A DNA stretch of 64,000 nt, taken from Fulvimarina pelagi HTCC2506 (GTDB lineage Bacteria > Pseudomonadota > Alphaproteobacteria > Rhizobiales > Rhizobiaceae). The stretch spans positions 1,185,839 through 1,249,838 of the forward strand of contig NZ_DS022272.1 of the NCBI RefSeq assembly GCF_000153705.1. Direction: 5' to 3'. Below are positions 1-64,000 of this stretch, in pieces; positions within the stretch are counted from its first letter, which is position 1, and each line of letters opens with the position of its first letter. Both the position numbers and the translations under genes were made by a program. The notes below the pieces were generated by a model. It was not told the origin of the DNA and ran no database searches. It saw nothing but the letters and a program-made list of their open reading frames with translations.

Positions 1-148
1 CACGAGTCATCGCTCGATGCTTACGGGCGCGTGATCCACCAATAGGCGGCTATTCGACTTGTTTGGAAATCGCGGCGGATGTCTTGTCTCACCTGACAAT
101 CACCTATCTGCCCTGCGGAACAGTGAACGCAGTCAGAGGATCCTAGCA

Positions 149-397
149 ATGGGTTGGTTAGCAGCAATTATCGTCGGCGGCCTTGCAGGCTGGCTCGCCG
201 AAAAGGTCATGGGCAGCGACATGGGGCTGCTGATGAACATCATCCTAGGCATAGTCGGGGCGATCGTTCTCAGCCTCCTGCTTCAGTTGACGGGCCTCGG
301 AGCCGGCGCAGGCGCTTCGTTCTCGTTCGCCTATCTGATCACCGGTTTCGTCGGCGCCTGCCTTCTGATCTTCATCTTCCGCCTCGTCCGGCGCTGA
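149..397 (+). CDS. GlsB/YeaQ/YmgE family small membrane protein
   Basis: Predicted 82-residue integral membrane protein with three hydrophobic segments (about residues 1-17, 26-48 and 56-79) separated by short glycine-rich turns. This is the pattern of the GlsB/YeaQ/YmgE (transglycosylase-associated) family, whose members are often stress-induced but have no established biochemical activity. The reading frame is open upstream to position 59, but the ATG at 149 is preferred: it is followed at once by the family-typical MGWLAAIIVGG start and has an AGAGGA element upstream at about 135. The gene lies 52 bp before lipA on the same strand. The family call is secure; the role in the cell is unknown. 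Confidence 0.8.
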   Translation: MGWLAAIIVGGLAGWLAEKVMGSDMGLLMNIILGIVGAIVLSLLLQLTGLGAGAGASFSFAYLITGFVGACLLIFIFRLVRR

Positions 398-449
398 CGC
401 GACCGGTTGGCCGATTGCGACGAGCGCTAGCAGGGCTTAGGTAGAAGGC

Positions 450-1424
450 ATGGTTACGGTGCTCGACAATCGCGCCGAGATCGAGGTGAAACCTCGGTTA
501 CGGCATCCCGAAAAGGCTCATCGGCCGGACACGGCCGCGAGCCCACCAAAGCCGGACTGGATCCGGGTTCGGGCACCTGTTGGGAAGGGTTTTCAGGAAA
601 CCCGTGACATTGCCCGCTCCAACGGTCTCGTCACCGTATGCGAGGAAGCTGGCTGCCCTAACATCGGCGAGTGCTGGGACAAGAAACACGCGACTTTCAT
701 GATCATGGGCGGGATCTGCACCCGCGCATGTTCCTTCTGTAACGTCGCGACTGGCATGCCCCATCCGCTTGATGAAGCTGAGCCTGAAAGTGTCGGCAGG
801 GCCGTTTCCAAGATGGGGCTGAACCACGTCGTCATCACTTCAGTCGATCGGGACGATCTCGATGATGGCGGCGCTGAGCATTTCGTCCGCACGATCCGGG
901 CGATCCGCGCCGCGGCACCGGGCACGACGATCGAAATACTGACGCCGGACTTCCTGCGAAAGCGAGGAGCCCTCGAAAAGGTGGTTGCGGCCAGACCCGA
1001 CGTTTTCAACCACAATCTTGAAACCGTGCCGTCGAAATATCTGACGGTTCGGCCCGGTGCGCGATACTATCATTCGATCCGCCTCCTGCAGCAGGTCAAG
1101 GAACTCGACCCGACAATCTTTACCAAGTCCGGCATCATGGTCGGCCTTGGCGAGGAGCGGAACGAAGTCATTCAGCTGATGGACGACCTGCGCAGCGCCG
1201 ACGTGGATTTCCTGACGATCGGCCAGTATCTGCAGCCGACGAAAAAGCATCATGCAGTGATCCGCTATGTGACGCCCGACGAGTTTCGCTCCTTCGAGAC
1301 GATCGCGCTCGCCAAAGGATTTCACGTCGTCTCGGCGAGCCCCCTGACGCGCTCCTCGCACCATGCGGGAGAGGATTTTGAGCGGCTGAAGGCTGCTAGG
1401 CTCGCGAAATCGAACGCTGCATGA
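450..1424 (+). CDS. lipA: Lipoyl synthase LipA
   Basis: Radical SAM enzyme that inserts two sulfurs into protein-bound octanoyl groups to make the lipoyl cofactor of 2-oxoacid dehydrogenases and the glycine cleavage system. At 324 residues it is full length. The auxiliary [4Fe-4S] cluster ligands are Cys64, Cys69 and Cys75 (CX4CX5C), and the radical SAM CX3CX2C motif is Cys90, Cys94 and Cys97 (CTRACSFC). The C-terminal Arg-Ser-Ser motif that supplies the serine ligand of the auxiliary cluster is present at 301-303, but the next residue is His rather than the usual Tyr (RSSHHA). The gene is 9 bp upstream of the coq10-like gene, as in many Hyphomicrobiales. Confidence 0.97.
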
Positions 1425-1433
1425 TCGGGTCCG

Positions 1434-1892
1434 ATGCCGCAATTTGAATCGACACGCCGTGTCGGCCACAGCGCTGACGAAATGTTCGAACTGGTCGCCG
1501 ATGTCGAGAAATACCCGCAGTTTTTGCCGCTCTGTAAGAGCCTGCACGTGCGCTCGCAGCGCGACAAGGACAACAAAACCCTGCTCGTCGCCGACATGAC
1601 CGTTGCCTACAAGATGGTGCGCGAGACTTTCACGAGTCAGGTCCTACTGAAGCCGGAAGAGCGTCGAATCGACGTCAAGTACGTCGATGGGCCGTTCCGC
1701 TATCTTGATAATCGCTGGACGTTCGAGCCGCTCGGCGAGAAACAATGCGATGTCCGCTTCTTCATCGATTACGAATTCAAGAGCCGCACCTTGAGCATGC
1801 TCATGGGCTCAATGTTCGATTACGCGTTCCGACGTTTCGCCCAGGCGTTCGAGGAACGCGCCGACGAAGTCTATGGCCGGCCCGATCGATAG
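1434..1892 (+). CDS. COQ10/RatA-family START-like protein
   Basis: A 152-residue polyketide-cyclase/START-like fold protein of the COQ10 / RatA family. Eukaryotic COQ10 binds ubiquinone and assists its delivery in respiration; E. coli RatA was described as a ribosome-associated toxin, and the alphaproteobacterial members are usually named ubiquinone-binding proteins. Recognisable features are the N-terminal segment with SADEMFELVADVEKYPQFLP and the FIDYEFKSRTLSMLMG segment near the C terminus. The start is 9 bp after lipA, so the two are probably co-transcribed. It ends tail-to-tail with the cinA-like gene, 28 bp away. The fold is clear; ubiquinone function is inferred from the family. Confidence 0.88.
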   Translation: MPQFESTRRVGHSADEMFELVADVEKYPQFLPLCKSLHVRSQRDKDNKTLLVADMTVAYKMVRETFTSQVLLKPEERRIDVKYVDGPFRYLDNRWTFEPLGEKQCDVRFFIDYEFKSRTLSMLMGSMFDYAFRRFAQAFEERADEVYGRPDR

Positions 1893-1920
1893 GCTGGCGT
1901 GCAGTCTCTGATCATGTCGG

Positions 1921-2421
1921 TCAGGAGTGTTCGATTGCCACAAGGAGCATGCGGAGCGCCATTTCGACGCTCCTGATCCTAATCTCGGCCCGCCCGATAT
2001 CTCCGAAGCGTTCTTCGCGATGCGTCGTTCCGTCAGGTGAAGCGCAGGCGAAGTGGACTAGACCAACGGGTTTTGATTCGCTGCCACCGCCTGGACCCGC
2101 GACGCCCGTGATTGCGATAGCCACCAATCCGCGCGATCGCCGCACGCCGCCTTCGGCCATCTCACATGCGACGGCTTCTGATACAGCTCCGTTCGCCTCG
2201 AGGGTTTGCGCCTCGACACCAACGAGATCTGTCTTCGCGTCGTTGGAATAGGTGACGAACCCACGATCCAGCACCGCCGACGATCCCGCGATATCGGTGA
2301 TGGCCGCTGCGACCATGCCGCCCGTACAGGACTCCACTGTCGCAAGCTTCATCCCCTTTGCCGCATAGGTTTCCACGACCTGACGCGCGAGGATCTCTAT
2401 TCCATCTCGCTTCGCGCTCAC
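1921..2421 (-). CDS. CinA C-terminal domain protein (nicotinamide-nucleotide amidohydrolase type)
   Basis: A 166-residue stand-alone CinA C-terminal domain. PncC/CinA enzymes hydrolyse nicotinamide mononucleotide to nicotinate mononucleotide in the pyridine nucleotide salvage cycle. Family motifs are visible: [20 protein letters not shown] near residues 29-48, then [17 protein letters not shown], and [14 protein letters not shown] in the second half. Translation starts at a GTG that overlaps the ispDF stop codon (GTGA), so it is very probably translationally coupled to ispDF. The N-terminal MoaB-like domain of full CinA is absent, as is common in alphaproteobacteria. Amidohydrolase activity is inferred from family membership. 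Confidence 0.9.
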
Positions 2422-3614
2422 AGAGTCTCACCGTAGACGACGGACGCCGTCGCAATCGCTGCGATGCCTTCCTTACGACCCACGAAGCCGATCGTCTCGT
2501 TGGTCGTCGCCTTCACTGAGACCCTTTCCATATCGATCGCGAGGCAATCGGCGATGGCTTTCCTCATCGTTCCCCTGTGAGGCGCGATCTTCGGCGCCTC
2601 GCAGATGAGCGAGATGTCGGCATTCATGATCCGGCCACCCTTTTTCGCGACGATATCGCGTGCGGCAGTGAGGAAAATATGCGAGGCGGCGCCCTTCCAT
2701 TGCGGATCGCTCGGCGGGAAATGATCGCCGATATCGCCCGCGCCGCAGGTCGCGAGGAGCGCATCAGTGAGGGCGTGGAAGCCGACATCGGCGTCTGAAT
2801 GCCCAGACAGCGTCTGGTCGTGGGGTATTCGCACGCCGCAGAGGATCACATGGTCGCCGTCGACCAGCTTGTGGACGTCGTAGCCATTGCCCGTCCTCAC
2901 ATCGATCATGCGGCTCTCTCCCTTAAGGCGTCTGTCTGCGAGTTCGAGATCGCGGGCGCTCGTCAGCTTGACGTTGTCGGGTTCGCCCTCAACCATCGCG
3001 ACTGCAAGACCGGCCCATTCGGCGATCGAGGCGTCGTCCGTGAACTCGACATCGGCTCGATTCGCCGCCTTCTCATGCGCGTCCATGATTGCCCGATAAG
3101 GAAAGCCCTGCGGCGTCTGGGCGGCATAAAGCCCGGAGCGGTCGACGGTGGCGATTACATGGCCGTCCTCGCCTTTCTTGAGAGTGTCCGCGACGGGAAC
3201 CACGGGAAGCGCTCCAACGTCCGGTCCCGTCGCCGCAGCGACGCGATCGATGAGGTCGGCGGATAGGAAGGGCCGGACCGCGTCGTGGATCAGCACTGTA
3301 TCGACGGGGTACTCCGAGAGCGCCAACAGACCGTTTCGCACCGAGGCTTGCCGTGTCGCTCCTCCGTCGACGACTCGAACTTCGCCAAGGTCATCGAAAG
3401 GCGCGATCGTCGCGGCGGTGCGTTCGGCGTCGTCCGGATTGGCGACGAGGACGACGGAACCGACCTTCGGATGGCGCAATAACCGCTCAAGGGTCCATGC
3501 GAGAATCGGACGGCCACCGATGCGGCGGAACTGTTTGGCTCCTTCGGGGTGCTCGCCAGCCCGAACGCCCCGCCCGCTCGCGACGATAATTGCGGCCACT
3601 TTGGGAATGCTCAT
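2418..3614 (-). CDS. ispDF: Bifunctional IspD/IspF (MEP pathway)
   Basis: Fusion of 2-C-methyl-D-erythritol 4-phosphate cytidylyltransferase (about residues 1-228) and 2-C-methyl-D-erythritol 2,4-cyclodiphosphate synthase (about 240-398), two non-consecutive steps of non-mevalonate isoprenoid synthesis. IspD shows the nucleotide-binding [14 protein letters not shown] segment and [10 protein letters not shown]. IspF shows the metal-binding GNGYDVHKL and [18 protein letters not shown] motifs and the C-terminal [13 protein letters not shown]. The fused form of 398 residues is typical of alphaproteobacteria. It is the first gene of a two-gene unit with cinA and lies divergent from dusB, with a 218-bp shared upstream region. 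Confidence 0.97.
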
Positions 3615-3832
3615 GAACCGTAGTCTGCCTTGCTGGAACTCATGGGCGAGACGGGCACCCGACCCCGTCCGGAATGCAGGTGAAAGGGCGATGCGTCAAC
3701 GGAATAGCTGGTCTTCGGGTTCGCCCACCGTCCTCCAAACTTGTCATTTGAAATCCGTCGTTCTACGAGGGTTTATGTGATCAAAAACGCGACAGATTCG
3801 TTGCATGCGACTTTAATGGGCTTCAGAGGACC

Positions 3833-4867
3833 ATGACTCCGAATATTCGCACGCCGATACTCGTCGGCAAGCTTGAGCTTGCGAACCGTGTCTTCGCCGC
3901 TCCGCTATCCGGGATTTCCGACGTTCCCTTTCGCCGTCTGTCGCGGCGATTCGGGGCGGGGCTTGTCGTGTCCGAAATGGTGGCGAGCGGCGAATTCGTG
4001 AAAGGCGCCGAAGAGGGTAAGCTCCGTGCGCTGCGGGACGGTCCGGGCGTGCATACCGTTCAGCTCGCTGGCCGAGACCCGATCTGGATGGAAGAGGCGG
4101 CGCGCAGGCTGGCAGACGAGGGCGCCGATCTGATCGACATCAATATGGGCTGCCCGGCGAAGAAAGTCGTCGGCGGCCTTTCGGGGTCGGCGCTGATGCG
4201 CGAGCCGGACCTCGCCTTTAGCATTGTCGAGGCGACGGTCCGTGGCGCCGGTGCGACCCCCGTGTCCCTGAAGATGCGGCTCGGTTGGTGCCGCGACTCG
4301 ATGAATGCCGCCGAGATTGCCGTCCGGGCGGAGGCTGCGGGCGTGACGATGATCACGGTGCACGGACGCACCCGGGCCGAATTTTACGAGGGCACGGCCG
4401 ACTGGCGCGCGATCTGCAGCGTGAAGCGTTCGGTCGGAGTCCCCGTTGTCGCGAACGGCGACCTGACCGAGGCCAATCAGCTGTCCGCCATCCTCGCCGC
4501 GAGCGGTGCGGATGCCGTTATGACGGGGCGCGGCATGCAGGGGCGCCCCTGGTTCGCGGGTCTTCTCGCGGGACGGGTGACGATGGAGCGGCTTTCCGCA
4601 ATCGATGCCGCTGATTTCGTCGGCGGCCACTACGAGGCGATGCTGTCACACTACGGCGTGACGACCGGGGTGCGCCATGCGCGCAAGCATCTCGGGTGGT
4701 ATTTCGACCGGACGGCTTGGCCGGCCCAGCTCAAGGCTGACTTGATGCACGAGATCGATCCGCGCGCAGTCGCCGACCGGATACGTTCCCTTTTTTCGGG
4801 CTTGACGTTAGCCGATCTCGAAGTCCGCGCCTTGTCCGATCGCATGATCTATCCGAAGGCGGCCTGA
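3833..4867 (+). CDS. dusB: tRNA dihydrouridine synthase DusB (NifR3-like)
   Basis: FMN-dependent enzyme that reduces specific uridines in the tRNA D-loop. The 344-residue protein has the TIM-barrel Dus signature: APLSGISDVPFRRL near the N terminus, the DINMGCPAKKV motif with the catalytic cysteine at about residue 107, and MITVHGRTRAEFYEG followed by VVANGDL and GADAVMTGRGMQGRPW. It is the first gene of the nifR3-ntrB-ntrC order conserved in alphaproteobacteria, 3 bp upstream of ntrB. This is why it was first named nifR3, although the enzyme itself is not a nitrogen regulator. Readthrough from its promoter should express ntrBC. Confidence 0.96.
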   Translation: MTPNIRTPILVGKLELANRVFAAPLSGISDVPFRRLSRRFGAGLVVSEMVASGEFVKGAEEGKLRALRDGPGVHTVQLAGRDPIWMEEAARRLADEGADLIDINMGCPAKKVVGGLSGSALMREPDLAFSIVEATVRGAGATPVSLKMRLGWCRDSMNAAEIAVRAEAAGVTMITVHGRTRAEFYEGTADWRAICSVKRSVGVPVVANGDLTEANQLSAILAASGADAVMTGRGMQGRPWFAGLLAGRVTMERLSAIDAADFVGGHYEAMLSHYGVTTGVRHARKHLGWYFDRTAWPAQLKADLMHEIDPRAVADRIRSLFSGLTLADLEVRALSDRMIYPKAA

Positions 4868-4870
4868 CCC

Positions 4871-6040
4871 TTGAACAATCTTTCGAGCCGCAAGCCCGCG
4901 CCGGATGCCCTGAGCATTCTTGGAGGACTGCCCCATCCGGTGATCGTCTGCGACGATCATGGCTATTTCCACTACGCGAACACGGATGCCGAACAGTTCT
5001 TCTCGGCAAGCCTGCCTTATCTTGTGCGCCGACGTCTTCAGGATTTCGTGCCGGTCGACAGCCCGCTTTTCTCGCTGATCCAAAAGGCGCTCGACGAGCA
5101 GGCGCGGTTCAGCGAATACCGGGTGGATCTTTCTTCGCCGCGCCTCGGCGAGGAGCGGGTGGTCGATCTCTACGTCTCGATCGTGCCCGACCATCCGGAA
5201 CTTGTCGTGGTGATGATCCAGATGCGATCGATCGCCGAGAAGATGGACCGCCAGCTCACTCATCGCTCGGCGGCACGTACTGTGACCGGCCTTGCGGCCA
5301 TGCTTGCACACGAAATCCGTAACCCGATTTCCGGTATCAAGGGCGCCGCACAGCTGCTTGCGAGCGAGGCCTCGGACGAGGACCGCGCCCTGACGCGAAT
5401 CATCCAGGAAGAGAGCGATCGCATCGTCAAGCTGGTCGACAGGATGGAGGTCTTCTCCGATCAACGGCCGATCGAGCGATCGGCGGTCAACATCCATTCG
5501 GTGCTCGAATATGTGAAGACGATCGCCGCGAACGGTGTTGCACGCGATATTCCGATCACCGAACTCTACGATCCTTCTCTGCCGCCTGTCTTCGCCAATC
5601 GCGACCAACTGGTGCAGGTTTTCCTGAATCTCGTGAAGAACGCCTCCGAGGCGGTTTCGCGGACGAATGCGCCGGAGATCAAGCTGACCACCGCATTCCG
5701 TCCTGGCGTCAGACTGACGATCCCTGGCACACGAGACCGCGTCTCGCTACCGCTGGAATTCACCGTCGAGGATAACGGGCCGGGCGTTCCGGACGACATC
5801 CGCCAGAACATCTTCGACCCGTTCGTGACGACCAAACCCTCCGGCTCCGGCCTCGGCCTCGCCCTCGTCGCCAAGATCATCGGCGACCACGGCGGAGTGA
5901 TCGAATGCGATACCCAACCGGGCCAGACGATCTTCAGGGTCCTGATGCCGGCCTGGAAAAAGCAGTTCGAGGACGCAGACTCTTCGGAATACCCGCGCGC
6001 GATGATGCGGCCCGCCTCGATGAAGGCGAAAACGGAATAA
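4871..6040 (+). CDS. ntrB: Nitrogen regulation sensor kinase NtrB
   Basis: Cytoplasmic histidine kinase/phosphatase that sets the phosphorylation of NtrC in response to nitrogen status through PII. The protein has 389 residues with no membrane segment. A PAS-like domain covers about 12-120 and the HisKA domain contains His147 in [13 protein letters not shown]. The HATPase domain shows the N-box [10 protein letters not shown], and DNGPGVP plus GSGLGLALV as glycine-rich boxes. The start is TTG, 3 bp after the dusB stop; no ATG at a sensible position precedes the conserved region. The PII partner glnB and likely target promoters are in the same window. Confidence 0.95.
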
Positions 6041-6044
6041 GCCC

Positions 6045-7490
6045 ATGGTTCAGCAAATTCTCATCGCCGACGACGATGCCGCGATCCGGACCGTGGTCTC
6101 CCAGGCCATGATGCGCGCGGGCTTCGAAGTGCGTGCCACGTCGAATATCGCCACTCTCTGGCGCTGGATTTCGAGCGGTGAGGGCGATCTCGTCGTAACC
6201 GACGTGCTCATGCCCGACGGCAACGTCTTCGACTCCATGCCGAAGATGAAGAACTCCCGGCCCGATCTGCCGATCATCGTCATGAGCGCGCAGAATACCT
6301 TCATGACGGCGGTGAAGGCCTCGGAAAAGGGTGCCTACGACTACGTTCCGAAACCGTTCGACCTGACCGAGCTCGTCGGCGTCGTCCGCCGGGCTCTGGC
6401 CGAGCCGAAGAACGACGGAGGACGTCTCGCCCAAGAGGAGAACGGCGAGTCGATGCCGCTCGTTGGCCGCTCGCCGGCCATGCAGGACATCTACCGGGCC
6501 CTTGCGCGGATGATGCAGACCGATCTGACGGTGACGATCACCGGCGAGTCGGGCACCGGGAAGGAGCTCGTCGCACGGGCGCTGCACGACTATGGGCGGC
6601 GCAAAAAGGGTCCCTTCGTCGCGATCAACATGGCGGCGATCCCGCGCGAGCTGATCGAATCGGAGCTCTTCGGGCACGAGAAAGGCGCTTTCACGGGCGC
6701 GCAGGCGCGCTCGACTGGCCGCTTCGAGCAGGCCGAGGGTGGCACGCTCTTCCTCGACGAGATCGGCGACATGCCGATGGAGGCTCAGACCCGGCTCCTT
6801 AGGGTCCTACAGCAGGGCGAATACACTACCGTCGGCGGCCGCACACCGATCGCGTCGGACGTCCGCATCGTCGCCGCAACGAACAAGGATCTGCGCCAGT
6901 CGATCGCGCGCGGTCTTTTTCGTGAGGATCTTTTCTACCGGCTGAACGTCGTGCCCCTGCGACTTCCGCCCTTGCGGGAACGACTCGAAGATCTGCCGGA
7001 TCTCTCGGCTCATTTCTTCGCCCAGGCGGCGAAAGAGGGTCTGCCACGCAAGATGCTGACGACGGGCGCGCTTGATGTCATGCGGCAGTACACTTGGCCG
7101 GGCAATGTTCGCGAACTGGAGAATCTGATCCGACGATTCTGCGCGCTCTATCCGCAGGATGAAATTACTGCGGAGCTTGTCGAAAGCGAGCTTGCCAACG
7201 ATGTGATGCAGTTCGGAGGGTCCGACGATAACGGTTCGGGACCGGTCGATCTCAGCCATGCGACGGAACGCTATCTGGCCGATTACTTCTCCACCTTCGG
7301 CGACGCGCTGCCGCCGCCGGGACTGCACGCCCGGATCGTTCGGGAGGTCGAGTATCCGCTGATCGCGGCAGCTCTCGCAGCAACGCGGGGCAATCAGGTG
7401 AAAGCAGCCGACCTGCTCGGTCTTAACCGGAACACCCTGCGCAAGAAGATCCGCGATCTGGATATCTCGATCGTTCGCTCGATCCGGTAG
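6045..7490 (+). CDS. ntrC: Nitrogen regulation response regulator NtrC
   Basis: Sigma-54-dependent enhancer-binding activator of nitrogen assimilation genes. The 481-residue protein has a receiver domain (about 1-120, phospho-acceptor Asp53), an AAA+ domain (about 138-375) and a Fis-type DNA-binding domain (about 435-478, [13 protein letters not shown]). Walker A is GESGTGKE at about 168-175. The sigma-54 contact loop GAFTGA is intact at 214-219, so this protein should activate sigma-54 promoters, unlike the NtrX encoded downstream. It starts 4 bp after ntrB. Strong candidates for its targets here are the -24/-12 promoters upstream of glnII and glnB. Confidence 0.97.
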
Positions 7491-7496
7491 ATCGAT

Positions 7497-7529
7497 CCGC
7501 ACCCGCGAGTCCGGTCGCTGCGGGTGCGG
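7497..7529 (+). terminator. Hairpin after ntrC
   Basis: Perfect 10-bp inverted repeat, CCGCACCCGC and GCGGGTGCGG, with a 13-nt loop, starting 6 bp after the ntrC stop. No T-run follows on the plus strand, so it may be a weak or Rho-assisted terminator or an mRNA-stabilising structure between ntrC and ntrY. Confidence 0.5.
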
Positions 7530-7715
7530 CAGACGAGACGGGCAGCCTAGCGCGCAATCCGCGTAAGGCGATGCGAGTGGTCTGTCGACATCGCCATAGC
7601 GAGTAAACCCCTAATCTTGCTGACGTTCTGACCTTCTTCCGTAGCGGAATAATTTTTGAGTTGCATTTTTGACACAATGCGTATCTCTACAGAGGCCAGA
7701 GGTACCACGTACGCG

Positions 7716-9923
7716 ATGACCAGCGAACCTATCGATTCGGCTCGGAACGGCCCGTTCCTCCTGGAGCGGCGCCGGTTTATGCTCGTTCCGGGTCTTCTTG
7801 CGGTCTGCGGGGCGTTGATCTGCGGCGGCATTTCGTTCGTCGTCTTGATGGGGCTGACACCGATCGCGCCGACGGATGCCGTCGTAACTGTCGCGACGGC
7901 CGTTAACGGCCTTTTCGTGCTGCTCCTCGCCGGCCTTATCTGGCGCGAGGCCGCACGCATGTTTCGCGCACGCCGCCAGGGCCGTGCCGCCTCGCGGCTT
8001 CACGTGCGCATAGTGCTTTTGTTCTCGATTGTCGCGGCCATTCCGGCGATCCTTGTGGCGATCGTTGCTTCGATCACGCTCGACCTGGGGCTCGACCGCT
8101 GGTTCGAGATGCGGACCCGGGCAATCGTCGATTCTTCGATCAACGTCGCGCGCGCCTACGTCAACGAGAACGCCCGCAACCTGCAGGGTTCGACGCTGTC
8201 GATGGCCTACGATCTCGATCAGCAACGTCGGCTCTACGATCTTGATCCTCGCGGCTTCGAGAACTTCATGACAGAGCAGGCGCGGGGCCGTTCGCTCCTT
8301 GGCGCTCAGCTAATCGGCGAAGACAAGGAAGCCTTTCTCACCGCCGACGTCGAGACGGATCAGCCGCTTCCCGTTCCGCCAGACGATGCCATGCAACAGG
8401 CGATTGACGGCAATCTCGTCTTCATTCCGCCAGGCGTGACCAATCTTGTTGGCGCGATCATCAAGCTGCGGCAGCTGCCGAAAGCCTATCTCTATACGGT
8501 CCGAGCGGTCGACCCGCAGGTGCTTGCAGCCCTGCGACTAATGGAAGAACGCTCGGCTGAATATCAGAGCCTTCAGGACAACCGTTTCGGGCTGCAGCTT
8601 GCTTTTGCTCTTCTCTATCTCGGGATCGCACTGATCGTGCTTCTGTCTGCGATCTGGACCGGTATCGGCGTCGCCGACCGGCTGGTGCGCCCGATCCGTC
8701 TTCTGATGAGCGCCGCTGACGAGGTCTCGCGAGGCAACCTCGCCGTGTCTGTGCCGGTGCGGGCATCCGACGGGGATGTCGGATCACTGTCGAGCACCTT
8801 CAACAACATGACCCGGCAGCTGCAGAGCCAACGCGCGGAACTGGTGAATGCGCGCGATACGATCGACGAGCGTCGGCGCTTCATCGAGGCGGTGCTCTCC
8901 GGCGTGACCGTCGGCGTCATCGGCGTCTCACCCAAAGGCGCGATCTCGATGCTGAACCCATCGGCGGAACGCATACTAGGCACCGATTCCCGTTCCACGG
9001 TCGGCGTCCAGCTTCGGACGGCCTTCCCGGCCTTCGCCGCGATCCACGATGCCGCGGCGGCGTCGCATCGCTCCGAATATCAGGAGGAGATCCGGCTGCG
9101 CGTTCGTGAACGCGAGCGTACTCTTGCCGTCCGGATCACCAGCGCGGAAAAGAGCCGAGACGAACAGTCTAGCGTGGTGACCATCGACGACATCACGGAT
9201 CTCGTCGATGCTCAGCGTTCATCCGCCTGGGCCGACGTCGCTCGGCGCATCGCGCACGAGATCAAGAATCCTTTGACGCCGATCCAACTCTCGGCGGAGC
9301 GCATCCGTCGGCGTTATGGTAAGCGGATCGAGGATGATCGCGAAGTTTTCGACCGCTGTGTCGATACCATTGTGAGGCAGGTGTCCGATATCGGCCGGAT
9401 GGTCGACGAGTTCTCCAATTTTGCGCGAATGCCGAAGCCGACCATGGAGCCGACCGATCTGCGCGACGTGATCAAGGAAGCTATCTTCGCGCGGGAGATG
9501 GGTGATCACGGCGTGGTCTTTGAGAAGGACATTCCAGATGAGCCACTGATCGGCTCCTACGATACGCGGCTTCTTGGTCAGGCCTTCGGAAACCTGGTCA
9601 AGAACGCCGTGGAAGCCCTTGAAGGCGCTGGCATATCTCATGGCAAGATAACCGTTCGTGCCCGGCCCGGCGAGCGTCATCACGAGGTTTCGATCATCGA
9701 CAACGGGCAGGGTTTCCCAAAGGATGATCGAGATCGCCTGCTGGAACCCTATATGACGACGCGCGAAAAAGGCACGGGGCTGGGGCTCGCCATCGTTCGC
9801 AAGATCATCGAGGAACACGGCGGCACGATCGCGTTGGAGGATGCGCCCGGTCAGCCGTCGGGCGCGATGGTGCGCGTGATCCTGCCAGCGGGCAACACCA
9901 ACATTGACGACTTAAACGGCTAG
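7716..9923 (+). CDS. ntrY: Membrane sensor kinase NtrY
   Basis: Transmembrane histidine kinase partner of NtrX, associated in alphaproteobacteria with nitrogen metabolism, redox and envelope control. From the ATG at 7716 it has 735 residues. Three N-terminal membrane segments (about 22-48, 56-78 and 98-120) and a fourth at about 294-317 flank a periplasmic domain. HAMP (about 318-370), PAS (about 385-490), HisKA with His514 in RRIAHEIKNPLTPIQ, and HATPase follow (NLVKNAVEAL, GTGLGLAIV). The frame is open back to a TTG at 7656 and there is an ATG at 7677; 7716 is chosen because conserved NtrY sequence begins just after it, but its Shine-Dalgarno is weak and the start is uncertain. Confidence 0.92.
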   Translation: MTSEPIDSARNGPFLLERRRFMLVPGLLAVCGALICGGISFVVLMGLTPIAPTDAVVTVATAVNGLFVLLLAGLIWREAARMFRARRQGRAASRLHVRIVLLFSIVAAIPAILVAIVASITLDLGLDRWFEMRTRAIVDSSINVARAYVNENARNLQGSTLSMAYDLDQQRRLYDLDPRGFENFMTEQARGRSLLGAQLIGEDKEAFLTADVETDQPLPVPPDDAMQQAIDGNLVFIPPGVTNLVGAIIKLRQLPKAYLYTVRAVDPQVLAALRLMEERSAEYQSLQDNRFGLQLAFALLYLGIALIVLLSAIWTGIGVADRLVRPIRLLMSAADEVSRGNLAVSVPVRASDGDVGSLSSTFNNMTRQLQSQRAELVNARDTIDERRRFIEAVLSGVTVGVIGVSPKGAISMLNPSAERILGTDSRSTVGVQLRTAFPAFAAIHDAAAASHRSEYQEEIRLRVRERERTLAVRITSAEKSRDEQSSVVTIDDITDLVDAQRSSAWADVARRIAHEIKNPLTPIQLSAERIRRRYGKRIEDDREVFDRCVDTIVRQVSDIGRMVDEFSNFARMPKPTMEPTDLRDVIKEAIFAREMGDHGVVFEKDIPDEPLIGSYDTRLLGQAFGNLVKNAVEALEGAGISHGKITVRARPGERHHEVSIIDNGQGFPKDDRDRLLEPYMTTREKGTGLGLAIVRKIIEEHGGTIALEDAPGQPSGAMVRVILPAGNTNIDDLNG

Positions 9924-9939
9924 AGAGGCGACAAACGCT

Positions 9940-11304
9940 ATGGCATCGGACATTCTGATCGTCGACGACGAGGCCGATATTCGCGATCTGGTCGCGGGAA
10001 TCTTGGAAGACGAGGGTCATGAGACCCGTACGGCTGGAAACGCCGACCTTGCGCTTCAATCGATCGCCGATCGAGCGCCTCAGCTGATCTTTCTCGATAT
10101 CTGGCTGCAGGGAAGCCGGATTGACGGGCTTGACCTTCTGGACATGATCAAGACGCAGCATCCCGAAGTGCCCGTCGTCATGATCTCCGGCCACGGCAAT
10201 ATTGAAACCGCCGTCTCGGCGATTCGGCGTGGTGCATACGATTACATCGAAAAGCCGTTCAAGGCTGACCGCCTCGTTCTGGTCGCCGAGCGCGCCTTGG
10301 AGACCTCGAAGCTCAAACGTGAGGTCGTCGAGTTACGGCGCAAGTCCAGCGACTTCACCGAGCTGCTCGGCAAGTCACAGCCGATGAACCAGCTGAGAAC
10401 GGTGATCGACCGGGTGGCGCCGACTAACAGCCGGATCATGATTCTCGGCCCTTCCGGCTCCGGAAAGGAAATGGTTGCACGCGCCATCCATTCCGCATCC
10501 AATCGATCCGACGGCCCATTCATAGCGCTCAACGCGGCAGCGATCACACCGGAGCGGATGGAGATCGAACTCTTCGGCAACGAGACTCCCCCAGGCGTTG
10601 AACGCAAGATCGGCGCGCTGGAACAGGCCCATCGCGGCACACTCTATCTCGACGAAATCGCGGACATGCCGCGCGAAACCCAGAACAAGATTCTGCGCGT
10701 GCTGACTGAGCAATCATTCGAACGCGTCGACGGCACCAAGAAGGTTAAAGTCGATGTTCGAATCATCTCGTCCACCGCACAGAATCTGGAATCCTCCATC
10801 GCCGAGGGTTCATTCCGCGAAGACCTCTACCATCGGCTCGCCGTGGTCCCCATTAGCGTACCGCCGCTTTCTCAGCGCCGTCAGGACATCCCGCTGCTAA
10901 TCGAGGCCTTCATGAAACAGCTGAGCGAGCAGACCGGTATCAAGCCGAAACAGCTCAGCCCCGAAGCGCTGGCTGTGCTGCAATCCTCAGAATGGCCTGG
11001 CAACATTCGCCAGTTACGCAACAACATCGAGCGACTGATGATCTTATCGCGCGAAGGCGATGACGACGATACGATCTCGGCAGACATGCTGCCCTCGGAA
11101 GTCGGCGATATGCTGCCGCAGACGCCGAGCCAGTCGAACGGCCAGATCCTAGCGCTGCCGCTGCGCGATGCACGCGAGGTCTTCGAGAAGGAATACCTCG
11201 TCGCCCAGATCAGCCGCTTCGGCGGCAATATTTCGAGAACTGCGGAATTCGTCGGCATGGAACGCTCGGCGCTCCACCGAAAGCTGAAGTCGCTCGGGAT
11301 CTGA
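9940..11304 (+). CDS. ntrX: Response regulator NtrX
   Basis: NtrC-like response regulator paired with NtrY, 16 bp downstream of it. The 454 residues comprise a receiver (Asp53 as phospho-acceptor), an AAA+ domain with a Walker A variant GPSGSGKE, and a Fis-type HTH at the C terminus (GNISRTAEFVGMERSALHRK). The GAFTGA sigma-54 contact loop is missing: after ELFGNE the sequence runs straight to TPPGVERKIGALEQAHRG. Loss of this loop is known in several alphaproteobacterial NtrX/NtrC proteins and implies that it does not remodel sigma-54 holoenzyme but acts as an ordinary DNA-binding regulator. Confidence 0.95.
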   Translation: MASDILIVDDEADIRDLVAGILEDEGHETRTAGNADLALQSIADRAPQLIFLDIWLQGSRIDGLDLLDMIKTQHPEVPVVMISGHGNIETAVSAIRRGAYDYIEKPFKADRLVLVAERALETSKLKREVVELRRKSSDFTELLGKSQPMNQLRTVIDRVAPTNSRIMILGPSGSGKEMVARAIHSASNRSDGPFIALNAAAITPERMEIELFGNETPPGVERKIGALEQAHRGTLYLDEIADMPRETQNKILRVLTEQSFERVDGTKKVKVDVRIISSTAQNLESSIAEGSFREDLYHRLAVVPISVPPLSQRRQDIPLLIEAFMKQLSEQTGIKPKQLSPEALAVLQSSEWPGNIRQLRNNIERLMILSREGDDDDTISADMLPSEVGDMLPQTPSQSNGQILALPLRDAREVFEKEYLVAQISRFGGNISRTAEFVGMERSALHRKLKSLGI

Positions 11305-11407
11305 CATCCGAAATGGCGTCTGCTTCAGGACCGGCTTGGTGGCTTTGCGCTTGCCTCCGAGAGAGTATAGAGCGAGGCCGAAAATCAGGTCTTGAGGGCG
11401 TGCGTCA

Positions 11408-12784
11408 ATGCGTGTCGTAATCTGCGGGGCAGGCCAGGTTGGCTACGGTATTGCCGAGCGGCTCGCGTCGGAACGCAACGACGTCTCTGTCATCGACACC
11501 TCTCCTACGCTGGTTCAGGCGATCCGAGACAATCTGGATGCACGTGGTTTCGTAGGGCACGGCGCTCATCCGGACGTTCTGGCCGAAGCCGGCGCCGAGC
11601 AGGCGGACATGATCATCGCCGTGACGCTGCACGACGAGGTCAACATGGTGGCCTGTCAGGTCGCCCATTCCCTGTTCAACATTCCAACCAAGCTCGCCCG
11701 TATCCGCGCCCAGAGCTATCTCCAGTCCCATTGGCAGGATCTCTTCTCCACCGACAACATGCCGATCGACGTGATTATCTCGCCGGAGATCGAGGTCGGC
11801 GAGATGGTCCTGCGGCGCATCGCATTGCCGGGTGCGATGGATGCGGTGCGCTTCGCCGACAATTCGATTGCCATGATCGCGATCGAATGTCGTGAGGACT
11901 GCCCCGTCGTGAACACGCCGCTCGGCCAGCTGACGGATCTGTTCCCTGATCTCAACGCGACGGTGGTCGGCATCCTGCGCGGGAACGGCCTCTTCATTCC
12001 ATCTTCGGCCGATCAGATGGTCGCGGGTGACGTCGCCTATGCGGTCGTGGAGCGTGCGCAGGTGAAACGCACGCTTGGCCTCTTCGGCCACGTCGAACCT
12101 GAGGCGACGAGGATCGTCATCGTCGGTGGCGGCAATATCGGGCTCTATGTCGCGGGCGAGATGGAACGGCGCAACCTTCGGGCCAAGCTGCGGGTCATCG
12201 AGGCCAACCGCGATCGCGCGGTGACGATAGCCGATCAGTTGAAGCGCACCATCGTCCTGCACGGCTCAGGTCTCGACCAAAATCTCTTACGCGAAGCCGA
12301 TATCGAGGAAAGCGATCTCATCGTGTCGCTCACCAATGACGACAAGGTGAATGTGCTTGCCAGCGTCATGGGCAAGCGTCTCGGTTGCCACGGCAACTTG
12401 GCACTTCTCAACGACGCAGACTTCCAGGGCCTGACCCGACCGCTGGAGATCGACGCCTTCATCAACCCAAAATCGGTAACGATCTCCCGCGTTTTGCAGC
12501 ACGTGCGCCGCGGCCGAATTCGGGCGGTTCACTCGATCCAGAATGGTCTTGCTGAAGCGATCGAGGCAGAAGCGCTGGAGACTTCGCCAATCGTCGGCGT
12601 GCCGCTGAGAGAGCTTGATCTGCCAGAGAACCTGCGGATCGGTTCGATCTATCGGAACGGCACTTATGTAAAGCCGACTGGCTCCACCAAGATCCGAGCC
12701 AAGGACCGCGTTGTCATCTTCGCCAAGTCCGGCGCCGTCCGGCGGGTTGAGCAGATGTTCCGGGTCAGTCTCGAATTCTTCTGA
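11408..12784 (+). CDS. trkA: Trk potassium uptake regulator TrkA
   Basis: Peripheral NAD(H)-binding regulatory subunit of Trk/Ktr K+ uptake. The 458-residue protein is a tandem of two RCK modules. The first Rossmann motif is GAGQVGYGIAERL at about residue 6 and the second GGGNIGLYVAGEM at about 239; each is followed by a TrkA-C domain (about 140-220 and 370-455). The position between ntrX and hfq is conserved in Hyphomicrobiales. No TrkH/TrkG membrane subunit is encoded in this window, so its partner must lie elsewhere. Confidence 0.95.
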   Translation: MRVVICGAGQVGYGIAERLASERNDVSVIDTSPTLVQAIRDNLDARGFVGHGAHPDVLAEAGAEQADMIIAVTLHDEVNMVACQVAHSLFNIPTKLARIRAQSYLQSHWQDLFSTDNMPIDVIISPEIEVGEMVLRRIALPGAMDAVRFADNSIAMIAIECREDCPVVNTPLGQLTDLFPDLNATVVGILRGNGLFIPSSADQMVAGDVAYAVVERAQVKRTLGLFGHVEPEATRIVIVGGGNIGLYVAGEMERRNLRAKLRVIEANRDRAVTIADQLKRTIVLHGSGLDQNLLREADIEESDLIVSLTNDDKVNVLASVMGKRLGCHGNLALLNDADFQGLTRPLEIDAFINPKSVTISRVLQHVRRGRIRAVHSIQNGLAEAIEAEALETSPIVGVPLRELDLPENLRIGSIYRNGTYVKPTGSTKIRAKDRVVIFAKSGAVRRVEQMFRVSLEFF

Positions 12785-13028
12785 AGGTGCCGCTCAGGGA
12801 GCGGGCGACGGGCGCATATCAGACGTGGAGATAAAGCGTTCTTCGCGCGAAAGACCATGCGCGTTTGGCGCGTTTCCCGCGCCGGTCTTATTTGCGAACA
12901 GGATGTTCTCATGTACTCAAGGACAGTCCGCCTGCCGTTGATCAGCAGGCGACGGCATGCAAGCTTAGTCTCCGCCCGGGGCCATCAGGCCCTCAACTAA
13001 CGATAACAAAAGGATGGCGCAGGAAGTC

Positions 13029-13271
13029 ATGGCTGAACGCTCTCAGAATCTGCAGGATCTCTTTCTCAATACCGTTCGCAAGCAGAAGATTTCGCTGACC
13101 ATCTTTCTCGTGAACGGGGTCAAGCTGACGGGCGTCGTCACCTCCTTCGACAATTTTTGCGTCCTCTTGCGACGCGACGGCCATTCGCAACTCGTCTACA
13201 AGCACGCTATATCCACCATCATGCCGGCGCAGCCGGTGTCACTCTACGACGGCGACGATGGGAAGGCCTGA
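13029..13271 (+). CDS. hfq: RNA chaperone Hfq
   Basis: Sm-like hexameric RNA chaperone that pairs small RNAs with mRNAs. The predicted 80-residue protein has the Sm1 motif region ([20 protein letters not shown]) and the Sm2 motif [10 protein letters not shown], and the short C-terminal tail normal for alphaproteobacteria. An in-frame ATG lies 15 bp upstream at 13014, but [14 protein letters not shown] is the conserved start and AGGAAG at 13021 is its ribosome-binding site. It is followed immediately by hflX (stop TGA then TTG), the classic hfq-hflX arrangement. Confidence 0.96.
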
Positions 13272-14651
13272 TTGGCGGAATATAGCGGTATCGGTCCCAA
13301 GGGACCGATAGAACACAAGGCGGATCCGACGCGAAGCGCGGTCTATGTCCCGGTCTTCAAGGATACCGGCCCGAAAGAGCCCGGCTCCAACCTCGAAGTG
13401 CGACGCTCGCCCGACGCCAAGCTCGAAGAGGCATTGGGTCTCGCGGCGGCGATCCAGCTGGAGATCGTCGACAGCGGGATCATCACGCAGCGCGCGCCGC
13501 GGCCTGCCACGCTCATCGGCCAGGGCAAGGTCGAGGAGCTGAAGGGCGTCGTCGTGGCCGAGGAGATCGGTCTCGTGATCATCGATCATCCGCTGACGCC
13601 GGTGCAGCAGCGCAATCTCGAACGCGAGCTCAATGCCAAGGTCCTCGACCGAACGGCCTTGATCCTCGAAATTTTCGGCGAGCGTGCACGGACGAAGGAG
13701 GGTCGGCTCCAGGTCGAACTCGCCCATCTCAACTATCAACGCGGCCGTCTGGTGCGGTCGTGGACCCATCTGGAGCGCCAGCGCGGCGGTGCCGGCTTTC
13801 TCGGCGGCCCCGGCGAGACGCAGATCGAGGCCGACCGACGCCAGCTTCAATCGAAAATTAAGGCGCTCGAAGTCGAACTTGAAAAGGTGCGCAGCACGCG
13901 CCAGCTCCATCGCGCCAAGCGCCGCAAGCGGCCCCATCCAATCGTCGCGCTCGTCGGCTACACGAATGCCGGCAAGTCGACCCTTTTTAACCGGATGACC
14001 GGCGCCGACGTCTTCGCCCAGAACCTGCTCTTCGCGACCCTCGATCCGACCATGCGGCGCACGACGCTCGCCCACGGTACAGAGATTTTGTTCTCCGATA
14101 CCGTCGGCTTCATCTCCGAATTGCCGACCCATCTCGTCGCCGCCTTCCGCGCGACACTTGAAGAGGTGATCGAGGCCGACATCATCCTGCACATCCGCGA
14201 CGTGTCGGACCCGGACAGCCTGGCCCAGGCGGAGGACGTCAGGCAAATCTTGCGCGATCTGGAGATCGATGCGGACGATACCGACCATGTCGTCGAGGTC
14301 TGGAACAAGATCGACCGTGTCGATGGCTCGGAACGCGAGCGGATCGAGACATTGGCGGCGAACGAAGCCGAGAAGGAACGCCCGCATGTCGTCTCGGCCT
14401 GGACGGGCGAGGGGATCGAGGCTCTGCTCGCCGATATCGAACGCCGGATCGCCGGCAAGATCGCCGAACTCGCCGTCACGCTCGATCCGGACGGTCTGCG
14501 CTATCTCTCGTGGATCTACGAGAACGCCTCGGTGCTCGACCGAGAGGATCTGGAGGACGGTTCGATCCATCTGCAGATCAAGGTGACCGAACAGGGCGCC
14601 AGCGAACTGGTGCGTCTCAAGGCCGCCGGAGAGGGCATCCAGTTCGGGTGA
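13272..14651 (+). CDS. hflX: Ribosome-associated GTPase HflX
   Basis: GTPase that binds 50S subunits and can split stalled or stress-inactivated ribosomes. The 459-residue protein has the HflX N-terminal domain with the LIGQGKVEELK and ERARTKEGRLQVELA signatures, a helical linker containing RGGAGFLGGPGETQIE, and a G domain with GYTNAGKS at about 229, the DTVGF switch II and a WNKID G4 motif. Translation begins at a TTG that directly abuts the hfq stop, with GGAAGG 5 bp upstream, so it is probably coupled to hfq. The ORF ends about 70 bp before the bidirectional terminator. Confidence 0.95.
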   Translation: MAEYSGIGPKGPIEHKADPTRSAVYVPVFKDTGPKEPGSNLEVRRSPDAKLEEALGLAAAIQLEIVDSGIITQRAPRPATLIGQGKVEELKGVVVAEEIGLVIIDHPLTPVQQRNLERELNAKVLDRTALILEIFGERARTKEGRLQVELAHLNYQRGRLVRSWTHLERQRGGAGFLGGPGETQIEADRRQLQSKIKALEVELEKVRSTRQLHRAKRRKRPHPIVALVGYTNAGKSTLFNRMTGADVFAQNLLFATLDPTMRRTTLAHGTEILFSDTVGFISELPTHLVAAFRATLEEVIEADIILHIRDVSDPDSLAQAEDVRQILRDLEIDADDTDHVVEVWNKIDRVDGSERERIETLAANEAEKERPHVVSAWTGEGIEALLADIERRIAGKIAELAVTLDPDGLRYLSWIYENASVLDREDLEDGSIHLQIKVTEQGASELVRLKAAGEGIQFG

Positions 14652-14712
14652 TGGGCCGGTGCCGCGATGCGTGAGCACGGGGCTCCAGTCGGCTGCGCAT
14701 CATCCTTCAAAA

Positions 14713-14755
14713 GAAAAAGCGCCGGTCGCGTAGACGACCGGCACTTTTTCTTTTT
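14713..14755. terminator. Bidirectional intrinsic terminator between hflX and rhlE
   Basis: Perfect 8-bp stem GCCGGTCG / CGACCGGC (14721-14742) with a 6-nt loop, flanked by an A-rich tract on the left and a T-rich tract on the right. It therefore works as a Rho-independent terminator for hflX on the plus strand and for the helicase gene on the minus strand. Confidence 0.9.
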
Positions 14756-14771
14756 CGAAGCTTTCTGCCGG

Positions 14772-16298
14772 TCAGGTGCCGGTCGCGATCAGCATGAAGG
14801 CCGGTATGTCGTCGCCGAAGCCGACCATGGTATTGCTGTCATCCCGGGAGGAACGTCCGCGACCGCCACGTCCGCCCCGTTCGCCGGAGCGCGAGCGCGA
14901 TCCGTTATGGGCGCGCGAATTCGGCTTGCGGGCGTTGTCATTTTGCTGGATGGCGACGGCTTCCACGGTATCCTCGGTCTCGGTTTCGTCGTTCTGGGGC
15001 TTTGGATCATCCGCCTTCGCGGCGACGTCGTCCTGCTGCTGCTGGTCGTCCTTGTCTGCCCCGCCGCGCGAGCGGCCCTTGCGGTTGCGGCCACCGCGCC
15101 CCGATCCGCCACGTGAGCGAGACCGGCGATCGCCTTCGCCCTCGTCGCTTTCGGTCACCTCAACCTTTGACAGATCGCCGTCGAGCCACTCGATTTCAGT
15201 GCCGATCAGTTTCTTGATTGCGTCGAGATGCTTGGTTTCGGATTTCGTGACAAGCGTGAAGGCCTTGCCGGAGCGTCCCGCGCGACCGGTTCGACCGATG
15301 CGGTGGACGTAATCCTCGGCGTGGATCGGCACATCGAAATTGAAGACGTGGCTGACAGCCGGAATATCGAGGCCGCGCGCCGCGACATCGGAAGCGACGA
15401 GAAGCTGGAGCTTGTCCTCGCGGAAATTGTGCAGCATCGTCATGCGGGCCCGCTGGTCCATATCGCCATGCAGCGCACCGGCGGAGAATCCATGCTTTTC
15501 GAGACTGCGGAAGAGGGTCGAGACGTCGCGCTTTCGATTGCAGAAGATGATCGCATTTGTGACATCTTCGTTCGCGCGCAGGAGGTCGCGTAAGCGTGCG
15601 CGTTTGTCGTAGTCCTTCGCGCCGGATGCGACCAATCGCTGTTCCACGGTGAGAGCGGCCGAAGCAGGCTTGGCGACTTCGACCCGAACCGGATTCTGCA
15701 GGAACTGCTGCGTCAGCTTCGTGATTTCGGGCGGCATCGTCGCCGAGAAGAAAAGGGTCTGCCGGGTGAAGGGGAGAAGCTTGCAGATGCGCTCGATATC
15801 CGGGATGAAACCCATGTCGAGCATCCGGTCAGCCTCGTCGATTACTAGGATTTCGACGCCCGTCAAAAGCAGTTTGCCGCGCTCGAAATGATCGAGCAGG
15901 CGGCCGGGTGTCGCGATCAGCACATCGCAGCCGCGGTCCAGCTTCTTATCCTGCTCCTCGAAGGACATACCGCCGATGAGGAGCGCGACATTAAGTTTCT
16001 GTTCCTTGCCGTAGCGGGCGAAGCTCTCCTCGACTTGCGCCGCCAGTTCGCGCGTCGGTTCGATAATGAGCGTGCGAGGCATGCGTGCGCGGGCACGACC
16101 CTTTTCCAGCATCGTCAGCATGGGAAGCACGAAAGAAGCGGTCTTACCCGTACCGGTCTGCGCAATCCCAAGTACGTCCCGACGCTCAAGCGCGTGCGGA
16201 ATTGCTTCCGCCTGAATGGGCGTCGGCTGGGTGTAGCCGGTCGCTTCAACTGCGGCCAAGACTTTCGCGCTTAAGCCGAGTTCGGAAAAGGTGGTCAA
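14772..16298 (-). CDS. DEAD-box ATP-dependent RNA helicase (RhlE-like)
   Basis: RNA helicase of 508 residues. The core (about 1-375) has the Q motif (FSELGLSAKVLAAVEATGY...PTPIQ), Walker A AQTGTGKT, the VIDEADRML DEAD box, SAT, and the motif VI HRIGRTGRAGR. The remaining ~130 residues are a low-complexity tail rich in Arg, Gly, Ser, Asp and Gln, expected to bind RNA or drive RNP condensation. RhlE-type helicases act in ribosome assembly, cold adaptation and RNA turnover. It is monocistronic, with a 211-bp region separating it from the next gene upstream and a terminator downstream. Confidence 0.93.
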   Translation of the reverse strand: MTTFSELGLSAKVLAAVEATGYTQPTPIQAEAIPHALERRDVLGIAQTGTGKTASFVLPMLTMLEKGRARARMPRTLIIEPTRELAAQVEESFARYGKEQKLNVALLIGGMSFEEQDKKLDRGCDVLIATPGRLLDHFERGKLLLTGVEILVIDEADRMLDMGFIPDIERICKLLPFTRQTLFFSATMPPEITKLTQQFLQNPVRVEVAKPASAALTVEQRLVASGAKDYDKRARLRDLLRANEDVTNAIIFCNRKRDVSTLFRSLEKHGFSAGALHGDMDQRARMTMLHNFREDKLQLLVASDVAARGLDIPAVSHVFNFDVPIHAEDYVHRIGRTGRAGRSGKAFTLVTKSETKHLDAIKKLIGTEIEWLDGDLSKVEVTESDEGEGDRRSRSRGGSGRGGRNRKGRSRGGADKDDQQQQDDVAAKADDPKPQNDETETEDTVEAVAIQQNDNARKPNSRAHNGSRSRSGERGGRGGRGRSSRDDSNTMVGFGDDIPAFMLIATGT

Positions 16299-16509
16299 AT
16301 CGACAATACTCTCGATACGTCTGGAGATGCAGGGAACAGTAAGCTTTCAAGCGGCGCGATAGAGCGCCCCTTTCACCAAGTCAACTGCAGAGCCCACATA
16401 AAGGTTAGTTCTCGCAGTTTGTAGTCCCTGGAAGCAAGAAATCCACGACGGCATTTGTGTTCTGAGACTTCCGCCGTAGCATTTCTTCGCGATTTCCCTT
16501 ATTGCCTGA

Positions 16510-17139
16510 TCAATTGGTGGCGAAACCAAAATCGTAGGATCCGTCCGGCTGCACCCGTAATTCGTAGGTTTCGGCGATTTCTCCATCGAGCGGCACGATC
16601 TCGAAGAAGAGAGTGAGCGAGCCTTCCTGACCTTCGGCTGGCTCGTCGGCTGTGTATCCCACAACCGCGCCGCCAAGTGCCGCGACTTCGTCAACCTTGA
16701 TCGAGCGGGTGATCTGCGCGCCGGTTGGAGAAGGTGCGATCTGCTGAATGAAGAACTGGGATTTGGCTGGATCGGCCGGGTCGCGTGCCATTACAGCACG
16801 CCAGATGCCATTGCGGTCGCCCTCTCGCCAGGGCCCGACCACCTGAACGTCTTCGACCAGGGGCGAGAGCGTACCGACGACTTGGGCGACGCTATCGGAC
16901 CCAATGGTCTGAGACTGGGCTGCGGCAGGGGCCGCGTCCTCAGCCGCCTCCGGTGCGGCTGCGGGCTCATCGGACGGAATTGTAGCGTCGCTCGGTGCTG
17001 TCGCCTCAGGCGTCTGCGCAGGCGAGACCTGATCTGGCGCGACGTTCTCGGCCGGCGTTTCGTTGCCTTGCGCCAGAACCGGCACCGCGCAAATCATCAG
17101 GCTCGAAGCGAGGCAGAGTTTCGCAGAAAGGTGTCGCAT
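16510..17139 (-). CDS. Secreted protein of unknown function
   Basis: A 209-residue protein with a clear Sec signal peptide (about 1-23, cleavage after VLAQ or nearby) and a long Pro/Ala/Glu/Asp-rich linker (about 25-80) leading to a compact C-terminal domain of about 120 residues. The domain begins near VEDVQVVGPWREG and contains SQFFIQQIAPSPTGAQIT. I do not recognise a family with certainty; it recalls invasion-associated locus B-like periplasmic proteins only loosely. The start at 17139 has AAAGGA 5 bp upstream; an in-frame upstream start at 17208 would hide the signal peptide. It lies 93 bp downstream of the parE stop and may be co-transcribed with it or independent. Confidence 0.7.
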   Translation of the reverse strand: MRHLSAKLCLASSLMICAVPVLAQGNETPAENVAPDQVSPAQTPEATAPSDATIPSDEPAAAPEAAEDAAPAAAQSQTIGSDSVAQVVGTLSPLVEDVQVVGPWREGDRNGIWRAVMARDPADPAKSQFFIQQIAPSPTGAQITRSIKVDEVAALGGAVVGYTADEPAEGQEGSLTLFFEIVPLDGEIAETYELRVQPDGSYDFGFATN

Positions 17140-17232
17140 GGCTATCCTTTGTGGGAACACGTGTGTTCGATGTACCGATGCCTGATGTAATGCGTCATCG
17201 TGATTCATCGACCTCGGACGGCCAACGCGAAC

Positions 17233-19260
17233 TTAGATATCGAGATCGTCGACGAAGGCCGAGCGTTCCTGAATGAAGCGGAATCGCAGATCGGGCTTGT
17301 TGCCCATAAGCGCATCAACGGCACCGGAGGTTCCGGCCTCGGGAGCTTCGTCCATGACGACCTGAAGCAGCGTGCGCTTCTTCGGATCCATGGTCGTTTC
17401 CTTGAGCTGTCCGGGAAGCATCTCACCAAGGCCTTTGAAGCGCGAAACCTCCACCTTTCCCTTGCCTTTGAACTCCCTCTCAACAAGGCGTTCGCGATGC
17501 CGGTCGTCCCTCGCATAGGCGGTCTTGCCGCCCTGGGTGAGCTTGTAGAGCGGCGGTACGGCCAGATAGAGATGACCGCCGCGAATGAGCTCCGGCATCT
17601 CGCGATAGAAGAACGTGATGAGCAGCGAGGCGATGTGAGCGCCGTCGACATCAGCGTCCGTCATTACGATCACCCGCTCGTAGCGAAGATCGGCATCTCG
17701 ATATTTCGAACCGGTGCCGCAACCGAGCGCCTGAATGAGATCCGCAAGCTGCTGATTTGCGCCAAGCTTTTCGCGCCCGGCACTTGCCACGTTCAGAATT
17801 TTGCCGCGCAAGGGGAGGATCGCCTGCGTCTTCCGGTCGCGCGCCTGCTTGGCCGAACCGCCCGCCGAGTCGCCCTCGACGATGAAGAGTTCGGCTCCCG
17901 CGGCACCCGACTGGGAGCAGTCGGCGAGTTTGCCCGGAAGGCGCAGCTTGCGCGTCGCACTCTTACGGCTAACCTCCTTTTCCTGACGCCGCCGCAGCCG
18001 CTCGTCAGCACGGTCGAGCACCCAGTCTATCAGCCGTGCCGCATCCTGCGGCGAGGAGGCGAGCCAAATGTCGAAGGAGTCCCGGATCGACTGCTCGACG
18101 ATCCGTTGAGCTTCGGAGGTCGCCAGCCGATCCTTCGTTTGACCGACGAATTCCGGCTCGCGGATGAAGACCGAGAGCATGCCCGAAGCCGTCGACATCA
18201 CGTCGTCGCCAGTGATCACCGAAGCGCGTTTGTTGCCGGAGAGCTCAGCAAAAGCCTTGAGGCCGCGCAAAAGAACAGCGCGTAGCCCGTTCTCGTGGGT
18301 GCCGCCCTCAGGCGTCGGGATAGTATTGCAGTAGGAGCGGATCGAGCCGTCGTCTGGCGTCCAGGCGACTGCCCATTCGACGGCGCCGTGCCCAGACACT
18401 TTCTCTGTACGACCGGCGAAGATCTGCGAGGTGATCCGATCTTTGCCGATGGAATTGTCGAGGTAATCCTTGAGGCCGCCGGGGAAGTGGAACGTCTCGC
18501 GAGCAGGGATCGGGCTCTCTGTGCCAAGCAGTGCAGGGTCGCATTGCCAGCGGATCTCGACTCCACCGAAAAGATAGGCTTTGGACCGAGCCATGCGAAA
18601 GAGGCGGGTCGGCTCGAAACGTGCATGTTCGCCGAAAATCTGCGGGTCGGGCCGGAAGCGGACCCGAGTGCCACGACGATTTTGCGTTTCGCCGACGGTC
18701 TCAAGTTCGGTGACGGCCTTGCCGCGTGCATACTCCTGCCGGTAGAGCTTGCGGTTCCGCGCTACCTCGACCTCGAGCTTTTCCGATAGCGCGTTGACTA
18801 CGGAAACGCCGACGCCGTGCAGACCGCCGGAAGTCTCGTAGACCTTTGAATCGAATTTGCCGCCCGCATGCAGCGTCGTCAGGATAATCTCGAGGGCGGA
18901 CTTATCCTTGAAACGCGGATGCGGATCAATCGGAATGCCGCGGCCGTTGTCGCTGACCGTGCAGAAGCCGTCCGTATCAAGCGAAACTTCTATGAAATTG
19001 GCGTGTCCTGCAGTCGCTTCGTCCATCGAGTTGTCGATGACTTCGGCAAAAAGGTGATGTAGCGCCTTGGCGTCCGTGCCGCCGACATACATACCCGGAC
19101 GGCGCCGAACCGGTTCGAGACCTTCCAAGACCTCGATGTCGGCAGCGGTGTAGTCGCCGCCGAACGGACGCGGATCGGTCTCGGCTGCTTTGCGCGGCTT
19201 GGGCGTGCGCTGCGGCGGCATCTTACGAGCGGCATTACCCGAAAAAAGATCGTCGCTCAT
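17233..19260 (-). CDS. parE: DNA topoisomerase IV subunit B (ParE)
   Basis: ATPase subunit of topoisomerase IV, which decatenates daughter chromosomes with ParC. At 675 residues it is full length. The GHKL ATPase domain shows EVIDNSMDEA, DNGRGIPID and GGLHGVGVSVVNALS. The transducer follows, then the TOPRIM domain with EGDSAGGSAKQARDRKTQ, VMTDADVDGAHI and the C-terminal SRFKGLGEM. It is assigned to ParE rather than GyrB by its length, by the absence of the GyrB-type domain insertion and by the RDRKTQAILPLRGKILNV sequence. parC is not in this window. Confidence 0.95.
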   Translation of the reverse strand: MSDDLFSGNAARKMPPQRTPKPRKAAETDPRPFGGDYTAADIEVLEGLEPVRRRPGMYVGGTDAKALHHLFAEVIDNSMDEATAGHANFIEVSLDTDGFCTVSDNGRGIPIDPHPRFKDKSALEIILTTLHAGGKFDSKVYETSGGLHGVGVSVVNALSEKLEVEVARNRKLYRQEYARGKAVTELETVGETQNRRGTRVRFRPDPQIFGEHARFEPTRLFRMARSKAYLFGGVEIRWQCDPALLGTESPIPARETFHFPGGLKDYLDNSIGKDRITSQIFAGRTEKVSGHGAVEWAVAWTPDDGSIRSYCNTIPTPEGGTHENGLRAVLLRGLKAFAELSGNKRASVITGDDVMSTASGMLSVFIREPEFVGQTKDRLATSEAQRIVEQSIRDSFDIWLASSPQDAARLIDWVLDRADERLRRRQEKEVSRKSATRKLRLPGKLADCSQSGAAGAELFIVEGDSAGGSAKQARDRKTQAILPLRGKILNVASAGREKLGANQQLADLIQALGCGTGSKYRDADLRYERVIVMTDADVDGAHIASLLITFFYREMPELIRGGHLYLAVPPLYKLTQGGKTAYARDDRHRERLVEREFKGKGKVEVSRFKGLGEMLPGQLKETTMDPKKRTLLQVVMDEAPEAGTSGAVDALMGNKPDLRFRFIQERSAFVDDLDI

Positions 19261-19532
19261 TGAAACCTACCCACGCGCGGAAGGCCCTCCGCGTCCCGTT
19301 GCGGGGTAGCGCTAAGCATGAGACTCCTGTCGAGGCGGGCTGCAACCATGCCTCTCGGGTACACTTTCACGTATTGTTCTTCAAGCGCCGCAAGGCAACA
19401 GGCGACGGCAAACGCGCCGCATGAAACCGATTTCCACCGATTTCATGCAAGTCAAAGCCATGCTTTGGAAGTTCAGTAGAGATTGTCTGACGATTAACAG
19501 CCGGTCCCGCCTACCGTATGAAGCGTCGAATA

Positions 19533-19721
19533 TCAGTTGCGTCCAGTTTCCTCAGCAATCGCTTCTGCGTGATAGGCTGCACGCCAGTCGAATTGACTGA
19601 CTGTTTGCGGGACCTGTTTTTCGCTGGGCCATGCGCGTGGTTGCTGGTTCTTCATTCCGGAACGGCCGCCAACAGGAAACTGGTAAATCGTCGCCGACTG
19701 CGTTTCGAAGCCCGTGGCCAT
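19533..19721 (-). CDS. DUF2735 domain small protein next to glnII
   Basis: A 62-residue protein with the DUF2735 hallmark near its start: TIYQFPVGGR at residues 11-20, followed by a variable Pro/Gln linker and a FDWRAAYHAEAI segment. DUF2735 proteins are small, found mainly in Hyphomicrobiales, and are repeatedly encoded beside glnII; their function is not established. The start is supported by AGGAG at a 7-nt spacing. The gene is transcribed away from glnII, with 389 bp between the two starts, so both may respond to signals in this region. Its size and the adjacent glnII suggest, as inference only, a regulatory partner in nitrogen assimilation. Confidence 0.75.
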   Translation of the reverse strand: MATGFETQSATIYQFPVGGRSGMKNQQPRAWPSEKQVPQTVSQFDWRAAYHAEAIAEETGRN

Positions 19722-19883
19722 GATTGATCTCCTGCTTCGTTCTGCCGTTCTTGGGGCCGCTCCAGGCGGCCAACATTTTCAGTTCGGGTTGCTCATATAG
19801 TGACCAATTTGCCTGAAAAAAATGCACATGCACAGGCATCTTTGAAACGAACACGTCTGTTGAGGCCCTTTCTGAGCACGCGT

Positions 19884-19897
19884 CACGTAAACGTGAT
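19884..19897. promoter_or_regulatory. Palindrome upstream of glnII (possible operator)
   Basis: Perfect dyad TCACGT-AA-ACGTGA, about 105 bp upstream of the glnII -24 element. The position fits an upstream activator or repressor site, but the sequence is not the NtrC consensus (TGCAC-N7-GTGCA) and the binding protein is unknown. Confidence 0.35.
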
Positions 19898-20001
19898 GGC
19901 CGTGCACGGCGCCAAGTGCCCGGTTACCTGGACGCGATTATTCCTCATTCGACGTGATGTTTCACCTCCGGTTCGGCATCCAGTCAGTAAATGCATCGCG
20001 C

Positions 20002-20018
20002 TTGGCACGGATGTTGCA
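20002..20018 (+). promoter_or_regulatory. Sigma-54 promoter of glnII
   Basis: TTGGCACGGATGTTGCA matches the sigma-54 (RpoN) consensus at every conserved position, with GG at 20004-20005 and GC at 20016-20017, exactly 10 nt apart. Transcription should start near 20029, giving a leader of about 80 nt before the glnII ATG. glnII is a classical NtrC/RpoN target in rhizobia, and ntrBC is in the same window. Confidence 0.85.
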
Positions 20019-20110
20019 AACGCGAAGGCGAGCCGCGCAGGACCAAGCCGAGACAATTTCGGCCTGACGCGACGGACTGCTTTCCGGATGCCCCTCTCAG
20101 GAGATGATCG

Positions 20111-21157
20111 ATGACGAAATACAAGCTCGAATATATCTGGCTCGACGGCTACACCCCCGTCCCAAACCTCCGCGGCAAGACCCAGATCAAGAGCTTCGAC
20201 GATTTCCCCACGCTGGAACAGCTGCCGCTCTGGGGCTTCGACGGGTCGTCCACTCAGCAGGCGGAAGGACATAGCTCGGACTGTGTGCTGAAGCCTGTCG
20301 CCGTCTATCCTGATCCGGCCCGCAGGGACGGCGTCCTCGTGATGTGCGAAGTCATGATGCCGGACGGTACGACACCGCACGTTTCGAACAAGCGTGCGAC
20401 GATCCTCGACGACGAGGGTGCCTGGTTCGGCTTCGAGCAGGAATACTTCTTCTACAAAAACGGCCGTCCGCTGGGTTTCCCGGAGCAGGGCTATCCCGAG
20501 CCGCAGGGTAAGTACTACACCGGCGTCGGTTATTCGGCCGTCGGGGATATCGCCCGCACGATCGTCGAGGAGCATCTCGATCTGTGCCTTGCGGCCGGTA
20601 TCAACCACGAAGGCATCAACGCGGAAGTCGCAAAGGGCCAGTGGGAATTTCAGATTTTCGGCAAAGGCTCCAAGAAGGCAGCCGACGAGATGTGGATGGC
20701 ACGCTACCTCCTGCAGCGCCTTACCGAAAAGTATTGCATCGACATCGAGTACCACTGCAAGCCGTTAGGCGACACCGACTGGAACGGCTCGGGCATGCAC
20801 GCCAACTTCTCGACGAAGTACATGCGCGAAGTCGGTGGTAAAGAATATTTTGAAAGCCTCATGGGTGCATTCGAGCAGAACCTCGAAGACCATATCGCCG
20901 TCTACGGTCCGGACAACCACATGCGCCTCACCGGCAAGCATGAGACCGCTCCATGGAACAAGTTCAGCTATGGTGTCGCCGACCGCGGCGCCTCGGTTCG
21001 TGTGCCGCATTCCTTCGTAAACAATGGCTACAAGGGCTATCTCGAGGATCGCCGTCCGAATTCTCAGGGCGACCCCTACCAGATCGCCTCCCAAATTCTG
21101 AAAACGATCGCCGAGGTCGAGGAAAGAACGGAAGGCGGCATCTCCGTCGCCGCCTGA
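20111..21157 (+). CDS. glnII: Glutamine synthetase type II (GSII)
   Basis: Eukaryotic-type glutamine synthetase, which ligates ammonia to glutamate. At 348 residues it is the size of GSII (octameric or decameric, not adenylylated), compared with about 470 for GSI. Signatures include WGFDGSST at about 39-46, FGFEQEYFF, AGINHEGINAEVAKGQWEFQ split over residues about 160-180, and NGSGMHANFSTK. The ribosome-binding site CAGGAGA precedes the ATG. It is expressed from the sigma-54 promoter described at 20002 and ends in a strong terminator. Having both GSII here and GSI (glnA) 0.2 kb downstream, tail-to-tail, is characteristic of rhizobia-like genomes. Confidence 0.97.
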   Translation: MTKYKLEYIWLDGYTPVPNLRGKTQIKSFDDFPTLEQLPLWGFDGSSTQQAEGHSSDCVLKPVAVYPDPARRDGVLVMCEVMMPDGTTPHVSNKRATILDDEGAWFGFEQEYFFYKNGRPLGFPEQGYPEPQGKYYTGVGYSAVGDIARTIVEEHLDLCLAAGINHEGINAEVAKGQWEFQIFGKGSKKAADEMWMARYLLQRLTEKYCIDIEYHCKPLGDTDWNGSGMHANFSTKYMREVGGKEYFESLMGAFEQNLEDHIAVYGPDNHMRLTGKHETAPWNKFSYGVADRGASVRVPHSFVNNGYKGYLEDRRPNSQGDPYQIASQILKTIAEVEERTEGGISVAA

Positions 21158-21180
21158 TCGAGCCGAACACTTTCACGCCG

Positions 21181-21222
21181 AAGGGCCGGTATCCGCAAGG
21201 TGCCGGCCCTTTCTGTGTCTTT
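21181..21222 (+). terminator. Intrinsic terminator of glnII
   Basis: GC-rich stem AGGGCCGG / CCGGCCCT (within 21182-21210) followed by TTCTGTGTCTTT, 25 bp after the glnII stop. Confidence 0.85.
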
Positions 21223-21295
21223 ACCGATGAGAGCAGTCTTAAGGAGAAGGTTTTCGATCCAGCTTCACCGTGCGATGTCGCAATCGTGCGGAATA

Positions 21296-21325
21296 TGAAA
21301 AAGGGGCGCCCGTAGGCACCCCTTT
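21296..21325 (-). terminator. Intrinsic terminator of glnA
   Basis: On the minus strand GGGGTGCC-TACG-GGCGCCCC (one G-T pair), followed by TTTTT, about 40 bp after the glnA stop. It faces the glnII terminator, so the two convergent genes are insulated from each other. Confidence 0.85.
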
Positions 21326-21363
21326 GAACTTTGTCGATTTGGCGCGTAGCCGCGCGGGTTGTC

Positions 21364-22773
21364 TCAGACCGAGTAGTACATCTCGAATTCGACCGGGTGC
21401 GGGGTCATCTCGAAACGCTCGACTTCTTCCATCTTAAGCTCGACATAGGCGTCAATCTGATCGTCGTCGAAGACGCCGCCGGCCTTCAGGAAGTCGCGGT
21501 CGCTGTCCAGACTCTCAAGCGCTTCGCGCAAGCTGCGGCAGACGGTGGGTATCTCCTTCAGTTCCTCCGGCGGCAGGTCGTAGAGATCCTTGTCCATGGC
21601 TGCGCCTGGATGAATCTTGTTCTTGATGCCGTCGAGACCCGCCATCAGCATGGCGGAGAAAGCGAGATAGGGGTTCGCCGTTGGATCCGGGAACCGGACC
21701 TCGACACGCTTAGCCTTCGGCGACTGGCCGAACGGAATACGACAGGAAGCGGAGCGGTTGCGCGCCGAATAGGCGAGCAGCACCGGTGCCTCGTAACCCG
21801 GCACCAGGCGTTTGTAGGAGTTGGTCGAAGGGTTGGTAAAGGCGTTCAGCGTGCGGGCATGCTTGATGATGCCGCCGATGTAATGAAGGCAGCTTTCTGA
21901 CAGGCCTGCATACTCATCGCCCGCGAAGGTCGGCTTCGAGTCCTTCCAGATCGACTGGTGGACGTGCATGCCCGTCCCGTTGTCGCCGTAAACCGGCTTC
22001 GGCATGAAAGTGGCCGTCTTTCCGTAGGCGTTTGCGACCTGATGGATGACGTACTTGTAGATCTGCAGCTTGTCGGCGTTGCGGGTGAGGGTGTCGAACT
22101 TAATGCCGAGCTCGTGCTGGGCAGCCGCCACCTCGTGATGATGCTTTTCGACCGAAACGCCCATCTCGGCCATCACCGTGAGCATTTCCGAGCGCATGTC
22201 TTGGGCACTGTCGATGGGCGGAACCGGGAAATAGCCGCCCTTGGTGCGCGGGCGATGACCGAGGTTACCGGTCTCGTATTCGGTGTCGTCGTTCGACGGC
22301 AGTTCGGTACAATCGAGCTTGAAACCGGTATTGTACGGATCAGTCTTATAGCGGACGTCGTCGAAGACGAAGAACTCGGCTTCCGGTCCGAAAAAGGCGG
22401 TGTCGCCGATGCCTGACTGGGAGAGATAGGCCTCGGCCTTCTTGGCCGTTGTGCGCGGATCGCGATTGTAGGCCTCGCCCGAGATCGGATCGAGGATGTC
22501 GCAGGTGATCGCCATCGTCGACTGAGCGAAGAACGGGTCCATATGCGCCGTCTCGGGGTCGGGCATCATGACCATGTCGGATTCGTTGATCGCCTTCCAG
22601 CCAGAGATCGAGGATCCGTCGAACATCGTGCCTTCCGAGAACAGGTCCTCGTCCACCTGCGAGATGTCCATGGTGACGTGCTGCAACTTCCCCTTTGGAT
22701 CGGAGAAGCGAAGGTCGACGAACTTCACGTCGTTGTCCTTGATCTGCTTCAAAATTTCATTGGCATCCGTCAT
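21364..22773 (-). CDS. glnA: Glutamine synthetase type I
   Basis: Dodecameric GSI of 469 residues, the main ammonia-assimilating enzyme together with glutamate synthase. The start is the ATG at 22773 giving [18 protein letters not shown]; the frame is open about 210 bp further upstream, into the glnB tail, but that extension has no family similarity. Motifs: [35 protein letters not shown], and the adenylylation loop near the C terminus, [15 protein letters not shown], whose Tyr is the expected AMP acceptor. It is 64 bp downstream of glnB on the same strand, the conserved glnB-glnA operon. Adenylylation by GlnE under PII control is expected from the family. Confidence 0.97.
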
Positions 22774-22837
22774 GACGGTCCTTCCCGGTTGATATGCAGT
22801 GTTTTGATTTGTTCGAAGCCAGGGTGAGGGCTTCGTG

Positions 22838-23254
<417 letters not shown>

Positions 23255-23450
23255 ACGGGTCGTGGAAACCTGCGGGCGGAGAAATAGTTTTCGAAGCGGC
23301 GAGTGCCAGTTCCCGTATGCGGATTTCGAAGTCCAGTTCGCTGCTTTCTCCCGGCAAGGCGAACCAAGCACCTCCTCGCTTCTGGCGTCACGCCTATTTT
23401 CGCGACATTTGCACATTGAGAAGATGATTAGATATCGGGCAAGATGAACA

Positions 23451-24995
23451 ATGAATAAGCAATTGCCCATGGAGTGGCGGCGCTTTCACACGCTCCTTAC
23501 ACCGGACGAGATGGGGCAGGCCGACCGGATCACGATCAGGCGTGGCGTTTCCGGCTTCGTGCTTATGAAAGCTGCCGGTAACCGGGTAGCAGAAGCTGCT
23601 CTCAAGATGATCGGTGATATCGGAACCGGCGGGACGTGCCGGATCGCATGCCTCGGCGGGCCCGGAAACAATGGTGGTGACGCCTTCGTCGCAGCCGAAC
23701 TCCTTCGGCGGAGTGGGCATTCCGTCGTCGTCCATACGCTCAGCAAGCCTGAATGCCTTTCGGGCGACGCGGCTCTCGCAGCGGGTTATTACGAGGGCAC
23801 CGTTGAACCACTCGATACGTTCGAGCCGGAAAAAACTGATCTCGTCATCGACGGTCTGCTCGGCGCCGGCCTGTCGAGGCCAATCGAGGGAGATGTCGCA
23901 GCTCTGATCGCAAGGACGAACACTGCGGCGCCTCGACTACTGGCGATTGATCTGCCCTCCGGCGTGTCCGGCAAGAGCGGCGCCATCCTCGGCGATGCAT
24001 TCCAAGCCGAAAGGACCGTATCGTTCTTCCGCGCCAAGCCCGGGCATTTCCTGGAGCCGGGGCGAACCCGATGTGGGTCCGTCGACATCCGACAAATCGG
24101 GATCGAGGCGAATGTCCTCGATACGATCAGACCGAAAGCTTTCCTGAACCAGCCTGAGCTTTGGCGATTGCAATTGAACCTTCCGGCCGGTGCGGGGCAC
24201 AAATACGATCGCGGCCATGCGGTCGTCTTTTCAGGACCGGCCTTGAAGACTGGTGCGGCGCGCCTTGCCGCGAACGCCGCCCTGCGCGCCGGCGCAGGAC
24301 TTGTGACGTTGTTGTCGCCGCCTAACGCGATCCTGGTGAATGCATCCCATCTGACTGCCGTCATGCTGAGGAAATGCGAGGGGTCCGGCGATCTCGGCGA
24401 AATCCTTGTTGACCATCGTTTCAACGCCTTCGTCTTGGGTCCCGGCTTCGGAACGGGAGAACGAGTGCGCGATTACGCGCGTCTCGTGCTGGAGGCCGGA
24501 CGTGCACTTGTCCTAGACGCTGACGGCATCAGCGCCTTCAGCGATGTACGGAACATCCTCTTCGACAATGAAAAGCAGCCTTCCGAAGGGGAGGGCGTCC
24601 GACTGGTCCTGACGCCGCATGCGGGCGAATTCGCGCGCCTCTTCCCCGACATCGCAGAGGCCGACCGGCTGTCGAAACTGGACCGCGCACGACAGGCTGC
24701 AGAGCGGGCGAACGCGGTTATTGTCCTGAAAGGGCGAGACACCGTGATCGCCTCGCCGGACGGGCGCGCGGTAATCAATGCGAACGGCACGCCGTGGTTG
24801 GCGACTGCCGGAACTGGCGACGTCCTGAGCGGGATCATCGCGGCGCAGCTTGCACAGGGCATGCCGGCCTTCGAAGCGGCAGCGGCAGGTGTCTGGATGC
24901 ATGGCCGAGCCGCAGAGCTTTTCGGTCCCGGGCTGACCGCGGAGGAACTTGCGGGTCAATTGCCGCGCGTGTTCGTGGAATTGATGGAAGCCTGA
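23451..24995 (+). CDS. nnr: Bifunctional NAD(P)HX repair enzyme (epimerase/dehydratase)
   Basis: Repairs hydrated NAD(P)H. The N-terminal NAXE-like domain (about 1-215) epimerises R- and S-NAD(P)HX and shows the GGPGNNGGDAFVAAELL motif. The C-terminal NAXD-like ribokinase-fold domain (about 230-510) performs ADP-dependent dehydration and shows AGAGLVTL, LTPHAGEFARL, VLKGRDTVI and the GTGDVLSGIIAAQLAQG signature. At 514 residues it matches bacterial fusions. An in-frame ATG at 23469 is an alternative start. It is divergent from glnB across 274 bp and near glnB in many Hyphomicrobiales. Confidence 0.94.
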   Translation: MNKQLPMEWRRFHTLLTPDEMGQADRITIRRGVSGFVLMKAAGNRVAEAALKMIGDIGTGGTCRIACLGGPGNNGGDAFVAAELLRRSGHSVVVHTLSKPECLSGDAALAAGYYEGTVEPLDTFEPEKTDLVIDGLLGAGLSRPIEGDVAALIARTNTAAPRLLAIDLPSGVSGKSGAILGDAFQAERTVSFFRAKPGHFLEPGRTRCGSVDIRQIGIEANVLDTIRPKAFLNQPELWRLQLNLPAGAGHKYDRGHAVVFSGPALKTGAARLAANAALRAGAGLVTLLSPPNAILVNASHLTAVMLRKCEGSGDLGEILVDHRFNAFVLGPGFGTGERVRDYARLVLEAGRALVLDADGISAFSDVRNILFDNEKQPSEGEGVRLVLTPHAGEFARLFPDIAEADRLSKLDRARQAAERANAVIVLKGRDTVIASPDGRAVINANGTPWLATAGTGDVLSGIIAAQLAQGMPAFEAAAAGVWMHGRAAELFGPGLTAEELAGQLPRVFVELMEA

Positions 24996-25105
24996 TCATG
25001 CGTTCGGCCTGATCGCCGATTTCGAGTGTCTAAACAAAGGTGAAACACGGTTGCAGGCCGAGCCACGCCGTTGCGGTAGACGCTCTTTATGCTAGGCTTG
25101 CAGGC

Positions 25106-26302
25106 ATGATCAGCCAGACATTGTCACTACGCTCGCCCGGAAGATCAAAGTTCCGGTTCCCTCTCTTCATGCTCCTTCTTGGACTTTCGGTCGTCGGTCT
25201 CGCGCAAGCACAAGAAAACGGAACATCCGGCCGCGTTGCGCCCGCCGGAACGCCTGTAGGCGAAGCGACCGAATCCGTTGCCGCAAGTAACGGGCCAGAC
25301 GTTTCGCAGCCCTTCGTCGTCGCTACAAGAGAAGCGCCGCCCTTTGCCATGAAGGACGGAAACGGCGAATGGACCGGTCTTTCGATCTGGCTTTGGGAGC
25401 GAATAGCCGCTGATCTCGACATCGAATACCAACTGGAAGAGACCGATCTTGCTTCGATGATCGAGGGGGTTGCCGATGGCCGCTATGAATCATCGATCGC
25501 TGCGATGACGATCACACCAAGCCGAGAACAGCTGGTCGACTTTTCTCATCCCTTCTACTCCACCGGCTTCGGGATAGCTGTCGAACGCGGCGGCGGATCC
25601 TGGATTTCAAGCCTCGCTGCGATCTTTACCTGGGGTTTCATCCAGGCGGTTCTTGCTCTCGCGGCCCTCCTAGCTGGCATCGGCGTCCTCTTCTGGCTTG
25701 CCGAGCGGCGAGCGAACCCAGACGAATTCGGCGGCAACCCAATCAAGGGCATCGGCTCGGGCTTCTGGTTTTCGGCCGTCACGATGACGACCGTAGGTTA
25801 TGGAGATAAGGCGCCGAGGACGATCGCGGGCCGCGTCATCGCACTGATCTGGATGTTCGGAGCGATTTTGATCATCTCTACGTTCACCGGCATGATCGCC
25901 TCGGCGTTGACGACGAACCGGCTCGCGACCACGGTCGAAGGGCCTGACGATCTTGCCGGCGTATCGGTCGGGTCGATCGGCGGATCGTCCAGCGACGAAT
26001 GGCTTGGGAATTCCCGGGTGTCATTCATGGGCTACGAGTCCGTGCAATCGGGTCTCACAGCGCTGGCGCGGGGGCGGATGGACGCATTTGTCTACGACAA
26101 GCCGCTGCTCCAGTACCGCATCAAGAATGAGTTCGCGGATGATCTGGAGGTTCTGCCCGGAGCATATGGCCGTCAAGATTACGGCATCGCTTTACCCCAA
26201 GGCTCGGATTTGCGTGAACCGGTCAATCAAGCGCTGCTCAACGTTATCGAGAGCGAGGAATGGGCCGACCGTGTTTTCGCCGCGCTCGGCGCATTGGAAT
26301 GA
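25106..26302 (+). CDS. GluR0-like ligand-gated potassium channel (prokaryotic ionotropic glutamate receptor)
   Basis: A 398-residue single-chain fusion of a periplasmic amino-acid-binding fold and a K+ channel pore. A signal peptide (about 1-36) and short linker lead to binding lobe S1 (about 70-160, including VATREAPPF, IAAMTITPSREQLVDFSHPFY). Then come M1 (about 176-199), a re-entrant pore loop with the K+ selectivity filter TVGYGD at 229-234, and M2 (about 242-268). Lobe S2 (about 278-398, DDLAGVSVGSIGGSSS... and MDAFVYDKPLLQY) completes the ligand site. This order is that of Synechocystis GluR0. Ligand-binding Arg and Asp residues are plausible (TITPSRE; AFVYD) but the ligand cannot be read from sequence. 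The start at 25106 puts the signal peptide at the N terminus. Confidence 0.88.
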   Translation: MISQTLSLRSPGRSKFRFPLFMLLLGLSVVGLAQAQENGTSGRVAPAGTPVGEATESVAASNGPDVSQPFVVATREAPPFAMKDGNGEWTGLSIWLWERIAADLDIEYQLEETDLASMIEGVADGRYESSIAAMTITPSREQLVDFSHPFYSTGFGIAVERGGGSWISSLAAIFTWGFIQAVLALAALLAGIGVLFWLAERRANPDEFGGNPIKGIGSGFWFSAVTMTTVGYGDKAPRTIAGRVIALIWMFGAILIISTFTGMIASALTTNRLATTVEGPDDLAGVSVGSIGGSSSDEWLGNSRVSFMGYESVQSGLTALARGRMDAFVYDKPLLQYRIKNEFADDLEVLPGAYGRQDYGIALPQGSDLREPVNQALLNVIESEEWADRVFAALGALE

Positions 26303-26338
26303 GGAAACGGCGGCATGAACACCGCAGGTCAGGCCCAC

Positions 26339-26611
26339 CTAACTGTTGCGCAGCGCGCGGATCAGTTCGTCCTTCTTCATATCCGAGCGTCCATCGATGT
26401 CGAGTTCCTGCGCACGCTCGTAAAGTTCGTCTCGCGTCCACTCCTCGTAGGGGGATGCCTCTCCGCCCTTCTTTGAGGGCTCCATATCTGGATTGGCCTT
26501 CGCGTTTGAGATTGCGGCGGCCTTCCCCTTGGAATAGCCCTGATCCCGGAGGTCCTCATAAAGATCAGGCGCCTTGAGCGACGGATTTTTCTCAGTGTCC
26601 TTACGCGCCAT
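26339..26611 (-). CDS. Small Rho-N-like (SAP-type) domain protein
   Basis: A 90-residue hydrophilic protein. The N-terminal half (PSLKAPDLYEDLRDQGYSKGKAAAISNA, shown in parts) resembles the DUF7218/ChaB-like plasmid-stress proteins; the C-terminal half (WTRDELYERAQELDIDGRS then MKKDELIRAL) is a Rho termination factor N-terminal / SAP-like helix-extended-loop-helix motif. Such proteins are common in stress-regulated gene sets of Hyphomicrobiales; the function is unknown, with nucleic-acid binding a fair inference. Its stop is 36 bp from the convergent channel gene. Confidence 0.8.
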   Translation of the reverse strand: MARKDTEKNPSLKAPDLYEDLRDQGYSKGKAAAISNAKANPDMEPSKKGGEASPYEEWTRDELYERAQELDIDGRSDMKKDELIRALRNS

Positions 26612-26642
26612 GTGGCACTCTCCGTGTAAGCCGTTTTCCTAT

Positions 26643-27041
26643 TTATTCCGGCTCCCGCGTACCGGCGGCGTCCGGGCCGCCAAGGCTGCGCTCGTCGTCG
26701 GGCGAACGGGCATCAGCACGTCCAGCAGGATCCATGCCGACGCCTTCGGCGGTCGCGTAGGTATGGCCCCCGTCCGCGAGCAGCCCAAGCGCTTCGTTTA
26801 TCTGCATCTCGATAGCAGACATTTCGTCGCCGCGATCAGCATTCTCACGGACACCGATTCGGTTGCGCAATTCTTCGAGGCGTCTCTGCCGATCTTCGAT
26901 TGGCATGGTCTGATTGTTCAGAATATCGTCGATCTCGTCTTGGGTCACCGGCTGGGTGATGCCGGGATTGTCGGCATCGCCCCCTACGGCTTGGTCAACC
27001 GGAACGATATCAGCTTCAGTGCGGGTTGGGTGATCTGACAT
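26643..27041 (-). CDS. Acidic hypothetical protein
   Basis: A 132-residue, strongly acidic, soluble protein without membrane segments. The central part (about residues 30-85; QDEIDDILNNQTMPIEDRQ and RRLEELRNRIGV) is predicted helical and the last 40 residues are Gly/Asp/Ala-rich and probably disordered. I do not recognise a family. It sits among small stress-type genes on the same strand. The ATG at 27041 is used; one codon group upstream (27050) is also possible. Confidence 0.65.
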   Translation of the reverse strand: MSDHPTRTEADIVPVDQAVGGDADNPGITQPVTQDEIDDILNNQTMPIEDRQRRLEELRNRIGVRENADRGDEMSAIEMQINEALGLLADGGHTYATAEGVGMDPAGRADARSPDDERSLGGPDAAGTREPE

Positions 27042-27133
27042 TGAACGCATCCTTGTTGGGTAAGGCTGTTCGTTAAACTCACGGCGATGACGCCGGTTTC
27101 ACGAATGGTGTAGCCTATTTCCGAAGGCTGCTT

Positions 27134-27376
27134 CTAACCGCCGCCGCTTCCGGTGTCGGCCTCGGGCGCCACCATCTCGCTCTCTTGTTCTGAAACGCTC
27201 TGGGCAGGCGCTGCGCCTTCAGCTTCAAGTTCCGGAGAAGTCCCAGGCTGGGACGATCCGAAGCCTCCCATGAAAACTGCCACCAGAGCGGCTACAGCCA
27301 ATGCGGCGATGAGAATAACAAGGACGCGCGTCCCAGAACCGCCCTGACGTACATCCTTCGGGTCGTGTTGAGACAT
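27134..27376 (-). CDS. Small single-pass membrane protein
   Basis: An 80-residue protein with a short polar N terminus (MSQHDPKDVRQGGSGTR), one membrane helix (about 18-38, VLVILIAALAVAALVAVFMGG) and an acidic Ala/Glu/Ser/Gly-rich tail expected in the periplasm. No family recognised. The start at 27376 has AAGGA upstream and is preferred to 27394. The composition suggests an envelope-stress or spacer-type protein; this is inference from context. Confidence 0.7.
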   Translation of the reverse strand: MSQHDPKDVRQGGSGTRVLVILIAALAVAALVAVFMGGFGSSQPGTSPELEAEGAAPAQSVSEQESEMVAPEADTGSGGG

Positions 27377-27418
27377 GACTCTTCGTCCTTTCAATGAGTT
27401 TGGCCGGAGCGTCCTCGT

Positions 27419-27871
27419 TTAGTGTGTCAGTATATCTTCGATTTTGCCCAATGGATGATTTGTAAGATCCTTTGGTATCTCACCGACCACGCGATCAGCC
27501 ACTTCCTTGTGAAGATGGTCCCGCAATTCGCCAAGTGTTGAAGGCGAAGCAACAAGCGCAATGCGCTCGAATCGATGCCGGATCGCCATCTTATAGAGAA
27601 TATCAGCCAGATCAGAAGCGAAGCGGTCCTTCGCAAGTTCGTGCCAGTCGGTATCCTCGAAGGCAGAACGATGGGGGTTGGACGCGCCACCGTCACCGGC
27701 GCGGCCTCGCCGATTTGCACTTTGCTCAGCGTCCGAGGGGTTCTCTTGCTCTTCGACGCGCTGGATCTCGAAATTTGGGAGTTCTGCATCGCCTAGGTTC
27801 TTGAGGAAAAGTGCCTTCTCACCGTCGGCGACGAGCACCCAGGTTTGATAGCCGATCTCAACGGGATCCAT
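27419..27871 (-). CDS. Host attachment family protein
   Basis: A 150-residue member of the family annotated as protein required for attachment to host cells (Pfam Host_attach). Typical features: the N-terminal TWVLVADGEKALFLKN, a charged middle with a GRAGDGGASNPHRSAFEDTDWH stretch, and the conserved ALVASPSTLGELRDHL followed by EIPKDLTNHPLGKIEDIL. The family is related to archaeal release-factor-like folds and its molecular role is not proven; attachment was inferred from a plant-interaction mutant. Here it lies in a block of stress-type genes. Confidence 0.85.
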   Translation of the reverse strand: MDPVEIGYQTWVLVADGEKALFLKNLGDAELPNFEIQRVEEQENPSDAEQSANRRGRAGDGGASNPHRSAFEDTDWHELAKDRFASDLADILYKMAIRHRFERIALVASPSTLGELRDHLHKEVADRVVGEIPKDLTNHPLGKIEDILTH

Positions 27872-27896
27872 GGATAATCTCCCTTATCAAAGTGAA

Positions 27897-27919
27897 GGGG
27901 CGCGTATGACACGCGCCCC
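27897..27919 (-). terminator. Hairpin after the holin-like gene
   Basis: Perfect 9-bp stem GGGGCGCGT / ACGCGCCCC with a 5-nt loop, 18 bp downstream of the stop of the gene at 27937 on the minus strand. Only a weakly T-rich stretch follows, so efficiency is uncertain. Confidence 0.55.
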
Positions 27920-27936
27920 GATGAACCTCTACAATC

Positions 27937-28371
27937 CTATTCGTCCTCGTTCTGAAGCATACGCCAGATGCCGAAGCCGACGATCGCTATCAACGGTGTC
28001 AGCAAGGCTGCCGCCTTCCGTTTGCGCGCCATCGCAAAGATCTTCGGGAGGTTCGAAAGCGCAGTGGTACCAGCGACCGACGCTATATCTCGTTTCATCC
28101 GGTCCTGGACCCGTTTTTCGGGCGTGCGCCTCACAACGAGGGTGGTGATCCAGAGAAGAAGAATGACACCCAAGCACAAACCAGACGCGATCAATGCCGC
28201 GTTGAGAGCTCCGATCTGCGCTGCAACGTAAACGAAGAGAGCCGTGATCAGGAATGCGAGGAGGAGCACAGCGAAAATCGCCATGATCGCGTAAAGCGTC
28301 GCGAGTCGTTTAAGCCTCGCGACATACGTTCCAAGTTCGCCTTGGAAGATTTTCGCAATAAGAAACCACAT
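27937..28371 (-). CDS. Phage-holin-superfamily III / DUF1469 (YqjE-like) membrane protein
   Basis: A 144-residue protein with two adjacent N-terminal membrane helices (about 24-50 and 54-80, LATLYAIMAIFAVLLLAF and ALIASGLCLGVILLLWITT) and a cytoplasmic basic region, ending in a third short hydrophobic stretch (LLTPLIAIVGFGIW). This is the DUF1469/YqjE pattern. It starts 6 bp after the stop of the YqjD/ElaB-like gene, reproducing the yqjD-yqjE pair of enterobacteria. In E. coli YqjD is a membrane-anchored, stationary-phase ribosome-binding protein; the role of YqjE is unknown. Confidence 0.8.
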   Translation of the reverse strand: MWFLIAKIFQGELGTYVARLKRLATLYAIMAIFAVLLLAFLITALFVYVAAQIGALNAALIASGLCLGVILLLWITTLVVRRTPEKRVQDRMKRDIASVAGTTALSNLPKIFAMARKRKAAALLTPLIAIVGFGIWRMLQNEDE

Positions 28372-28377
28372 GGGCGC

Positions 28378-28761
28378 TTAGTGGAAGATGCGTGCGTACA
28401 GGTAACCGATAGCTGCTGCTATAAGAACGCTCTTGATCGGTTCGTCGCGGATACGATCACTTATCTGATCTTCCAAGTCGTCCGCTGCTTCCTGAGCCTG
28501 TTGCAAGTAGCGCTCGCCCTTCGCCTTGTATTCGTCGCGCATCGCAGTTGCCTGTGTACGCGCGCTATTCGAACGGTTCTGCGCCATCGACTTCAACGAT
28601 TCGGCAACACCGGAAACGTCTTCACGCAACTTCTGAATTTGTGCCTCAAGTTCCTCGCGATCGCCACGTTTGGCGGTCGTGCCAGCTGTAGTTGACGAAG
28701 TCGCCGAACCGGAAGCGGAGCCGGCGCCTAGCGTCGAAGAAGAGGTGGTGTCCGATGCCAT
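28378..28761 (-). CDS. DUF883 family protein (YqjD/ElaB-like)
   Basis: A 127-residue protein with a Ser/Thr/Gly-rich disordered N terminus (about 1-35), a long amphipathic/coiled-coil helix (about 36-100; KRGDREELEAQIQKLREDV) and a C-terminal membrane anchor (SVLIAAAIGYLYARIF) preceded by RDEPIKS. This matches DUF883, whose E. coli members YqjD, ElaB and YgaM are stationary-phase, tail-anchored, ribosome-associated proteins. The start at 28761 has GAAAGG upstream; the longer frame to 28884 is not credible. A candidate EcfG promoter lies about 60 bp upstream. Confidence 0.85.
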   Translation of the reverse strand: MASDTTSSSTLGAGSASGSATSSTTAGTTAKRGDREELEAQIQKLREDVSGVAESLKSMAQNRSNSARTQATAMRDEYKAKGERYLQQAQEAADDLEDQISDRIRDEPIKSVLIAAAIGYLYARIFH

Positions 28762-28821
28762 GGGATGCCTTTCTAGTCTGCTGTCCGCACAAGCGGATGC
28801 GCGGTGATGTCTCGGAGTCGA

Positions 28822-28846
28822 AACAGCGCAATGGCAAGAATGTTCC
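28822..28846 (-). promoter_or_regulatory. Candidate EcfG (general stress) promoter of the DUF883 gene
   Basis: On the minus strand GGAAC, 16 nt, then TGTT, against the alphaproteobacterial EcfG consensus GGAAC-N16/17-CGTT: one mismatch. The distance to the start at 28761 (about 60 bp) is reasonable, and ecfG itself is the next gene upstream. Confidence 0.5.
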
Positions 28847-29001
28847 AGCGTTTCAGAGGTGCATTGGACACCGAACACAGGCACTCCAAGGAAGCGCCGC
28901 TCGCCTTGCTACGCGCGGGTACGCACCTCATGTGAACGGCTGGCGACCGGCAGTATTGCCGGCTTCCGACCGTCAACAATGATGGCGTTCGAATGTTCGG
29001 C

Positions 29002-29553
29002 TCAAGCCGCCGGTGCTACGCCTATGATCTGCGACGCGATTGAATCGGGTCCGTACTCGCCGTCGCCCTCGATTTCGAGGATTTGACCGATGCGTGTGCG
29101 GGCGCGCGATACGCGACTCTTGATCGTCCCGACTGCGCAGTGACAAATGTCTGCCGCTTCCTCGTAGGAAAAGCCGGACGCGCCGATCAGGATGAGCGCC
29201 TCGCGCTGATCGTCAGGCAGCATGTCGAGAGCCTTGCGGAAATCCTGAAGGTCGAGATGGCCCTGCTGCTCGGGATGTCCTGCAAGCTGCATGGCATGAA
29301 CGCCATCGACGTCCTGCACCTCGCGCCCCTTTTTGCGCATCTGTGTATAGAACTCGTTGCGCAGTATCGTGAACAACCATGCCTTGAGATTGGTGCCGGG
29401 CTGGAAGGTATGCTGTTTGTCCCAAGCCTTTACCAAGGTCTCCTGGACGAGGTCGTCTGCGCGGTCGAAAGAGCCGGCGAGCGATGCTGCGAACGCACGC
29501 AAGTTCGGGATCACCTGGATGAGTTCCCGGCGAAAATCGGTCTCCGTGGTCAT
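29002..29553 (-). CDS. ecfG: General stress response ECF sigma factor EcfG
   Basis: A 183-residue ECF sigma factor of the alphaproteobacterial EcfG group. Region 2 contains FDRADDLVQETLVKAWDK and the -10 recognition segment NLKAWLFTILRNEFYT; region 4 contains LPDDQREALILIGASGFSYE and the HTH AVGTIKSRVSRARTR. EcfG directs stress genes from GGAAC/CGTT-type promoters and is held by NepR until PhyR is phosphorylated. It overlaps the nepR stop codon by 4 bp (ATGA), so the two are translationally coupled, and phyR is divergent upstream: the canonical locus. Confidence 0.95.
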   Translation of the reverse strand: MTTETDFRRELIQVIPNLRAFAASLAGSFDRADDLVQETLVKAWDKQHTFQPGTNLKAWLFTILRNEFYTQMRKKGREVQDVDGVHAMQLAGHPEQQGHLDLQDFRKALDMLPDDQREALILIGASGFSYEEAADICHCAVGTIKSRVSRARTRIGQILEIEGDGEYGPDSIASQIIGVAPAA

Positions 29554-29807
29554 TCGACCTCCTCTTTGTCCGATTTCCGTTTCTTTTCGCCTTCGGCCTG
29601 ATCGAGCTGCTCAAGGAGGGAAAGGAAGCGATCCGGTACCGGTTCGCTGGCGACATCGTTATAATAGGCTTTCAGTCGGTCGCCTATAGCACTGGGCAGC
29701 GCAAAGCTCATTTCGGAATCTCGCTTTTTCTCCGAGGCTTCATTGGCACCCGGTCCGTCCTTTTCGGCTTTGCGTGTGTCCATGTCTGGTCCCGGCATGT
29801 CTCTCAT
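29550..29807 (-). CDS. nepR: Anti-sigma factor NepR
   Basis: Small antagonist that binds EcfG and is titrated by the sigma-like domain of phosphorylated PhyR. The conserved core of two helices is clear: IGDRLKAYYNDVASEPVPDR followed by FLSLLEQLDQAE. The N- and C-terminal arms are charged and probably disordered, as in other NepR proteins. Three in-frame ATGs (29807, 29798, 29783) are possible starts; none has a strong Shine-Dalgarno, and the first is given here. The family is short and variable, but the core motif and locus make the call firm. Confidence 0.92.
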   Translation of the reverse strand: MRDMPGPDMDTRKAEKDGPGANEASEKKRDSEMSFALPSAIGDRLKAYYNDVASEPVPDRFLSLLEQLDQAEGEKKRKSDKEEVE

Positions 29808-30163
29808 ATGGTCAATTCGTTCGCGAATTCGAGGGTGCTTTGGCCTTAGCGGCCTGCTCTGTCCCGTTTCGACGGTTGCAAGGAGGGCTTCTGCGAGAAG
29901 GGTCCTACGCTAGGCCGTATTCTGGGCGGGACATATAAGCGGATCGTAAATGCTCAAGGGGAGCCGACTTGTCCCATCGATTCTATCCGCGTGGCGAAGA
30001 TCGTATTGGCCGTGACACTTCACAACCACTTTTCAGACACCATAAATAGGGCCGGACCGACTTGAACCCATTCTAGGGAACTTCGGCAGGATCGGCGCAT
30101 TGTCGGCGAAATGTCGATAAGCGATCGATCGATCACAACCTAATCGACACGAGGGGAGTATTC
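29808..30163. other. Divergent regulatory region of nepR-ecfG and phyR
   Basis: No gene is visible in these 356 bp. The right part carries a GGAAC element 83 bp before phyR. I found no matching GGAAC/CGTT pair on the minus strand for nepR-ecfG, so autoregulation of that arm cannot be claimed from sequence. Confidence 0.6.
30077..30101 (+). promoter_or_regulatory. Candidate EcfG promoter of phyR
   Basis: GGAAC, 16 nt, then CATT (consensus CGTT, one mismatch), about 65 bp upstream of the phyR ATG. phyR loci in related bacteria are autoregulated through such an element. Confidence 0.45.
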
Positions 30164-30958
30164 ATGTCGATGTCATCCCGCATAGCGCCGCATATACCTT
30201 ATCTCCGGCGTTATTCTCGGGCTCTTACCGGATCGCAATCGAGCGGCGACGCTTATGTCGCGGCCGTGCTCGAAGCGCTTATTGCCGACCCCGATATCTT
30301 CCCCGACGATCAGTCGCCGCGCATCTCGCTTTATAAGTTGTTCTCTTCGCTTTGGCAGTCGCTGGACGTAAACATCCAGGATGACTCGCAGACCGGGGCT
30401 TGGGAGGAAAAGGCGTCGCGGAACCTTAAGGCAATCTCACCGCTGCCGCGTCAGGCCTTTTTGTTGGTCGCCGTCGAAGGCTTCACCACAGATGAAGCTG
30501 CCGAAATCCTTTCGAAGGACGAGACGGAGTTCTCCAACCTGATCAGCCAGGCGAGCGCTGATATCGGCCGGCAGGTTTCCACCAACATCATGATCATCGA
30601 GGACGAACCGCTCATCGCGATGGACATCGAGCAGATGGTGGAAGGCCTCGGGCATTCGGTGACTGGTGTTGCGCGAACCCATAAAGAAGCGATCGCGCTC
30701 TTCGAGCAGCAGCAGCCAGGCATGGTTCTTGCCGACATTCAATTGGCAGATGGCAGTTCAGGCATCGACGCGGTGAACGACATACTCTCCCACGTCTCCG
30801 TGCCGGTGATCTTCATTACTGCCTTCCCGGAGCGCCTTCTGACTGGTGAACGACCGGAGCCGACTTTTCTCGTAACGAAACCGTTCAATCCAGACATGGT
30901 CAAGGCTCTCATCAGCCAAGCCTTGTTCTTTGAAAGCGACCGCAAGGTCGCAGCGTAA
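30164..30958 (+). CDS. phyR: General stress response regulator PhyR
   Basis: Partner-switching response regulator of 264 residues. The N-terminal sigma-like domain (about 1-135) mimics EcfG regions 2 and 4 (IPYLRRYSRALTGSQSSGDA; LPRQAFLLVAVEGFTTDEAAEIL). The C-terminal receiver (about 141-260) has Asp191 as phospho-acceptor in VLADIQLADG, and the TAFPERLLTGERP / FLVTKPF signature residues. On phosphorylation it sequesters NepR and frees EcfG. It is divergent from nepR-ecfG and is followed by an HWE-family kinase, a likely phosphodonor. Confidence 0.96.
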   Translation: MSMSSRIAPHIPYLRRYSRALTGSQSSGDAYVAAVLEALIADPDIFPDDQSPRISLYKLFSSLWQSLDVNIQDDSQTGAWEEKASRNLKAISPLPRQAFLLVAVEGFTTDEAAEILSKDETEFSNLISQASADIGRQVSTNIMIIEDEPLIAMDIEQMVEGLGHSVTGVARTHKEAIALFEQQQPGMVLADIQLADGSSGIDAVNDILSHVSVPVIFITAFPERLLTGERPEPTFLVTKPFNPDMVKALISQALFFESDRKVAA

Positions 30959-30960
30959 GA

Positions 30961-30980
30961 GGCCGGGGCTTCCCCCGGCC
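30961..30980 (+). terminator. Hairpin between phyR and the HWE kinase
   Basis: Perfect 8-bp stem GGCCGGGG / CCCCGGCC with a 4-nt CTTC loop, directly after the phyR stop. No T-run follows, so it may reduce readthrough or protect the phyR mRNA 3' end rather than terminate fully. Confidence 0.55.
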
Positions 30981-31037
30981 GCATTCGAAGGTCGTGCCGA
31001 TGGCGGGCGGGCATCGGAAGCACGGCCAAATGTGCAA

Positions 31038-32033
31038 ATGTTCGAGCGTGGTCTAATGCTGGCAGCAAAGGTCATGAAAGCTGTTGAGAATACGGATATG
31101 TCCGTATTCCGGCAGGACCACGATCTTCGCTACTCCTGGGTTTGCAACCCCGGCCGTTCATGGCTCTCGGGCATCAAAGAAGGCATGAGCGATGCCGATA
31201 TCTTGCAGGCATCGGCACTGCAGCACGCCGTCGATATCCGACGCAAGGTTCTAGAGACTGGCGCACCCGTCCATTTCGAGTTCCTGCACGAGAGTGCACG
31301 CGCGGGACGATGGTACGACATACATCTGGACGTCGATCGTACCGAGGATGGTTCGATATCGGGGATTCTCGGGACGTCAGTAGAGATAACAGAGCGCAAG
31401 CGACGCGAGGATACGCTCAAGACCCTCCTGCGCGAACTGTCCCATCGGTCGAAGAACCTCCTCGCCATCATACAAAGCCTAGCAAGCCAGACCGCGCGTC
31501 ACTCGCTGACCGTTCCAGAGTTCTTGGTTCGATTTCGGGGGCGTATCCAGTCCCTTTCCTATTCACAGGACATCGTCACGGACACCAATTGGCGCGGCGC
31601 GCAACTTGACGAATTGATCAATTTGCAGGTCGAGCGGTACGCGCCGGATGGCAACCAGCAGATCAAGACCGAAGTAGTCTCAGTCTATCTATCGCCGACG
31701 GCTTCGCTTCATGTCGGACTTGCCCTGCACGAACTCGCGGTCAATGCCGCGTCTTACGGGTCGCTCTCGGTCCCCGGCGGCGAAGTAGAAATCACGACCG
31801 AATTCGATACGCTTGAAGATCACGACGATCTCGTCCTTCTTTGGAAGGAGCGCAATGGTCCCCGGGTTCGACAGAATCGCGATCCACGTTTCGGTACCGC
31901 GACCCTTGAGCGGATCGTACCGAATGCCGTCGGAGGCTCGGCCAAGCTTACTCACGAGCCCGACGGCGTGCTCTACCGTCTTGTCATTCCTGATGCGCAG
32001 TTCGAACTGACGCACGAAGTCAGCACGGTCTAA
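31038..32033 (+). CDS. HWE/HisKA_2-family soluble sensor histidine kinase with PAS domain
   Basis: A 331-residue cytoplasmic kinase. A PAS domain (about 15-118, FRQDHDLRYSWVCNPG to GISGILGTSVEITERK) precedes the HWE-type dimerisation domain with phospho-acceptor His136 in LLRELSHRSKNLLAIIQS, then a HATPase domain with the N-box LALHELAVNAASYGSLS and the WxE motif in LLWKERNGPRV that defines the HWE family. Kinases of this class phosphorylate PhyR in general stress signalling, and adjacency to phyR makes that the best hypothesis. The frame is open to 30930, overlapping phyR, but conserved sequence and a downstream hairpin favour the ATG at 31038. Confidence 0.88.
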   Translation: MFERGLMLAAKVMKAVENTDMSVFRQDHDLRYSWVCNPGRSWLSGIKEGMSDADILQASALQHAVDIRRKVLETGAPVHFEFLHESARAGRWYDIHLDVDRTEDGSISGILGTSVEITERKRREDTLKTLLRELSHRSKNLLAIIQSLASQTARHSLTVPEFLVRFRGRIQSLSYSQDIVTDTNWRGAQLDELINLQVERYAPDGNQQIKTEVVSVYLSPTASLHVGLALHELAVNAASYGSLSVPGGEVEITTEFDTLEDHDDLVLLWKERNGPRVRQNRDPRFGTATLERIVPNAVGGSAKLTHEPDGVLYRLVIPDAQFELTHEVSTV

Positions 32034-32392
32034 AGCCGTAAGTCTGGATCTGTGAAACTGTCACACGATCGTGATGAACGGTGGCATATTGCACCTGAGC
32101 TTTCATAGCACCTTTAGATTGCATAAACTATCTTATAAATGCTCGTTGGTCGAACGTCATCTATATTTGTCGCGCTAAGCCCCTGAGATACTAACTCTCT
32201 GAAGATTCATGTTCTTCTTTGCGTATTATTGCGTAGTGGCGACACTCACCTTTCTTCCCAACCAGCCACGCTTATCGACGTCCCCCTTCTCAGGATGCAA
32301 CGACATAACCTTGCGGAAAGATTAGATCGCGTAGCTGCGCACCGGAACGAAAGCGGCTAAAGTATGTTGTGACGGCAACATGGAGAGGTTCA
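32034..32392. other. Intergenic region with candidate stress promoter
   Basis: No gene is visible. The middle (about 32090-32230) is clearly more AT-rich than the flanks. The right end holds the GGAAC element described at 32344. Confidence 0.6.
32344..32368 (+). promoter_or_regulatory. Candidate EcfG promoter of the small cysteine-containing protein gene
   Basis: GGAAC, 16 nt, TGTT, 25 bp before the start codon of the gene at 32393. Same spacing and same -10 variant (TGTT for CGTT) as the element at 28822. Confidence 0.5.
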
Positions 32393-32683
32393 ATGGAACA
32401 CATCGCTGCTTTGATGTTGCTGGTTGGCTGCTCGTCGGATGTCACGACTTGCCGAGAGGTCCCTGTTGCCGCCCCCGCTTACGAAACACTCGACGAATGC
32501 CGTAACGACCTGGGCTTGCAGGTAAGGCTTGCAGAAACACGTATGCCGAAGCTCTACGGAGCCTGTAAGGCGGTCGATCCGGCAGCGTTTGAACAATCTG
32601 CATCTCTCGAGTGGTCGGTAACGCGTGATGGCCGCCTGAACATCGACCTCGTTGACGATCAGCAACTCGTCGCATCCCGGTGA
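32393..32683 (+). CDS. Small exported or membrane-associated hypothetical protein
   Basis: A 96-residue protein with a short hydrophobic N terminus (MEHIAALMLLVGCSS) that contains a cysteine in a lipobox-like context but lacks a basic n-region, so export is uncertain. Four cysteines (in VGCSS, TTCREV, DECRND, YGACKA) could form disulfides. The tail ends with LEWSVTRDGRLNIDLVDD. I have no named family for it, though short proteins of this layout are conserved in Hyphomicrobiales. GGAGAGG lies just upstream of the ATG, and an EcfG-type promoter candidate precedes it, suggesting a general stress response gene. Confidence 0.7.
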   Translation: MEHIAALMLLVGCSSDVTTCREVPVAAPAYETLDECRNDLGLQVRLAETRMPKLYGACKAVDPAAFEQSASLEWSVTRDGRLNIDLVDDQQLVASR

Positions 32684-32725
32684 AGAGCGGTTCATCTGCC
32701 ATTCACTTGACTGATGCATTCAATT

Positions 32726-32756
32726 CGCCTCGCGGTACGCGGGGCGTTTTCTTTTC
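32726..32756 (+). terminator. Intrinsic terminator
   Basis: Stem CGCCTCGCG / CGCGGGGCG (one G-T pair) with a 3-nt loop at 32726-32746, followed by TTTTCTTTT. It terminates the gene ending at 32683. Confidence 0.85.
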
Positions 32757-32850
32757 GGTGTCACAGTTTGGCGGCGAATGAGCGCTGGAAGTCGGTTCAC
32801 TGCCGACCCGAATTCCGTTCCAAAAACGTTGACGAACAAGAATCCGTCTA

Positions 32851-32878
32851 TTGAACAACGTCATAGACGCTGTATTGT
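32851..32878 (+). promoter_or_regulatory. Possible housekeeping promoter of the glycine-zipper lipoprotein gene
   Basis: TTGAAC and TATTGT separated by 16 bp, about 37 bp upstream of the start at 32915. It resembles a sigma-70 promoter; a prediction from spacing only. Confidence 0.35.
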
Positions 32879-32914
32879 TTGTGCATACGAGACACACAGG
32901 AGAGGTTCCAGTCG

Positions 32915-33196
32915 ATGAAGAAGATGATTGCGATCGCGGCCTTGACGCTAAGCGTTGCTGCAACCGGTTGTACGACCGAAGACCGCTATACAGGTGGTGG
33001 CGCGCTTGCTGGTGGCGCTGTTGGCGCTCTGGCCGGCCAGGCGATCGGCGGCAACACCGAATCAACCCTGATTGGTGCGGCTGTGGGTGCGGCAGGCGGT
33101 GCTGTTGCCGGCAACGTCATCGGTCGTTCGCAGAGCCGTCCGGGCTACTGCCAATATTCCGATGGAAATGTCTATCGGTGCCCAAGGGGCTACTAA
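32915..33196 (+). CDS. Glycine-zipper outer-membrane lipoprotein (17 kDa antigen / OsmB-like)
   Basis: A 93-residue predicted lipoprotein. The signal peptide MKKMIAIAALTLSVAATG is followed by the lipobox cysteine (ATGC, Cys19). The mature part has a glycine-zipper repeat (GGALAGGAVGALAGQAIGG and GAAVGAAGGAVAGNVIG) as in OsmB/SlyB/Rickettsia 17-kDa antigen proteins, and a short C-terminal segment YCQYSDGNVYRCPRGY. The family sits in the outer membrane and is often osmotically or stress induced. The start at 32915 is preferred to 32879 because it gives the lipoprotein signal. A strong terminator follows. Confidence 0.85.
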   Translation: MKKMIAIAALTLSVAATGCTTEDRYTGGGALAGGAVGALAGQAIGGNTESTLIGAAVGAAGGAVAGNVIGRSQSRPGYCQYSDGNVYRCPRGY

Positions 33197-33222
33197 TCGC
33201 CTAGAGGCAGGTCACGTTCGTG

Positions 33223-33256
33223 AAAGCCGTCGGCACGCCCGGCGGCTTTTTTGTTT
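33223..33256 (+). terminator. Intrinsic terminator of the glycine-zipper gene
   Basis: Stem AAGCCGTCGG / CCGGCGGCTT (with one G-T pair) followed by a run of six T, about 30 bp after the stop. Confidence 0.85.
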
Positions 33257-33358
33257 CGGAATAGCCTGCCGTCTTCGATCAACCTTTGTATAGCTGCACA
33301 GGTTCGAGCATTCCAGAGAACAATACGGCCAACCACTGCAGCAGGAGCGAACGAACAA

Positions 33359-33652
33359 TTGAGACGCGTCTCGACATACTCATACCGTCTTGCTGCAGGC
33401 CTCGTTATGGTCTCCTTGCTTTCATTTTCTGCATGCGTTGGACGTGACGGATCGCCCGTATTTGGAGCCGTGTTCGGTCTGGAAGACGCAAATGTTAAGC
33501 CCTATCGGCAAGGCATGATCCCGGAACCGGAGGTCAGGCCTGGGGACAATCTCGTCGGGACCGCAGCGAACTCGCCGGGGCAATGCATCTGGCGCAGAGC
33601 CGGTTCGGCCCGCCGCTTCGAAGCGGACTGCCCGGAAGGCTATTCGTTTTAA
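33359..33652 (+). CDS. Small lipoprotein of unknown function
   Basis: A 97-residue predicted lipoprotein. From a TTG at 33359 the product begins MRRVSTYSYRLAAGLVMVSL, followed by a lipobox-like SFSAC. The mature region contains two further cysteines (GQCIWRR, EADCPEGYSF) and ends in a short Cys-flanked motif similar to the tail of the glycine-zipper protein upstream (CPxGY in both). AGGAG lies 11 nt before the TTG. The frame is open to 33251, so the start is a judgement. No family is recognised. Confidence 0.65.
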   Translation: MRRVSTYSYRLAAGLVMVSLLSFSACVGRDGSPVFGAVFGLEDANVKPYRQGMIPEPEVRPGDNLVGTAANSPGQCIWRRAGSARRFEADCPEGYSF

Positions 33653-33683
33653 ACTACGCTGCAGGGAGCGCTAACGGGCCGCA

Positions 33684-34424
33684 TCACGAACTGACAAGCT
33701 CGACGAACGCTTGCCTGTATCCGCCACCTGCGGCGGGGTCCGACCTGAATTCGATCCGTATTAGGCGATCTGATCGCGCGATTTCGAAGCCCCATCGATC
33801 CGCAGTCGCGATACGCCACCCGGTCTGGCCCTCGCCGTTATTAGAGGCAATTCGATCGACAGCGTCAGAGTGATCCGTGTTCATATGGTCGACCGCTCGT
33901 ATTGCGGCCATTTCGAGCTCGGCGAGCCGATCGTCCACCAGATCGTCTGCTTTTAGATCGTAGGCTCTGGCAAAGCCGCCGTTGAGACTGGCCTCCACCG
34001 GTTCGAGAACGACAAAGCGGAAATCGGGAAAGTCGACATATAGCTCGGCCTTGGGGTGCCGAGCGAGGAAGCGCGTACGCAGTTCCTGCCGATCATTTGA
34101 TTGAGGTTCGACAAGTCTGGCGTTCGCGCAGATTGAAAGGCGTGGATGGGCGAGGGGGTCTCCTTTCGCCGGCTCACCGAGCAGCAACGAGCAGCGAGTG
34201 TCCGCCGCTAGCGCTCGCGAATGCAACGAAAGACCTGAAATCAAAAGCACCGGGCGACCGATGAAGTCGGTCGCGCTGAGCACACGGCTCACCGACGGGA
34301 AGCCATCCTCGGGCCGCAGAACGCTCAACGCACCGAAACGGGCCGATCGGCTGAGGTGTCGGGCCAGCTTGCGTACGTCGTCGTCGACTGGCTGGGTGAG
34401 GGGTGTCTTCGTCTCATCGTTCAT
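33684..34424 (-). CDS. HugZ-like pyridoxamine 5'-phosphate oxidase fold protein with DUF2470
   Basis: A 246-residue split-barrel protein: an N-terminal PNPOx-like domain (about 14-155; RFGALSVLRPEDGFPSVSRV, LLISGLSLHSRAL) and a C-terminal DUF2470 domain (about 165-246) with the HMNTDHSDAVDRIA motif. HugZ proteins bind heme and take part in heme degradation and iron release; many alphaproteobacterial homologues are simply flavin- or heme-binding. No heme-uptake gene is adjacent, so a role in iron acquisition is not supported by context. An upstream TTG (34442) is possible; the ATG is used. It is divergent from mrp. Confidence 0.85.
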   Translation of the reverse strand: MNDETKTPLTQPVDDDVRKLARHLSRSARFGALSVLRPEDGFPSVSRVLSATDFIGRPVLLISGLSLHSRALAADTRCSLLLGEPAKGDPLAHPRLSICANARLVEPQSNDRQELRTRFLARHPKAELYVDFPDFRFVVLEPVEASLNGGFARAYDLKADDLVDDRLAELEMAAIRAVDHMNTDHSDAVDRIASNNGEGQTGWRIATADRWGFEIARSDRLIRIEFRSDPAAGGGYRQAFVELVSS

Positions 34425-34549
34425 GATCGTTTGCGCCTGCAAGTTTGAGGTGCCCGCACGGAATTAAATCTGCTGCTCGCCTCACGTTTGCGTTCGCGTC
34501 TGGACGGCATATCTCCGCAGTCGAGGGCCAATCGCAGAAAGGAAGTTTC

Positions 34550-35698
34550 GTGGCGGAAGAGCTGAAAGCGACGATAAAGGCGATCTTGGGCGATATGAAA
34601 GCTCCCGATGGCGGAGGAGACGTCGTTTCGCGCGGCATGGTGTCCGATATTTTCGTCGCCGACGGCAAGGCATTCTTCTCGCTGACGGTTCCGGCGAAGG
34701 ATGCCGACAAATTCGAGCCCTTCCGGAAGGAAGCCGAGCGTTACATCGAGCAGCTCGACGGGATCACCAAGGCGATGGTCGCGCTGACGGCCGAGAAGCA
34801 GGCCGGGGAACCGGCTAGCAAACCGTCGCCGATCCCTGCCCAGCCGAAGAGTCTTACTGCCGGGCGAGACGCCGCGCCGCGCGCGACCAAACCGGGCATT
34901 CCGAATGTCGACAAGATCGTCGCCGTCGCCTCCGGCAAGGGCGGAGTCGGCAAGTCGACGACTGCCGTCAACCTGGCGCTCGGGTTTCGCGATTTGGGAC
35001 TCAAGGTCGGGATCCTCGATGCAGACATATACGGTCCGTCCATCCCACGCCTGCTCGACCTCAAGGACAAGAAGCCGCAATCGGCCGGAGGGCGGCTGCT
35101 GAAGCCGCTCGAAGCCTATGGCATTAAAGTGATGTCGATCGGACTGCTGGTTGCCGAGGAAACGGCAATGGTTTGGCGAGGGCCAATGGTGGTCTCGGCG
35201 CTCAACCAAATGATGCGGGAGGTCGAATGGGGCCATCTCGACCTTCTCGTGGTCGATATGCCTCCCGGCACTGGTGACGCCCAGCTGACAATGGCGCAAC
35301 AGGTGCCGCTCGCCGGAGCTGTCATCGTCTCTACGCCCCAAGACCTCTCGCTCATCGACGCCAGGCGGGGAATTACAATGTTCCAGAAGGTCGATGTCCC
35401 GATCCTCGGGATCGTCGAGAACATGAGCTATTTCATAGCTCCGGACACCGGGGCGCGATACGACATCTTTGGACATGGCGGTGCGGAGGCCGAGGCTGCC
35501 AAGCGCGAGGTACCGTTTCTCGGCGCGATGCCGCTCGACATGCACATCCGCGTCCGCTCCGATGAAGGTGTTCCAATCGTCCAAGCCGAACCCGATGGCC
35601 CCCATGCGGAAATCTATCGGGACATGGCTTCCCGGGCACTGGCGGGCCTCGAAATGGGTGAGACGAGCAGCGTGAGTCCTAGTATCGTTTTCGAGTGA
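34550..35698 (+). CDS. mrp: Mrp/ApbC-family Fe-S cluster carrier ATPase
   Basis: P-loop ATPase of 382 residues that delivers [4Fe-4S] clusters to apoproteins. An N-terminal MIP18/DUF59-like domain (about 1-75) and Pro/Ala linker precede the ATPase, with the deviant Walker A motif SGKGGVGKST at about 126, DADIYGPSIPRLL and VVDMPPGTGDAQLTM. The paired cluster-ligand cysteines usually seen as CxxC near MSYF in E. coli-type Mrp are not present here (ENMSYFIAPDTG), as in several alphaproteobacterial homologues. Translation from GTG at 34550 with AAAGGA upstream is preferred over the open extension to 34445. Confidence 0.92.
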   Translation: MAEELKATIKAILGDMKAPDGGGDVVSRGMVSDIFVADGKAFFSLTVPAKDADKFEPFRKEAERYIEQLDGITKAMVALTAEKQAGEPASKPSPIPAQPKSLTAGRDAAPRATKPGIPNVDKIVAVASGKGGVGKSTTAVNLALGFRDLGLKVGILDADIYGPSIPRLLDLKDKKPQSAGGRLLKPLEAYGIKVMSIGLLVAEETAMVWRGPMVVSALNQMMREVEWGHLDLLVVDMPPGTGDAQLTMAQQVPLAGAVIVSTPQDLSLIDARRGITMFQKVDVPILGIVENMSYFIAPDTGARYDIFGHGGAEAEAAKREVPFLGAMPLDMHIRVRSDEGVPIVQAEPDGPHAEIYRDMASRALAGLEMGETSSVSPSIVFE

Positions 35699-35807
35699 TT
35701 GAACATTTCGCCTCTTGCACACTCGATGCAAAAGCTGTCGGATGCGGGAATAGAAGAGACGGCATGAAGATCGGCTCTCGATATTCTGACAGGAGGCACG
35801 ACACCCT

Positions 35808-37403
35808 ATGCGGCTTACCACTCGGCTTCTCGCCGCCACGGCCTTGACGCTTGCGCTCGGCACGGCGGCTTCTGCGAAGACTCTGGTTTATTGTTCCGAA
35901 GGCTCGCCGGAAGGCTTCGATCCAGCACTTTACACCGCCGGCACCACGTTCGATGCATCCTCCAAGACAATTTATAATCGGCTTGTCGAATTCGAACTCG
36001 GTACGACGAACATCAAGCCGGGGCTTGCCGAGAGCTGGGAAGTGTCGGACGACGGGCTGGAATATACGTTCAATCTGCGGCCCGATGCGCAATTCCACAC
36101 GACCGATTTCTTCACACCCTCGCGACCGCTGACAGCCGACGACGTCGTCTTCTCCTTCGATCGGCAGAACAACGCTGAAAATCCGTACAACGAATACGTC
36201 ACCGGGGCGGCTTGGGAGTACTGGAATTCGATGTCCATGCCAGACATCCTCAAATCAATCGAGAAGGTCGACGACCAGACGGTGAAGTTCACGCTGAACG
36301 AGCCCTACGCGCCGTTCCTTGCCAATCTTGCCATGGACTTCGCTTCGATCGCCTCCAAGGAGTACGCCGATCAGCTCGCCGAGGCCGGCAACGAGGCACA
36401 GCTCAACCAACAGCCGATCGGAACCGGGCCCTTCCAGTTCGTCGCCTATCAGCCGGACGCGGTGATCCGCTATCGGGCCCATCCCGATTACTGGAACGGC
36501 AAGGAAGCGATCGACGATCTGGTCTTCGCTATCACCACCGACGCTTCGGTGCGACAGCAGCGCCTGCTCGCCAACGAATGCCAAGTGATGCCCTATCCGA
36601 ACCCGGCCGACATCGAGAGTTTGAAGGGCAATGAGAACCTGACTGTGATGGAGCAGGAAGGACTGAATGTCGGCTATCTCGCCTACAACACGCAGATCGC
36701 TCCCTTCGATAACGCTCAGGTCCGCAAGGCCCTAAATATGGCGATCAACAAGCAGGCGATCATTGATGTCGTGTTTCAGGGCTCCGGCGAGATCGCCAAG
36801 AACCCGATCCCGCCGACGATGTGGTCCTATCGCGAGGAGACCGAGGACGACGCCTACGATCCGGAAGCCGCTCAGCAGATGCTCGAAGAGGCTGGCGTCA
36901 CCGACCTCTCGATGGAAGTCTGGGCGATGCCGGTGCAGCGACCCTACAATCCCAACGCGCGGCGCATGGCCGAGCTGATCCAGGCCGATTTCTCCAAAAT
37001 CGGTGTCGATGTCGAGATCGTCTCATACGAATGGGGCGAATATCTCGAGCGATCCAAGGCAGAAGATCGCGAAGGCGCGGTACTTCTCGGCTGGACCGGC
37101 GACAATGGCGATCCGGACAATTTCCTCGCCGTGCTCCTCGGCTGCGATGCCGTCGGCAACGCCAACCGTGCTCAGTGGTGCAACGAGGAGTTCGACGCCA
37201 AAGTGACTGAAGCCAAGCGGCTCGACACCCAGGAAGAGCGCGCGGCCCTCTACAAGGAGGCCCAGGCGATCTTCAAGGAAGAGGCGCCGTGGGCAACGAT
37301 CGCCCATTCCGTGACCTTCATGCCGATGCAGAAAAATGTAACCGGCTATGTCCAGGACCCGCTAGGCGGCCACTGGTTCACGGGCGTCGACATCGCGGAG
37401 TAA
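35808..37403 (+). CDS. dppA: Dipeptide ABC transporter substrate-binding protein DppA
   Basis: Periplasmic binding protein of 531 residues. The signal peptide (about 1-23, ending AASAK) is followed by sequence close to E. coli DppA: TLVYCSEGSPEGFDPALYT, the LAMDFASIASKEYAD segment, NPIPPTMWSY, MPVQRPYNPNARRMAELIQ and WTGDNGDPDNF. It binds di-/tripeptides, and DppA in E. coli also binds heme. It heads the dppABCDF operon, with AGGAGG before the ATG. A hairpin separates it from dppB, fitting the usual higher expression of binding proteins. Confidence 0.94.
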   Translation: MRLTTRLLAATALTLALGTAASAKTLVYCSEGSPEGFDPALYTAGTTFDASSKTIYNRLVEFELGTTNIKPGLAESWEVSDDGLEYTFNLRPDAQFHTTDFFTPSRPLTADDVVFSFDRQNNAENPYNEYVTGAAWEYWNSMSMPDILKSIEKVDDQTVKFTLNEPYAPFLANLAMDFASIASKEYADQLAEAGNEAQLNQQPIGTGPFQFVAYQPDAVIRYRAHPDYWNGKEAIDDLVFAITTDASVRQQRLLANECQVMPYPNPADIESLKGNENLTVMEQEGLNVGYLAYNTQIAPFDNAQVRKALNMAINKQAIIDVVFQGSGEIAKNPIPPTMWSYREETEDDAYDPEAAQQMLEEAGVTDLSMEVWAMPVQRPYNPNARRMAELIQADFSKIGVDVEIVSYEWGEYLERSKAEDREGAVLLGWTGDNGDPDNFLAVLLGCDAVGNANRAQWCNEEFDAKVTEAKRLDTQEERAALYKEAQAIFKEEAPWATIAHSVTFMPMQKNVTGYVQDPLGGHWFTGVDIAE

Positions 37404-37416
37404 GAGCAAAGCTTAT

Positions 37417-37438
37417 GGGGTCGCCGAGAGGCGGCCCC
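37417..37438 (+). terminator. Intercistronic hairpin between dppA and dppB
   Basis: Stem GGGGTCGCC / GGCGGCCCC (one G-T pair) with a 4-nt loop, 13 bp after the dppA stop and without a T-run. Such structures after binding-protein genes stabilise the upstream mRNA or attenuate transcription into the permease genes. Confidence 0.6.
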
Positions 37439-37555
37439 AGAATGCTCGCTTCGTTCTTCCCGTCATGCGAATATGCGCTGTCAACGACATCGGCTCCAAG
37501 TCGGTGAGACGGACTCCATGACGTCTTGCTCTCAGTCCCCTGATCGGCGGTCCTG

Positions 37556-38563
37556 ATGCTCCGCTTCATTCTTTCGCGTATCGGCGTTCTGGTCCCGACT
37601 TTCGTCGGCGTCGCGATCGTCGCCTTCGCCTTCATCCGGCTGCTGCCCGGCGACCCCATCATCCTTATGAGCGGCGAGCGCGGCATCTCCGAGGAGCGCT
37701 ATGCGCAACTCCAGGCCATGCTTGGATACGATCGGCCGCTGCCGGTCCAGTTCTGGGATTATTTGACCGGACTCCTCCAGGGCGATTTCGGCAATTCCAT
37801 CGTCACGAACCGCCCGGTGCTCGAAGAGTTCATGACGCTTTTCCCGGCAACGATCGAGCTTTCGCTCGTCGCCATCACGCTCGCCGTCCTCATCGGCATT
37901 CCGGCGGGTATTCTCGCTGCGATCAAGCGTGGTTCTTGGTTCGATCAGGTCACCATGGGCGCCGCGCTGACCGGCTATTCGATGCCCATTTTCTGGTGGG
38001 GCTTGCTGCTCATCATCTTTTTTTCGGGCTATCTTCAATGGACGCCGGTCTCCGGCCGCATGTCGTTGATGTTCTACTTCGATCAGCCGACCGGGTTCAT
38101 GTTGATCGATAGCCTGCTCTCGGGGCAGGAGGGCGCTTTCAAGTCTGCTGTTTCCCATCTCATCCTGCCTGGCGTCGTGCTTGCAACGATCCCACTTGCG
38201 GTCATCGCTCGCCAAACCCGCTCGGCCATGCTTGAGGTGCTCGGCGAGGACTATGTCCGCACCGCGCGCGCCAAGGGACTCAGCGCATTCCGTGTCGTCT
38301 CGGTTCATGCCCTGCGCAATGCACTCATCCCGGTGGTGACGACGATCGGCCTCCAGATCGGTGTGCTGATGGCTGGAGCGATCCTTACCGAGACGATCTT
38401 CTCCTGGCCGGGCATCGGGAAATGGATGGTCGACAGCGTGTATCGCCGTGACTATCCGGTGGTGCAGGGCGGGCTGATCCTCATCGCGCTAGTCGTCATG
38501 ATCGTCAATCTCATCGTCGACGTCCTCTACGGGCTGATCAATCCGAGGGTGCGCACGCGATGA
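37556..38563 (+). CDS. dppB: Dipeptide ABC transporter permease DppB
   Basis: Integral membrane permease of 335 residues with about six helices. The first (LSRIGVLVPTFVGVAIVAFA) leads to the family motif FIRLLPGDP. The cytoplasmic EAA loop that docks the ATPase is EDYVRTARAKGLSAFRVVS, followed by HALRNALIPV. It pairs with DppC to form the channel. Its stop overlaps the dppC start (ATGA). Confidence 0.95.
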   Translation: MLRFILSRIGVLVPTFVGVAIVAFAFIRLLPGDPIILMSGERGISEERYAQLQAMLGYDRPLPVQFWDYLTGLLQGDFGNSIVTNRPVLEEFMTLFPATIELSLVAITLAVLIGIPAGILAAIKRGSWFDQVTMGAALTGYSMPIFWWGLLLIIFFSGYLQWTPVSGRMSLMFYFDQPTGFMLIDSLLSGQEGAFKSAVSHLILPGVVLATIPLAVIARQTRSAMLEVLGEDYVRTARAKGLSAFRVVSVHALRNALIPVVTTIGLQIGVLMAGAILTETIFSWPGIGKWMVDSVYRRDYPVVQGGLILIALVVMIVNLIVDVLYGLINPRVRTR

Positions 38564-39501
38564 GCCACGTTGAAGCCGACGAAGCGCGCGAAGGCATCGG
38601 GGCCGGCATCGAGGACCGAAAGGCAAAGGTCAGCCCGCGCCGCCAGATGCTCAAGGAGTTCTGGTACTATTTTTCGGAGAACAAAGGCGCCGTCGTCGGC
38701 CTTTACGTTTTCATCGCGATCATTCTGATCGCCATATTCGCCCCCGTTCTTGCGCCCTACGACGCGACTGCGCAGAACCGGGGTGCGCTGCTGGTGCCGC
38801 CTGTCTGGGCCGATAACGGAAGCTGGGCCTACATTCTTGGCACCGATGCCGTCGGTCGCGACATGCTTTCGCGGCTCATCTACGGCGCTCGCTATTCGCT
38901 GACGATCGGTCTCGTGGTGGTCACCCTCGCGGTGACCGTCGGTATCTCGGTCGGCCTGATCGCCGGCTATGTGCGCGGCTGGGTCGATATCGTCATCATG
39001 CGGCTGATGGACATTATCCTTGCCTTCCCCTCGCTACTGCTTGCCCTCGTTCTCGTCGCCGTTCTCGGTCCCGGACTGCTCAACGCCATGATCGCAATCG
39101 CGCTCGTTCTGCAGCCGCATTTCGTGCGCCTGACCCGCGCTTCGGTGATGGCCGAGAAACAGCGGGAATACGTGACGGCAGCCAGGGTGGTCGGCGCCAG
39201 CCCACTGCGACTGATGGTGGTGACCATCCTGCCGAACTGTCTCGGCCCTCTCATTGTCCAAGCGACGCTTTCGTTTTCGTCGGCGATCCTGGACGCGGCC
39301 GCTCTCGGCTTCCTCGGCCTCGGTGCCCAGCCGCCGACGCCCGAATGGGGCACGATGCTGGCCGACGCGCAGGAATTTGTGCTGCGCGCCTGGTGGGTGG
39401 TGACCTTTCCCGGCCTTGCGATCCTGATCACTGTGCTCGCCATCAACCTCGTCGGCGATGGTCTCCGCGACGCGCTCGACCCGAAGATGAAGCGGAGTTG
39501 A
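38560..39501 (+). CDS. dppC: Dipeptide ABC transporter permease DppC
   Basis: Second permease of the Dpp system, 313 residues, with an N-terminal extension (about 1-35) typical of DppC/OppC, about six membrane helices, the periplasmic [19 protein letters not shown] signature and the EAA loop [18 protein letters not shown]. The overlap of 4 bp with dppB suggests translational coupling. dppD follows after 5 bp. Confidence 0.95.
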
Positions 39502-39506
39502 TCTCG

Positions 39507-40478
39507 ATGCCGCTCCTCACCATCCGCAATCTCACCGTCACTTTCGACACCGCCTCTGGACCCTTCAAGGCCGTAGACAGCTTCGACCTCAACGTCGACA
39601 AGGGCGAAATCCTCGGCATCGTTGGCGAATCCGGATCCGGCAAGTCGGTCGCCATGCTGGCGCTCATGGGTCTCCTGCCACCGACAGCAACGGTGACCGC
39701 CGACGAACTCGCATTCGAGGACCACGACCTTCGAACGATGAGCGGACGCGAACGGCGCAGGCTGATCGGGGCAGAGATGTCGATGATCTTTCAGGAGCCG
39801 ATGAGTTCGCTCAATCCGTGCTTCACCGTCGGATTTCAGATCAAGGAGACGCTGCGCATCCATCTCGGCCTTGACCGGAAAGCGCGCCAGAAGCGGGCGA
39901 TCGAATTGCTCGAGTCCGTCGGCCTGCCCGAACCCGAGCGGCGGCTATCCGCCTTCCCGCACCAACTTTCCGGCGGGATGAGCCAGCGTGTGATGATCGC
40001 CATGGCGACGGCTTGTCATCCGAAGCTTCTCATCGCGGACGAGCCGACGACGGCGCTCGACGTGACGATCCAGGCGCAGATTCTCGATCTTCTCGTCGAC
40101 CTCCAGAGAGATCGCGGCATGGCGATGGTGCTGATCACCCATGACATGGGCGTTGTCGCCGAAACCGCGCACCGGGTCGTCGTGCAATATGCCGGCCAAC
40201 AGGTGGAGCGCCAGCCGGTCGAAACCCTCTTCGACGAGCCGCATCATCCGTATACCGCCGCGCTCCTCTCGGCCATTCCAGAGCGTGCGACGGGGGACCG
40301 GTTGCCGACCATTCCTGGTGTCGTGCCGGGGCAGGGGGACCGGCCGGACGGCTGCCTTTTCAATCCGCGTTGCTCGCGCGCCGACGACAGGTGCCGCACA
40401 ATCGAGCCCCCGCATCAAAGCGATGCCCTGGGGCAGGCGCTCTGCCATTATCCTCTCAATACCGAGGAGGCGGCATGA
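39507..40478 (+). CDS. dppD: Dipeptide ABC transporter ATPase DppD
   Basis: ATP-binding subunit of 323 residues. Walker A GESGSGKS at about 40, Q-loop [18 protein letters not shown] signature [14 protein letters not shown], Walker [15 protein letters not shown] and the H-loop ITHDMG. The C-terminal oligopeptide-transporter domain has a [15 protein letters not shown] cysteine motif, associated with an Fe-S cluster in the Dpp/Opp ATPases. The ATG at 39507 follows the dppC stop by 5 bp; the longer frame upstream lies inside dppC and is not real. It overlaps dppF by 4 bp. Confidence 0.95.
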
Positions 40479-41446
40479 GTGCGATCGTCTCAGCCGAAGG
40501 CGTCAGCCAGGTCTACGAGGTCAAGCGCGGGCTCTTTGCGAAAGCGGCCGGCCTCAAGGCCGTCAAGGAAGCGAGCTTCACGGTCGAGGAAGGCGAGACC
40601 CTCGCGATCGTCGGAGAATCGGGTTGCGGCAAGTCCACGCTCGCCCGCATCCTGACAATGATCGAAGAGCCGACCGAAGGCCATCTCACGATCGACGGCA
40701 TCGACATTTCGGCCGGGCGTTCGAGCGATGTGAAGCGCCTACGGTCGACCGTCCAGATCGTCTTCCAGAACCCCTACGGCGCCCTCAATCCGCGCCAGAA
40801 GGTGGGCGCGATCATCGAGGAACCGCTCAAGATCAACTCGAAGCTCTCGCGGGCCGAACGGCGCGAGAAGGCTAAGGACATGCTGGCGCAGGTCGGGCTG
40901 CGCCCGGAACACTACGACCGCTATCCGCACATGTTTTCCGGTGGCCAACGCCAGCGCATCGCCATCGCACGAGCTCTGATACTCGATCCGAAGATCCTCG
41001 TCCTCGACGAGCCGGTCTCGGCGCTGGACGTGTCGATCCAGGCCTCGGTGCTTAACCTGCTCGCCGACCTGCAGGATCGGCTGAAGCTCACCTACATCTT
41101 CATCAGCCACGATCTCTCGGTCGTGAAGCATGTGGCGGACCGGGTTCTCGTGATGTATCTCGGCCGCCCGGTCGAGATCGCACCCAAGGCGGCGCTCTAT
41201 TCCGAGCCGAAGCATCCCTATACCAAGGCGCTTCTCTCGGCGACGCCGGCGACCAACCCCGACGATCGCGGCGAACGCATCCGCCTCACCGGCGAGCTCC
41301 CGTCGCCTTTCGATCCGCCGCCTGGCTGCTCGTTCAATCCGCGCTGCCCGCACGCCAACGAGCGTTGCCGGACGGAGCGTCCCGTGCTGACGGAGCATGG
41401 CCCGACGCGTGTGGCATGCTTTGCAGTGGACGAAGGGCGAATCTGA
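40475..41446 (+). CDS. dppF: Dipeptide ABC transporter ATPase DppF
   Basis: Second ATPase of 323 residues, forming a heterodimer with DppD. Walker A GESGCGKS at about 47, Q-loop [15 protein letters not shown], signature [15 protein letters not shown], Walker [15 protein letters not shown] and [14 protein letters not shown]. The C-terminal cysteine motif [15 protein letters not shown] is conserved. The start overlaps the dppD stop (ATGA), completing the dppABCDF operon; about 100 bp separate it from the next gene. Confidence 0.95.
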
Positions 41447-41542
41447 CAGCGGCCTCAACACCTGCGGCATTTGCGCGCTTGCCGGGGCGCTTGCTGACCC
41501 TCTTTTGATCTGGACCGATGTCTGGAACCCGAGGGAACTCTC

Positions 41543-42397
41543 ATGCAAGTCACACGGCCGCTCCATAACCGCATCGCGCTTGCTTTCGATTTCGACGAGA
41601 CGCTGGCGGAGTCGTCCTTGGAAGTGCTCGTGAAGGCGATGGGGCTGGATGTCGACGATTGGCATCGCAATTTTCGCGAGCCGCTGGACGAAGACACTTG
41701 GGACTCGATCAATGCACGCGCATACGCGCTGATCAAAGCCGGGCGTGAGCGAGGCCGGCCGCTGAACCGCGACGCGTTGCGCAAGGCCGCCGCGGAGATC
41801 GAACTCTACGACGAAGTAACACAGATGCCCGAGCGCATTCGATCGGCCGCGCGTGAGGTCGCGCCTGGGGTGGAGGTCGACTTCACGGTGATCTCCTCGG
41901 GCTATGTCGACATCATCGAGCACACAGCGATCAAGGATTGCTTCGACCGCATCTGGGGCTCTTCGCTCCATTTCGACGAGAGTGGCGAGGCAGTTTTCAT
42001 CAAGCGGGCGCTCACCCATCCAGAGAAGGCGCGATACATGGAAGCGCTCTCTAAAGGCTTCAGCATTCACGGATCGAACGCCCCGGAATCGACGACCAAA
42101 GCCGTTTCCGACGAGGATAAAGCTGTGCCGCCGAACCAGATGATTTTTGTTGGCGACGGCGCTTCCGACCTTCAGGCCTTTCAATATGTGGAAGCGAACG
42201 GCGGGATCGCCATCGCTGTTCGCCAGGACGGTGGCTTTGCAGGCGCGAAATCGATGCACGCGCGTCAACGGCCGACCAATCTCGCGCCAGCGAGCTATGC
42301 TAAAGGTGGCGAGATGATGCAGTCGCTCACCTACGCAGTGCAGTCGATTGCCTCGCGGATCGCCCTCTCGAGGCTCGGTCAGAAGGGTGGCGAATAG
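41543..42397 (+). CDS. HAD-superfamily phosphatase-like hydrolase
   Basis: Cytoplasmic 284-residue hydrolase of the haloacid dehalogenase superfamily. Motif I is FDFDETLAESS with the catalytic DxDxT aspartates at about 16 and 18; motif II Ser is in VISSGY, and motif IV is IFVGDGASDLQAF. It resembles phosphoserine-phosphatase-like enzymes in size. The substrate is unknown. It stands between dppF and an aminotransferase gene on the same strand, which could point to amino-acid metabolism, as inference. Confidence 0.85.
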   Translation: MQVTRPLHNRIALAFDFDETLAESSLEVLVKAMGLDVDDWHRNFREPLDEDTWDSINARAYALIKAGRERGRPLNRDALRKAAAEIELYDEVTQMPERIRSAAREVAPGVEVDFTVISSGYVDIIEHTAIKDCFDRIWGSSLHFDESGEAVFIKRALTHPEKARYMEALSKGFSIHGSNAPESTTKAVSDEDKAVPPNQMIFVGDGASDLQAFQYVEANGGIAIAVRQDGGFAGAKSMHARQRPTNLAPASYAKGGEMMQSLTYAVQSIASRIALSRLGQKGGE

Positions 42398-42582
42398 CCG
42401 TTTTCCTCAGCTCATCTGCCAGTGCGGGTAGGTTTTTTGTCGTCGTTCGGGTGTGGGCCGATTTTGAGGGCCTGTCCTATATCCGAAGGCAATGGCGCTG
42501 GGATCGAGCGCGAGGGAATGCACGCTACGGATCGTATTAAACTGTCCAGCATCGTGTCGAACCGAATGGGAGGAGCCTCATC

Positions 42583-43809
42583 ATGAATGCACCAGTTTTT
42601 CCGGAACTGAAGATTCCCGATACGATTGCCGCCGGTCCCGGTCCGGGCAACACGGCGCAGCGCGTACTCGACGCCTATCACGATCAGGGTGTCGCCGATC
42701 ACATGAACCCCGACGTGCTGCGGGGCATGATCGAATCGAAGAAGATGCTCCGTGAAGTCTGGGGCACGAACAACATCCATACTTTCGCCTGTGCGGGTAC
42801 AGGCTGGTCGGCGCTCGACATGATGTTCAGCGTGGTCCATCCGGGCGACAAGATCGTCCTCTTCGTCAACGGGACGTTCTCCGGGATCGACGAACTGTCA
42901 GTTCGCATGAAAGGCGCCACTCCCGAGGAACTCGCGGCAAACTCGCTCGACCCGAAGGCCTCTTCGGTGGTCACGATCAAAGTGCCGCATGGAGAGTCGG
43001 TGACCGGCGAGATCGTCGAGAAGGCGCTTACCGAGCACAAGCCGAAATGGGCGGCCATGGCCCATTGGGAAACCGGCTCAGGCCGAGTCAATGATATCCG
43101 AGGGTTCAGTGATGCGTGCGAAAAGCACGGCGTCATGGGCCTCGTCGATGCCGTCTCCTCCCTCGGTATCGCCGAGTTCAGGGTCGACGATTATCCGGGC
43201 ATCCACGGCTGGGCGTCATGCCCCCAGAAGGGCGTCATGGCCTTGCCGCTCACCTATGCGCCGGTCACGTTCACCGACACCTACATCGAAGAGCTGAAGA
43301 AGGTCGGAGGCCGCTGCTTCGTCCATCACCCGATCATGGAAGCCCGTCACTGGGCGATCATCGAAGGTCAGGATGTAGAAAAGGGCACCTATCACCGCAC
43401 CCATTCGCCCTATGCTGTCGCGAGCTTCCACGAAGCGCTTCGTATGGTGCTGGAAGACGGCATGCTTCAGCGCGCCGAGAAGTACCGGACAGCGGAGAAG
43501 GCTCTGCGAGCAGCCCTGACCAAGATGGGCTGCAACGTCACGTCCAACATGACGAGCCTTCTCGTTCTCGACCTGCCCGATCAACTGAAGGGTCAGGAAA
43601 AAGACTTCGTCAACAAATGCCGCGCCGAGAATTTCTGTATCTGGCCGACTCTTTCAGAGCCGACTCAGATCCGCGTCGGAATCCTCAATCTCTTGTCTGA
43701 GGCAGAGCTTACCGAGATTGTCTCCCGATTCGGCGACATGCTGAACCGGTTCGACTACAAGACCGATGTCGATGCGGCGGTGGCCGAACTGAAGAGCCAT
43801 CTGAACTGA
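42583..43809 (+). CDS. Class V PLP-dependent aminotransferase (alanine/serine-glyoxylate type)
   Basis: A 408-residue fold-type I aminotransferase. TIAAGPGPGNTAQRVLDAY is the class V N-terminal signature; the ETGSGRVNDIRGFSDACEKHG segment and LVDAVSSLG provide the cofactor pocket, and the Schiff-base lysine lies in WASCPQKGVMALPL. Family members transfer amino groups between alanine, serine or aspartate and glyoxylate or similar acids. Length and motifs suit serine-glyoxylate or alanine-glyoxylate transaminases, but the substrate cannot be assigned. A GGAGGA site precedes the ATG; a strong terminator follows. Confidence 0.87.
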   Translation: MNAPVFPELKIPDTIAAGPGPGNTAQRVLDAYHDQGVADHMNPDVLRGMIESKKMLREVWGTNNIHTFACAGTGWSALDMMFSVVHPGDKIVLFVNGTFSGIDELSVRMKGATPEELAANSLDPKASSVVTIKVPHGESVTGEIVEKALTEHKPKWAAMAHWETGSGRVNDIRGFSDACEKHGVMGLVDAVSSLGIAEFRVDDYPGIHGWASCPQKGVMALPLTYAPVTFTDTYIEELKKVGGRCFVHHPIMEARHWAIIEGQDVEKGTYHRTHSPYAVASFHEALRMVLEDGMLQRAEKYRTAEKALRAALTKMGCNVTSNMTSLLVLDLPDQLKGQEKDFVNKCRAENFCIWPTLSEPTQIRVGILNLLSEAELTEIVSRFGDMLNRFDYKTDVDAAVAELKSHLN

Positions 43810-43836
43810 CGCAAACGATCCATAGCATGAATTTCG

Positions 43837-43866
43837 AGGCCGGCATCTCAGGGTGCCGGCCTTTTC
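43837..43866 (+). terminator. Intrinsic terminator of the aminotransferase gene
   Basis: Perfect 9-bp stem AGGCCGGCA / TGCCGGCCT with an 8-nt loop followed by TTTT, 28 bp after the stop. It lies just outside the convergent ATP-grasp gene. Confidence 0.88.
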
Positions 43867-43888
43867 AGTTCCAGATGCCGCTTGGCGG

Positions 43889-45046
43889 TTATCCGATGAT
43901 CGCGTGTGGGATGAACCGCGACAGATTTCTCGTAATTCGGCTTCTGTCCTCGCGCATGCCGAGACCGCAGCAGGTGTTGCCAACGATCCAGGTCCCGAGG
44001 ACGGCGTACTTGCCATCCTTTTCGAACAGTCTCGTCAACTCCTGAACAATGAAGCCTTCCTCGCCATAATTCCCGTCCGAGACTTCAGTCTCCAGACCGG
44101 CTTCGATGACCGTGATATTTTCGCCCTCGCGGGAGTGAAGGGGTTTCCTCACCGCATTCTTGAGATTCCCCGCGCGCGGATCGTCCGCGAAATAGGCGGG
44201 GAGAAGGTTGGGATGACCGGAAAAGCGTTCCCAAAGCAGTGGAAGCAGGCCCTTGTTGGAGAGGATCGCCTTCCAAGGCGGCTCGACGAACTGCGTCCGT
44301 GAGTGGGGAAGGTGCTCTGCGAAGGGCTCGCGCAGCATATCCTCCCATGGATAGAGCTTGAAACAGAGTTCGATCGTCCGGTCCTGCATGTCCGTATAGC
44401 GACCTTGATCGTCGACGCCGATCTCTCGCATGTCGAGAAGTTCGGTGCGGTGGCCGGCTTGAATGGCGCAGTCCATCAGATAGGCGGCAGTGCCGCGATC
44501 CTCGTCGCTCTCGGTATAGGCGGCGAAGTGGAAGATTGGCTCGTTCGAGAATTTCCGGAACGCCTCAATCAGCGTTTCCTGGATGGCATTGAACTGATCG
44601 GCGTCCTCCGGCAGGACGCCCCGTTCCACGTTGTCGGTTAGCCAATTGTACTGGAAATAGGCCGATTCGAAGATCGAGGTGGGCGTGTCCGCATTGTATT
44701 CCAGAAGCTTGGCCGGCCCGGTGCCGTCATAGGCGAGATCGAAGCGGCCGTAGAGATGGCGCTCCTGATCTTCAAAGGAGCGGCGGACGAGATCCTGCAT
44801 TGGCTCAGGGATCGCGAGCTTCGTCATCATCGCCGGATCGCGGATGACGTCTTCGGCGACGTCCATGCACATCTGATGGAGTTCCGCGCTCGGATCCTCG
44901 ATCGCTTCCTCGATTTCGGCTAGTGTGAAAACGAAGGCCGCGTCGTCGAGCCAATAGGGCTCTCCATACATTTCGTGAAAGCCGAAACCGACGGCTTCCG
45001 CCTTTTCGCGCCAGTCTTCGCGCTCTGGCAGACTGATCCGCTGCAC
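43889..45046 (-). CDS. Glutathionylspermidine synthase-like ATP-grasp ligase (YjfC/YgiC family)
   Basis: A 385-residue ATP-grasp enzyme of the glutathionylspermidine synthetase C-terminal family. The N-terminal half includes YGRFDLAYDGTGPAKLLEYN and ADTPTSIFESAYFQYNWL; the C-terminal half shows EPPWKAILSNKGLLPLLWE and YVxx-type GREGEN-like sequence (LHSREGENITV). The amidase domain of E. coli Gsp is absent. Family members join an amine or peptide to a carboxylate, but YjfC/YgiC have no proven substrate. It is the last gene of a five-gene minus-strand unit, 6 bp after the DUF1190 gene, in a PspA-linked cluster. Confidence 0.9.
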   Translation of the reverse strand: MQRISLPEREDWREKAEAVGFGFHEMYGEPYWLDDAAFVFTLAEIEEAIEDPSAELHQMCMDVAEDVIRDPAMMTKLAIPEPMQDLVRRSFEDQERHLYGRFDLAYDGTGPAKLLEYNADTPTSIFESAYFQYNWLTDNVERGVLPEDADQFNAIQETLIEAFRKFSNEPIFHFAAYTESDEDRGTAAYLMDCAIQAGHRTELLDMREIGVDDQGRYTDMQDRTIELCFKLYPWEDMLREPFAEHLPHSRTQFVEPPWKAILSNKGLLPLLWERFSGHPNLLPAYFADDPRAGNLKNAVRKPLHSREGENITVIEAGLETEVSDGNYGEEGFIVQELTRLFEKDGKYAVLGTWIVGNTCCGLGMREDRSRITRNLSRFIPHAIIG

Positions 45047-45052
45047 TTTACG

Positions 45053-45625
45053 TCAGCTGCCGAAAAAGCCCCGGGACGACGATCGTCCGCCGAAGCCCGA
45101 GCGCGAAACCGTGCGCGTGTTCACGTTCACAGGCCGCGAAACCCGTTGGCCGCCCTGTACTGCGCTCGTCACCGTCTGCCCGCCACGGGTCCGGTAGATC
45201 GGCGCGGAGTAGGTGTAGCTCGGCGAGGAACGGTAGTTCCGGTAGGCGGCGTAACTCGCCAGGTTGCCGATTGCCGAGGAGATCAGGTAGCCTGTCATAA
45301 AGGGGATGAAAAAGGAGCCTGCGCCATCATTGGCCTGCTGGTTGACGAGGTTACTCGTCTCCAAACAGCGGCCCTCGCCATATTCAGCCTCGCAAGCGGC
45401 CTGCCCGTCGAAGCGCGGAGCGTTCTTGAGGTGCTCGCTCAGCGCGGCCTGGTATTCGGCTTCGCAGATCTGAAGATCGACGCCGGACGCGGCGCACTCG
45501 GTGGGTGTGGAGAAGAGGGCTTCGGTCGGCGGATCCTCGCCGCAGCCAGTCAGTACCATTCCCGTCGCCGCTATAGTACCGAGGGTGAGGAGAGGGGGGC
45601 GTGCCCCGATCTTGCGCTTTCGCAT
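45053..45625 (-). CDS. DUF1190 (YgiB/YjfM-like) lipoprotein
   Basis: A 190-residue DUF1190 protein. The basic N terminus and hydrophobic stretch (LLTLGTIAATGMVLTGC) form a lipoprotein signal with the lipobox Cys about residue 28. Cysteine-containing segments (TECAASGVDLQICEAEY; AACEAEYGEGRC) characterise the family, and the C-terminal region is Ser/Tyr/Arg/Gly-rich (SRSGFGGRSSSRGFFGS). YgiB/YjfM always pair with the YgiC/YjfC ATP-grasp enzyme, and here too the two genes are 6 bp apart. A modified or cell-surface substrate of the ligase is one idea, not shown. Confidence 0.85.
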   Translation of the reverse strand: MRKRKIGARPPLLTLGTIAATGMVLTGCGEDPPTEALFSTPTECAASGVDLQICEAEYQAALSEHLKNAPRFDGQAACEAEYGEGRCLETSNLVNQQANDGAGSFFIPFMTGYLISSAIGNLASYAAYRNYRSSPSYTYSAPIYRTRGGQTVTSAVQGGQRVSRPVNVNTRTVSRSGFGGRSSSRGFFGS

Positions 45626-45638
45626 CCTTCCTTCCTCC

Positions 45639-46040
45639 TCAGTAGGTCATGCAGGCGGCGTTCAGAAGACCGACCGCGATGGAATTTCCGGCGCTCCAGA
45701 CACCTGCTGCGATCTCACCTTTGGTGATTCGCTCGTGCAGCTTCGTCATTGTCATGGACGCAATGAAGAAAGCTAGGATCTGGACGAGAACACCAATGAT
45801 CGCCCAGATAATGAAATCAATGATGGCGACGGAATTTTCAGCTGCAGACGACAAGACGATGCCGAATCCGATGATCGCGCCGAGATAGGCGAGTACGGCG
45901 GCCATGTTGCCTTCGCGGATCAGCGTTACCTCCTTGTGCGGGGTCAGCGCCGTATAGATCGCAGCAAAAAGGCCGTAGAGCACGAGGCCCAGAATGAAAT
46001 ACGCCAGGAAACTCGGCAGGCCTGAAACGTAACCGAACAT
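45639..46040 (-). CDS. DUF350 (YjfL-like) membrane protein
   Basis: A 133-residue integral membrane protein with four predicted helices (about 8-30, 45-68, 72-95 and 108-130). This matches DUF350, in which two tandem two-helix units are repeated. E. coli YjfL is encoded in the same gene order. Its function is unknown; association with PspA suggests a membrane-integrity or transport role. It lies 13 bp upstream of the DUF1190 gene. Confidence 0.85.
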   Translation of the reverse strand: MFGYVSGLPSFLAYFILGLVLYGLFAAIYTALTPHKEVTLIREGNMAAVLAYLGAIIGFGIVLSSAAENSVAIIDFIIWAIIGVLVQILAFFIASMTMTKLHERITKGEIAAGVWSAGNSIAVGLLNAACMTY

Positions 46041-46093
46041 CGTCCCTCCAGTCTCTTGTTAGAAAGCGGCACGACCAATAGCTGCGGTCGTGG

Positions 46094-46756
46094 TTAAACC
46101 CGTCTCACATCCGCGGCGCCGAGGCCATAGCCGAGGAGGAATTCGATCGAGCCCCCCTGCCGGGACGACCCCGCCGCCAGTTCGCGCTCGACATTGATGA
46201 GAAGCATCTCCTGGGTCCGGCCGACAGGTCTTGCGTAGAGCATGCAGGTCTGGTGGATGGCGCGTTTGCCACGTCCATCCTCGATGTCCTCGACGAACTC
46301 GACGAGGTCCGCGCGTTCCTCGCCCGCTCCCCAGAAGCGCTCGAAAAGGACGCCGTCCGCATCGTACCGAGCCTCGCCCACCATGCCGCGCGGGCCGATC
46401 CAGCGGTCCCACTCGGCCTGCCCGGCGGGCACGACGCTGTCCCAAGGATGATAGATGCTGACGTCGTCTATGGTGTCGCCGTAGCGGCCGCTTGCCGAAA
46501 GCACTTGGAGCAGCCGATCGTCGTCGTCATAATATCGGGACAGGACGGTGTTTGCGTCGAGTCTGGCCTCGCCGTATGCGACGCAAACGAACGTTCCGCC
46601 CTCGGGCAGTGCCATGCCGGGTTCGCCCGTCGCCGCATCTGCCTCCAGCGATAGAAGATCGAGTTCGAGTGCGCCGCCGATCGGAATACCGAGCGGGCCG
46701 CGTTCGTCGGGAAGGCCGGCGCCGTTGTCCTTCTTGCCGAAGAGAGAAAAGATCAT
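46094..46756 (-). CDS. DUF2491 (YjfK-like) cytoplasmic protein
   Basis: A 220-residue soluble protein of the DUF2491/YjfK family. Recognisable parts: an N-terminal KKDNGAGLPDERGPLGIPIG, SRYYDDDDRLLQVLSASG and a C-terminal SSRQGGSIEFLLGYGL. No catalytic motif is evident. It overlaps the K+ channel gene by 4 bp (ATGA), so the two are translationally coupled. YjfK is always encoded with a PspA homologue (YjfJ), here the gene at 48374. Confidence 0.85.
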   Translation of the reverse strand: MIFSLFGKKDNGAGLPDERGPLGIPIGGALELDLLSLEADAATGEPGMALPEGGTFVCVAYGEARLDANTVLSRYYDDDDRLLQVLSASGRYGDTIDDVSIYHPWDSVVPAGQAEWDRWIGPRGMVGEARYDADGVLFERFWGAGEERADLVEFVEDIEDGRGKRAIHQTCMLYARPVGRTQEMLLINVERELAAGSSRQGGSIEFLLGYGLGAADVRRV

Positions 46757-47811
46757 CTGCCAGCTCCCTCCATCGCCGACCAGTCGATCGCTCCTGCGTC
46801 GAGCCGGTTATCGCTGATATAGTAGATGGTGTCGCCCGAGGAGATCGGATCGTCTGCGGGGCAATTTAGGTCGACCTTGCCTGCGCGGCCGACACCCACC
46901 AACGTGGCGTTGCAGCTACGGCGAAGGCCGATAAGCGCATCGCCGTATCGGATCGGCGCTCGGCCTTCGGGCAAGAGCATGGAGAAGGCCGTGTCCGCGG
47001 TGCTGGCCGACAGAAGCAGCTTGGCCACCTGCGAAGAACCCGGATCGCGCGCTGCGCGTACGAGGAGTTCCGGCGATAGCGAGGTGATCGTTTCGATGCG
47101 GGCGGCCTGACGTTCTGCGATCTCGGCGGTCCGCTGATATTCGAAATAGGCAACGACATGAATGCTGCTGTTCAGCGTCGCGGAGACCAAGGCGGCGGCG
47201 AGTGTCTCATCATCGTTTTCGCCCCTCACGACGACGCCGCGCGCTCCCGAAATTCCGGCGCGTTCCAGTGCTTCGGGATCGGCGAGGCGCTCGGCACGGA
47301 CGAAATCAATCTGATCGGACATTGGATTCTGCGCCAGGCTTCGCGAAACGAGAACTGGCAAAGCCTCGTCCGACGCGCGTTCGCCGGAGAGCATCGAAAG
47401 AAGTTGCTGTGAAGCGCCCTCCTGCCAGCCGAGAACGATCATGTGGCCGACCCTGGTGCTAAAATCGCCTGCGCCTTGCATCCTCTTTCTCCAAACCCCG
47501 CTGATCCCCGAGAGCAGTTTGCCAAGAACCGCCGTGAAGATCGCGATAGCTCCGGGAATGACAAAAAACGCCGCGATAAGACGTCCTGCGGTGCCAGCCG
47601 GTGACAGATCACCGTATCCGACCGTCGTCGCCGTCACACCGTAATAGTAGATGTAGGTCGCGACGTCACCGGTTAGTCCGTCCTCCCCAACGATACCCAG
47701 CAGGATGTAGGAAACGAAGAGATGGGCAACGAAGAGAAAAAGGACCGCGCCCCAGGTCAGCTCTGCGATCGCGATATAGGCTCGGCGCGCGACCTTGAGG
47801 AACAGAGGCAT
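46753..47811 (-). CDS. Two-TM potassium channel with RCK/TrkA-type regulatory domains
   Basis: A 352-residue ion channel. Membrane helix one is at about 18-40 and helix two at about 73-97; between them lies the pore loop with selectivity filter TVGYGD at 63-68. After the pore, a TrkA-N-like (RCK) domain of about 108-230 begins HMIVLGWQEGASQQLL, and the C-terminal part (about 240-340) resembles TrkA-C. The MthK-like design suggests gating by a cytoplasmic ligand such as Ca2+ or nucleotide. The start at 47811 (AAGGA upstream) is chosen over 47838. It heads the minus-strand arm of the PspA cluster. Confidence 0.9.
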   Translation of the reverse strand: MPLFLKVARRAYIAIAELTWGAVLFLFVAHLFVSYILLGIVGEDGLTGDVATYIYYYGVTATTVGYGDLSPAGTAGRLIAAFFVIPGAIAIFTAVLGKLLSGISGVWRKRMQGAGDFSTRVGHMIVLGWQEGASQQLLSMLSGERASDEALPVLVSRSLAQNPMSDQIDFVRAERLADPEALERAGISGARGVVVRGENDDETLAAALVSATLNSSIHVVAYFEYQRTAEIAERQAARIETITSLSPELLVRAARDPGSSQVAKLLLSASTADTAFSMLLPEGRAPIRYGDALIGLRRSCNATLVGVGRAGKVDLNCPADDPISSGDTIYYISDNRLDAGAIDWSAMEGAGR

Positions 47812-47945
47812 CTCGCATCCTTGATTTCGCAGCCCCATCTAACCGGGGCCGCGAGGGCTGTCCTTTGAAGAGCTTCGATTGAACAAGCGCTCGCCGCTGA
47901 TGTAAAACCGGTCTCGAAACCGATTGCAAGAAAGGTCGTCCCGAC

Positions 47946-48377
47946 GTGGAACCGTGGAATCTCGCGAGCCTCACCGAGCTCTTTGCCTCCGATCCCGAAG
48001 AGTTGGGCGACGTCGACGTTTCCGTCGTCGAGGGAACGGATGTCCTGCGCGTCACGCTGAAGGAAAAGGGTGATCTCGACATCCTTGTTACGGCGAGCGG
48101 CGATCAGGTGTTGGCGAGTGTCGCCCTCGTGAAGGCAAGCGACCTGCCGCGCCGTGAGCAATTCGACCGGATGATCCTGTCGACTCACAAGCTCGTGCCG
48201 CTTTCGACCTTTGGCATTGTCAATTTCGACGGCGAGGAATGGTACGAGTTGTTCGGCTCGCTTTCGGCACTTTCGAGCGCGCATGCGATGATCGAGGAGA
48301 TCGCGGTTCTGGCGGAAAACGCTGTGGATGCAGCGAATATGATCGAAGAATGGAAGAATGGGGAGTTCGGCCTATGA
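47946..48377 (+). CDS. DUF2170 (YjfI-like) protein
   Basis: A 143-residue soluble acidic protein of the DUF2170/YjfI family, with VDVSVVEGTDVLRVTLKEK, ILSTHKLVPLSTFGIV and a helical C terminus (AENAVDAANMIEEW). YjfI proteins are encoded directly upstream of a PspA homologue in several gammaproteobacteria and their function is unknown. Here the stop codon overlaps the pspA-like start (ATGA). The 134-bp region shared with the channel gene is the divergent promoter of the whole cluster. Confidence 0.87.
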   Translation: MEPWNLASLTELFASDPEELGDVDVSVVEGTDVLRVTLKEKGDLDILVTASGDQVLASVALVKASDLPRREQFDRMILSTHKLVPLSTFGIVNFDGEEWYELFGSLSALSSAHAMIEEIAVLAENAVDAANMIEEWKNGEFGL

Positions 48378-49117
48378 GTGTCTGGGGCAAGCTATTCACT
48401 GCTGTGCGCGGCGGAGCCAACGAAGCGGCCGAAACCGTTGCCGACAAACAGGCACTGCGCATTCTCGACCAGGAGATTCGCGACGCAGAAAACTCGCTGC
48501 GTAAGGCGCGTTCCGATCTCGCCGGCATCATGGCGTCAAATAAACGGCTATCGAGAAAGATCGAGGAAGCGCGCGAGAAGGAACAGCGAGACACCGAAAG
48601 CGCGCGCGCAGCGCTTCAGGCCGGAAGGGAAGATCTCGCACGCGGCCTCGCCGACCGGATCTCCGGATTGCGCCAGGAAATCCATCGCGACGAAGGGGAA
48701 CTGGAGCGCATGCAAGCGAGCCAGGGCCAGATGATGCGGGCAATCCAGGACACTGAGCACCGGTTGCAGCAAATGCGGCGGGAAGTCGAGAACGTGAAGG
48801 CCAACGAGTCGCTGATCAAGGCTCAGTCGGCGATCGCTCACTCCCAGTCCGGCGTCAATTCCAAGCTTGGCAACGCCATGGACTCGCTTGAGCGCATCCG
48901 CAAGCGGCAGGATGAGACACGCGGCCGGATCGAGGCGGGGGCTGAACTCGCCGCCCTCGAGTCGGGCTCCGATCTCGATCGCCAACTGGCGGAAGCCGGC
49001 ATCGGCGGCAGTCGCTCGTCTTCGGCGGACGATGTTCTGGCTCAGATCATGGGTGAGTCCAAGCCGGCGATCGGCCAGTCACGCGATCCGCTCGGGATTG
49101 AACGCAAGGACAACTGA
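48374..49117 (+). CDS. PspA/IM30 family protein (YjfJ-like)
   Basis: A 247-residue PspA/IM30 (ESCRT-III-related) protein. The N-terminal MSVWGKLFTAVRGGANEAAE amphipathic helix and long coiled coil (about 20-190; EIRDAENSLRKARSDLAGI, ERMQASQGQMMRAIQDTEHR) are the family hallmark; a short C-terminal tail follows (DVLAQIMGESKPAIGQSRD). PspA binds stressed inner membranes and preserves the proton-motive force. The ATG at 48374 overlaps the DUF2170 stop; the longer open frame to 48239 is inside that gene. Confidence 0.9.
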   Translation: MSVWGKLFTAVRGGANEAAETVADKQALRILDQEIRDAENSLRKARSDLAGIMASNKRLSRKIEEAREKEQRDTESARAALQAGREDLARGLADRISGLRQEIHRDEGELERMQASQGQMMRAIQDTEHRLQQMRREVENVKANESLIKAQSAIAHSQSGVNSKLGNAMDSLERIRKRQDETRGRIEAGAELAALESGSDLDRQLAEAGIGGSRSSSADDVLAQIMGESKPAIGQSRDPLGIERKDN

Positions 49118-49160
49118 GACGGGAAGGGCGGCGCGAAGGGGCCAGAAGCGCGTGGCGTCT

Positions 49161-49937
49161 TCAGACGGTCGCGAGTTCGGCCTCCTCGTGCTCGGCCCAG
49201 GCTTCCGGATTGAAGTCAGGCAAGGCGTCGAATGCTGATTTCAGGGCATCGGACCATCCGGCGGAAATAGTCTTGTAATAGGGGTCTTCGCCGGTAATGC
49301 GCGTCCGAAGGCCGGCCTGGTAGCTGTCGCGCTCATAGAACTGGAGGTCGAGCGGCAGCCCGACCGAAAGGTTCGATCGAAGGGTCGAATCGAACGACAC
49401 CATCAGCAGTTTTGCGCACTCGGCCATGGACATCTTCCGGTCGTAGGTGCGGATGATGATGGGCCGACCGTATTTGTGCTCGCCGATCTGGAAGAACGGA
49501 TTATCCTCGCCGGCTTCGACGAAATTGCCTTCCGAGTAGATGTTGAAGAGGCGCGGCGGTGTCCCCTTGATCTGCCCGCCAAGGATGAACGAGCCGGAAA
49601 ACATCGGGTCGGGCGTCTGGGCCTGTGGGCCGGAAGCACCGCTGATGACCTCACGCAGAGTCTCGCCAACAAGCTTTGCGGTCTGGAACATTGTCGGCTG
49701 GGAAAGGATCGCCGGTTGACGCTCGGACGGGGCGACCGTTCGCTCGTCGAGCAGCGATATCGTTGCCTGGGTCGTAGCCAGATTGCCCGCTGACATGAGG
49801 CACAAAAAGCGCTCGCCCGGCACCTCCCAGGTCTTCATCTTCAGGACCGTGGAAATGTTGTCGATCCCGGCATTCGTCCGGGTGTCCGACATGAAAATGA
49901 GACCGGCATCAACGAGCAGGCCGACGCAATAGGTCAT
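49161..49937 (-). CDS. Anbu (ancestral beta-subunit) proteasome-like peptidase
   Basis: A 258-residue Ntn-hydrolase of the Anbu/BPH family, related to HslV and proteasome beta subunits. It begins MTYCVGLLVDAGLIFMSDTR, so Thr2 becomes the N-terminal nucleophile after Met removal, and the motifs SDTRTNAGID, LMSAGNLATTQATIS and FSGSFILGGQIKG fit the family. Anbu forms an open helical assembly; peptidase activity is weak or unproven in tested members. It is the last gene of an operon with an alpha-E protein and a circularly permuted ATP-grasp enzyme. The usual transglutaminase gene is missing between alpha-E and Anbu. Confidence 0.9.
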   Translation of the reverse strand: MTYCVGLLVDAGLIFMSDTRTNAGIDNISTVLKMKTWEVPGERFLCLMSAGNLATTQATISLLDERTVAPSERQPAILSQPTMFQTAKLVGETLREVISGASGPQAQTPDPMFSGSFILGGQIKGTPPRLFNIYSEGNFVEAGEDNPFFQIGEHKYGRPIIIRTYDRKMSMAECAKLLMVSFDSTLRSNLSVGLPLDLQFYERDSYQAGLRTRITGEDPYYKTISAGWSDALKSAFDALPDFNPEAWAEHEEAELATV

Positions 49938-50072
49938 GAAAAGGCTCCGCGAAGGGCGCGTTCACGAATGGGTTTGCACAGGCTTACGGTCCGCTGCCGG
50001 GCCGCCGCAATTGCACCTTCACCACGAAGACAGATTTATTCACACCGTCGACGACTTCATTACCGTGCTTAG

Positions 50073-51068
50073 TCAGGCGCTCTGGCTTTGCGACTGGCTC
50101 TGGTTAGCGGGATCGATGTCGGGGTAGAAGCGATAGTTCTCCGCGATCAGTCCCGAAACCTTGTTGTTGTCGATGATGAAATCCTCGAGAAACTCGTGCA
50201 GTCCGCTCGCCAGGACTTCGCGTACGGTGAGATTGGAGAGGCGCTCATAGATCATGTTGACGCGGGCGGCGCTCTCGTTCGGCGTTTCCGAGCCGCGGTC
50301 GAGATAGGACATCGAATCGCGCATCATGCCGTAGCAGTGACTCAGCGAGCGAGGCATCCGGCGATTCAGCATCAGGAAGTCGATGATGTTCGTCGCGGTC
50401 GGACTGGCGTCGTATTCCCAGCTGTAGGACCGGTGCGCCGAGACCGAGCGCAGGATCGACGACCACTGAAAGTTGTCGAGCGACGAGCCGATAGAAGAAT
50501 GTTCTGGCAGAAGCACCCAGTATTTCACGTCGAGGATGCGCGCCGTGTTGTCGGCTCTCTCCAGGAAAGCGCCAAGATGGCAGAAATCGAAGATCTCGTT
50601 GCGCAACATGGTGCCGTAGAAGGCGCCGCGGATCAGAGCACAGCGCGTCTTCACGAGGTCAAGCGTCTTGGGAAGGGTGCGATGATTGAGCGGGCCAGCG
50701 AGCGCAGTCCTGATCGTGAGATAAGTGTCGTTCGTCGCTTCCCAGAGCTCGCGGGTGAGGGCGGTACGCACCATCCGACCGTTCATCCGTGCCGTGTCGA
50801 TGGAAGAGCGTATCGAGGACGGATTGTCCTGATCGCGGATGAGAAAATCGATGATCTTGGTCTCGTCTAGTTCGCCATGCTTTTCCTTGTAGGGGTCTTC
50901 GACGCCGGCGGACACGAGGATCGACTCCCATTCGTCGCGATCTTCGACCGAGAGATTGGTCAATGAAATCCTGAGACCTGCGTCGACAAGACGTGCCATG
51001 TTTTCCGCTCGCTCGATGTAGCGGAACATCCAGAAGAGCCCGTTCGCCGTCCGTCCGAGAAGTGCCAT
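50073..51068 (-). CDS. Alpha-E domain (DUF403) protein
   Basis: A 331-residue all-helical alpha-E protein. The N terminus (ANGLFWMFRYIERAENMARL) is the characteristic segment; ESLLVxx-type helices and the conserved RRMPRSLSHCY and TVREVLASGLHEFLEDF follow. The ATG at 51068 with GGAAGGA upstream is preferred to 51098. Alpha-E proteins always accompany circularly permuted ATP-grasp enzymes and are predicted partners in peptide synthesis; no structure-based function is known. It follows the ATP-grasp gene by 85 bp. Confidence 0.88.
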   Translation of the reverse strand: MALLGRTANGLFWMFRYIERAENMARLVDAGLRISLTNLSVEDRDEWESILVSAGVEDPYKEKHGELDETKIIDFLIRDQDNPSSIRSSIDTARMNGRMVRTALTRELWEATNDTYLTIRTALAGPLNHRTLPKTLDLVKTRCALIRGAFYGTMLRNEIFDFCHLGAFLERADNTARILDVKYWVLLPEHSSIGSSLDNFQWSSILRSVSAHRSYSWEYDASPTATNIIDFLMLNRRMPRSLSHCYGMMRDSMSYLDRGSETPNESAARVNMIYERLSNLTVREVLASGLHEFLEDFIIDNNKVSGLIAENYRFYPDIDPANQSQSQSQSA

Positions 51069-51153
51069 GATTCGTCCTTCCGTGTCTCGCGGCTTCATCG
51101 CATCGGTTTGCGCGGGCCGCCTGTCATCCTGCCGTTGGTGCTTGGTTGCGACC

Positions 51154-52566
51154 TCAGTCGCGCAGCACCCAGGTGTCCTTGGTGCCGCCGCCTTGACTGG
51201 AATTCACCACCAGAGAGCCCTCCTTCAGCGCGACGCGTGTCAGGCCGCCCGGAATGATTCTCACTTTGTCCGAGACGAGTACGAATGGGCGCAGATCGAC
51301 ATGGCGCGGTGAGAGCTTGTCCTTCGCCAGGATCGGCACGGTCGATAGGGCAAGGGTCGGTTGCGCGATATAATTCTGTGGGTCTTCCTTGAGTTTCTTG
51401 GCGAAGGCCTCGCATTCGGCCTTGGTCGAGGTCGGGCCGACGAGCATGCCGTAGCCGCCCGAGCCGTGCACTTCTTTCACAACGAGGTCGGCGAGATTGT
51501 CGAGCACGTATCTGAGGCTGTCCTCCTCGGCGCAGCGCCAGGTCGGAACGTTTTCCAGCATGGCCGGCTTGCCGGTGAAGAACTCGACGATTTCCGGCAT
51601 GTAGGAATAGATCGCCTTGTCGTCCGAGATGCCTGTCCCCGGCGCGTTGGCGATCGTGACCGCGCCGCGCTTGTAGGCATCCATGATGCCCGGGATGCCG
51701 AGCATTGATTCCGGGTTGAAAGCTCTCGGATCGAGGAAGGCGTCGTCGATGCGCCGGTAGATCACATCGATCGGCACGTAGCCTTCGGTGGTTCGCATCT
51801 GAATGCGGCCGTCGATCTCGGCGACGTCCGAGCCCTCGATCAGTTCGACACCCATCTGGTCGGCGAGAAAGGAGTGCTCGAAATAGGCCGAATTGAAGAT
51901 CCCGGGCGTCAGTACGGCGACCCGAGGTTTGCCTTCGCACATCGGCGGCGCGACGGCTTCCAGCGAGCGGCGAAGATGGTGCGGATAGGTTTCTACCGGC
52001 CGCACCCGGTTCTGCGCGAACAGCTCCGGGAACATCTGCATCATCGTCTCACGGTTCTCTATCATATAAGAGACGCCGGAGGGGGTTCGGGCATTGTCTT
52101 CGAGAACGTAGAACTGGTCTTCACCCGTACGCACGATGTCGGTGCCGATGATGTGGGTGTAGACTTTGCCAGGAGGCGTAAAGCCGATCATCTGCGGTAG
52201 GAAGGCATCGTTATCTTCAAGAAGACGGGCAGGGAGGATGCCGGCTTTCACCACCTCCTGATCGTGATAGATGTCGTGCAGGAAAAGGTTCAGCGCCTCG
52301 ACACGCTGCTCGATGCCCTCAGCGAGCTTGTCCCACTCGTTCTTCGCCATGATCCGCGGCACCATGTCGAATGGGATCAGCCGTTCTGCAGCTTCCTGCT
52401 GGCCGTAAACATTGAAGGTGATGCCGGTGCGCCGGAAGAAGGTTTCAGCCTCGTTCGCCTTCGATGCCAGTTCGTGCGCGTCCTGATCCTTGAACCAGCC
52501 ATGAAAGCTTTCATAGGGCTGCCGTACCTCGTCTTGATTCAGCAACATCTCGTCGAACGGTGGCAC
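51154..52566 (-). CDS. Circularly permuted ATP-grasp ligase (DUF407/CP-ATPgrasp type)
   Basis: A 470-residue circularly permuted ATP-grasp protein. Segments recognised: FRRTGITFNVYGQQEAAERL, WDKLAEGIEQRVEALNLFLHDIYH, ARTPSGVSYMIENRE, and toward the end VHGSGGYGMLVGP and the Pro-Arg-containing LRPFVLVSD. It uses a GTG start at 52566 with GAAGGAG upstream. The family is predicted to form peptide bonds and may make small peptides or tag proteins. It is the promoter-proximal gene of the Anbu operon. Confidence 0.9.
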   Translation of the reverse strand: MPPFDEMLLNQDEVRQPYESFHGWFKDQDAHELASKANEAETFFRRTGITFNVYGQQEAAERLIPFDMVPRIMAKNEWDKLAEGIEQRVEALNLFLHDIYHDQEVVKAGILPARLLEDNDAFLPQMIGFTPPGKVYTHIIGTDIVRTGEDQFYVLEDNARTPSGVSYMIENRETMMQMFPELFAQNRVRPVETYPHHLRRSLEAVAPPMCEGKPRVAVLTPGIFNSAYFEHSFLADQMGVELIEGSDVAEIDGRIQMRTTEGYVPIDVIYRRIDDAFLDPRAFNPESMLGIPGIMDAYKRGAVTIANAPGTGISDDKAIYSYMPEIVEFFTGKPAMLENVPTWRCAEEDSLRYVLDNLADLVVKEVHGSGGYGMLVGPTSTKAECEAFAKKLKEDPQNYIAQPTLALSTVPILAKDKLSPRHVDLRPFVLVSDKVRIIPGGLTRVALKEGSLVVNSSQGGGTKDTWVLRD

Positions 52567-52837
52567 GGCGCGCTCCTTCGGTGATTAGTTTCACCTCACT
52601 ATAGAAAGCGCGTCTCCGAACGAACAAGGGCGAGAGACGATGGTTTTTTGAGCAAAGAGGATGTTTGAACGGTCTTTCGGCGGGGTAATTCTTGGTGCGA
52701 TGAGACTGCTGGCAGCGATTTATTGGCTTTCTTCGTACTGTCGACGCATCGTCTCCATTCGTCGAATAGGGCTTCCATCTGCACCGTAACCCGTGCCATT
52801 TCCGTGAGGACGCCTTATTTGCCGGGTCTGTACCCGA
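52567..52837. other. Divergent intergenic region between ATP-grasp gene and flavin reductase
   Basis: 271 bp without a gene. No clear promoter, repeat or hairpin stands out beyond the GAAGGAG site of the ATP-grasp GTG start. Confidence 0.6.
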
Positions 52838-53359
52838 ATGACATCCGCCGGAGCTTTACCGTTGCTGCAAGCGACTTCCCGGATCGACCCAGCTGAATAT
52901 CGTACCGCCATGCGCCGTTTTGCTGCTGGCGTCTGCCTCGTCACAACGGACGGGGGGGCCGGACAACGCGGCCTGACGGTAACGAGCACCTGCTCGGTCT
53001 CGTCCGATCCCCCGACACTGCTCGTCTGTCTCAACACTGCAAGTGCTCTCAATCAGCGCTTCGAAGCGAATGGTTGCTTCGTCCTGAATGTCCTGAGTGC
53101 TGAGGATGAAAAGCTCGCCAAAGCCTTCGCTGGGGAGGGTAGCCTCGAACAAGAAGATCGATTCGCGCTGGGCAAATGGGCGAAGCTCGAAACCGGCGCT
53201 CCTGTTCTGAAGAGTGCCGCTGCCGCCTTCGATTGCCGGTTGGTCGATACTAAAGTCGTGGCCACCCACCGCATCATCATCGGTGAGGTTGTTGGCATTG
53301 CCGCCGATGCGCGGACGTCTTCTTTGGTCTACCTCGACCGGACATGGCATTCGCTCTAG
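52838..53359 (+). CDS. Flavin reductase-like protein (FMN-binding split barrel)
   Basis: A 173-residue flavin reductase domain protein. Motifs: EYRTAMRRFAAGVCLVTTDG, GLTVTSTCSVSSDPPTLLVCLN, ERFAxGxW-like EDRFALGKWAKLETGAPVL and a C-terminal IGEVVGIAAD. Such proteins supply reduced FMN/FAD to two-component monooxygenases. No oxygenase partner is encoded next to it, so its client is unknown. It lies 28 bp before the MoxR-like gene. Confidence 0.87.
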   Translation: MTSAGALPLLQATSRIDPAEYRTAMRRFAAGVCLVTTDGGAGQRGLTVTSTCSVSSDPPTLLVCLNTASALNQRFEANGCFVLNVLSAEDEKLAKAFAGEGSLEQEDRFALGKWAKLETGAPVLKSAAAAFDCRLVDTKVVATHRIIIGEVVGIAADARTSSLVYLDRTWHSL

Positions 53360-53387
53360 CCTTCCCGCCCGCAACCGCGACAAAGAA

Positions 53388-54323
53388 ATGGACGGATCTA
53401 CCGACGTGACCAGAGCGCTGCCCGACAGCATCGATGCAACCGCAGAATTGCTCGGAGGGGAGGGGTATGTCGCGGATCGTTCACTCGCAACGGTCCTCTT
53501 CCTGGCGCTTAAAATGAAGCGTCCGATCTTCCTCGAAGGTGAGGCGGGCGTCGGCAAAACCGAGATCGCAAAGGTTTTGGCAAAAGGTCTCGACCGGCCG
53601 TTGATTCGGCTTCAGTGTTACGAGGGCCTCGACGTTTCTTCAGCGCTGTACGAATGGAACTACGCGGCGCAGATGATCGAGATCAGGCTTCGCGAGGCGT
53701 CCGGCGACACGTCGCGCGAGTCTGCGCGATCAGAAATCTTCTCTAACGAGTTTCTCATCCGGCGGCCGATCCTGCAGGCCATGGAGGGCGAGCCCGGACG
53801 CGCGCCGGTGCTGCTGATCGACGAACTCGATCGCACGGATGAAGCTTTCGAGGCGTTCCTCCTTGAGGTACTCGCCGACAATCAGGTGACCATTCCAGAA
53901 CTTGGCACCATTCGCGCACCGGAACCGCCGATCGTTGTGATCACTACGAACCGCACACGCGAAATCCACGACGCTCTCAAGCGACGCTGCCTCTATCATT
54001 GGGTCGACTACCCGGAAGCCGACCGCGAATTGGAAATCGTCCGCCTCAAGGCACCGAACGCTAACGCGGACCTCGCGAAGGAACTTGTCGCGTTCGTTCA
54101 GCGGCTGCGCGAAACCGACCTTTTCAAGGCCCCGGGCGTCGCTGAGACGATCGATTGGGCCAACGCACTCACCGAACTTAACGCTGTCGCACTCGACCCG
54201 CGTTACGTCTCCGATACGCTTGGCGTGCTGCTGAAATATCAAGACGATATCCAGCGTCTTCAGCAGGGCGAAAGCACGCGCATCCTCGATGAGGTCAAAC
54301 GTGACCTCAGGAACCAGTCCTGA
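53388..54323 (+). CDS. MoxR-family AAA+ ATPase (CoxD-like)
   Basis: A 311-residue MoxR AAA+ ATPase of the CoxD type. Walker A is GEAGVGKTEIAKVL at about 47 and Walker B VLLIDELDR. CoxD proteins act with the VWA protein CoxE in maturing the active site of CO dehydrogenase and related molybdenum hydroxylases. The start at 53388 is selected because the upstream extension lies within the flavin reductase. The next gene encodes the CoxE-like partner, 4 bp downstream. Confidence 0.92.
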   Translation: MDGSTDVTRALPDSIDATAELLGGEGYVADRSLATVLFLALKMKRPIFLEGEAGVGKTEIAKVLAKGLDRPLIRLQCYEGLDVSSALYEWNYAAQMIEIRLREASGDTSRESARSEIFSNEFLIRRPILQAMEGEPGRAPVLLIDELDRTDEAFEAFLLEVLADNQVTIPELGTIRAPEPPIVVITTNRTREIHDALKRRCLYHWVDYPEADRELEIVRLKAPNANADLAKELVAFVQRLRETDLFKAPGVAETIDWANALTELNAVALDPRYVSDTLGVLLKYQDDIQRLQQGESTRILDEVKRDLRNQS

Positions 54324-54327
54324 GCGG

Positions 54328-55581
54328 ATGACGGCGAACCAGCATAAAAGTATTGGTACTGAAATTTCCGAAGCCGACCCGGACGGACGGCTTGCCGATA
54401 ACATCACTTATTTCGCGCGCGCACTGAGACGGGCAGGCCTTAAGCTCGGTCCTTCCGCAACGCTCGATGCGATCGAGGCTGTAAAGGCTTGTGGGTTCGG
54501 CTCACGCGACGACCTCTATTGGACTCTTCACGCCACGCTCGTCACCCGGCACGAGGATACGGCGGTCTTCGAGGAGGCCTTCCGGCTTTTCTGGCGCTCC
54601 CGTGAGTTGATCGAGAAGATGATCGCGATGTTCTCACCGAAGGCGCCGCCTCGCGAGTCCGAGAGGCAGAAGCCCAAGGCGGGATCGCAGCGCGCTTCTG
54701 ACTCGCTCTTCGAAGGACAGGAAAAGCGGGTGACAAAGCAGGAAAAACCAGAGATCGAAATCGATGCATCAATGACGATGTCGGGCAACGAAGTCCTGCG
54801 AAGCATGGATTTTGCTCAGATGTCAGCATCCGAACTCGCGGCAGCTCAACGCGCTATCGCGAATCTCCGGCTGCCACGCGACCATGTCGAAACGCGCCGC
54901 TTCAAGTCCGATCCGCGTGGCCGCAAGATCGATGCCCAGGCCACTATGCGAGGTGCGATGCGCACCGGCGGCGATCTCATCTTGCCGCGATTTCGCTCCC
55001 AGCGCGTGGTTCAGCCGCCGTTGATCGTGTTGGCGGATATCTCAGGCTCGATGAGCCAGTACAGTCGCATTTTCCTGCATTTTCTCCACACGATCATGGA
55101 GAATCGCCGCCGAGTTCATGCGTTTCTGTTCGGTACGCGCCTCACCAACGTCACGAGGCAGCTGCGCCGGAAAGATCCGGATCAGGCCTTTGCCGAGTGC
55201 GCCGATACCGTCAAGGACTGGTCCGGCGGCACCCGCATTGCCGAGGCGCTGCACCGCTTCAATCGCGACTGGTCGCGTCGTGTGCTCGGACGCGGTGCGA
55301 TTGTCCTCTTGATTACCGATGGCCTTGAGCGCGACAGCGCCATGAGCCTCGATGCGGAGATGGAGCGGCTCCATCTCTCCTGTCATCGGCTCATCTGGCT
55401 GAACCCGCTGCTACGCTACGAGGGCTTTTCCGCAAAGGCGAAGGGGGTGCGCACGATGCTGGACCACGTAGACGAATTCCGGGCCGTCCACTCTCTCGAC
55501 GCCATGGCCGAACTCTGCGCTGCCCTTACCGCCGATGATCAAGAACGAAACGACCCGAAGGTTTGGCTTCGAGCTGCATAA
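54328..55581 (+). CDS. VWA domain protein (CoxE-like)
   Basis: A 417-residue protein of the CoxE family. The N-terminal segment NITYFARALRRAGLKLGPS is typical, followed by a Lys/Glu-rich linker and a von Willebrand A domain with the MIDAS motif DISGSMSQYS at about 247 (nt 55066 region) and GGTRIAEALHRF. The last portion has HRLIWLNPLLRYEGF. MoxR-VWA pairs act as chaperones, here presumably for a molybdenum hydroxylase. A bulged hairpin lies near 55678 before the next gene. Confidence 0.9.
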   Translation: MTANQHKSIGTEISEADPDGRLADNITYFARALRRAGLKLGPSATLDAIEAVKACGFGSRDDLYWTLHATLVTRHEDTAVFEEAFRLFWRSRELIEKMIAMFSPKAPPRESERQKPKAGSQRASDSLFEGQEKRVTKQEKPEIEIDASMTMSGNEVLRSMDFAQMSASELAAAQRAIANLRLPRDHVETRRFKSDPRGRKIDAQATMRGAMRTGGDLILPRFRSQRVVQPPLIVLADISGSMSQYSRIFLHFLHTIMENRRRVHAFLFGTRLTNVTRQLRRKDPDQAFAECADTVKDWSGGTRIAEALHRFNRDWSRRVLGRGAIVLLITDGLERDSAMSLDAEMERLHLSCHRLIWLNPLLRYEGFSAKAKGVRTMLDHVDEFRAVHSLDAMAELCAALTADDQERNDPKVWLRAA

Positions 55582-55728
55582 GCGAATGTCGCGAGCTAGA
55601 CGCGTCGTCTTTCGACGTATCGAGCGTTGAGAGCGTTTCATTCTGCAGTCACCAAACCTAGATCTGGCTCGGGATAGGAAGTCCGGCGCTTTGCCGGCTT
55701 CTCTGCAACCACGGATAAAGGTGGTGAT

Positions 55729-56088
55729 ATGAGCGCTGCGCCGCGGAAAAACGAGACATCTGGGATCGACGTCTCACACACCGACATCCTCGCGACAGCC
55801 GCCGACTGGGCAGCAATCGGCCGTAAGCTGGCGTTGGCCACAGTGGTCGAGACCTGGGGCTCGGCCCCGCGTCCGACAGGGAGCCATTTGGTGATCGACA
55901 CCGAAGGCAATTTCGAAGGCTCCGTATCAGGCGGCTGTGTCGAAGGCGCCGTAATCACCGAGGCGATCGACGTCATTGAAAGCGGCAAGGGCAAGATGCT
56001 CGAATTCGGCGTCGCAGACGAGACCGCATGGCAGGTCGGCCTCTCCTGCGGCGGCCGCATCCGCGTCTATGTCGAACCGGTAGTTTGA
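55729..56088 (+). CDS. XdhC/CoxI-family protein, N-terminal-type
   Basis: A 119-residue protein with the XdhC N-terminal domain: GRKLALATVVETWGSAPRP and the conserved GSHLVIDTEGNFEGSVSGGCVEGAV around a catalytic/metal-related cysteine. The rest of XdhC (the NAD-binding half) is encoded separately by the next gene, whose ATG overlaps this stop (TGATG). XdhC binds molybdenum cofactor, helps sulfurate it and inserts it into xanthine dehydrogenase-type enzymes. Split forms are common in Hyphomicrobiales. Confidence 0.9.
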   Translation: MSAAPRKNETSGIDVSHTDILATAADWAAIGRKLALATVVETWGSAPRPTGSHLVIDTEGNFEGSVSGGCVEGAVITEAIDVIESGKGKMLEFGVADETAWQVGLSCGGRIRVYVEPVV

Positions 56089-56804
56089 TGCGGCTCGATA
56101 TCCTCACGACCGTCAATGCCGAGCGCGCCGCTCGCCGGGCCGTCGTCACAATCACCGACATCGCTACGGGCAAGCAGCGGGTGTTGCGGGAAGCCCAAAT
56201 CGGGGCAGACCCGATGGCCGACGTCGTGGAAAAGGCGGTTCGGGCCGGTAAATCCGGTATGGTCGAGACCGAAAGCGGCGAAAGCTTCGTCAATGTCTAT
56301 CTGCCACCGGTGCGCATTGTTCTGATCGGGGCCGTCCACATTTCGCAGGCGCTCGCGCCAATCGCGCGCATCGCCGGCTACGACGTCGAGATCATCGATC
56401 CGCGCACGGCCTTCGCGACGCCCGAGCGTTTCGCCGGCTTCCAGCTCGATGCCGATTGGCCGGACGTCGTCCTTAAGCAGCGTCCGCTCGATCCCTACAC
56501 GGCGGTCGCGCTGATCACTCACGATCCGAAGATAGACGACGGCCCGCTGATAGAAGCACTGAAGACGGGCTGCTTCTATATTGGTGCGCTCGGTAGCCGG
56601 AAAACCCATGCGCGCCGACTAGAGCGCCTCCGGGAAGCCGGCATAGCCGACCACCTGATGGAGCGGATCGACGCGCCGATCGGCGCCGATATCGGCGCGT
56701 CAACGCCTGGCGAAATCGCGGTCGCCATCATGGCCTCGATCGTCGAGGCGTTCCGCAAGCGCAAGATGTTCGCCGATAAGCGGGGCGAGCAGGCGCCGCG
56801 ATGA
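56088..56804 (+). CDS. XdhC/CoxI-family protein, C-terminal Rossmann-type
   Basis: A 238-residue protein carrying the XdhC C-terminal Rossmann domain: RIVLIGAVHISQALAPIAR, VEIIDPRTAFATPERF, AVALITHDPKIDDG and FYIGALGSRKTHARRLERL, ending with GEIAVAIMASIVEAFRKRK. The N-terminal 80 residues form a small domain. It starts within the TGATG overlap with the preceding gene and its stop overlaps the start of the MocA-like gene, so the three are translationally coupled. Confidence 0.9.
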   Translation: MRLDILTTVNAERAARRAVVTITDIATGKQRVLREAQIGADPMADVVEKAVRAGKSGMVETESGESFVNVYLPPVRIVLIGAVHISQALAPIARIAGYDVEIIDPRTAFATPERFAGFQLDADWPDVVLKQRPLDPYTAVALITHDPKIDDGPLIEALKTGCFYIGALGSRKTHARRLERLREAGIADHLMERIDAPIGADIGASTPGEIAVAIMASIVEAFRKRKMFADKRGEQAPR

Positions 56805-58420
56805 AGTTCGGCGAGATCGCGATCGACGAGGCCGAGGGAGCAATCCTCGCCCATGCGGCGAAGTCCGGAAGGCTCGACCTGAGGAAGGGAAGGCGCCTGA
56901 CGGCAGAAGATGTCGCAGCGCTGCGTGAAGCCGATATGACGAGCGTGATCGCGGCGCAGCTCGACGCTGGCGATGTCGGCGAGGACGAGGCGGCCGCTTG
57001 GGTCGCCGCCGCGCTCCGCGCGCCGCATATGACGATCGGCCTTGCAGCGACCGGTCGCGTCAATATCCACGCCGACACGGCGGGCGTCTTCCGCCCGGAC
57101 AAGGCATTGGTGGACGCGCTCAATGCTGTCGACCCGGGGATTACGCTTGCCACGCTCGGGGAAAATGCGGCGGTGCGCGCCGGCCAAATGGTGGCAACGA
57201 TCAAGATCATCCCGCTGGCTGTGCCGGGATCGGCGCTCCAGAAGGCACTCGACATTCTTAATCGCGGACCGGCGATCGGGATCGCGCCGTTCGCGGCGCG
57301 GGCCGTCGCCATCATCCAGACGACCTTGCCGGCCACCGCGACGAAGATGCTTGAAAAGACGCGCCGCGTGACCGAAGACCGGCTAGCGCTCTCCGGCTCA
57401 CGCGTCGTCGTTGAGACCCGCGTCCCACATCGCGCGACCGATCTAAGCGTAGCCATCGCCGAGGCGGCTTTGAAGAGCGATCTCGTCCTTGTCTTCGGCG
57501 CATCGGCGGTGATCGATCGCAGCGACGTCATTCCGGCCGCTATCGAGCAGGCTGGCGGCGAGGTCGACTATTTCGGCATGCCGGTCGATCCTGGCAATCT
57601 CCTGCTGGTCGGCCGGATCGGCAAGGTACCTGTCATTGGGGCGCCCGGCTGCGCCCGCAGCCCGAAGGAGAACGGCTTCGATTGGGTGCTGGACCGTATT
57701 ATGGCCGGCATGGAGGTGACACCGAGCCTTCTCCAGTCATGGGGTGTAGGCGGCCTCCTCGCCGAGATCGAGACCCGTCCGCGTCCACGGCAGAGTGTGT
57801 CCGAGTCGATGACGCGCAGGGTCGACGCGATCGTTCTTGCGGCGGGCCGCTCTACGCGGATGGGCGAGCAGAACAAGCTGTTGGCCGAGATTGCACCGGG
57901 TCTACCGATGGTCCGCCACGCTGCGGAGACAGCGCTGAAGGCGAATGGCCTAAAGGCCGTTCACGTCGTGATCGGGCATCACTCGGACGAAGTTCGCCGC
58001 GCTCTTGTTGGGCTCGATGTCCAGCTGGTTGAAAATTCGCAATTCGCGGAGGGTCTCTCGACGTCCCTTCGCGCCGGGTTTGCCGCAGCCCGGGATGCAG
58101 ACGGAGTCCTCGTCCTTCTGGCCGATCAGCCTTTTTTGAAGTCGCGCGATCTCGAGCGTCTTGTCGAGCGGTTCAAGCGGTCGGAAGGTCGTATGGTTGT
58201 AGCCGCAGCGGATAACGGCACTCGCCGGAATCCGGTGATCCTTCCTGCGCATACACGCGATGCGGTGGATCAGTTGACGGGAGACATCGGAGCGGCACCC
58301 ATCATTGAGGCGATGACGGAAGCGCCGATCCTTATCGAGATCGGCGAGGCGGCTAGTTTTGATGCAGATACGCCAGATAGCCTGACAGAAGCGCAAAAAC
58401 GCCTCGCCAGGGAGGCATAA
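56801..58420 (+). CDS. Molybdopterin-binding domain / MobA-like nucleotidyltransferase fusion
   Basis: A 539-residue fusion. Residues about 1-335 form a MoaB/MogA-like molybdopterin-binding region (HAAKSGRLDLRKGRRL, VFGASAVIDRSDVIPAAIE, GMPVDPGNLLLVGRIGKVPV). From about 340 a MobA/MocA-type NTP transferase follows (VDAIVLAAGRSTRMGEQNKL, LVLLADQPFL, NPVILPAHTRDAV). It is likely a molybdenum cofactor cytidylyltransferase that makes the MCD cofactor of xanthine dehydrogenase/CO dehydrogenase-type enzymes. It overlaps the XdhC C-terminal gene by 4 bp. Confidence 0.9.
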   Translation: MKFGEIAIDEAEGAILAHAAKSGRLDLRKGRRLTAEDVAALREADMTSVIAAQLDAGDVGEDEAAAWVAAALRAPHMTIGLAATGRVNIHADTAGVFRPDKALVDALNAVDPGITLATLGENAAVRAGQMVATIKIIPLAVPGSALQKALDILNRGPAIGIAPFAARAVAIIQTTLPATATKMLEKTRRVTEDRLALSGSRVVVETRVPHRATDLSVAIAEAALKSDLVLVFGASAVIDRSDVIPAAIEQAGGEVDYFGMPVDPGNLLLVGRIGKVPVIGAPGCARSPKENGFDWVLDRIMAGMEVTPSLLQSWGVGGLLAEIETRPRPRQSVSESMTRRVDAIVLAAGRSTRMGEQNKLLAEIAPGLPMVRHAAETALKANGLKAVHVVIGHHSDEVRRALVGLDVQLVENSQFAEGLSTSLRAGFAAARDADGVLVLLADQPFLKSRDLERLVERFKRSEGRMVVAAADNGTRRNPVILPAHTRDAVDQLTGDIGAAPIIEAMTEAPILIEIGEAASFDADTPDSLTEAQKRLAREA

Positions 58421-58555
58421 GTTCCAAACCGCTGCGATCGCCGACGTACGTTGCGTCGCACGCGGCAGATTCATTCATCTAAAATCCCATGTCCGAGAGC
58501 GAAGTCCGGTGGGGCGAACCGGAGACAACTCCTTCGGTCATGTCCTGACCATTAA

Positions 58556-58909
58556 TCAGGGCCGCGCCATCTCGTCGATCAGCGCTTCGAGTGCCTTCTT
58601 GCGGTCTGAGGCAAGCCTGTTGAACTTGCGTGCCATGCCAATATCGCGTGGGCTCGGGCCAATATCGCTTGGCTCATTGTCGGCCTCGTCGAAGAACCAC
58701 TGAATTTCGCGACCGAGAATGTGCGCAATCTGGTGAAGGCGACCGGCTGAGACGCGATTGGCGCCCGACTCATACTTCTGTATCTGCTGCCAACTGATGC
58801 CAAGCTGCACACCGAGCTTTTCGCGCGACAGACCGGCCATCAAGCGTCCGAGCTTGATCTTCGCCCCCACGCTTTTGTCGATGTGCGAGGCCGCTTTCGT
58901 GTCGTACAT
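58556..58909 (-). CDS. XRE-family helix-turn-helix regulator
   Basis: A 117-residue DNA-binding protein. The HTH (about 15-70) has IKLGRLMAGLSREKLGVQLG followed by SWQQIQKYESGANRVSAGRL, typical of the Cro/C1 (HTH_3) fold; the C-terminal tail is charged and variable. It resembles the small XRE regulators of Hyphomicrobiales that are encoded singly, without an obvious partner. It is convergent with the MocA-like gene and reads away from the gene-poor region. Confidence 0.88.
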   Translation of the reverse strand: MYDTKAASHIDKSVGAKIKLGRLMAGLSREKLGVQLGISWQQIQKYESGANRVSAGRLHQIAHILGREIQWFFDEADNEPSDIGPSPRDIGMARKFNRLASDRKKALEALIDEMARP

Positions 58910-59634
58910 TGTCTTGTCCTTTGTTCACTGCAGTCGGCTGGCGCTATATCGAAAAGCGACCGTGACCCTCTGCCAGCTCAACCGCACCATCCATTTGAGA
59001 TGATATGGTAACACTTTTGGTCGTTTGGGAGTAGAAAGATCGTCGGGTGACCACCGTTTATCGATCGTCACGCGGTGAAAAAGCCGACCTCCATTCGACC
59101 GACTGCCATCATAGTAACGTTTACGACAACGTAAAGCGGTCGGCTCGCAAATCGCGCCTGCTATTGCTCGATGCGACTGAACACCTGCCGTTCAATCCGA
59201 GACGCTCCAGCCGACGACCGAAAGGTGATAGCGATAGTAAGTATCGGATCGATATCTGTAAATTCGGGTATGCATTTGCACTATGTGGCTACTTTGAGGT
59301 TAGACCAGCCGGTGAATGTGACCGATAAATTTTTTGTCCTGTCATCCTCAAAGACGGTTTTCCTGTTCTTGTTTTCCACAGTCACGGCTGCTCTGCTTCG
59401 TGCGAGGCATTCAAGACGAAAGTCATTCTTCTGAGAATCGCACTTCAAACAGCGCAGACAGAGCCAAATTGGCTCATTGATTCTTTCGTCCACTGAACAT
59501 GCGTGATCAACGCCTATCTGATCGGTGCGGTATTGTATGACCGATAGGCCAGAATCTTGCCGAATTCGAAAGTCTCGTAAGAGATGATCTGAGCGATTTC
59601 AGTAGTTTGTACACCCGTTTCGATTACGAAATTG

Positions 59635-59650
59635 AACCCACAAGTGGGTT
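59635..59650. repeat. 7-2-7 palindrome
   Basis: AACCCAC-AA-GTGGGTT, a perfect dyad in the gene-poor region. It could be an operator or the core of a weak terminator; a short A-rich tract follows on the plus strand. Confidence 0.45.
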
Positions 59651-59931
59651 AAATCAAAATGCTTGCTGCAGAAGCTCAGGCTTGCGCGTTTTGAACCACG
59701 CTGGTGGTCGTTTTGGTCTTTTACTTTGCGAGCATACAGGTCGCATCAAGACGTCCCGAATTTCTTAAGCAGATACCAGCAGGCAATGCACGAGTGCATC
59801 AAGTCTTTCAGAAAGCAGTAACGCCGGCAGAAGAATTCGAGCCGACAAATAGGACATGAGACGCTGACGATGCAGTGGTTTGAACCGAACCGAGGAACCG
59901 GTTGCCCTCTACCCTGATGTGTAACCGGATA

Positions 59932-59953
59932 GACTTTCAATTGACTTTCGATT
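59932..59953. repeat. 11-bp tandem repeat
   Basis: GACTTTCAATT followed directly by GACTTTCGATT (one difference), then a partial third unit beginning GACTCGG. It lies inside the gene-poor region. Confidence 0.5.
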
Positions 59954-60161
59954 GACTCGGTTTCCGCCGCCAACTGGCTCATCAAGACTAACGCAGGCCC
60001 AGTCTAGCCGGATTTCACCTCCTGATCTGAAGCTTGGCTCAACGAGCTATCCAATCTGATGCCGATTAGCGAAAGCCTCGAGTGCCGAAGTAGGGTGAAC
60101 TCGACTCAACATGAAATTCGACATAGCAGTGAACACCGTATTGGCCCCGAGGGAGGAGCAT

Positions 60162-61016
60162 ATGCTGGGCAAGATACTCGTGCCGGTTCGGGGCGACGGA
60201 ATGGTCGCGACCGTTATGGGCCATGCGGCGGAACTGGCAAAGCGTCACAAGGCCCATGTCCTTGTCGTTCATTGCCGGCTGCAGGCGTCTGACCTGATTC
60301 CGCAGGAAGTCCTTTTGCCGCGTTTTGCCCGCCAGGCGATGGCACGCCAAGCTAGCGAACATGCCGACAGCCAGGAGAAGCACCTCCGCGGCGTGATGCA
60401 TCGCCTCGCCCGGGATTTCGGTCTCGAGGAGGGACCGCCGCGAATTGGGGAGGCCGCTACCTGCGAGTTCGTCGAGGGCAGCAGCAAGATGGCGGACGTG
60501 ATCAAGTACAACGGTCGTCTAGCCGATATGATCGTCGTCGCCAAACCGCAGCGCGAGCGCAATCTCGGGCAGAGCGAACTGAAGGCGGCGCTCTACGGTG
60601 CCGGGCGTCCGGTACTGATGTGCCCCGGGCAATTGACGCCCGACGAGACCTTCGGCCGCCATGTTGCGATCGGCTGGAACGGCTCCTTGCCGGCCTCTCG
60701 GGCGGTCTCGATGACGCTCGAAATTGTTGCCGCGGCCGAGAAGGTTACAATCCTGAGCGGCAATAAGGGCGAGCCGAACGGCGCCACCACGGAGGAACTT
60801 ACTGCCTATTACGCCTTGCGCGGGATCGCTGCGCAGTCCTTGCGCTTCGAAGCGAAACGCGCGGCTAAAGCGCTACTGGAGAAGACGGCGGAGATCGGTG
60901 CGAGTCTACTGATCGCTGGCGCGTACAGCCACAGTCATGAAAGTGAGATGCTGTTCGGCGGAAACACACAAATTCTCGTAGACGAAACAAGACTACCTAT
61001 TCTTATGGCTCATTAG
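60162..61016 (+). CDS. Tandem universal stress protein (UspA family)
   Basis: A 284-residue protein with two Usp-like halves: residues 1 to about 150 (KILVPVRGDGMVATVMGHAAEL) and about 155-284, which holds the C-terminal signature SLLIAGAYSHSHESEMLFGG. The nucleotide-binding Gly-rich motif is degenerate. The ATG at 60162 is chosen for its GGGAGGA site 4 bp upstream; the frame is open to 60111. Usp proteins bound to transport operons often modulate transporter activity, and here a TTT operon follows 108 bp later on the same strand. Confidence 0.85.
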   Translation: MLGKILVPVRGDGMVATVMGHAAELAKRHKAHVLVVHCRLQASDLIPQEVLLPRFARQAMARQASEHADSQEKHLRGVMHRLARDFGLEEGPPRIGEAATCEFVEGSSKMADVIKYNGRLADMIVVAKPQRERNLGQSELKAALYGAGRPVLMCPGQLTPDETFGRHVAIGWNGSLPASRAVSMTLEIVAAAEKVTILSGNKGEPNGATTEELTAYYALRGIAAQSLRFEAKRAAKALLEKTAEIGASLLIAGAYSHSHESEMLFGGNTQILVDETRLPILMAH

Positions 61017-61124
61017 ACAAGATGCTTTTCCGAGGGTAAGACCGCCGAGCGATCTTCAAGAGGGCAGGAAACGAAAGAAGAGTTTGGAAAGCCCCTGCAG
61101 AAGGGGTTCAAGGGAGGAAAGTGA

Positions 61125-62096
61125 ATGTTCAGCAAGAGAAAGTTCATGTGTCTTGCCGCGGCGGCGACGATGCTTGCTGCCATACCGGTCCAGGCGTTCG
61201 CGTCAGACTGGACGCCAAGGCGTCCGATCGACTTCGTCATCATGGCAGGTCCCGGCGGCGGCGCCGACCAGATTGCGCGCTTTATTCAGTCGGTCGTCGA
61301 AAAGAATGATTTGACGAGCCGGCCGCTCGTGCCGAACAACAAGGGCGGTGGCTCCGGCGCCGAGGCCTTGCTGCAGCTGAACAGCGCGCGCGACAAGGAT
61401 CACACCCTCCTCGTCACGCTGAACTCTTTCTTCACGACGCCTTTGCGCCAAGAGGGCCTCGGCATCGACATTCAGACCTTCACGCCGGTTGCGATGATGG
61501 GTGTCGATCCGTTTGTGCTCTGGGTCCACAAGGACTCGGGAATCACCACTTTCGAACAGTTCGTCGAGAAGGTGAATGCCGACGACGGACAGTTCGTGAT
61601 GGGGGGGACCGGCAAGGGTCAGGAGGATTCGATCGTCATCGCTTACATGTCGGGCGCTTACGATCTGAACATCAAGTATATTCCTTATGACGGTGGTGGC
61701 GCCGTCGCGAAGGATCTTGCCGGTAAGCAGATCATGGCGACTGTCAACAACCCGGCCGAAGCGAAGGGTTTCTACGAGAATGGCGATTTCGTGCCGCTGC
61801 TCGCTTTCTCGGATGAGCGCATGGACGCGTATCCGGATGTGCCGACGATGAAGGAGAAGGGGCAGGACTTCTCCTATTACAATCAGCGCGCAATCGTCGG
61901 ACCGCCGGGAATGTCGGAAGAAGCAGCTGAATATTATCGCGATCTGTTCCAGACTGTTTACGAGAGCGAGGAATGGCAGAACTATCTGCAGTCCGAGAGC
62001 CTCTCGCCGCTGCCGATGAACGCGGAGGAGACCCGCGAGTATTGGACGAAACAGGTCGATAATCATCGCGAGCTGCTCGCCGAAATCGACGACTAA
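61125..62096 (+). CDS. tctC: Tripartite tricarboxylate transporter substrate-binding protein TctC
   Basis: A 323-residue periplasmic binding protein of the TTT family (Bug/TctC). The signal peptide (about 1-25, ending IPVQAFA) is followed by RRPIDFVIMAGPGGGADQIARF, the conserved ligand-loop region with GGTGKGQEDS and YIPYDGGGAVAKDL, and the VPTMKEKG segment. It binds a carboxylic acid, whose identity is not readable. GGAGGAAA lies upstream of the ATG. A strong hairpin separates it from tctB. Confidence 0.93.
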   Translation: MFSKRKFMCLAAAATMLAAIPVQAFASDWTPRRPIDFVIMAGPGGGADQIARFIQSVVEKNDLTSRPLVPNNKGGGSGAEALLQLNSARDKDHTLLVTLNSFFTTPLRQEGLGIDIQTFTPVAMMGVDPFVLWVHKDSGITTFEQFVEKVNADDGQFVMGGTGKGQEDSIVIAYMSGAYDLNIKYIPYDGGGAVAKDLAGKQIMATVNNPAEAKGFYENGDFVPLLAFSDERMDAYPDVPTMKEKGQDFSYYNQRAIVGPPGMSEEAAEYYRDLFQTVYESEEWQNYLQSESLSPLPMNAEETREYWTKQVDNHRELLAEIDD

Positions 62097-62159
62097 CGCA
62101 TCTCATCATGCGACCGGCGTTGCATTTGCAAGCGTCGGCGCGGATTGAACGAAAGAGCA

Positions 62160-62190
62160 CCATCAGGCGATCTCACTTGTCGCCTGATGG
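62160..62190 (+). terminator. Intercistronic hairpin between tctC and tctB
   Basis: Perfect 11-bp stem CCATCAGGCGA / TCGCCTGATGG with a 9-nt loop and no T-run. It lies 64 bp after the tctC stop and 42 bp before tctB, and should protect the binding-protein message or attenuate downstream transcription. Confidence 0.65.
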
Positions 62191-62231
62191 CAGGGACCTG
62201 AAGGTTTCCATCGGGTTACGGGGGGACAGGA

Positions 62232-62735
62232 ATGCGTATTGGCGAGATTTCCGTTGCGGGTATTCTTGCTCTCTTTTCAATTTATCTCATGATTAAAAGC
62301 GCGGAGCTTCCGATCGGCTACATCCGCGGGGAGGGACCCGGCGGCGGCGCGTGGCCCTTCTGGCTTTCCGCCGTCATGCTCATTTGCTGTGGCGTGATCG
62401 CGTTGAACTGGTGGCGGGGTACGAGCCCGCCCTCGCAGTCGGACGAACCGATGCTCGACGCGTTCGGCTGGCGTACTCTGGCGCTTGTCGGCGGCGGTTT
62501 GGTCGTATTCGTCGCGCTGATCAGCGTCGTGTCGATGTACGGCGCGATTGGCATTTTCCTGTTCTACTACATGCGGTTCCTCGGCCGCCACACGCTTCTT
62601 CTAACGTTGCCTGTCGCTTTGATTACTCCATTCGCGCTCTTTTTCTTTTTCGAAGGCGCGATGCAGATCTCCATGCCTCAGGGTATGCCATTCACCCAGC
62701 CGGTCTTCGACCTGCTTTACGACGTCATCTACTGA
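62232..62735 (+). CDS. tctB: Tripartite tricarboxylate transporter small membrane subunit TctB
   Basis: A 167-residue protein with four predicted membrane helices (about 5-25, 40-60, 80-105, 120-150), as in TctB. Near the first loop is ELPIGYIRGEGPGGGAWPFW, the conserved family segment. It forms the transporter core with TctA. A GGGGGACAGG upstream is a poor ribosome-binding site, but the ATG start agrees with the family. Confidence 0.9.
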   Translation: MRIGEISVAGILALFSIYLMIKSAELPIGYIRGEGPGGGAWPFWLSAVMLICCGVIALNWWRGTSPPSQSDEPMLDAFGWRTLALVGGGLVVFVALISVVSMYGAIGIFLFYYMRFLGRHTLLLTLPVALITPFALFFFFEGAMQISMPQGMPFTQPVFDLLYDVIY

Positions 62736-62762
62736 CGCCCCGAGCGTTCGAGGAACCGTTTT

Positions 62763-64000
62763 ATGGAAATATTGTCCTATCTCGTCGATGGCCTCCTTCT
62801 GGCACTGCAGCCTATCAATCTCGGGCTGATTGTCATTGGAGTCTCGGTTGGCCTGTTCATTGGCGCCATGCCCGGTCTAGGTTCGGTGAACGGTGTCGCA
62901 ATCCTATTACCGATTACGTTCTTGGTGCCGCCTGGTTCGGCGATCATCTTCCTCGCAGCAATCTACTATGGTGCGATGTACGGTGGTGCCATTTCTTCGG
63001 TCACTCTCGGCATTCCTGGCGCATCGACGGCGGTAGCAACGACGTTTGATGGACGCCCTCTGGCCCTTCAAGGACGTGCAAGCCTAGCGTTGGTGACGGC
63101 CGCATTGGCGTCGTTCGTGGGTGGTAGCGTCGCCAACGTTCTTTTTACGCTGTTCGCACCACCGCTCGCTACACTCGCCCTTTCCTTCGGTCCGCCTGAG
63201 ATCTTCGCGCTCATGCTGCTCGCATTCGCGACCTTCGTCGGCCTTGGTGGTGACGACATCGCGAAGACCGTGTTTTCGATTTGTATTGGCCTGGTATTCG
63301 CGTCGATTGGTTTTGATCAGATCTCTGGTCAGCCGCGGCTTGTCCTCTTCGATATATCCGGTTTTCTGCACGGAATCGGCTTCATCGTGCTGGCGATCGG
63401 TGTCTACGGCATCGGGGAGATGATTTGGACAATTGAGCAGACGCGCGGTGAAGTGACTACCACAACGCCGCGAATGAGTGTTGCCGGCATGATCTCCGAT
63501 ACGCGCGAAGCGGTGAGAAGAGGCTGGAAAGGAACGACGATCGGCTCGTTCCTGGGTTTCTTCGTCGGCGTTTTGCCGGCTGCGGGAGCGACGCCAGGAT
63601 CGTTGATGGCCTATGGGGTCGCGAAGCTGGTCTCCAAGACCCCGCGGGAATACGGCAAGGGCAGCCCGGATGGTGTCGCGGCACCGGAAGCGGCCAACAA
63701 TTCCGCCTCCACCGGCGCGATGCTACCAATGCTGACACTCGGTATTCCCGGTTCACCGACCACCGCGATCCTGCTGGGCGGCATGGTGATCTGGGGACTG
63801 GTGCCGGGCCCGCAGCTCTTCGTCAACGAGACCGAATTCGTCTGGGGCCTGATCGGATCCTTCTACATCTCCAACTTCGCGGCGTTACTGATCAATCTCG
63901 CCTTCATCCCGCTCTTCATCTGGATGCTGCGGATGCCGTTCACAGTGCTCGCGCCGATGATCTTCGTCCTGTCGATCATCGGCGGCTTCGCCGCGACTCG
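62763..64000 (+). CDS. tctA: Tripartite tricarboxylate transporter large subunit TctA (partial)
   Basis: The first 412 residues of TctA, cut by the right window edge with no stop; full-length proteins are about 500 residues. MEILSYLVDGLLLALQPINL begins the first helix, and the family hallmark GAMPGLGSVNGVAILLPITF is at about 34-53, followed by YGAMYGGAISSVTLGIPG. A second conserved region has VGVLPAAGATPGSLMAYG and, later, LTLGIPGSPTTAILLGG. It has many helices and is the transport channel, driven by ion gradients. It starts 27 bp after tctB. Confidence 0.93.
   Translation, partial: MEILSYLVDGLLLALQPINLGLIVIGVSVGLFIGAMPGLGSVNGVAILLPITFLVPPGSAIIFLAAIYYGAMYGGAISSVTLGIPGASTAVATTFDGRPLALQGRASLALVTAALASFVGGSVANVLFTLFAPPLATLALSFGPPEIFALMLLAFATFVGLGGDDIAKTVFSICIGLVFASIGFDQISGQPRLVLFDISGFLHGIGFIVLAIGVYGIGEMIWTIEQTRGEVTTTTPRMSVAGMISDTREAVRRGWKGTTIGSFLGFFVGVLPAAGATPGSLMAYGVAKLVSKTPREYGKGSPDGVAAPEAANNSASTGAMLPMLTLGIPGSPTTAILLGGMVIWGLVPGPQLFVNETEFVWGLIGSFYISNFAALLINLAFIPLFIWMLRMPFTVLAPMIFVLSIIGGFAAT

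Follow-up and report, generated by a model that had tools for sequence, protein, structure and literature searches.

A cluster of seven genes at positions 43889-49117 of the window (the whole 64,000-nucleotide stretch of Fulvimarina pelagi HTCC2506 that was analysed) is almost certainly a proteobacterial 'third group' PspA system in a divergent layout. Its gene content and gene order are conserved, its potassium channel descends together with the rest of the cluster, and the channel is repeatedly absent from related loci.

Genes and arrangement of the cluster

Seven proteins were encoded in two divergent arms, each with a Pfam match above the curated cut-off. All had been correctly identified and placed in the first-pass annotation, with five genes on the minus strand and the DUF2170 and PspA genes on the plus strand. 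The features were as follows.

43889-45046, minus strand: YgiC/YjfC-type ATP-grasp amine ligase, 385 aa (GSP_synth, 487 bits, Pfam 6.9e-146)
45053-45625, minus strand: DUF1190 (YjfM/YgiB) lipoprotein with lipobox LTGC at residues 25-28 (117 bits, Pfam 1.7e-33)
45639-46040, minus strand: DUF350 (YjfL) membrane protein, 133 aa (132 bits, Pfam 2e-38)
46094-46756, minus strand: DUF2491 (YjfK), beta-rich (177 bits, Pfam 3.3e-52)
46753-47838, minus strand: 2-TM K+ channel with RCK domain and filter TVGYGD (Ion_trans_2, 39 bits; TrkA_N, 27 bits)
47879-47907, plus strand: promoter-like element TTGRACA-N13-GATGTARAA, 5' of DUF2170
47946-48377, plus strand: DUF2170 (YjfI), GTG start (134 bits, Pfam 3.2e-39)
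48374-49117, plus strand: PspA/IM30 family protein (YjfJ type), 247 aa, ATG at 48374 (PspA_IM30, 148 bits, Pfam 3e-43)

The start of the channel gene was either 47838 or 47811 (minus strand). Four-base ATGA overlaps were found at both the channel/DUF2491 and the DUF2170/PspA junctions; the Ion_trans_2 and TrkA_N matches and the first of these overlaps bore out what had been said earlier of a 2-TM/RCK channel whose stop overlaps the DUF2491 start. PspA_IM30 and GSP_synth each gave a single match in the whole genome. PspA is a membrane-remodelling relative of ESCRT-III. Genes for Anbu, alpha-E and a circularly permuted ATP-grasp protein adjoined the cluster at 49161-52566. Within the stretches examined, this Anbu set (searched with HMMs built from two sequences each) stood beside the cluster only in the window and in locus L099, and in none of the other 49 DUF2491 loci or the 80 best among at least 587 ligase relatives. 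A functional link to it was considered and rejected, and the neighbour was treated as local.

The AlphaFold2 model of the DUF2491 protein had a mean pLDDT of 88.2 and consisted mostly of strands, and its comparison with solved structures gave no significant relative (the best E of Foldseek was 0.012, and the best Z of VIA-align was 3.6, with rmsd 4.7 and 96 aligned). Relatives of DUF2491 were not found in viral contigs searched with the patterns of the window protein. A porin role has been suggested for E. coli YjfK in a passage of PMC12492005; an outer-membrane porin was rejected for the window protein, in which no signal peptide was visible by eye. For the DUF2170 family, section 3.6 of PMC10948618 describes a CesT/Tir-like chaperone fold. 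What first looked like a small regulator gene lying between the arms of other alphaproteobacteria turned out to be part of DUF2170, an N-terminal extension in frame with it, which the protein of locus L128 also carries. The structure model of the extension was weak (pLDDT 72.7 overall, with block means of 35-73 over residues 1-70), and Pfam matched nothing in the one extension scanned.

The element at 47879-47907 lay on the DUF2170 strand, ended 38 bases 5' of the DUF2170 start, and reads like a promoter of the PspA arm. The pattern matched exactly in the window and in 0 of 100 window shuffles, and this was its only exact copy in the genome. It recurred at the same junction in eight of nine members of the window's clade, the ninth (L091) having a variant as read by eye. 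No regulon was apparent from the five other genome sites with two mismatches, compared with three for the reversed control pattern.

Distribution and descent of the potassium channel

Relatives were surveyed in four samples that overlap in part and that all include the window genome, using HMMs built from the surveyed loci and the window proteins. Genomes with DUF2491 numbered 12 among 385 for the class, 29 among 398 for the phylum, 2 among 61 for the order, and 17 among 297 for the family, and the neighbourhoods of 51 distinct DUF2491 loci were examined. In the phylum sample, PspA, ligase, and DUF2491 occurred together in 25 of the 29 loci, with the channel in 20 of these 25, one of which (L076) carried an in-frame stop in the channel gene; the presence of the channel beside DUF2491 is accordingly not confined to the lineage of the window. 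The family sample contained the cluster in 16 of 17 loci and the channel in 12 of the 16. Over all 51 loci there were 38 clusters, 29 with the channel, and 13 loci without the cluster in the stretch examined. Locus L054, among these 13, ended with its contig and contained the channel, DUF2491, DUF350, and DUF1190.

A second set, partly overlapping with the DUF2491 loci, comprised 80 ligase loci, the best of at least 587 relatives, and is biased to the window's kin. The full cluster was present in 28 of these 80, with the channel in 17 of the 28. The remainder of this best 80 included 32 DUF1190-ligase, 12 DUF350-ligase, and 3 DUF350-DUF1190-ligase loci, 2 with the ligase alone, and one with DUF2170-PspA-ligase on a 3.5-kb contig. 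Two Glaciecola loci in the same set had the order channel-DUF350-DUF1190-ligase, and PspA, DUF2170, and DUF2491 were unmatched within the stretch examined. As these loci keep the four-gene unit without PspA, coupling to PspA is not obligatory.

Removal of identical ligase sequences reduced 67 full loci, including that of E. coli K-12, to 64, of which 43 had the channel (L076 counted as present) and 21 did not. The channel profile matched 31 of the 398 phylum genomes, inside the cluster in 20 and outside it in 11. Nine of these 11 belonged to one family, and in the single locus of that family that was examined (L185) the channel neighbours were tol-pal genes, nadA, and UPF0149; the out-of-cluster channel of L187 stood beside a threonine dehydratase gene. 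Because 21 of 64 loci lack the channel, and 11 of the 31 genomes that matched its profile carry it away from the cluster, cluster and channel are each dispensable to the other. Within the window's own genus, L092 had the channel and L099 lacked it, so that the window and L092 against L099 form a genus-level comparison set for the effect of the channel.

Three layouts were distinguished among the 64 deduplicated loci: all genes in one direction (15 with and 5 without the channel), divergent arms with the ligase on the DUF2491 arm as in the window (20 with, 8 without), and divergent arms with the ligase on the PspA arm (8 with, 8 without). Wherever one locus had both, and in all three layouts, the channel lay directly upstream of DUF2491 on the same strand. 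The overlap between the two was -4 in all 23 channel-bearing loci of the window's layout, duplicates included, and variable in the other layouts.

In a cluster tree of ligase, PspA, and DUF2491 (unrooted, and like the channel tree of a quick type with several long branches), the layouts required two changes, the minimum possible. The window's layout formed one branch (support 100) of 28 rows from Rhizobiaceae, Aurantimonadaceae, and Devosia, and the one-direction layout another (support 96). The first-pass annotation had regarded the divergent arms as a rearranged E. coli cluster; they are instead the arrangement of this entire branch. Presence of the channel changed at least 12 times on the same tree, in which E. 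coli yjfIJKLMC grouped with the channel-bearing L073 and L074 (support 100). In the channel tree, from which L076 was omitted, channels of the window's layout again formed a single branch (support 100), as did those of the other divergent layout (support 83); the one-direction type was not one branch, because out-of-cluster channels fell inside it.

These trees bear on the earlier statement that the channel had been added. The K-12 cluster, which has no channel, would be in keeping with a rearrangement confined to this lineage in which a K+ channel was inserted into the E. coli cluster. Against it, the same site is occupied in gamma- and alphaproteobacteria, E. coli falls among channel carriers in the unrooted tree, and the set with the channel is already in print (PMC11237479). 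We consider this account barely credible, and a lineage-specific insertion was rejected on the survey of loci, the cluster tree, and the channel tree. The channel appears to have belonged to the cluster from the start, not to have joined it later, and the E. coli cluster would most simply have lost it; because the tree is unrooted, the loss is something we infer.

Ligase, channel, and proposed function

The nearest solved structures to the window ligase were E. coli YgiC (PDB 7uk8, 1.9e-125) and YjfC (PDB 7uk6, 3.8e-111). The match to E. coli YjfC was full-length with 45% identity. Taken alone, the window ligase was closer to YgiC (422 bits) than to YjfC (375), whereas a profile of 13 cluster ligases was closer to YjfC (620) than to YgiC (600). 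Its GRFD motif occupied residues 100-103 and its EYNAD motif residues 116-120; R101, D103, E116, and N118 were invariant in all 13 aligned cluster ligases and also aligned with Gss and trypanothione synthetase. No amidase domain was matched in the window ligase. The product of the ligase had been called unknown, which for the E. coli homologues is out of date: a 2023 paper by Pederick et al., cited in PMC12568646, reports peptide-spermidine ligase activity in its title, and RefSeq names E. coli YjfC a peptide-spermidine ligase.

The window genome (98.94% complete) had no match to AdoMet_dc, none to Spermine_synt_N at the cut-off, and only a weak match to nspC (28.7 bits against a cut-off of 409). 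It encoded a homospermidine synthase (3.7e-246 to PDB 4plp), to which NCBIfam gave no name. Since this synthase was found and the AdoMet decarboxylase and spermidine synthase domains were not, homospermidine is likely the native amine of the ligase, although the cell may also take up spermidine. A glutathionylhomospermidine was suggested earlier for hss-gss clusters in a passage of PMC9992855. For this ligase family, in which the E. coli enzymes reportedly use spermidine, homospermidine is a testable amine.

All 55 channels checked, a count that excludes L076, had the filter motif. At the positions of the MthK Ca2+ site, which we take to be D184, E210, and E212, the aligned window channel had R, Y, and E, and all three residues occurred together in 0 of 12 rows of the channel alignment as read by eye. 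As the full set of residues is not kept, Ca2+ gating through MthK's site seems unlikely. The window channel matched MthK (PDB 3rbz, 7.2e-19) over 300 residues, and the 2-TM pore, K+ filter, and RCK domain of MthK were all present.

For such a gene set it would be reasonable to suppose that ion balance and polyamine are controlled together when the membrane is stressed. We tentatively suggest, as a possibility short of an even chance, that DUF2170 and PspA would act at the damaged inner membrane and that the second arm would reset the cytoplasmic cations, K+ and free polyamine. The ligase would couple polyamine to a small peptide and leave less free polyamine; homospermidine is proposed here because it is the sole triamine whose synthase was found. 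A cytosolic ligand, and not Ca2+ bound at MthK's site, would govern the passage of K+ through the channel, and DUF350, DUF1190, and DUF2491 would be the membrane, lipoprotein, and probably cytosolic partners, respectively. The best explanation overall, which we hold to be probable, is a third-group PspA system in the Rhizobiaceae-type divergent layout, with the less certain mechanism just described. A more specific version, in which a conjugate of peptide and homospermidine is the product of the ligase and the channel is gated by this conjugate or by free polyamine as its RCK ligand, is a long shot. If true, a PspA-linked polyamine-gated K+ channel would exchange one intracellular cation for another as the membrane leaks.

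In a rival reading, the channel would be a housekeeping K+ channel, loosely tied to the operon in which it rides and with no functional link to PspA or the ligase. The dozen or more presence changes on the cluster tree, the copies beside nadA or the threonine dehydratase gene, and the end branch of the window channel, longer than that of its neighbours (0.52 against 0.09 for ligase, PspA, and DUF2491), speak for it; the unchanged site and orientation of the channel across the three layouts, the -4 overlap retained in the window's layout, and its retention with DUF350-DUF1190-ligase in the PspA-free Glaciecola loci speak against it, and we regard it as rather unlikely. A separation into two modules that answer the same stress with no direct coupling, one (DUF2170-PspA) repairing the membrane and the other (channel-DUF350-DUF1190-ligase) balancing cations and polyamine, would fit the Glaciecola unit, the 32 DUF1190-ligase and 12 DUF350-ligase loci of the best-80 ligase set, and the separate arms of alphaproteobacteria. 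The other alphaproteobacterial layout (16 of 64 loci), in which the ligase is on the PspA arm, breaks that division, and we regard this reading as unlikely, though slightly less so than the previous one.

It is also conceivable that the ligase makes no small conjugate and acts on a protein or peptide tag; a passage of PMC6376114 cites such tagging for operons of the Anbu type. The adjacent Anbu, alpha-E, and circularly permuted ATP-grasp genes would agree with this; the restriction of that neighbourhood to the window and L099 among the loci examined, and the peptide-spermidine activity reported for the close E. coli homologues, make tagging improbable. Of these readings, action of the PspA arm at a damaged membrane, with the second arm adjusting K+ and free polyamine, seems to us the most likely.

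Comparison with known systems

The operon described by Ravi et al. (2024; PMC11237479), in the section concerned, is a third-group CesT/Tir-PspA operon that includes an ATP-grasp ligase and a potassium channel. All families named there were present in the window, the channel too: a DUF2170 (CesT/Tir) gene adjoining PspA, a ligase related to glutathionylspermidine synthetase, DUF350, a DUF1190 lipoprotein, and DUF2491. The arms of the window are divergent, and that section is silent on gene directions and channel frequency. Among the matches listed, no title suggested another published description of the set with the channel, and PMC11237479 was the sole one of the papers searched in which PspA, DUF350, and potassium channel occurred together. 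The gene set with the K+ channel was thus already published in 2024 and the layout is common to the window's clade, and the new detail is modest.

The bac operon of P. aeruginosa, as described in part of PMC10948618, has the DUF2170-PspA pair of the window as BacA (DUF2170) and BacB (PspA); the BacA model spans 206 positions, and the window DUF2170 matched positions 64-200 only.

E. coli K-12 yjfI-J-K-L-M-C has its six families in common with the window set, in an unchanged order, as had been noted from the start, but runs in one direction with no channel annotated, whereas the window has divergent arms and a channel. The R-x-D and E-x-N motifs of E. coli YgiC and YjfC are common to the window ligase. 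Both E. coli enzymes are reported as spermidine users, whereas the window genome has a homospermidine synthase and the tested spermidine synthesis families had no match at their cut-offs. According to a passage of PMC12492005, yjfIJKL is strongly upregulated in heat-evolved E. coli strains. The polarity of the added-channel account is reversed by the present comparison: the E. coli version, on which both the heat-adaptation and the ligase work are based, would most simply be a reduced form of a cluster that includes the channel.

N-terminal extension of DUF2170

The DUF2170 protein of the window was without an N-terminal extension that is present in frame in 15 other loci (L053, L055, L076, L077, L079, L080, L083, L084, L128, L137, L156, L160, L166, L171, and L181) and follows the approximate pattern RxRxWRxxRRxxGxVKxExWVPxxxxxxI. 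This extension is possibly DNA-binding. Palindromes were found upstream of DUF2170 in 5 of 14 long forms versus 3 of 50 short forms (threshold, ≤3 of 100 shuffles), with extension-bearing L128 entered among the short forms by the script.

Genes adjoining PspA

In the window and in L099, from the same genus, PspA was adjoined by genes for Anbu, an alpha-E protein, and a circularly permuted ATP-grasp protein:

49161-52566 (window), minus strand, Anbu, alpha-E, and ATP-grasp genes
3886-7311 (L099), Anbu, alpha-E, and ATP-grasp genes

Between these genes, neither locus had space for a transglutaminase gene, which is a usual part of Anbu operons (PMC6376114).

Channel and DUF2491 in other settings

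Nine genomes of a single family (f203) carried channel subfamily copies outside the cluster (L184-L186, L189-L194); at L185, the one such locus inspected, the gene adjoined tol-pal and nadA. At alphaproteobacterial locus L076 (9657-10646), a TAA stop codon in frame interrupted the channel gene, which may mean that the gene is being lost there. Two Glaciecola loci carried a four-gene unit, and the surrounding sequence stretches gave no matches to PspA, DUF2170, or DUF2491:

6868-10161 (L165), channel, DUF350, DUF1190, ligase
6866-10161 (L179), channel, DUF350, DUF1190, ligase

DUF2491 was also contained in long open frames of 395-849 codons at nine loci (L056-L063, L102), where neither PspA nor the ligase was matched and DUF350 was adjacent in seven; this is a context different from that of the cluster.
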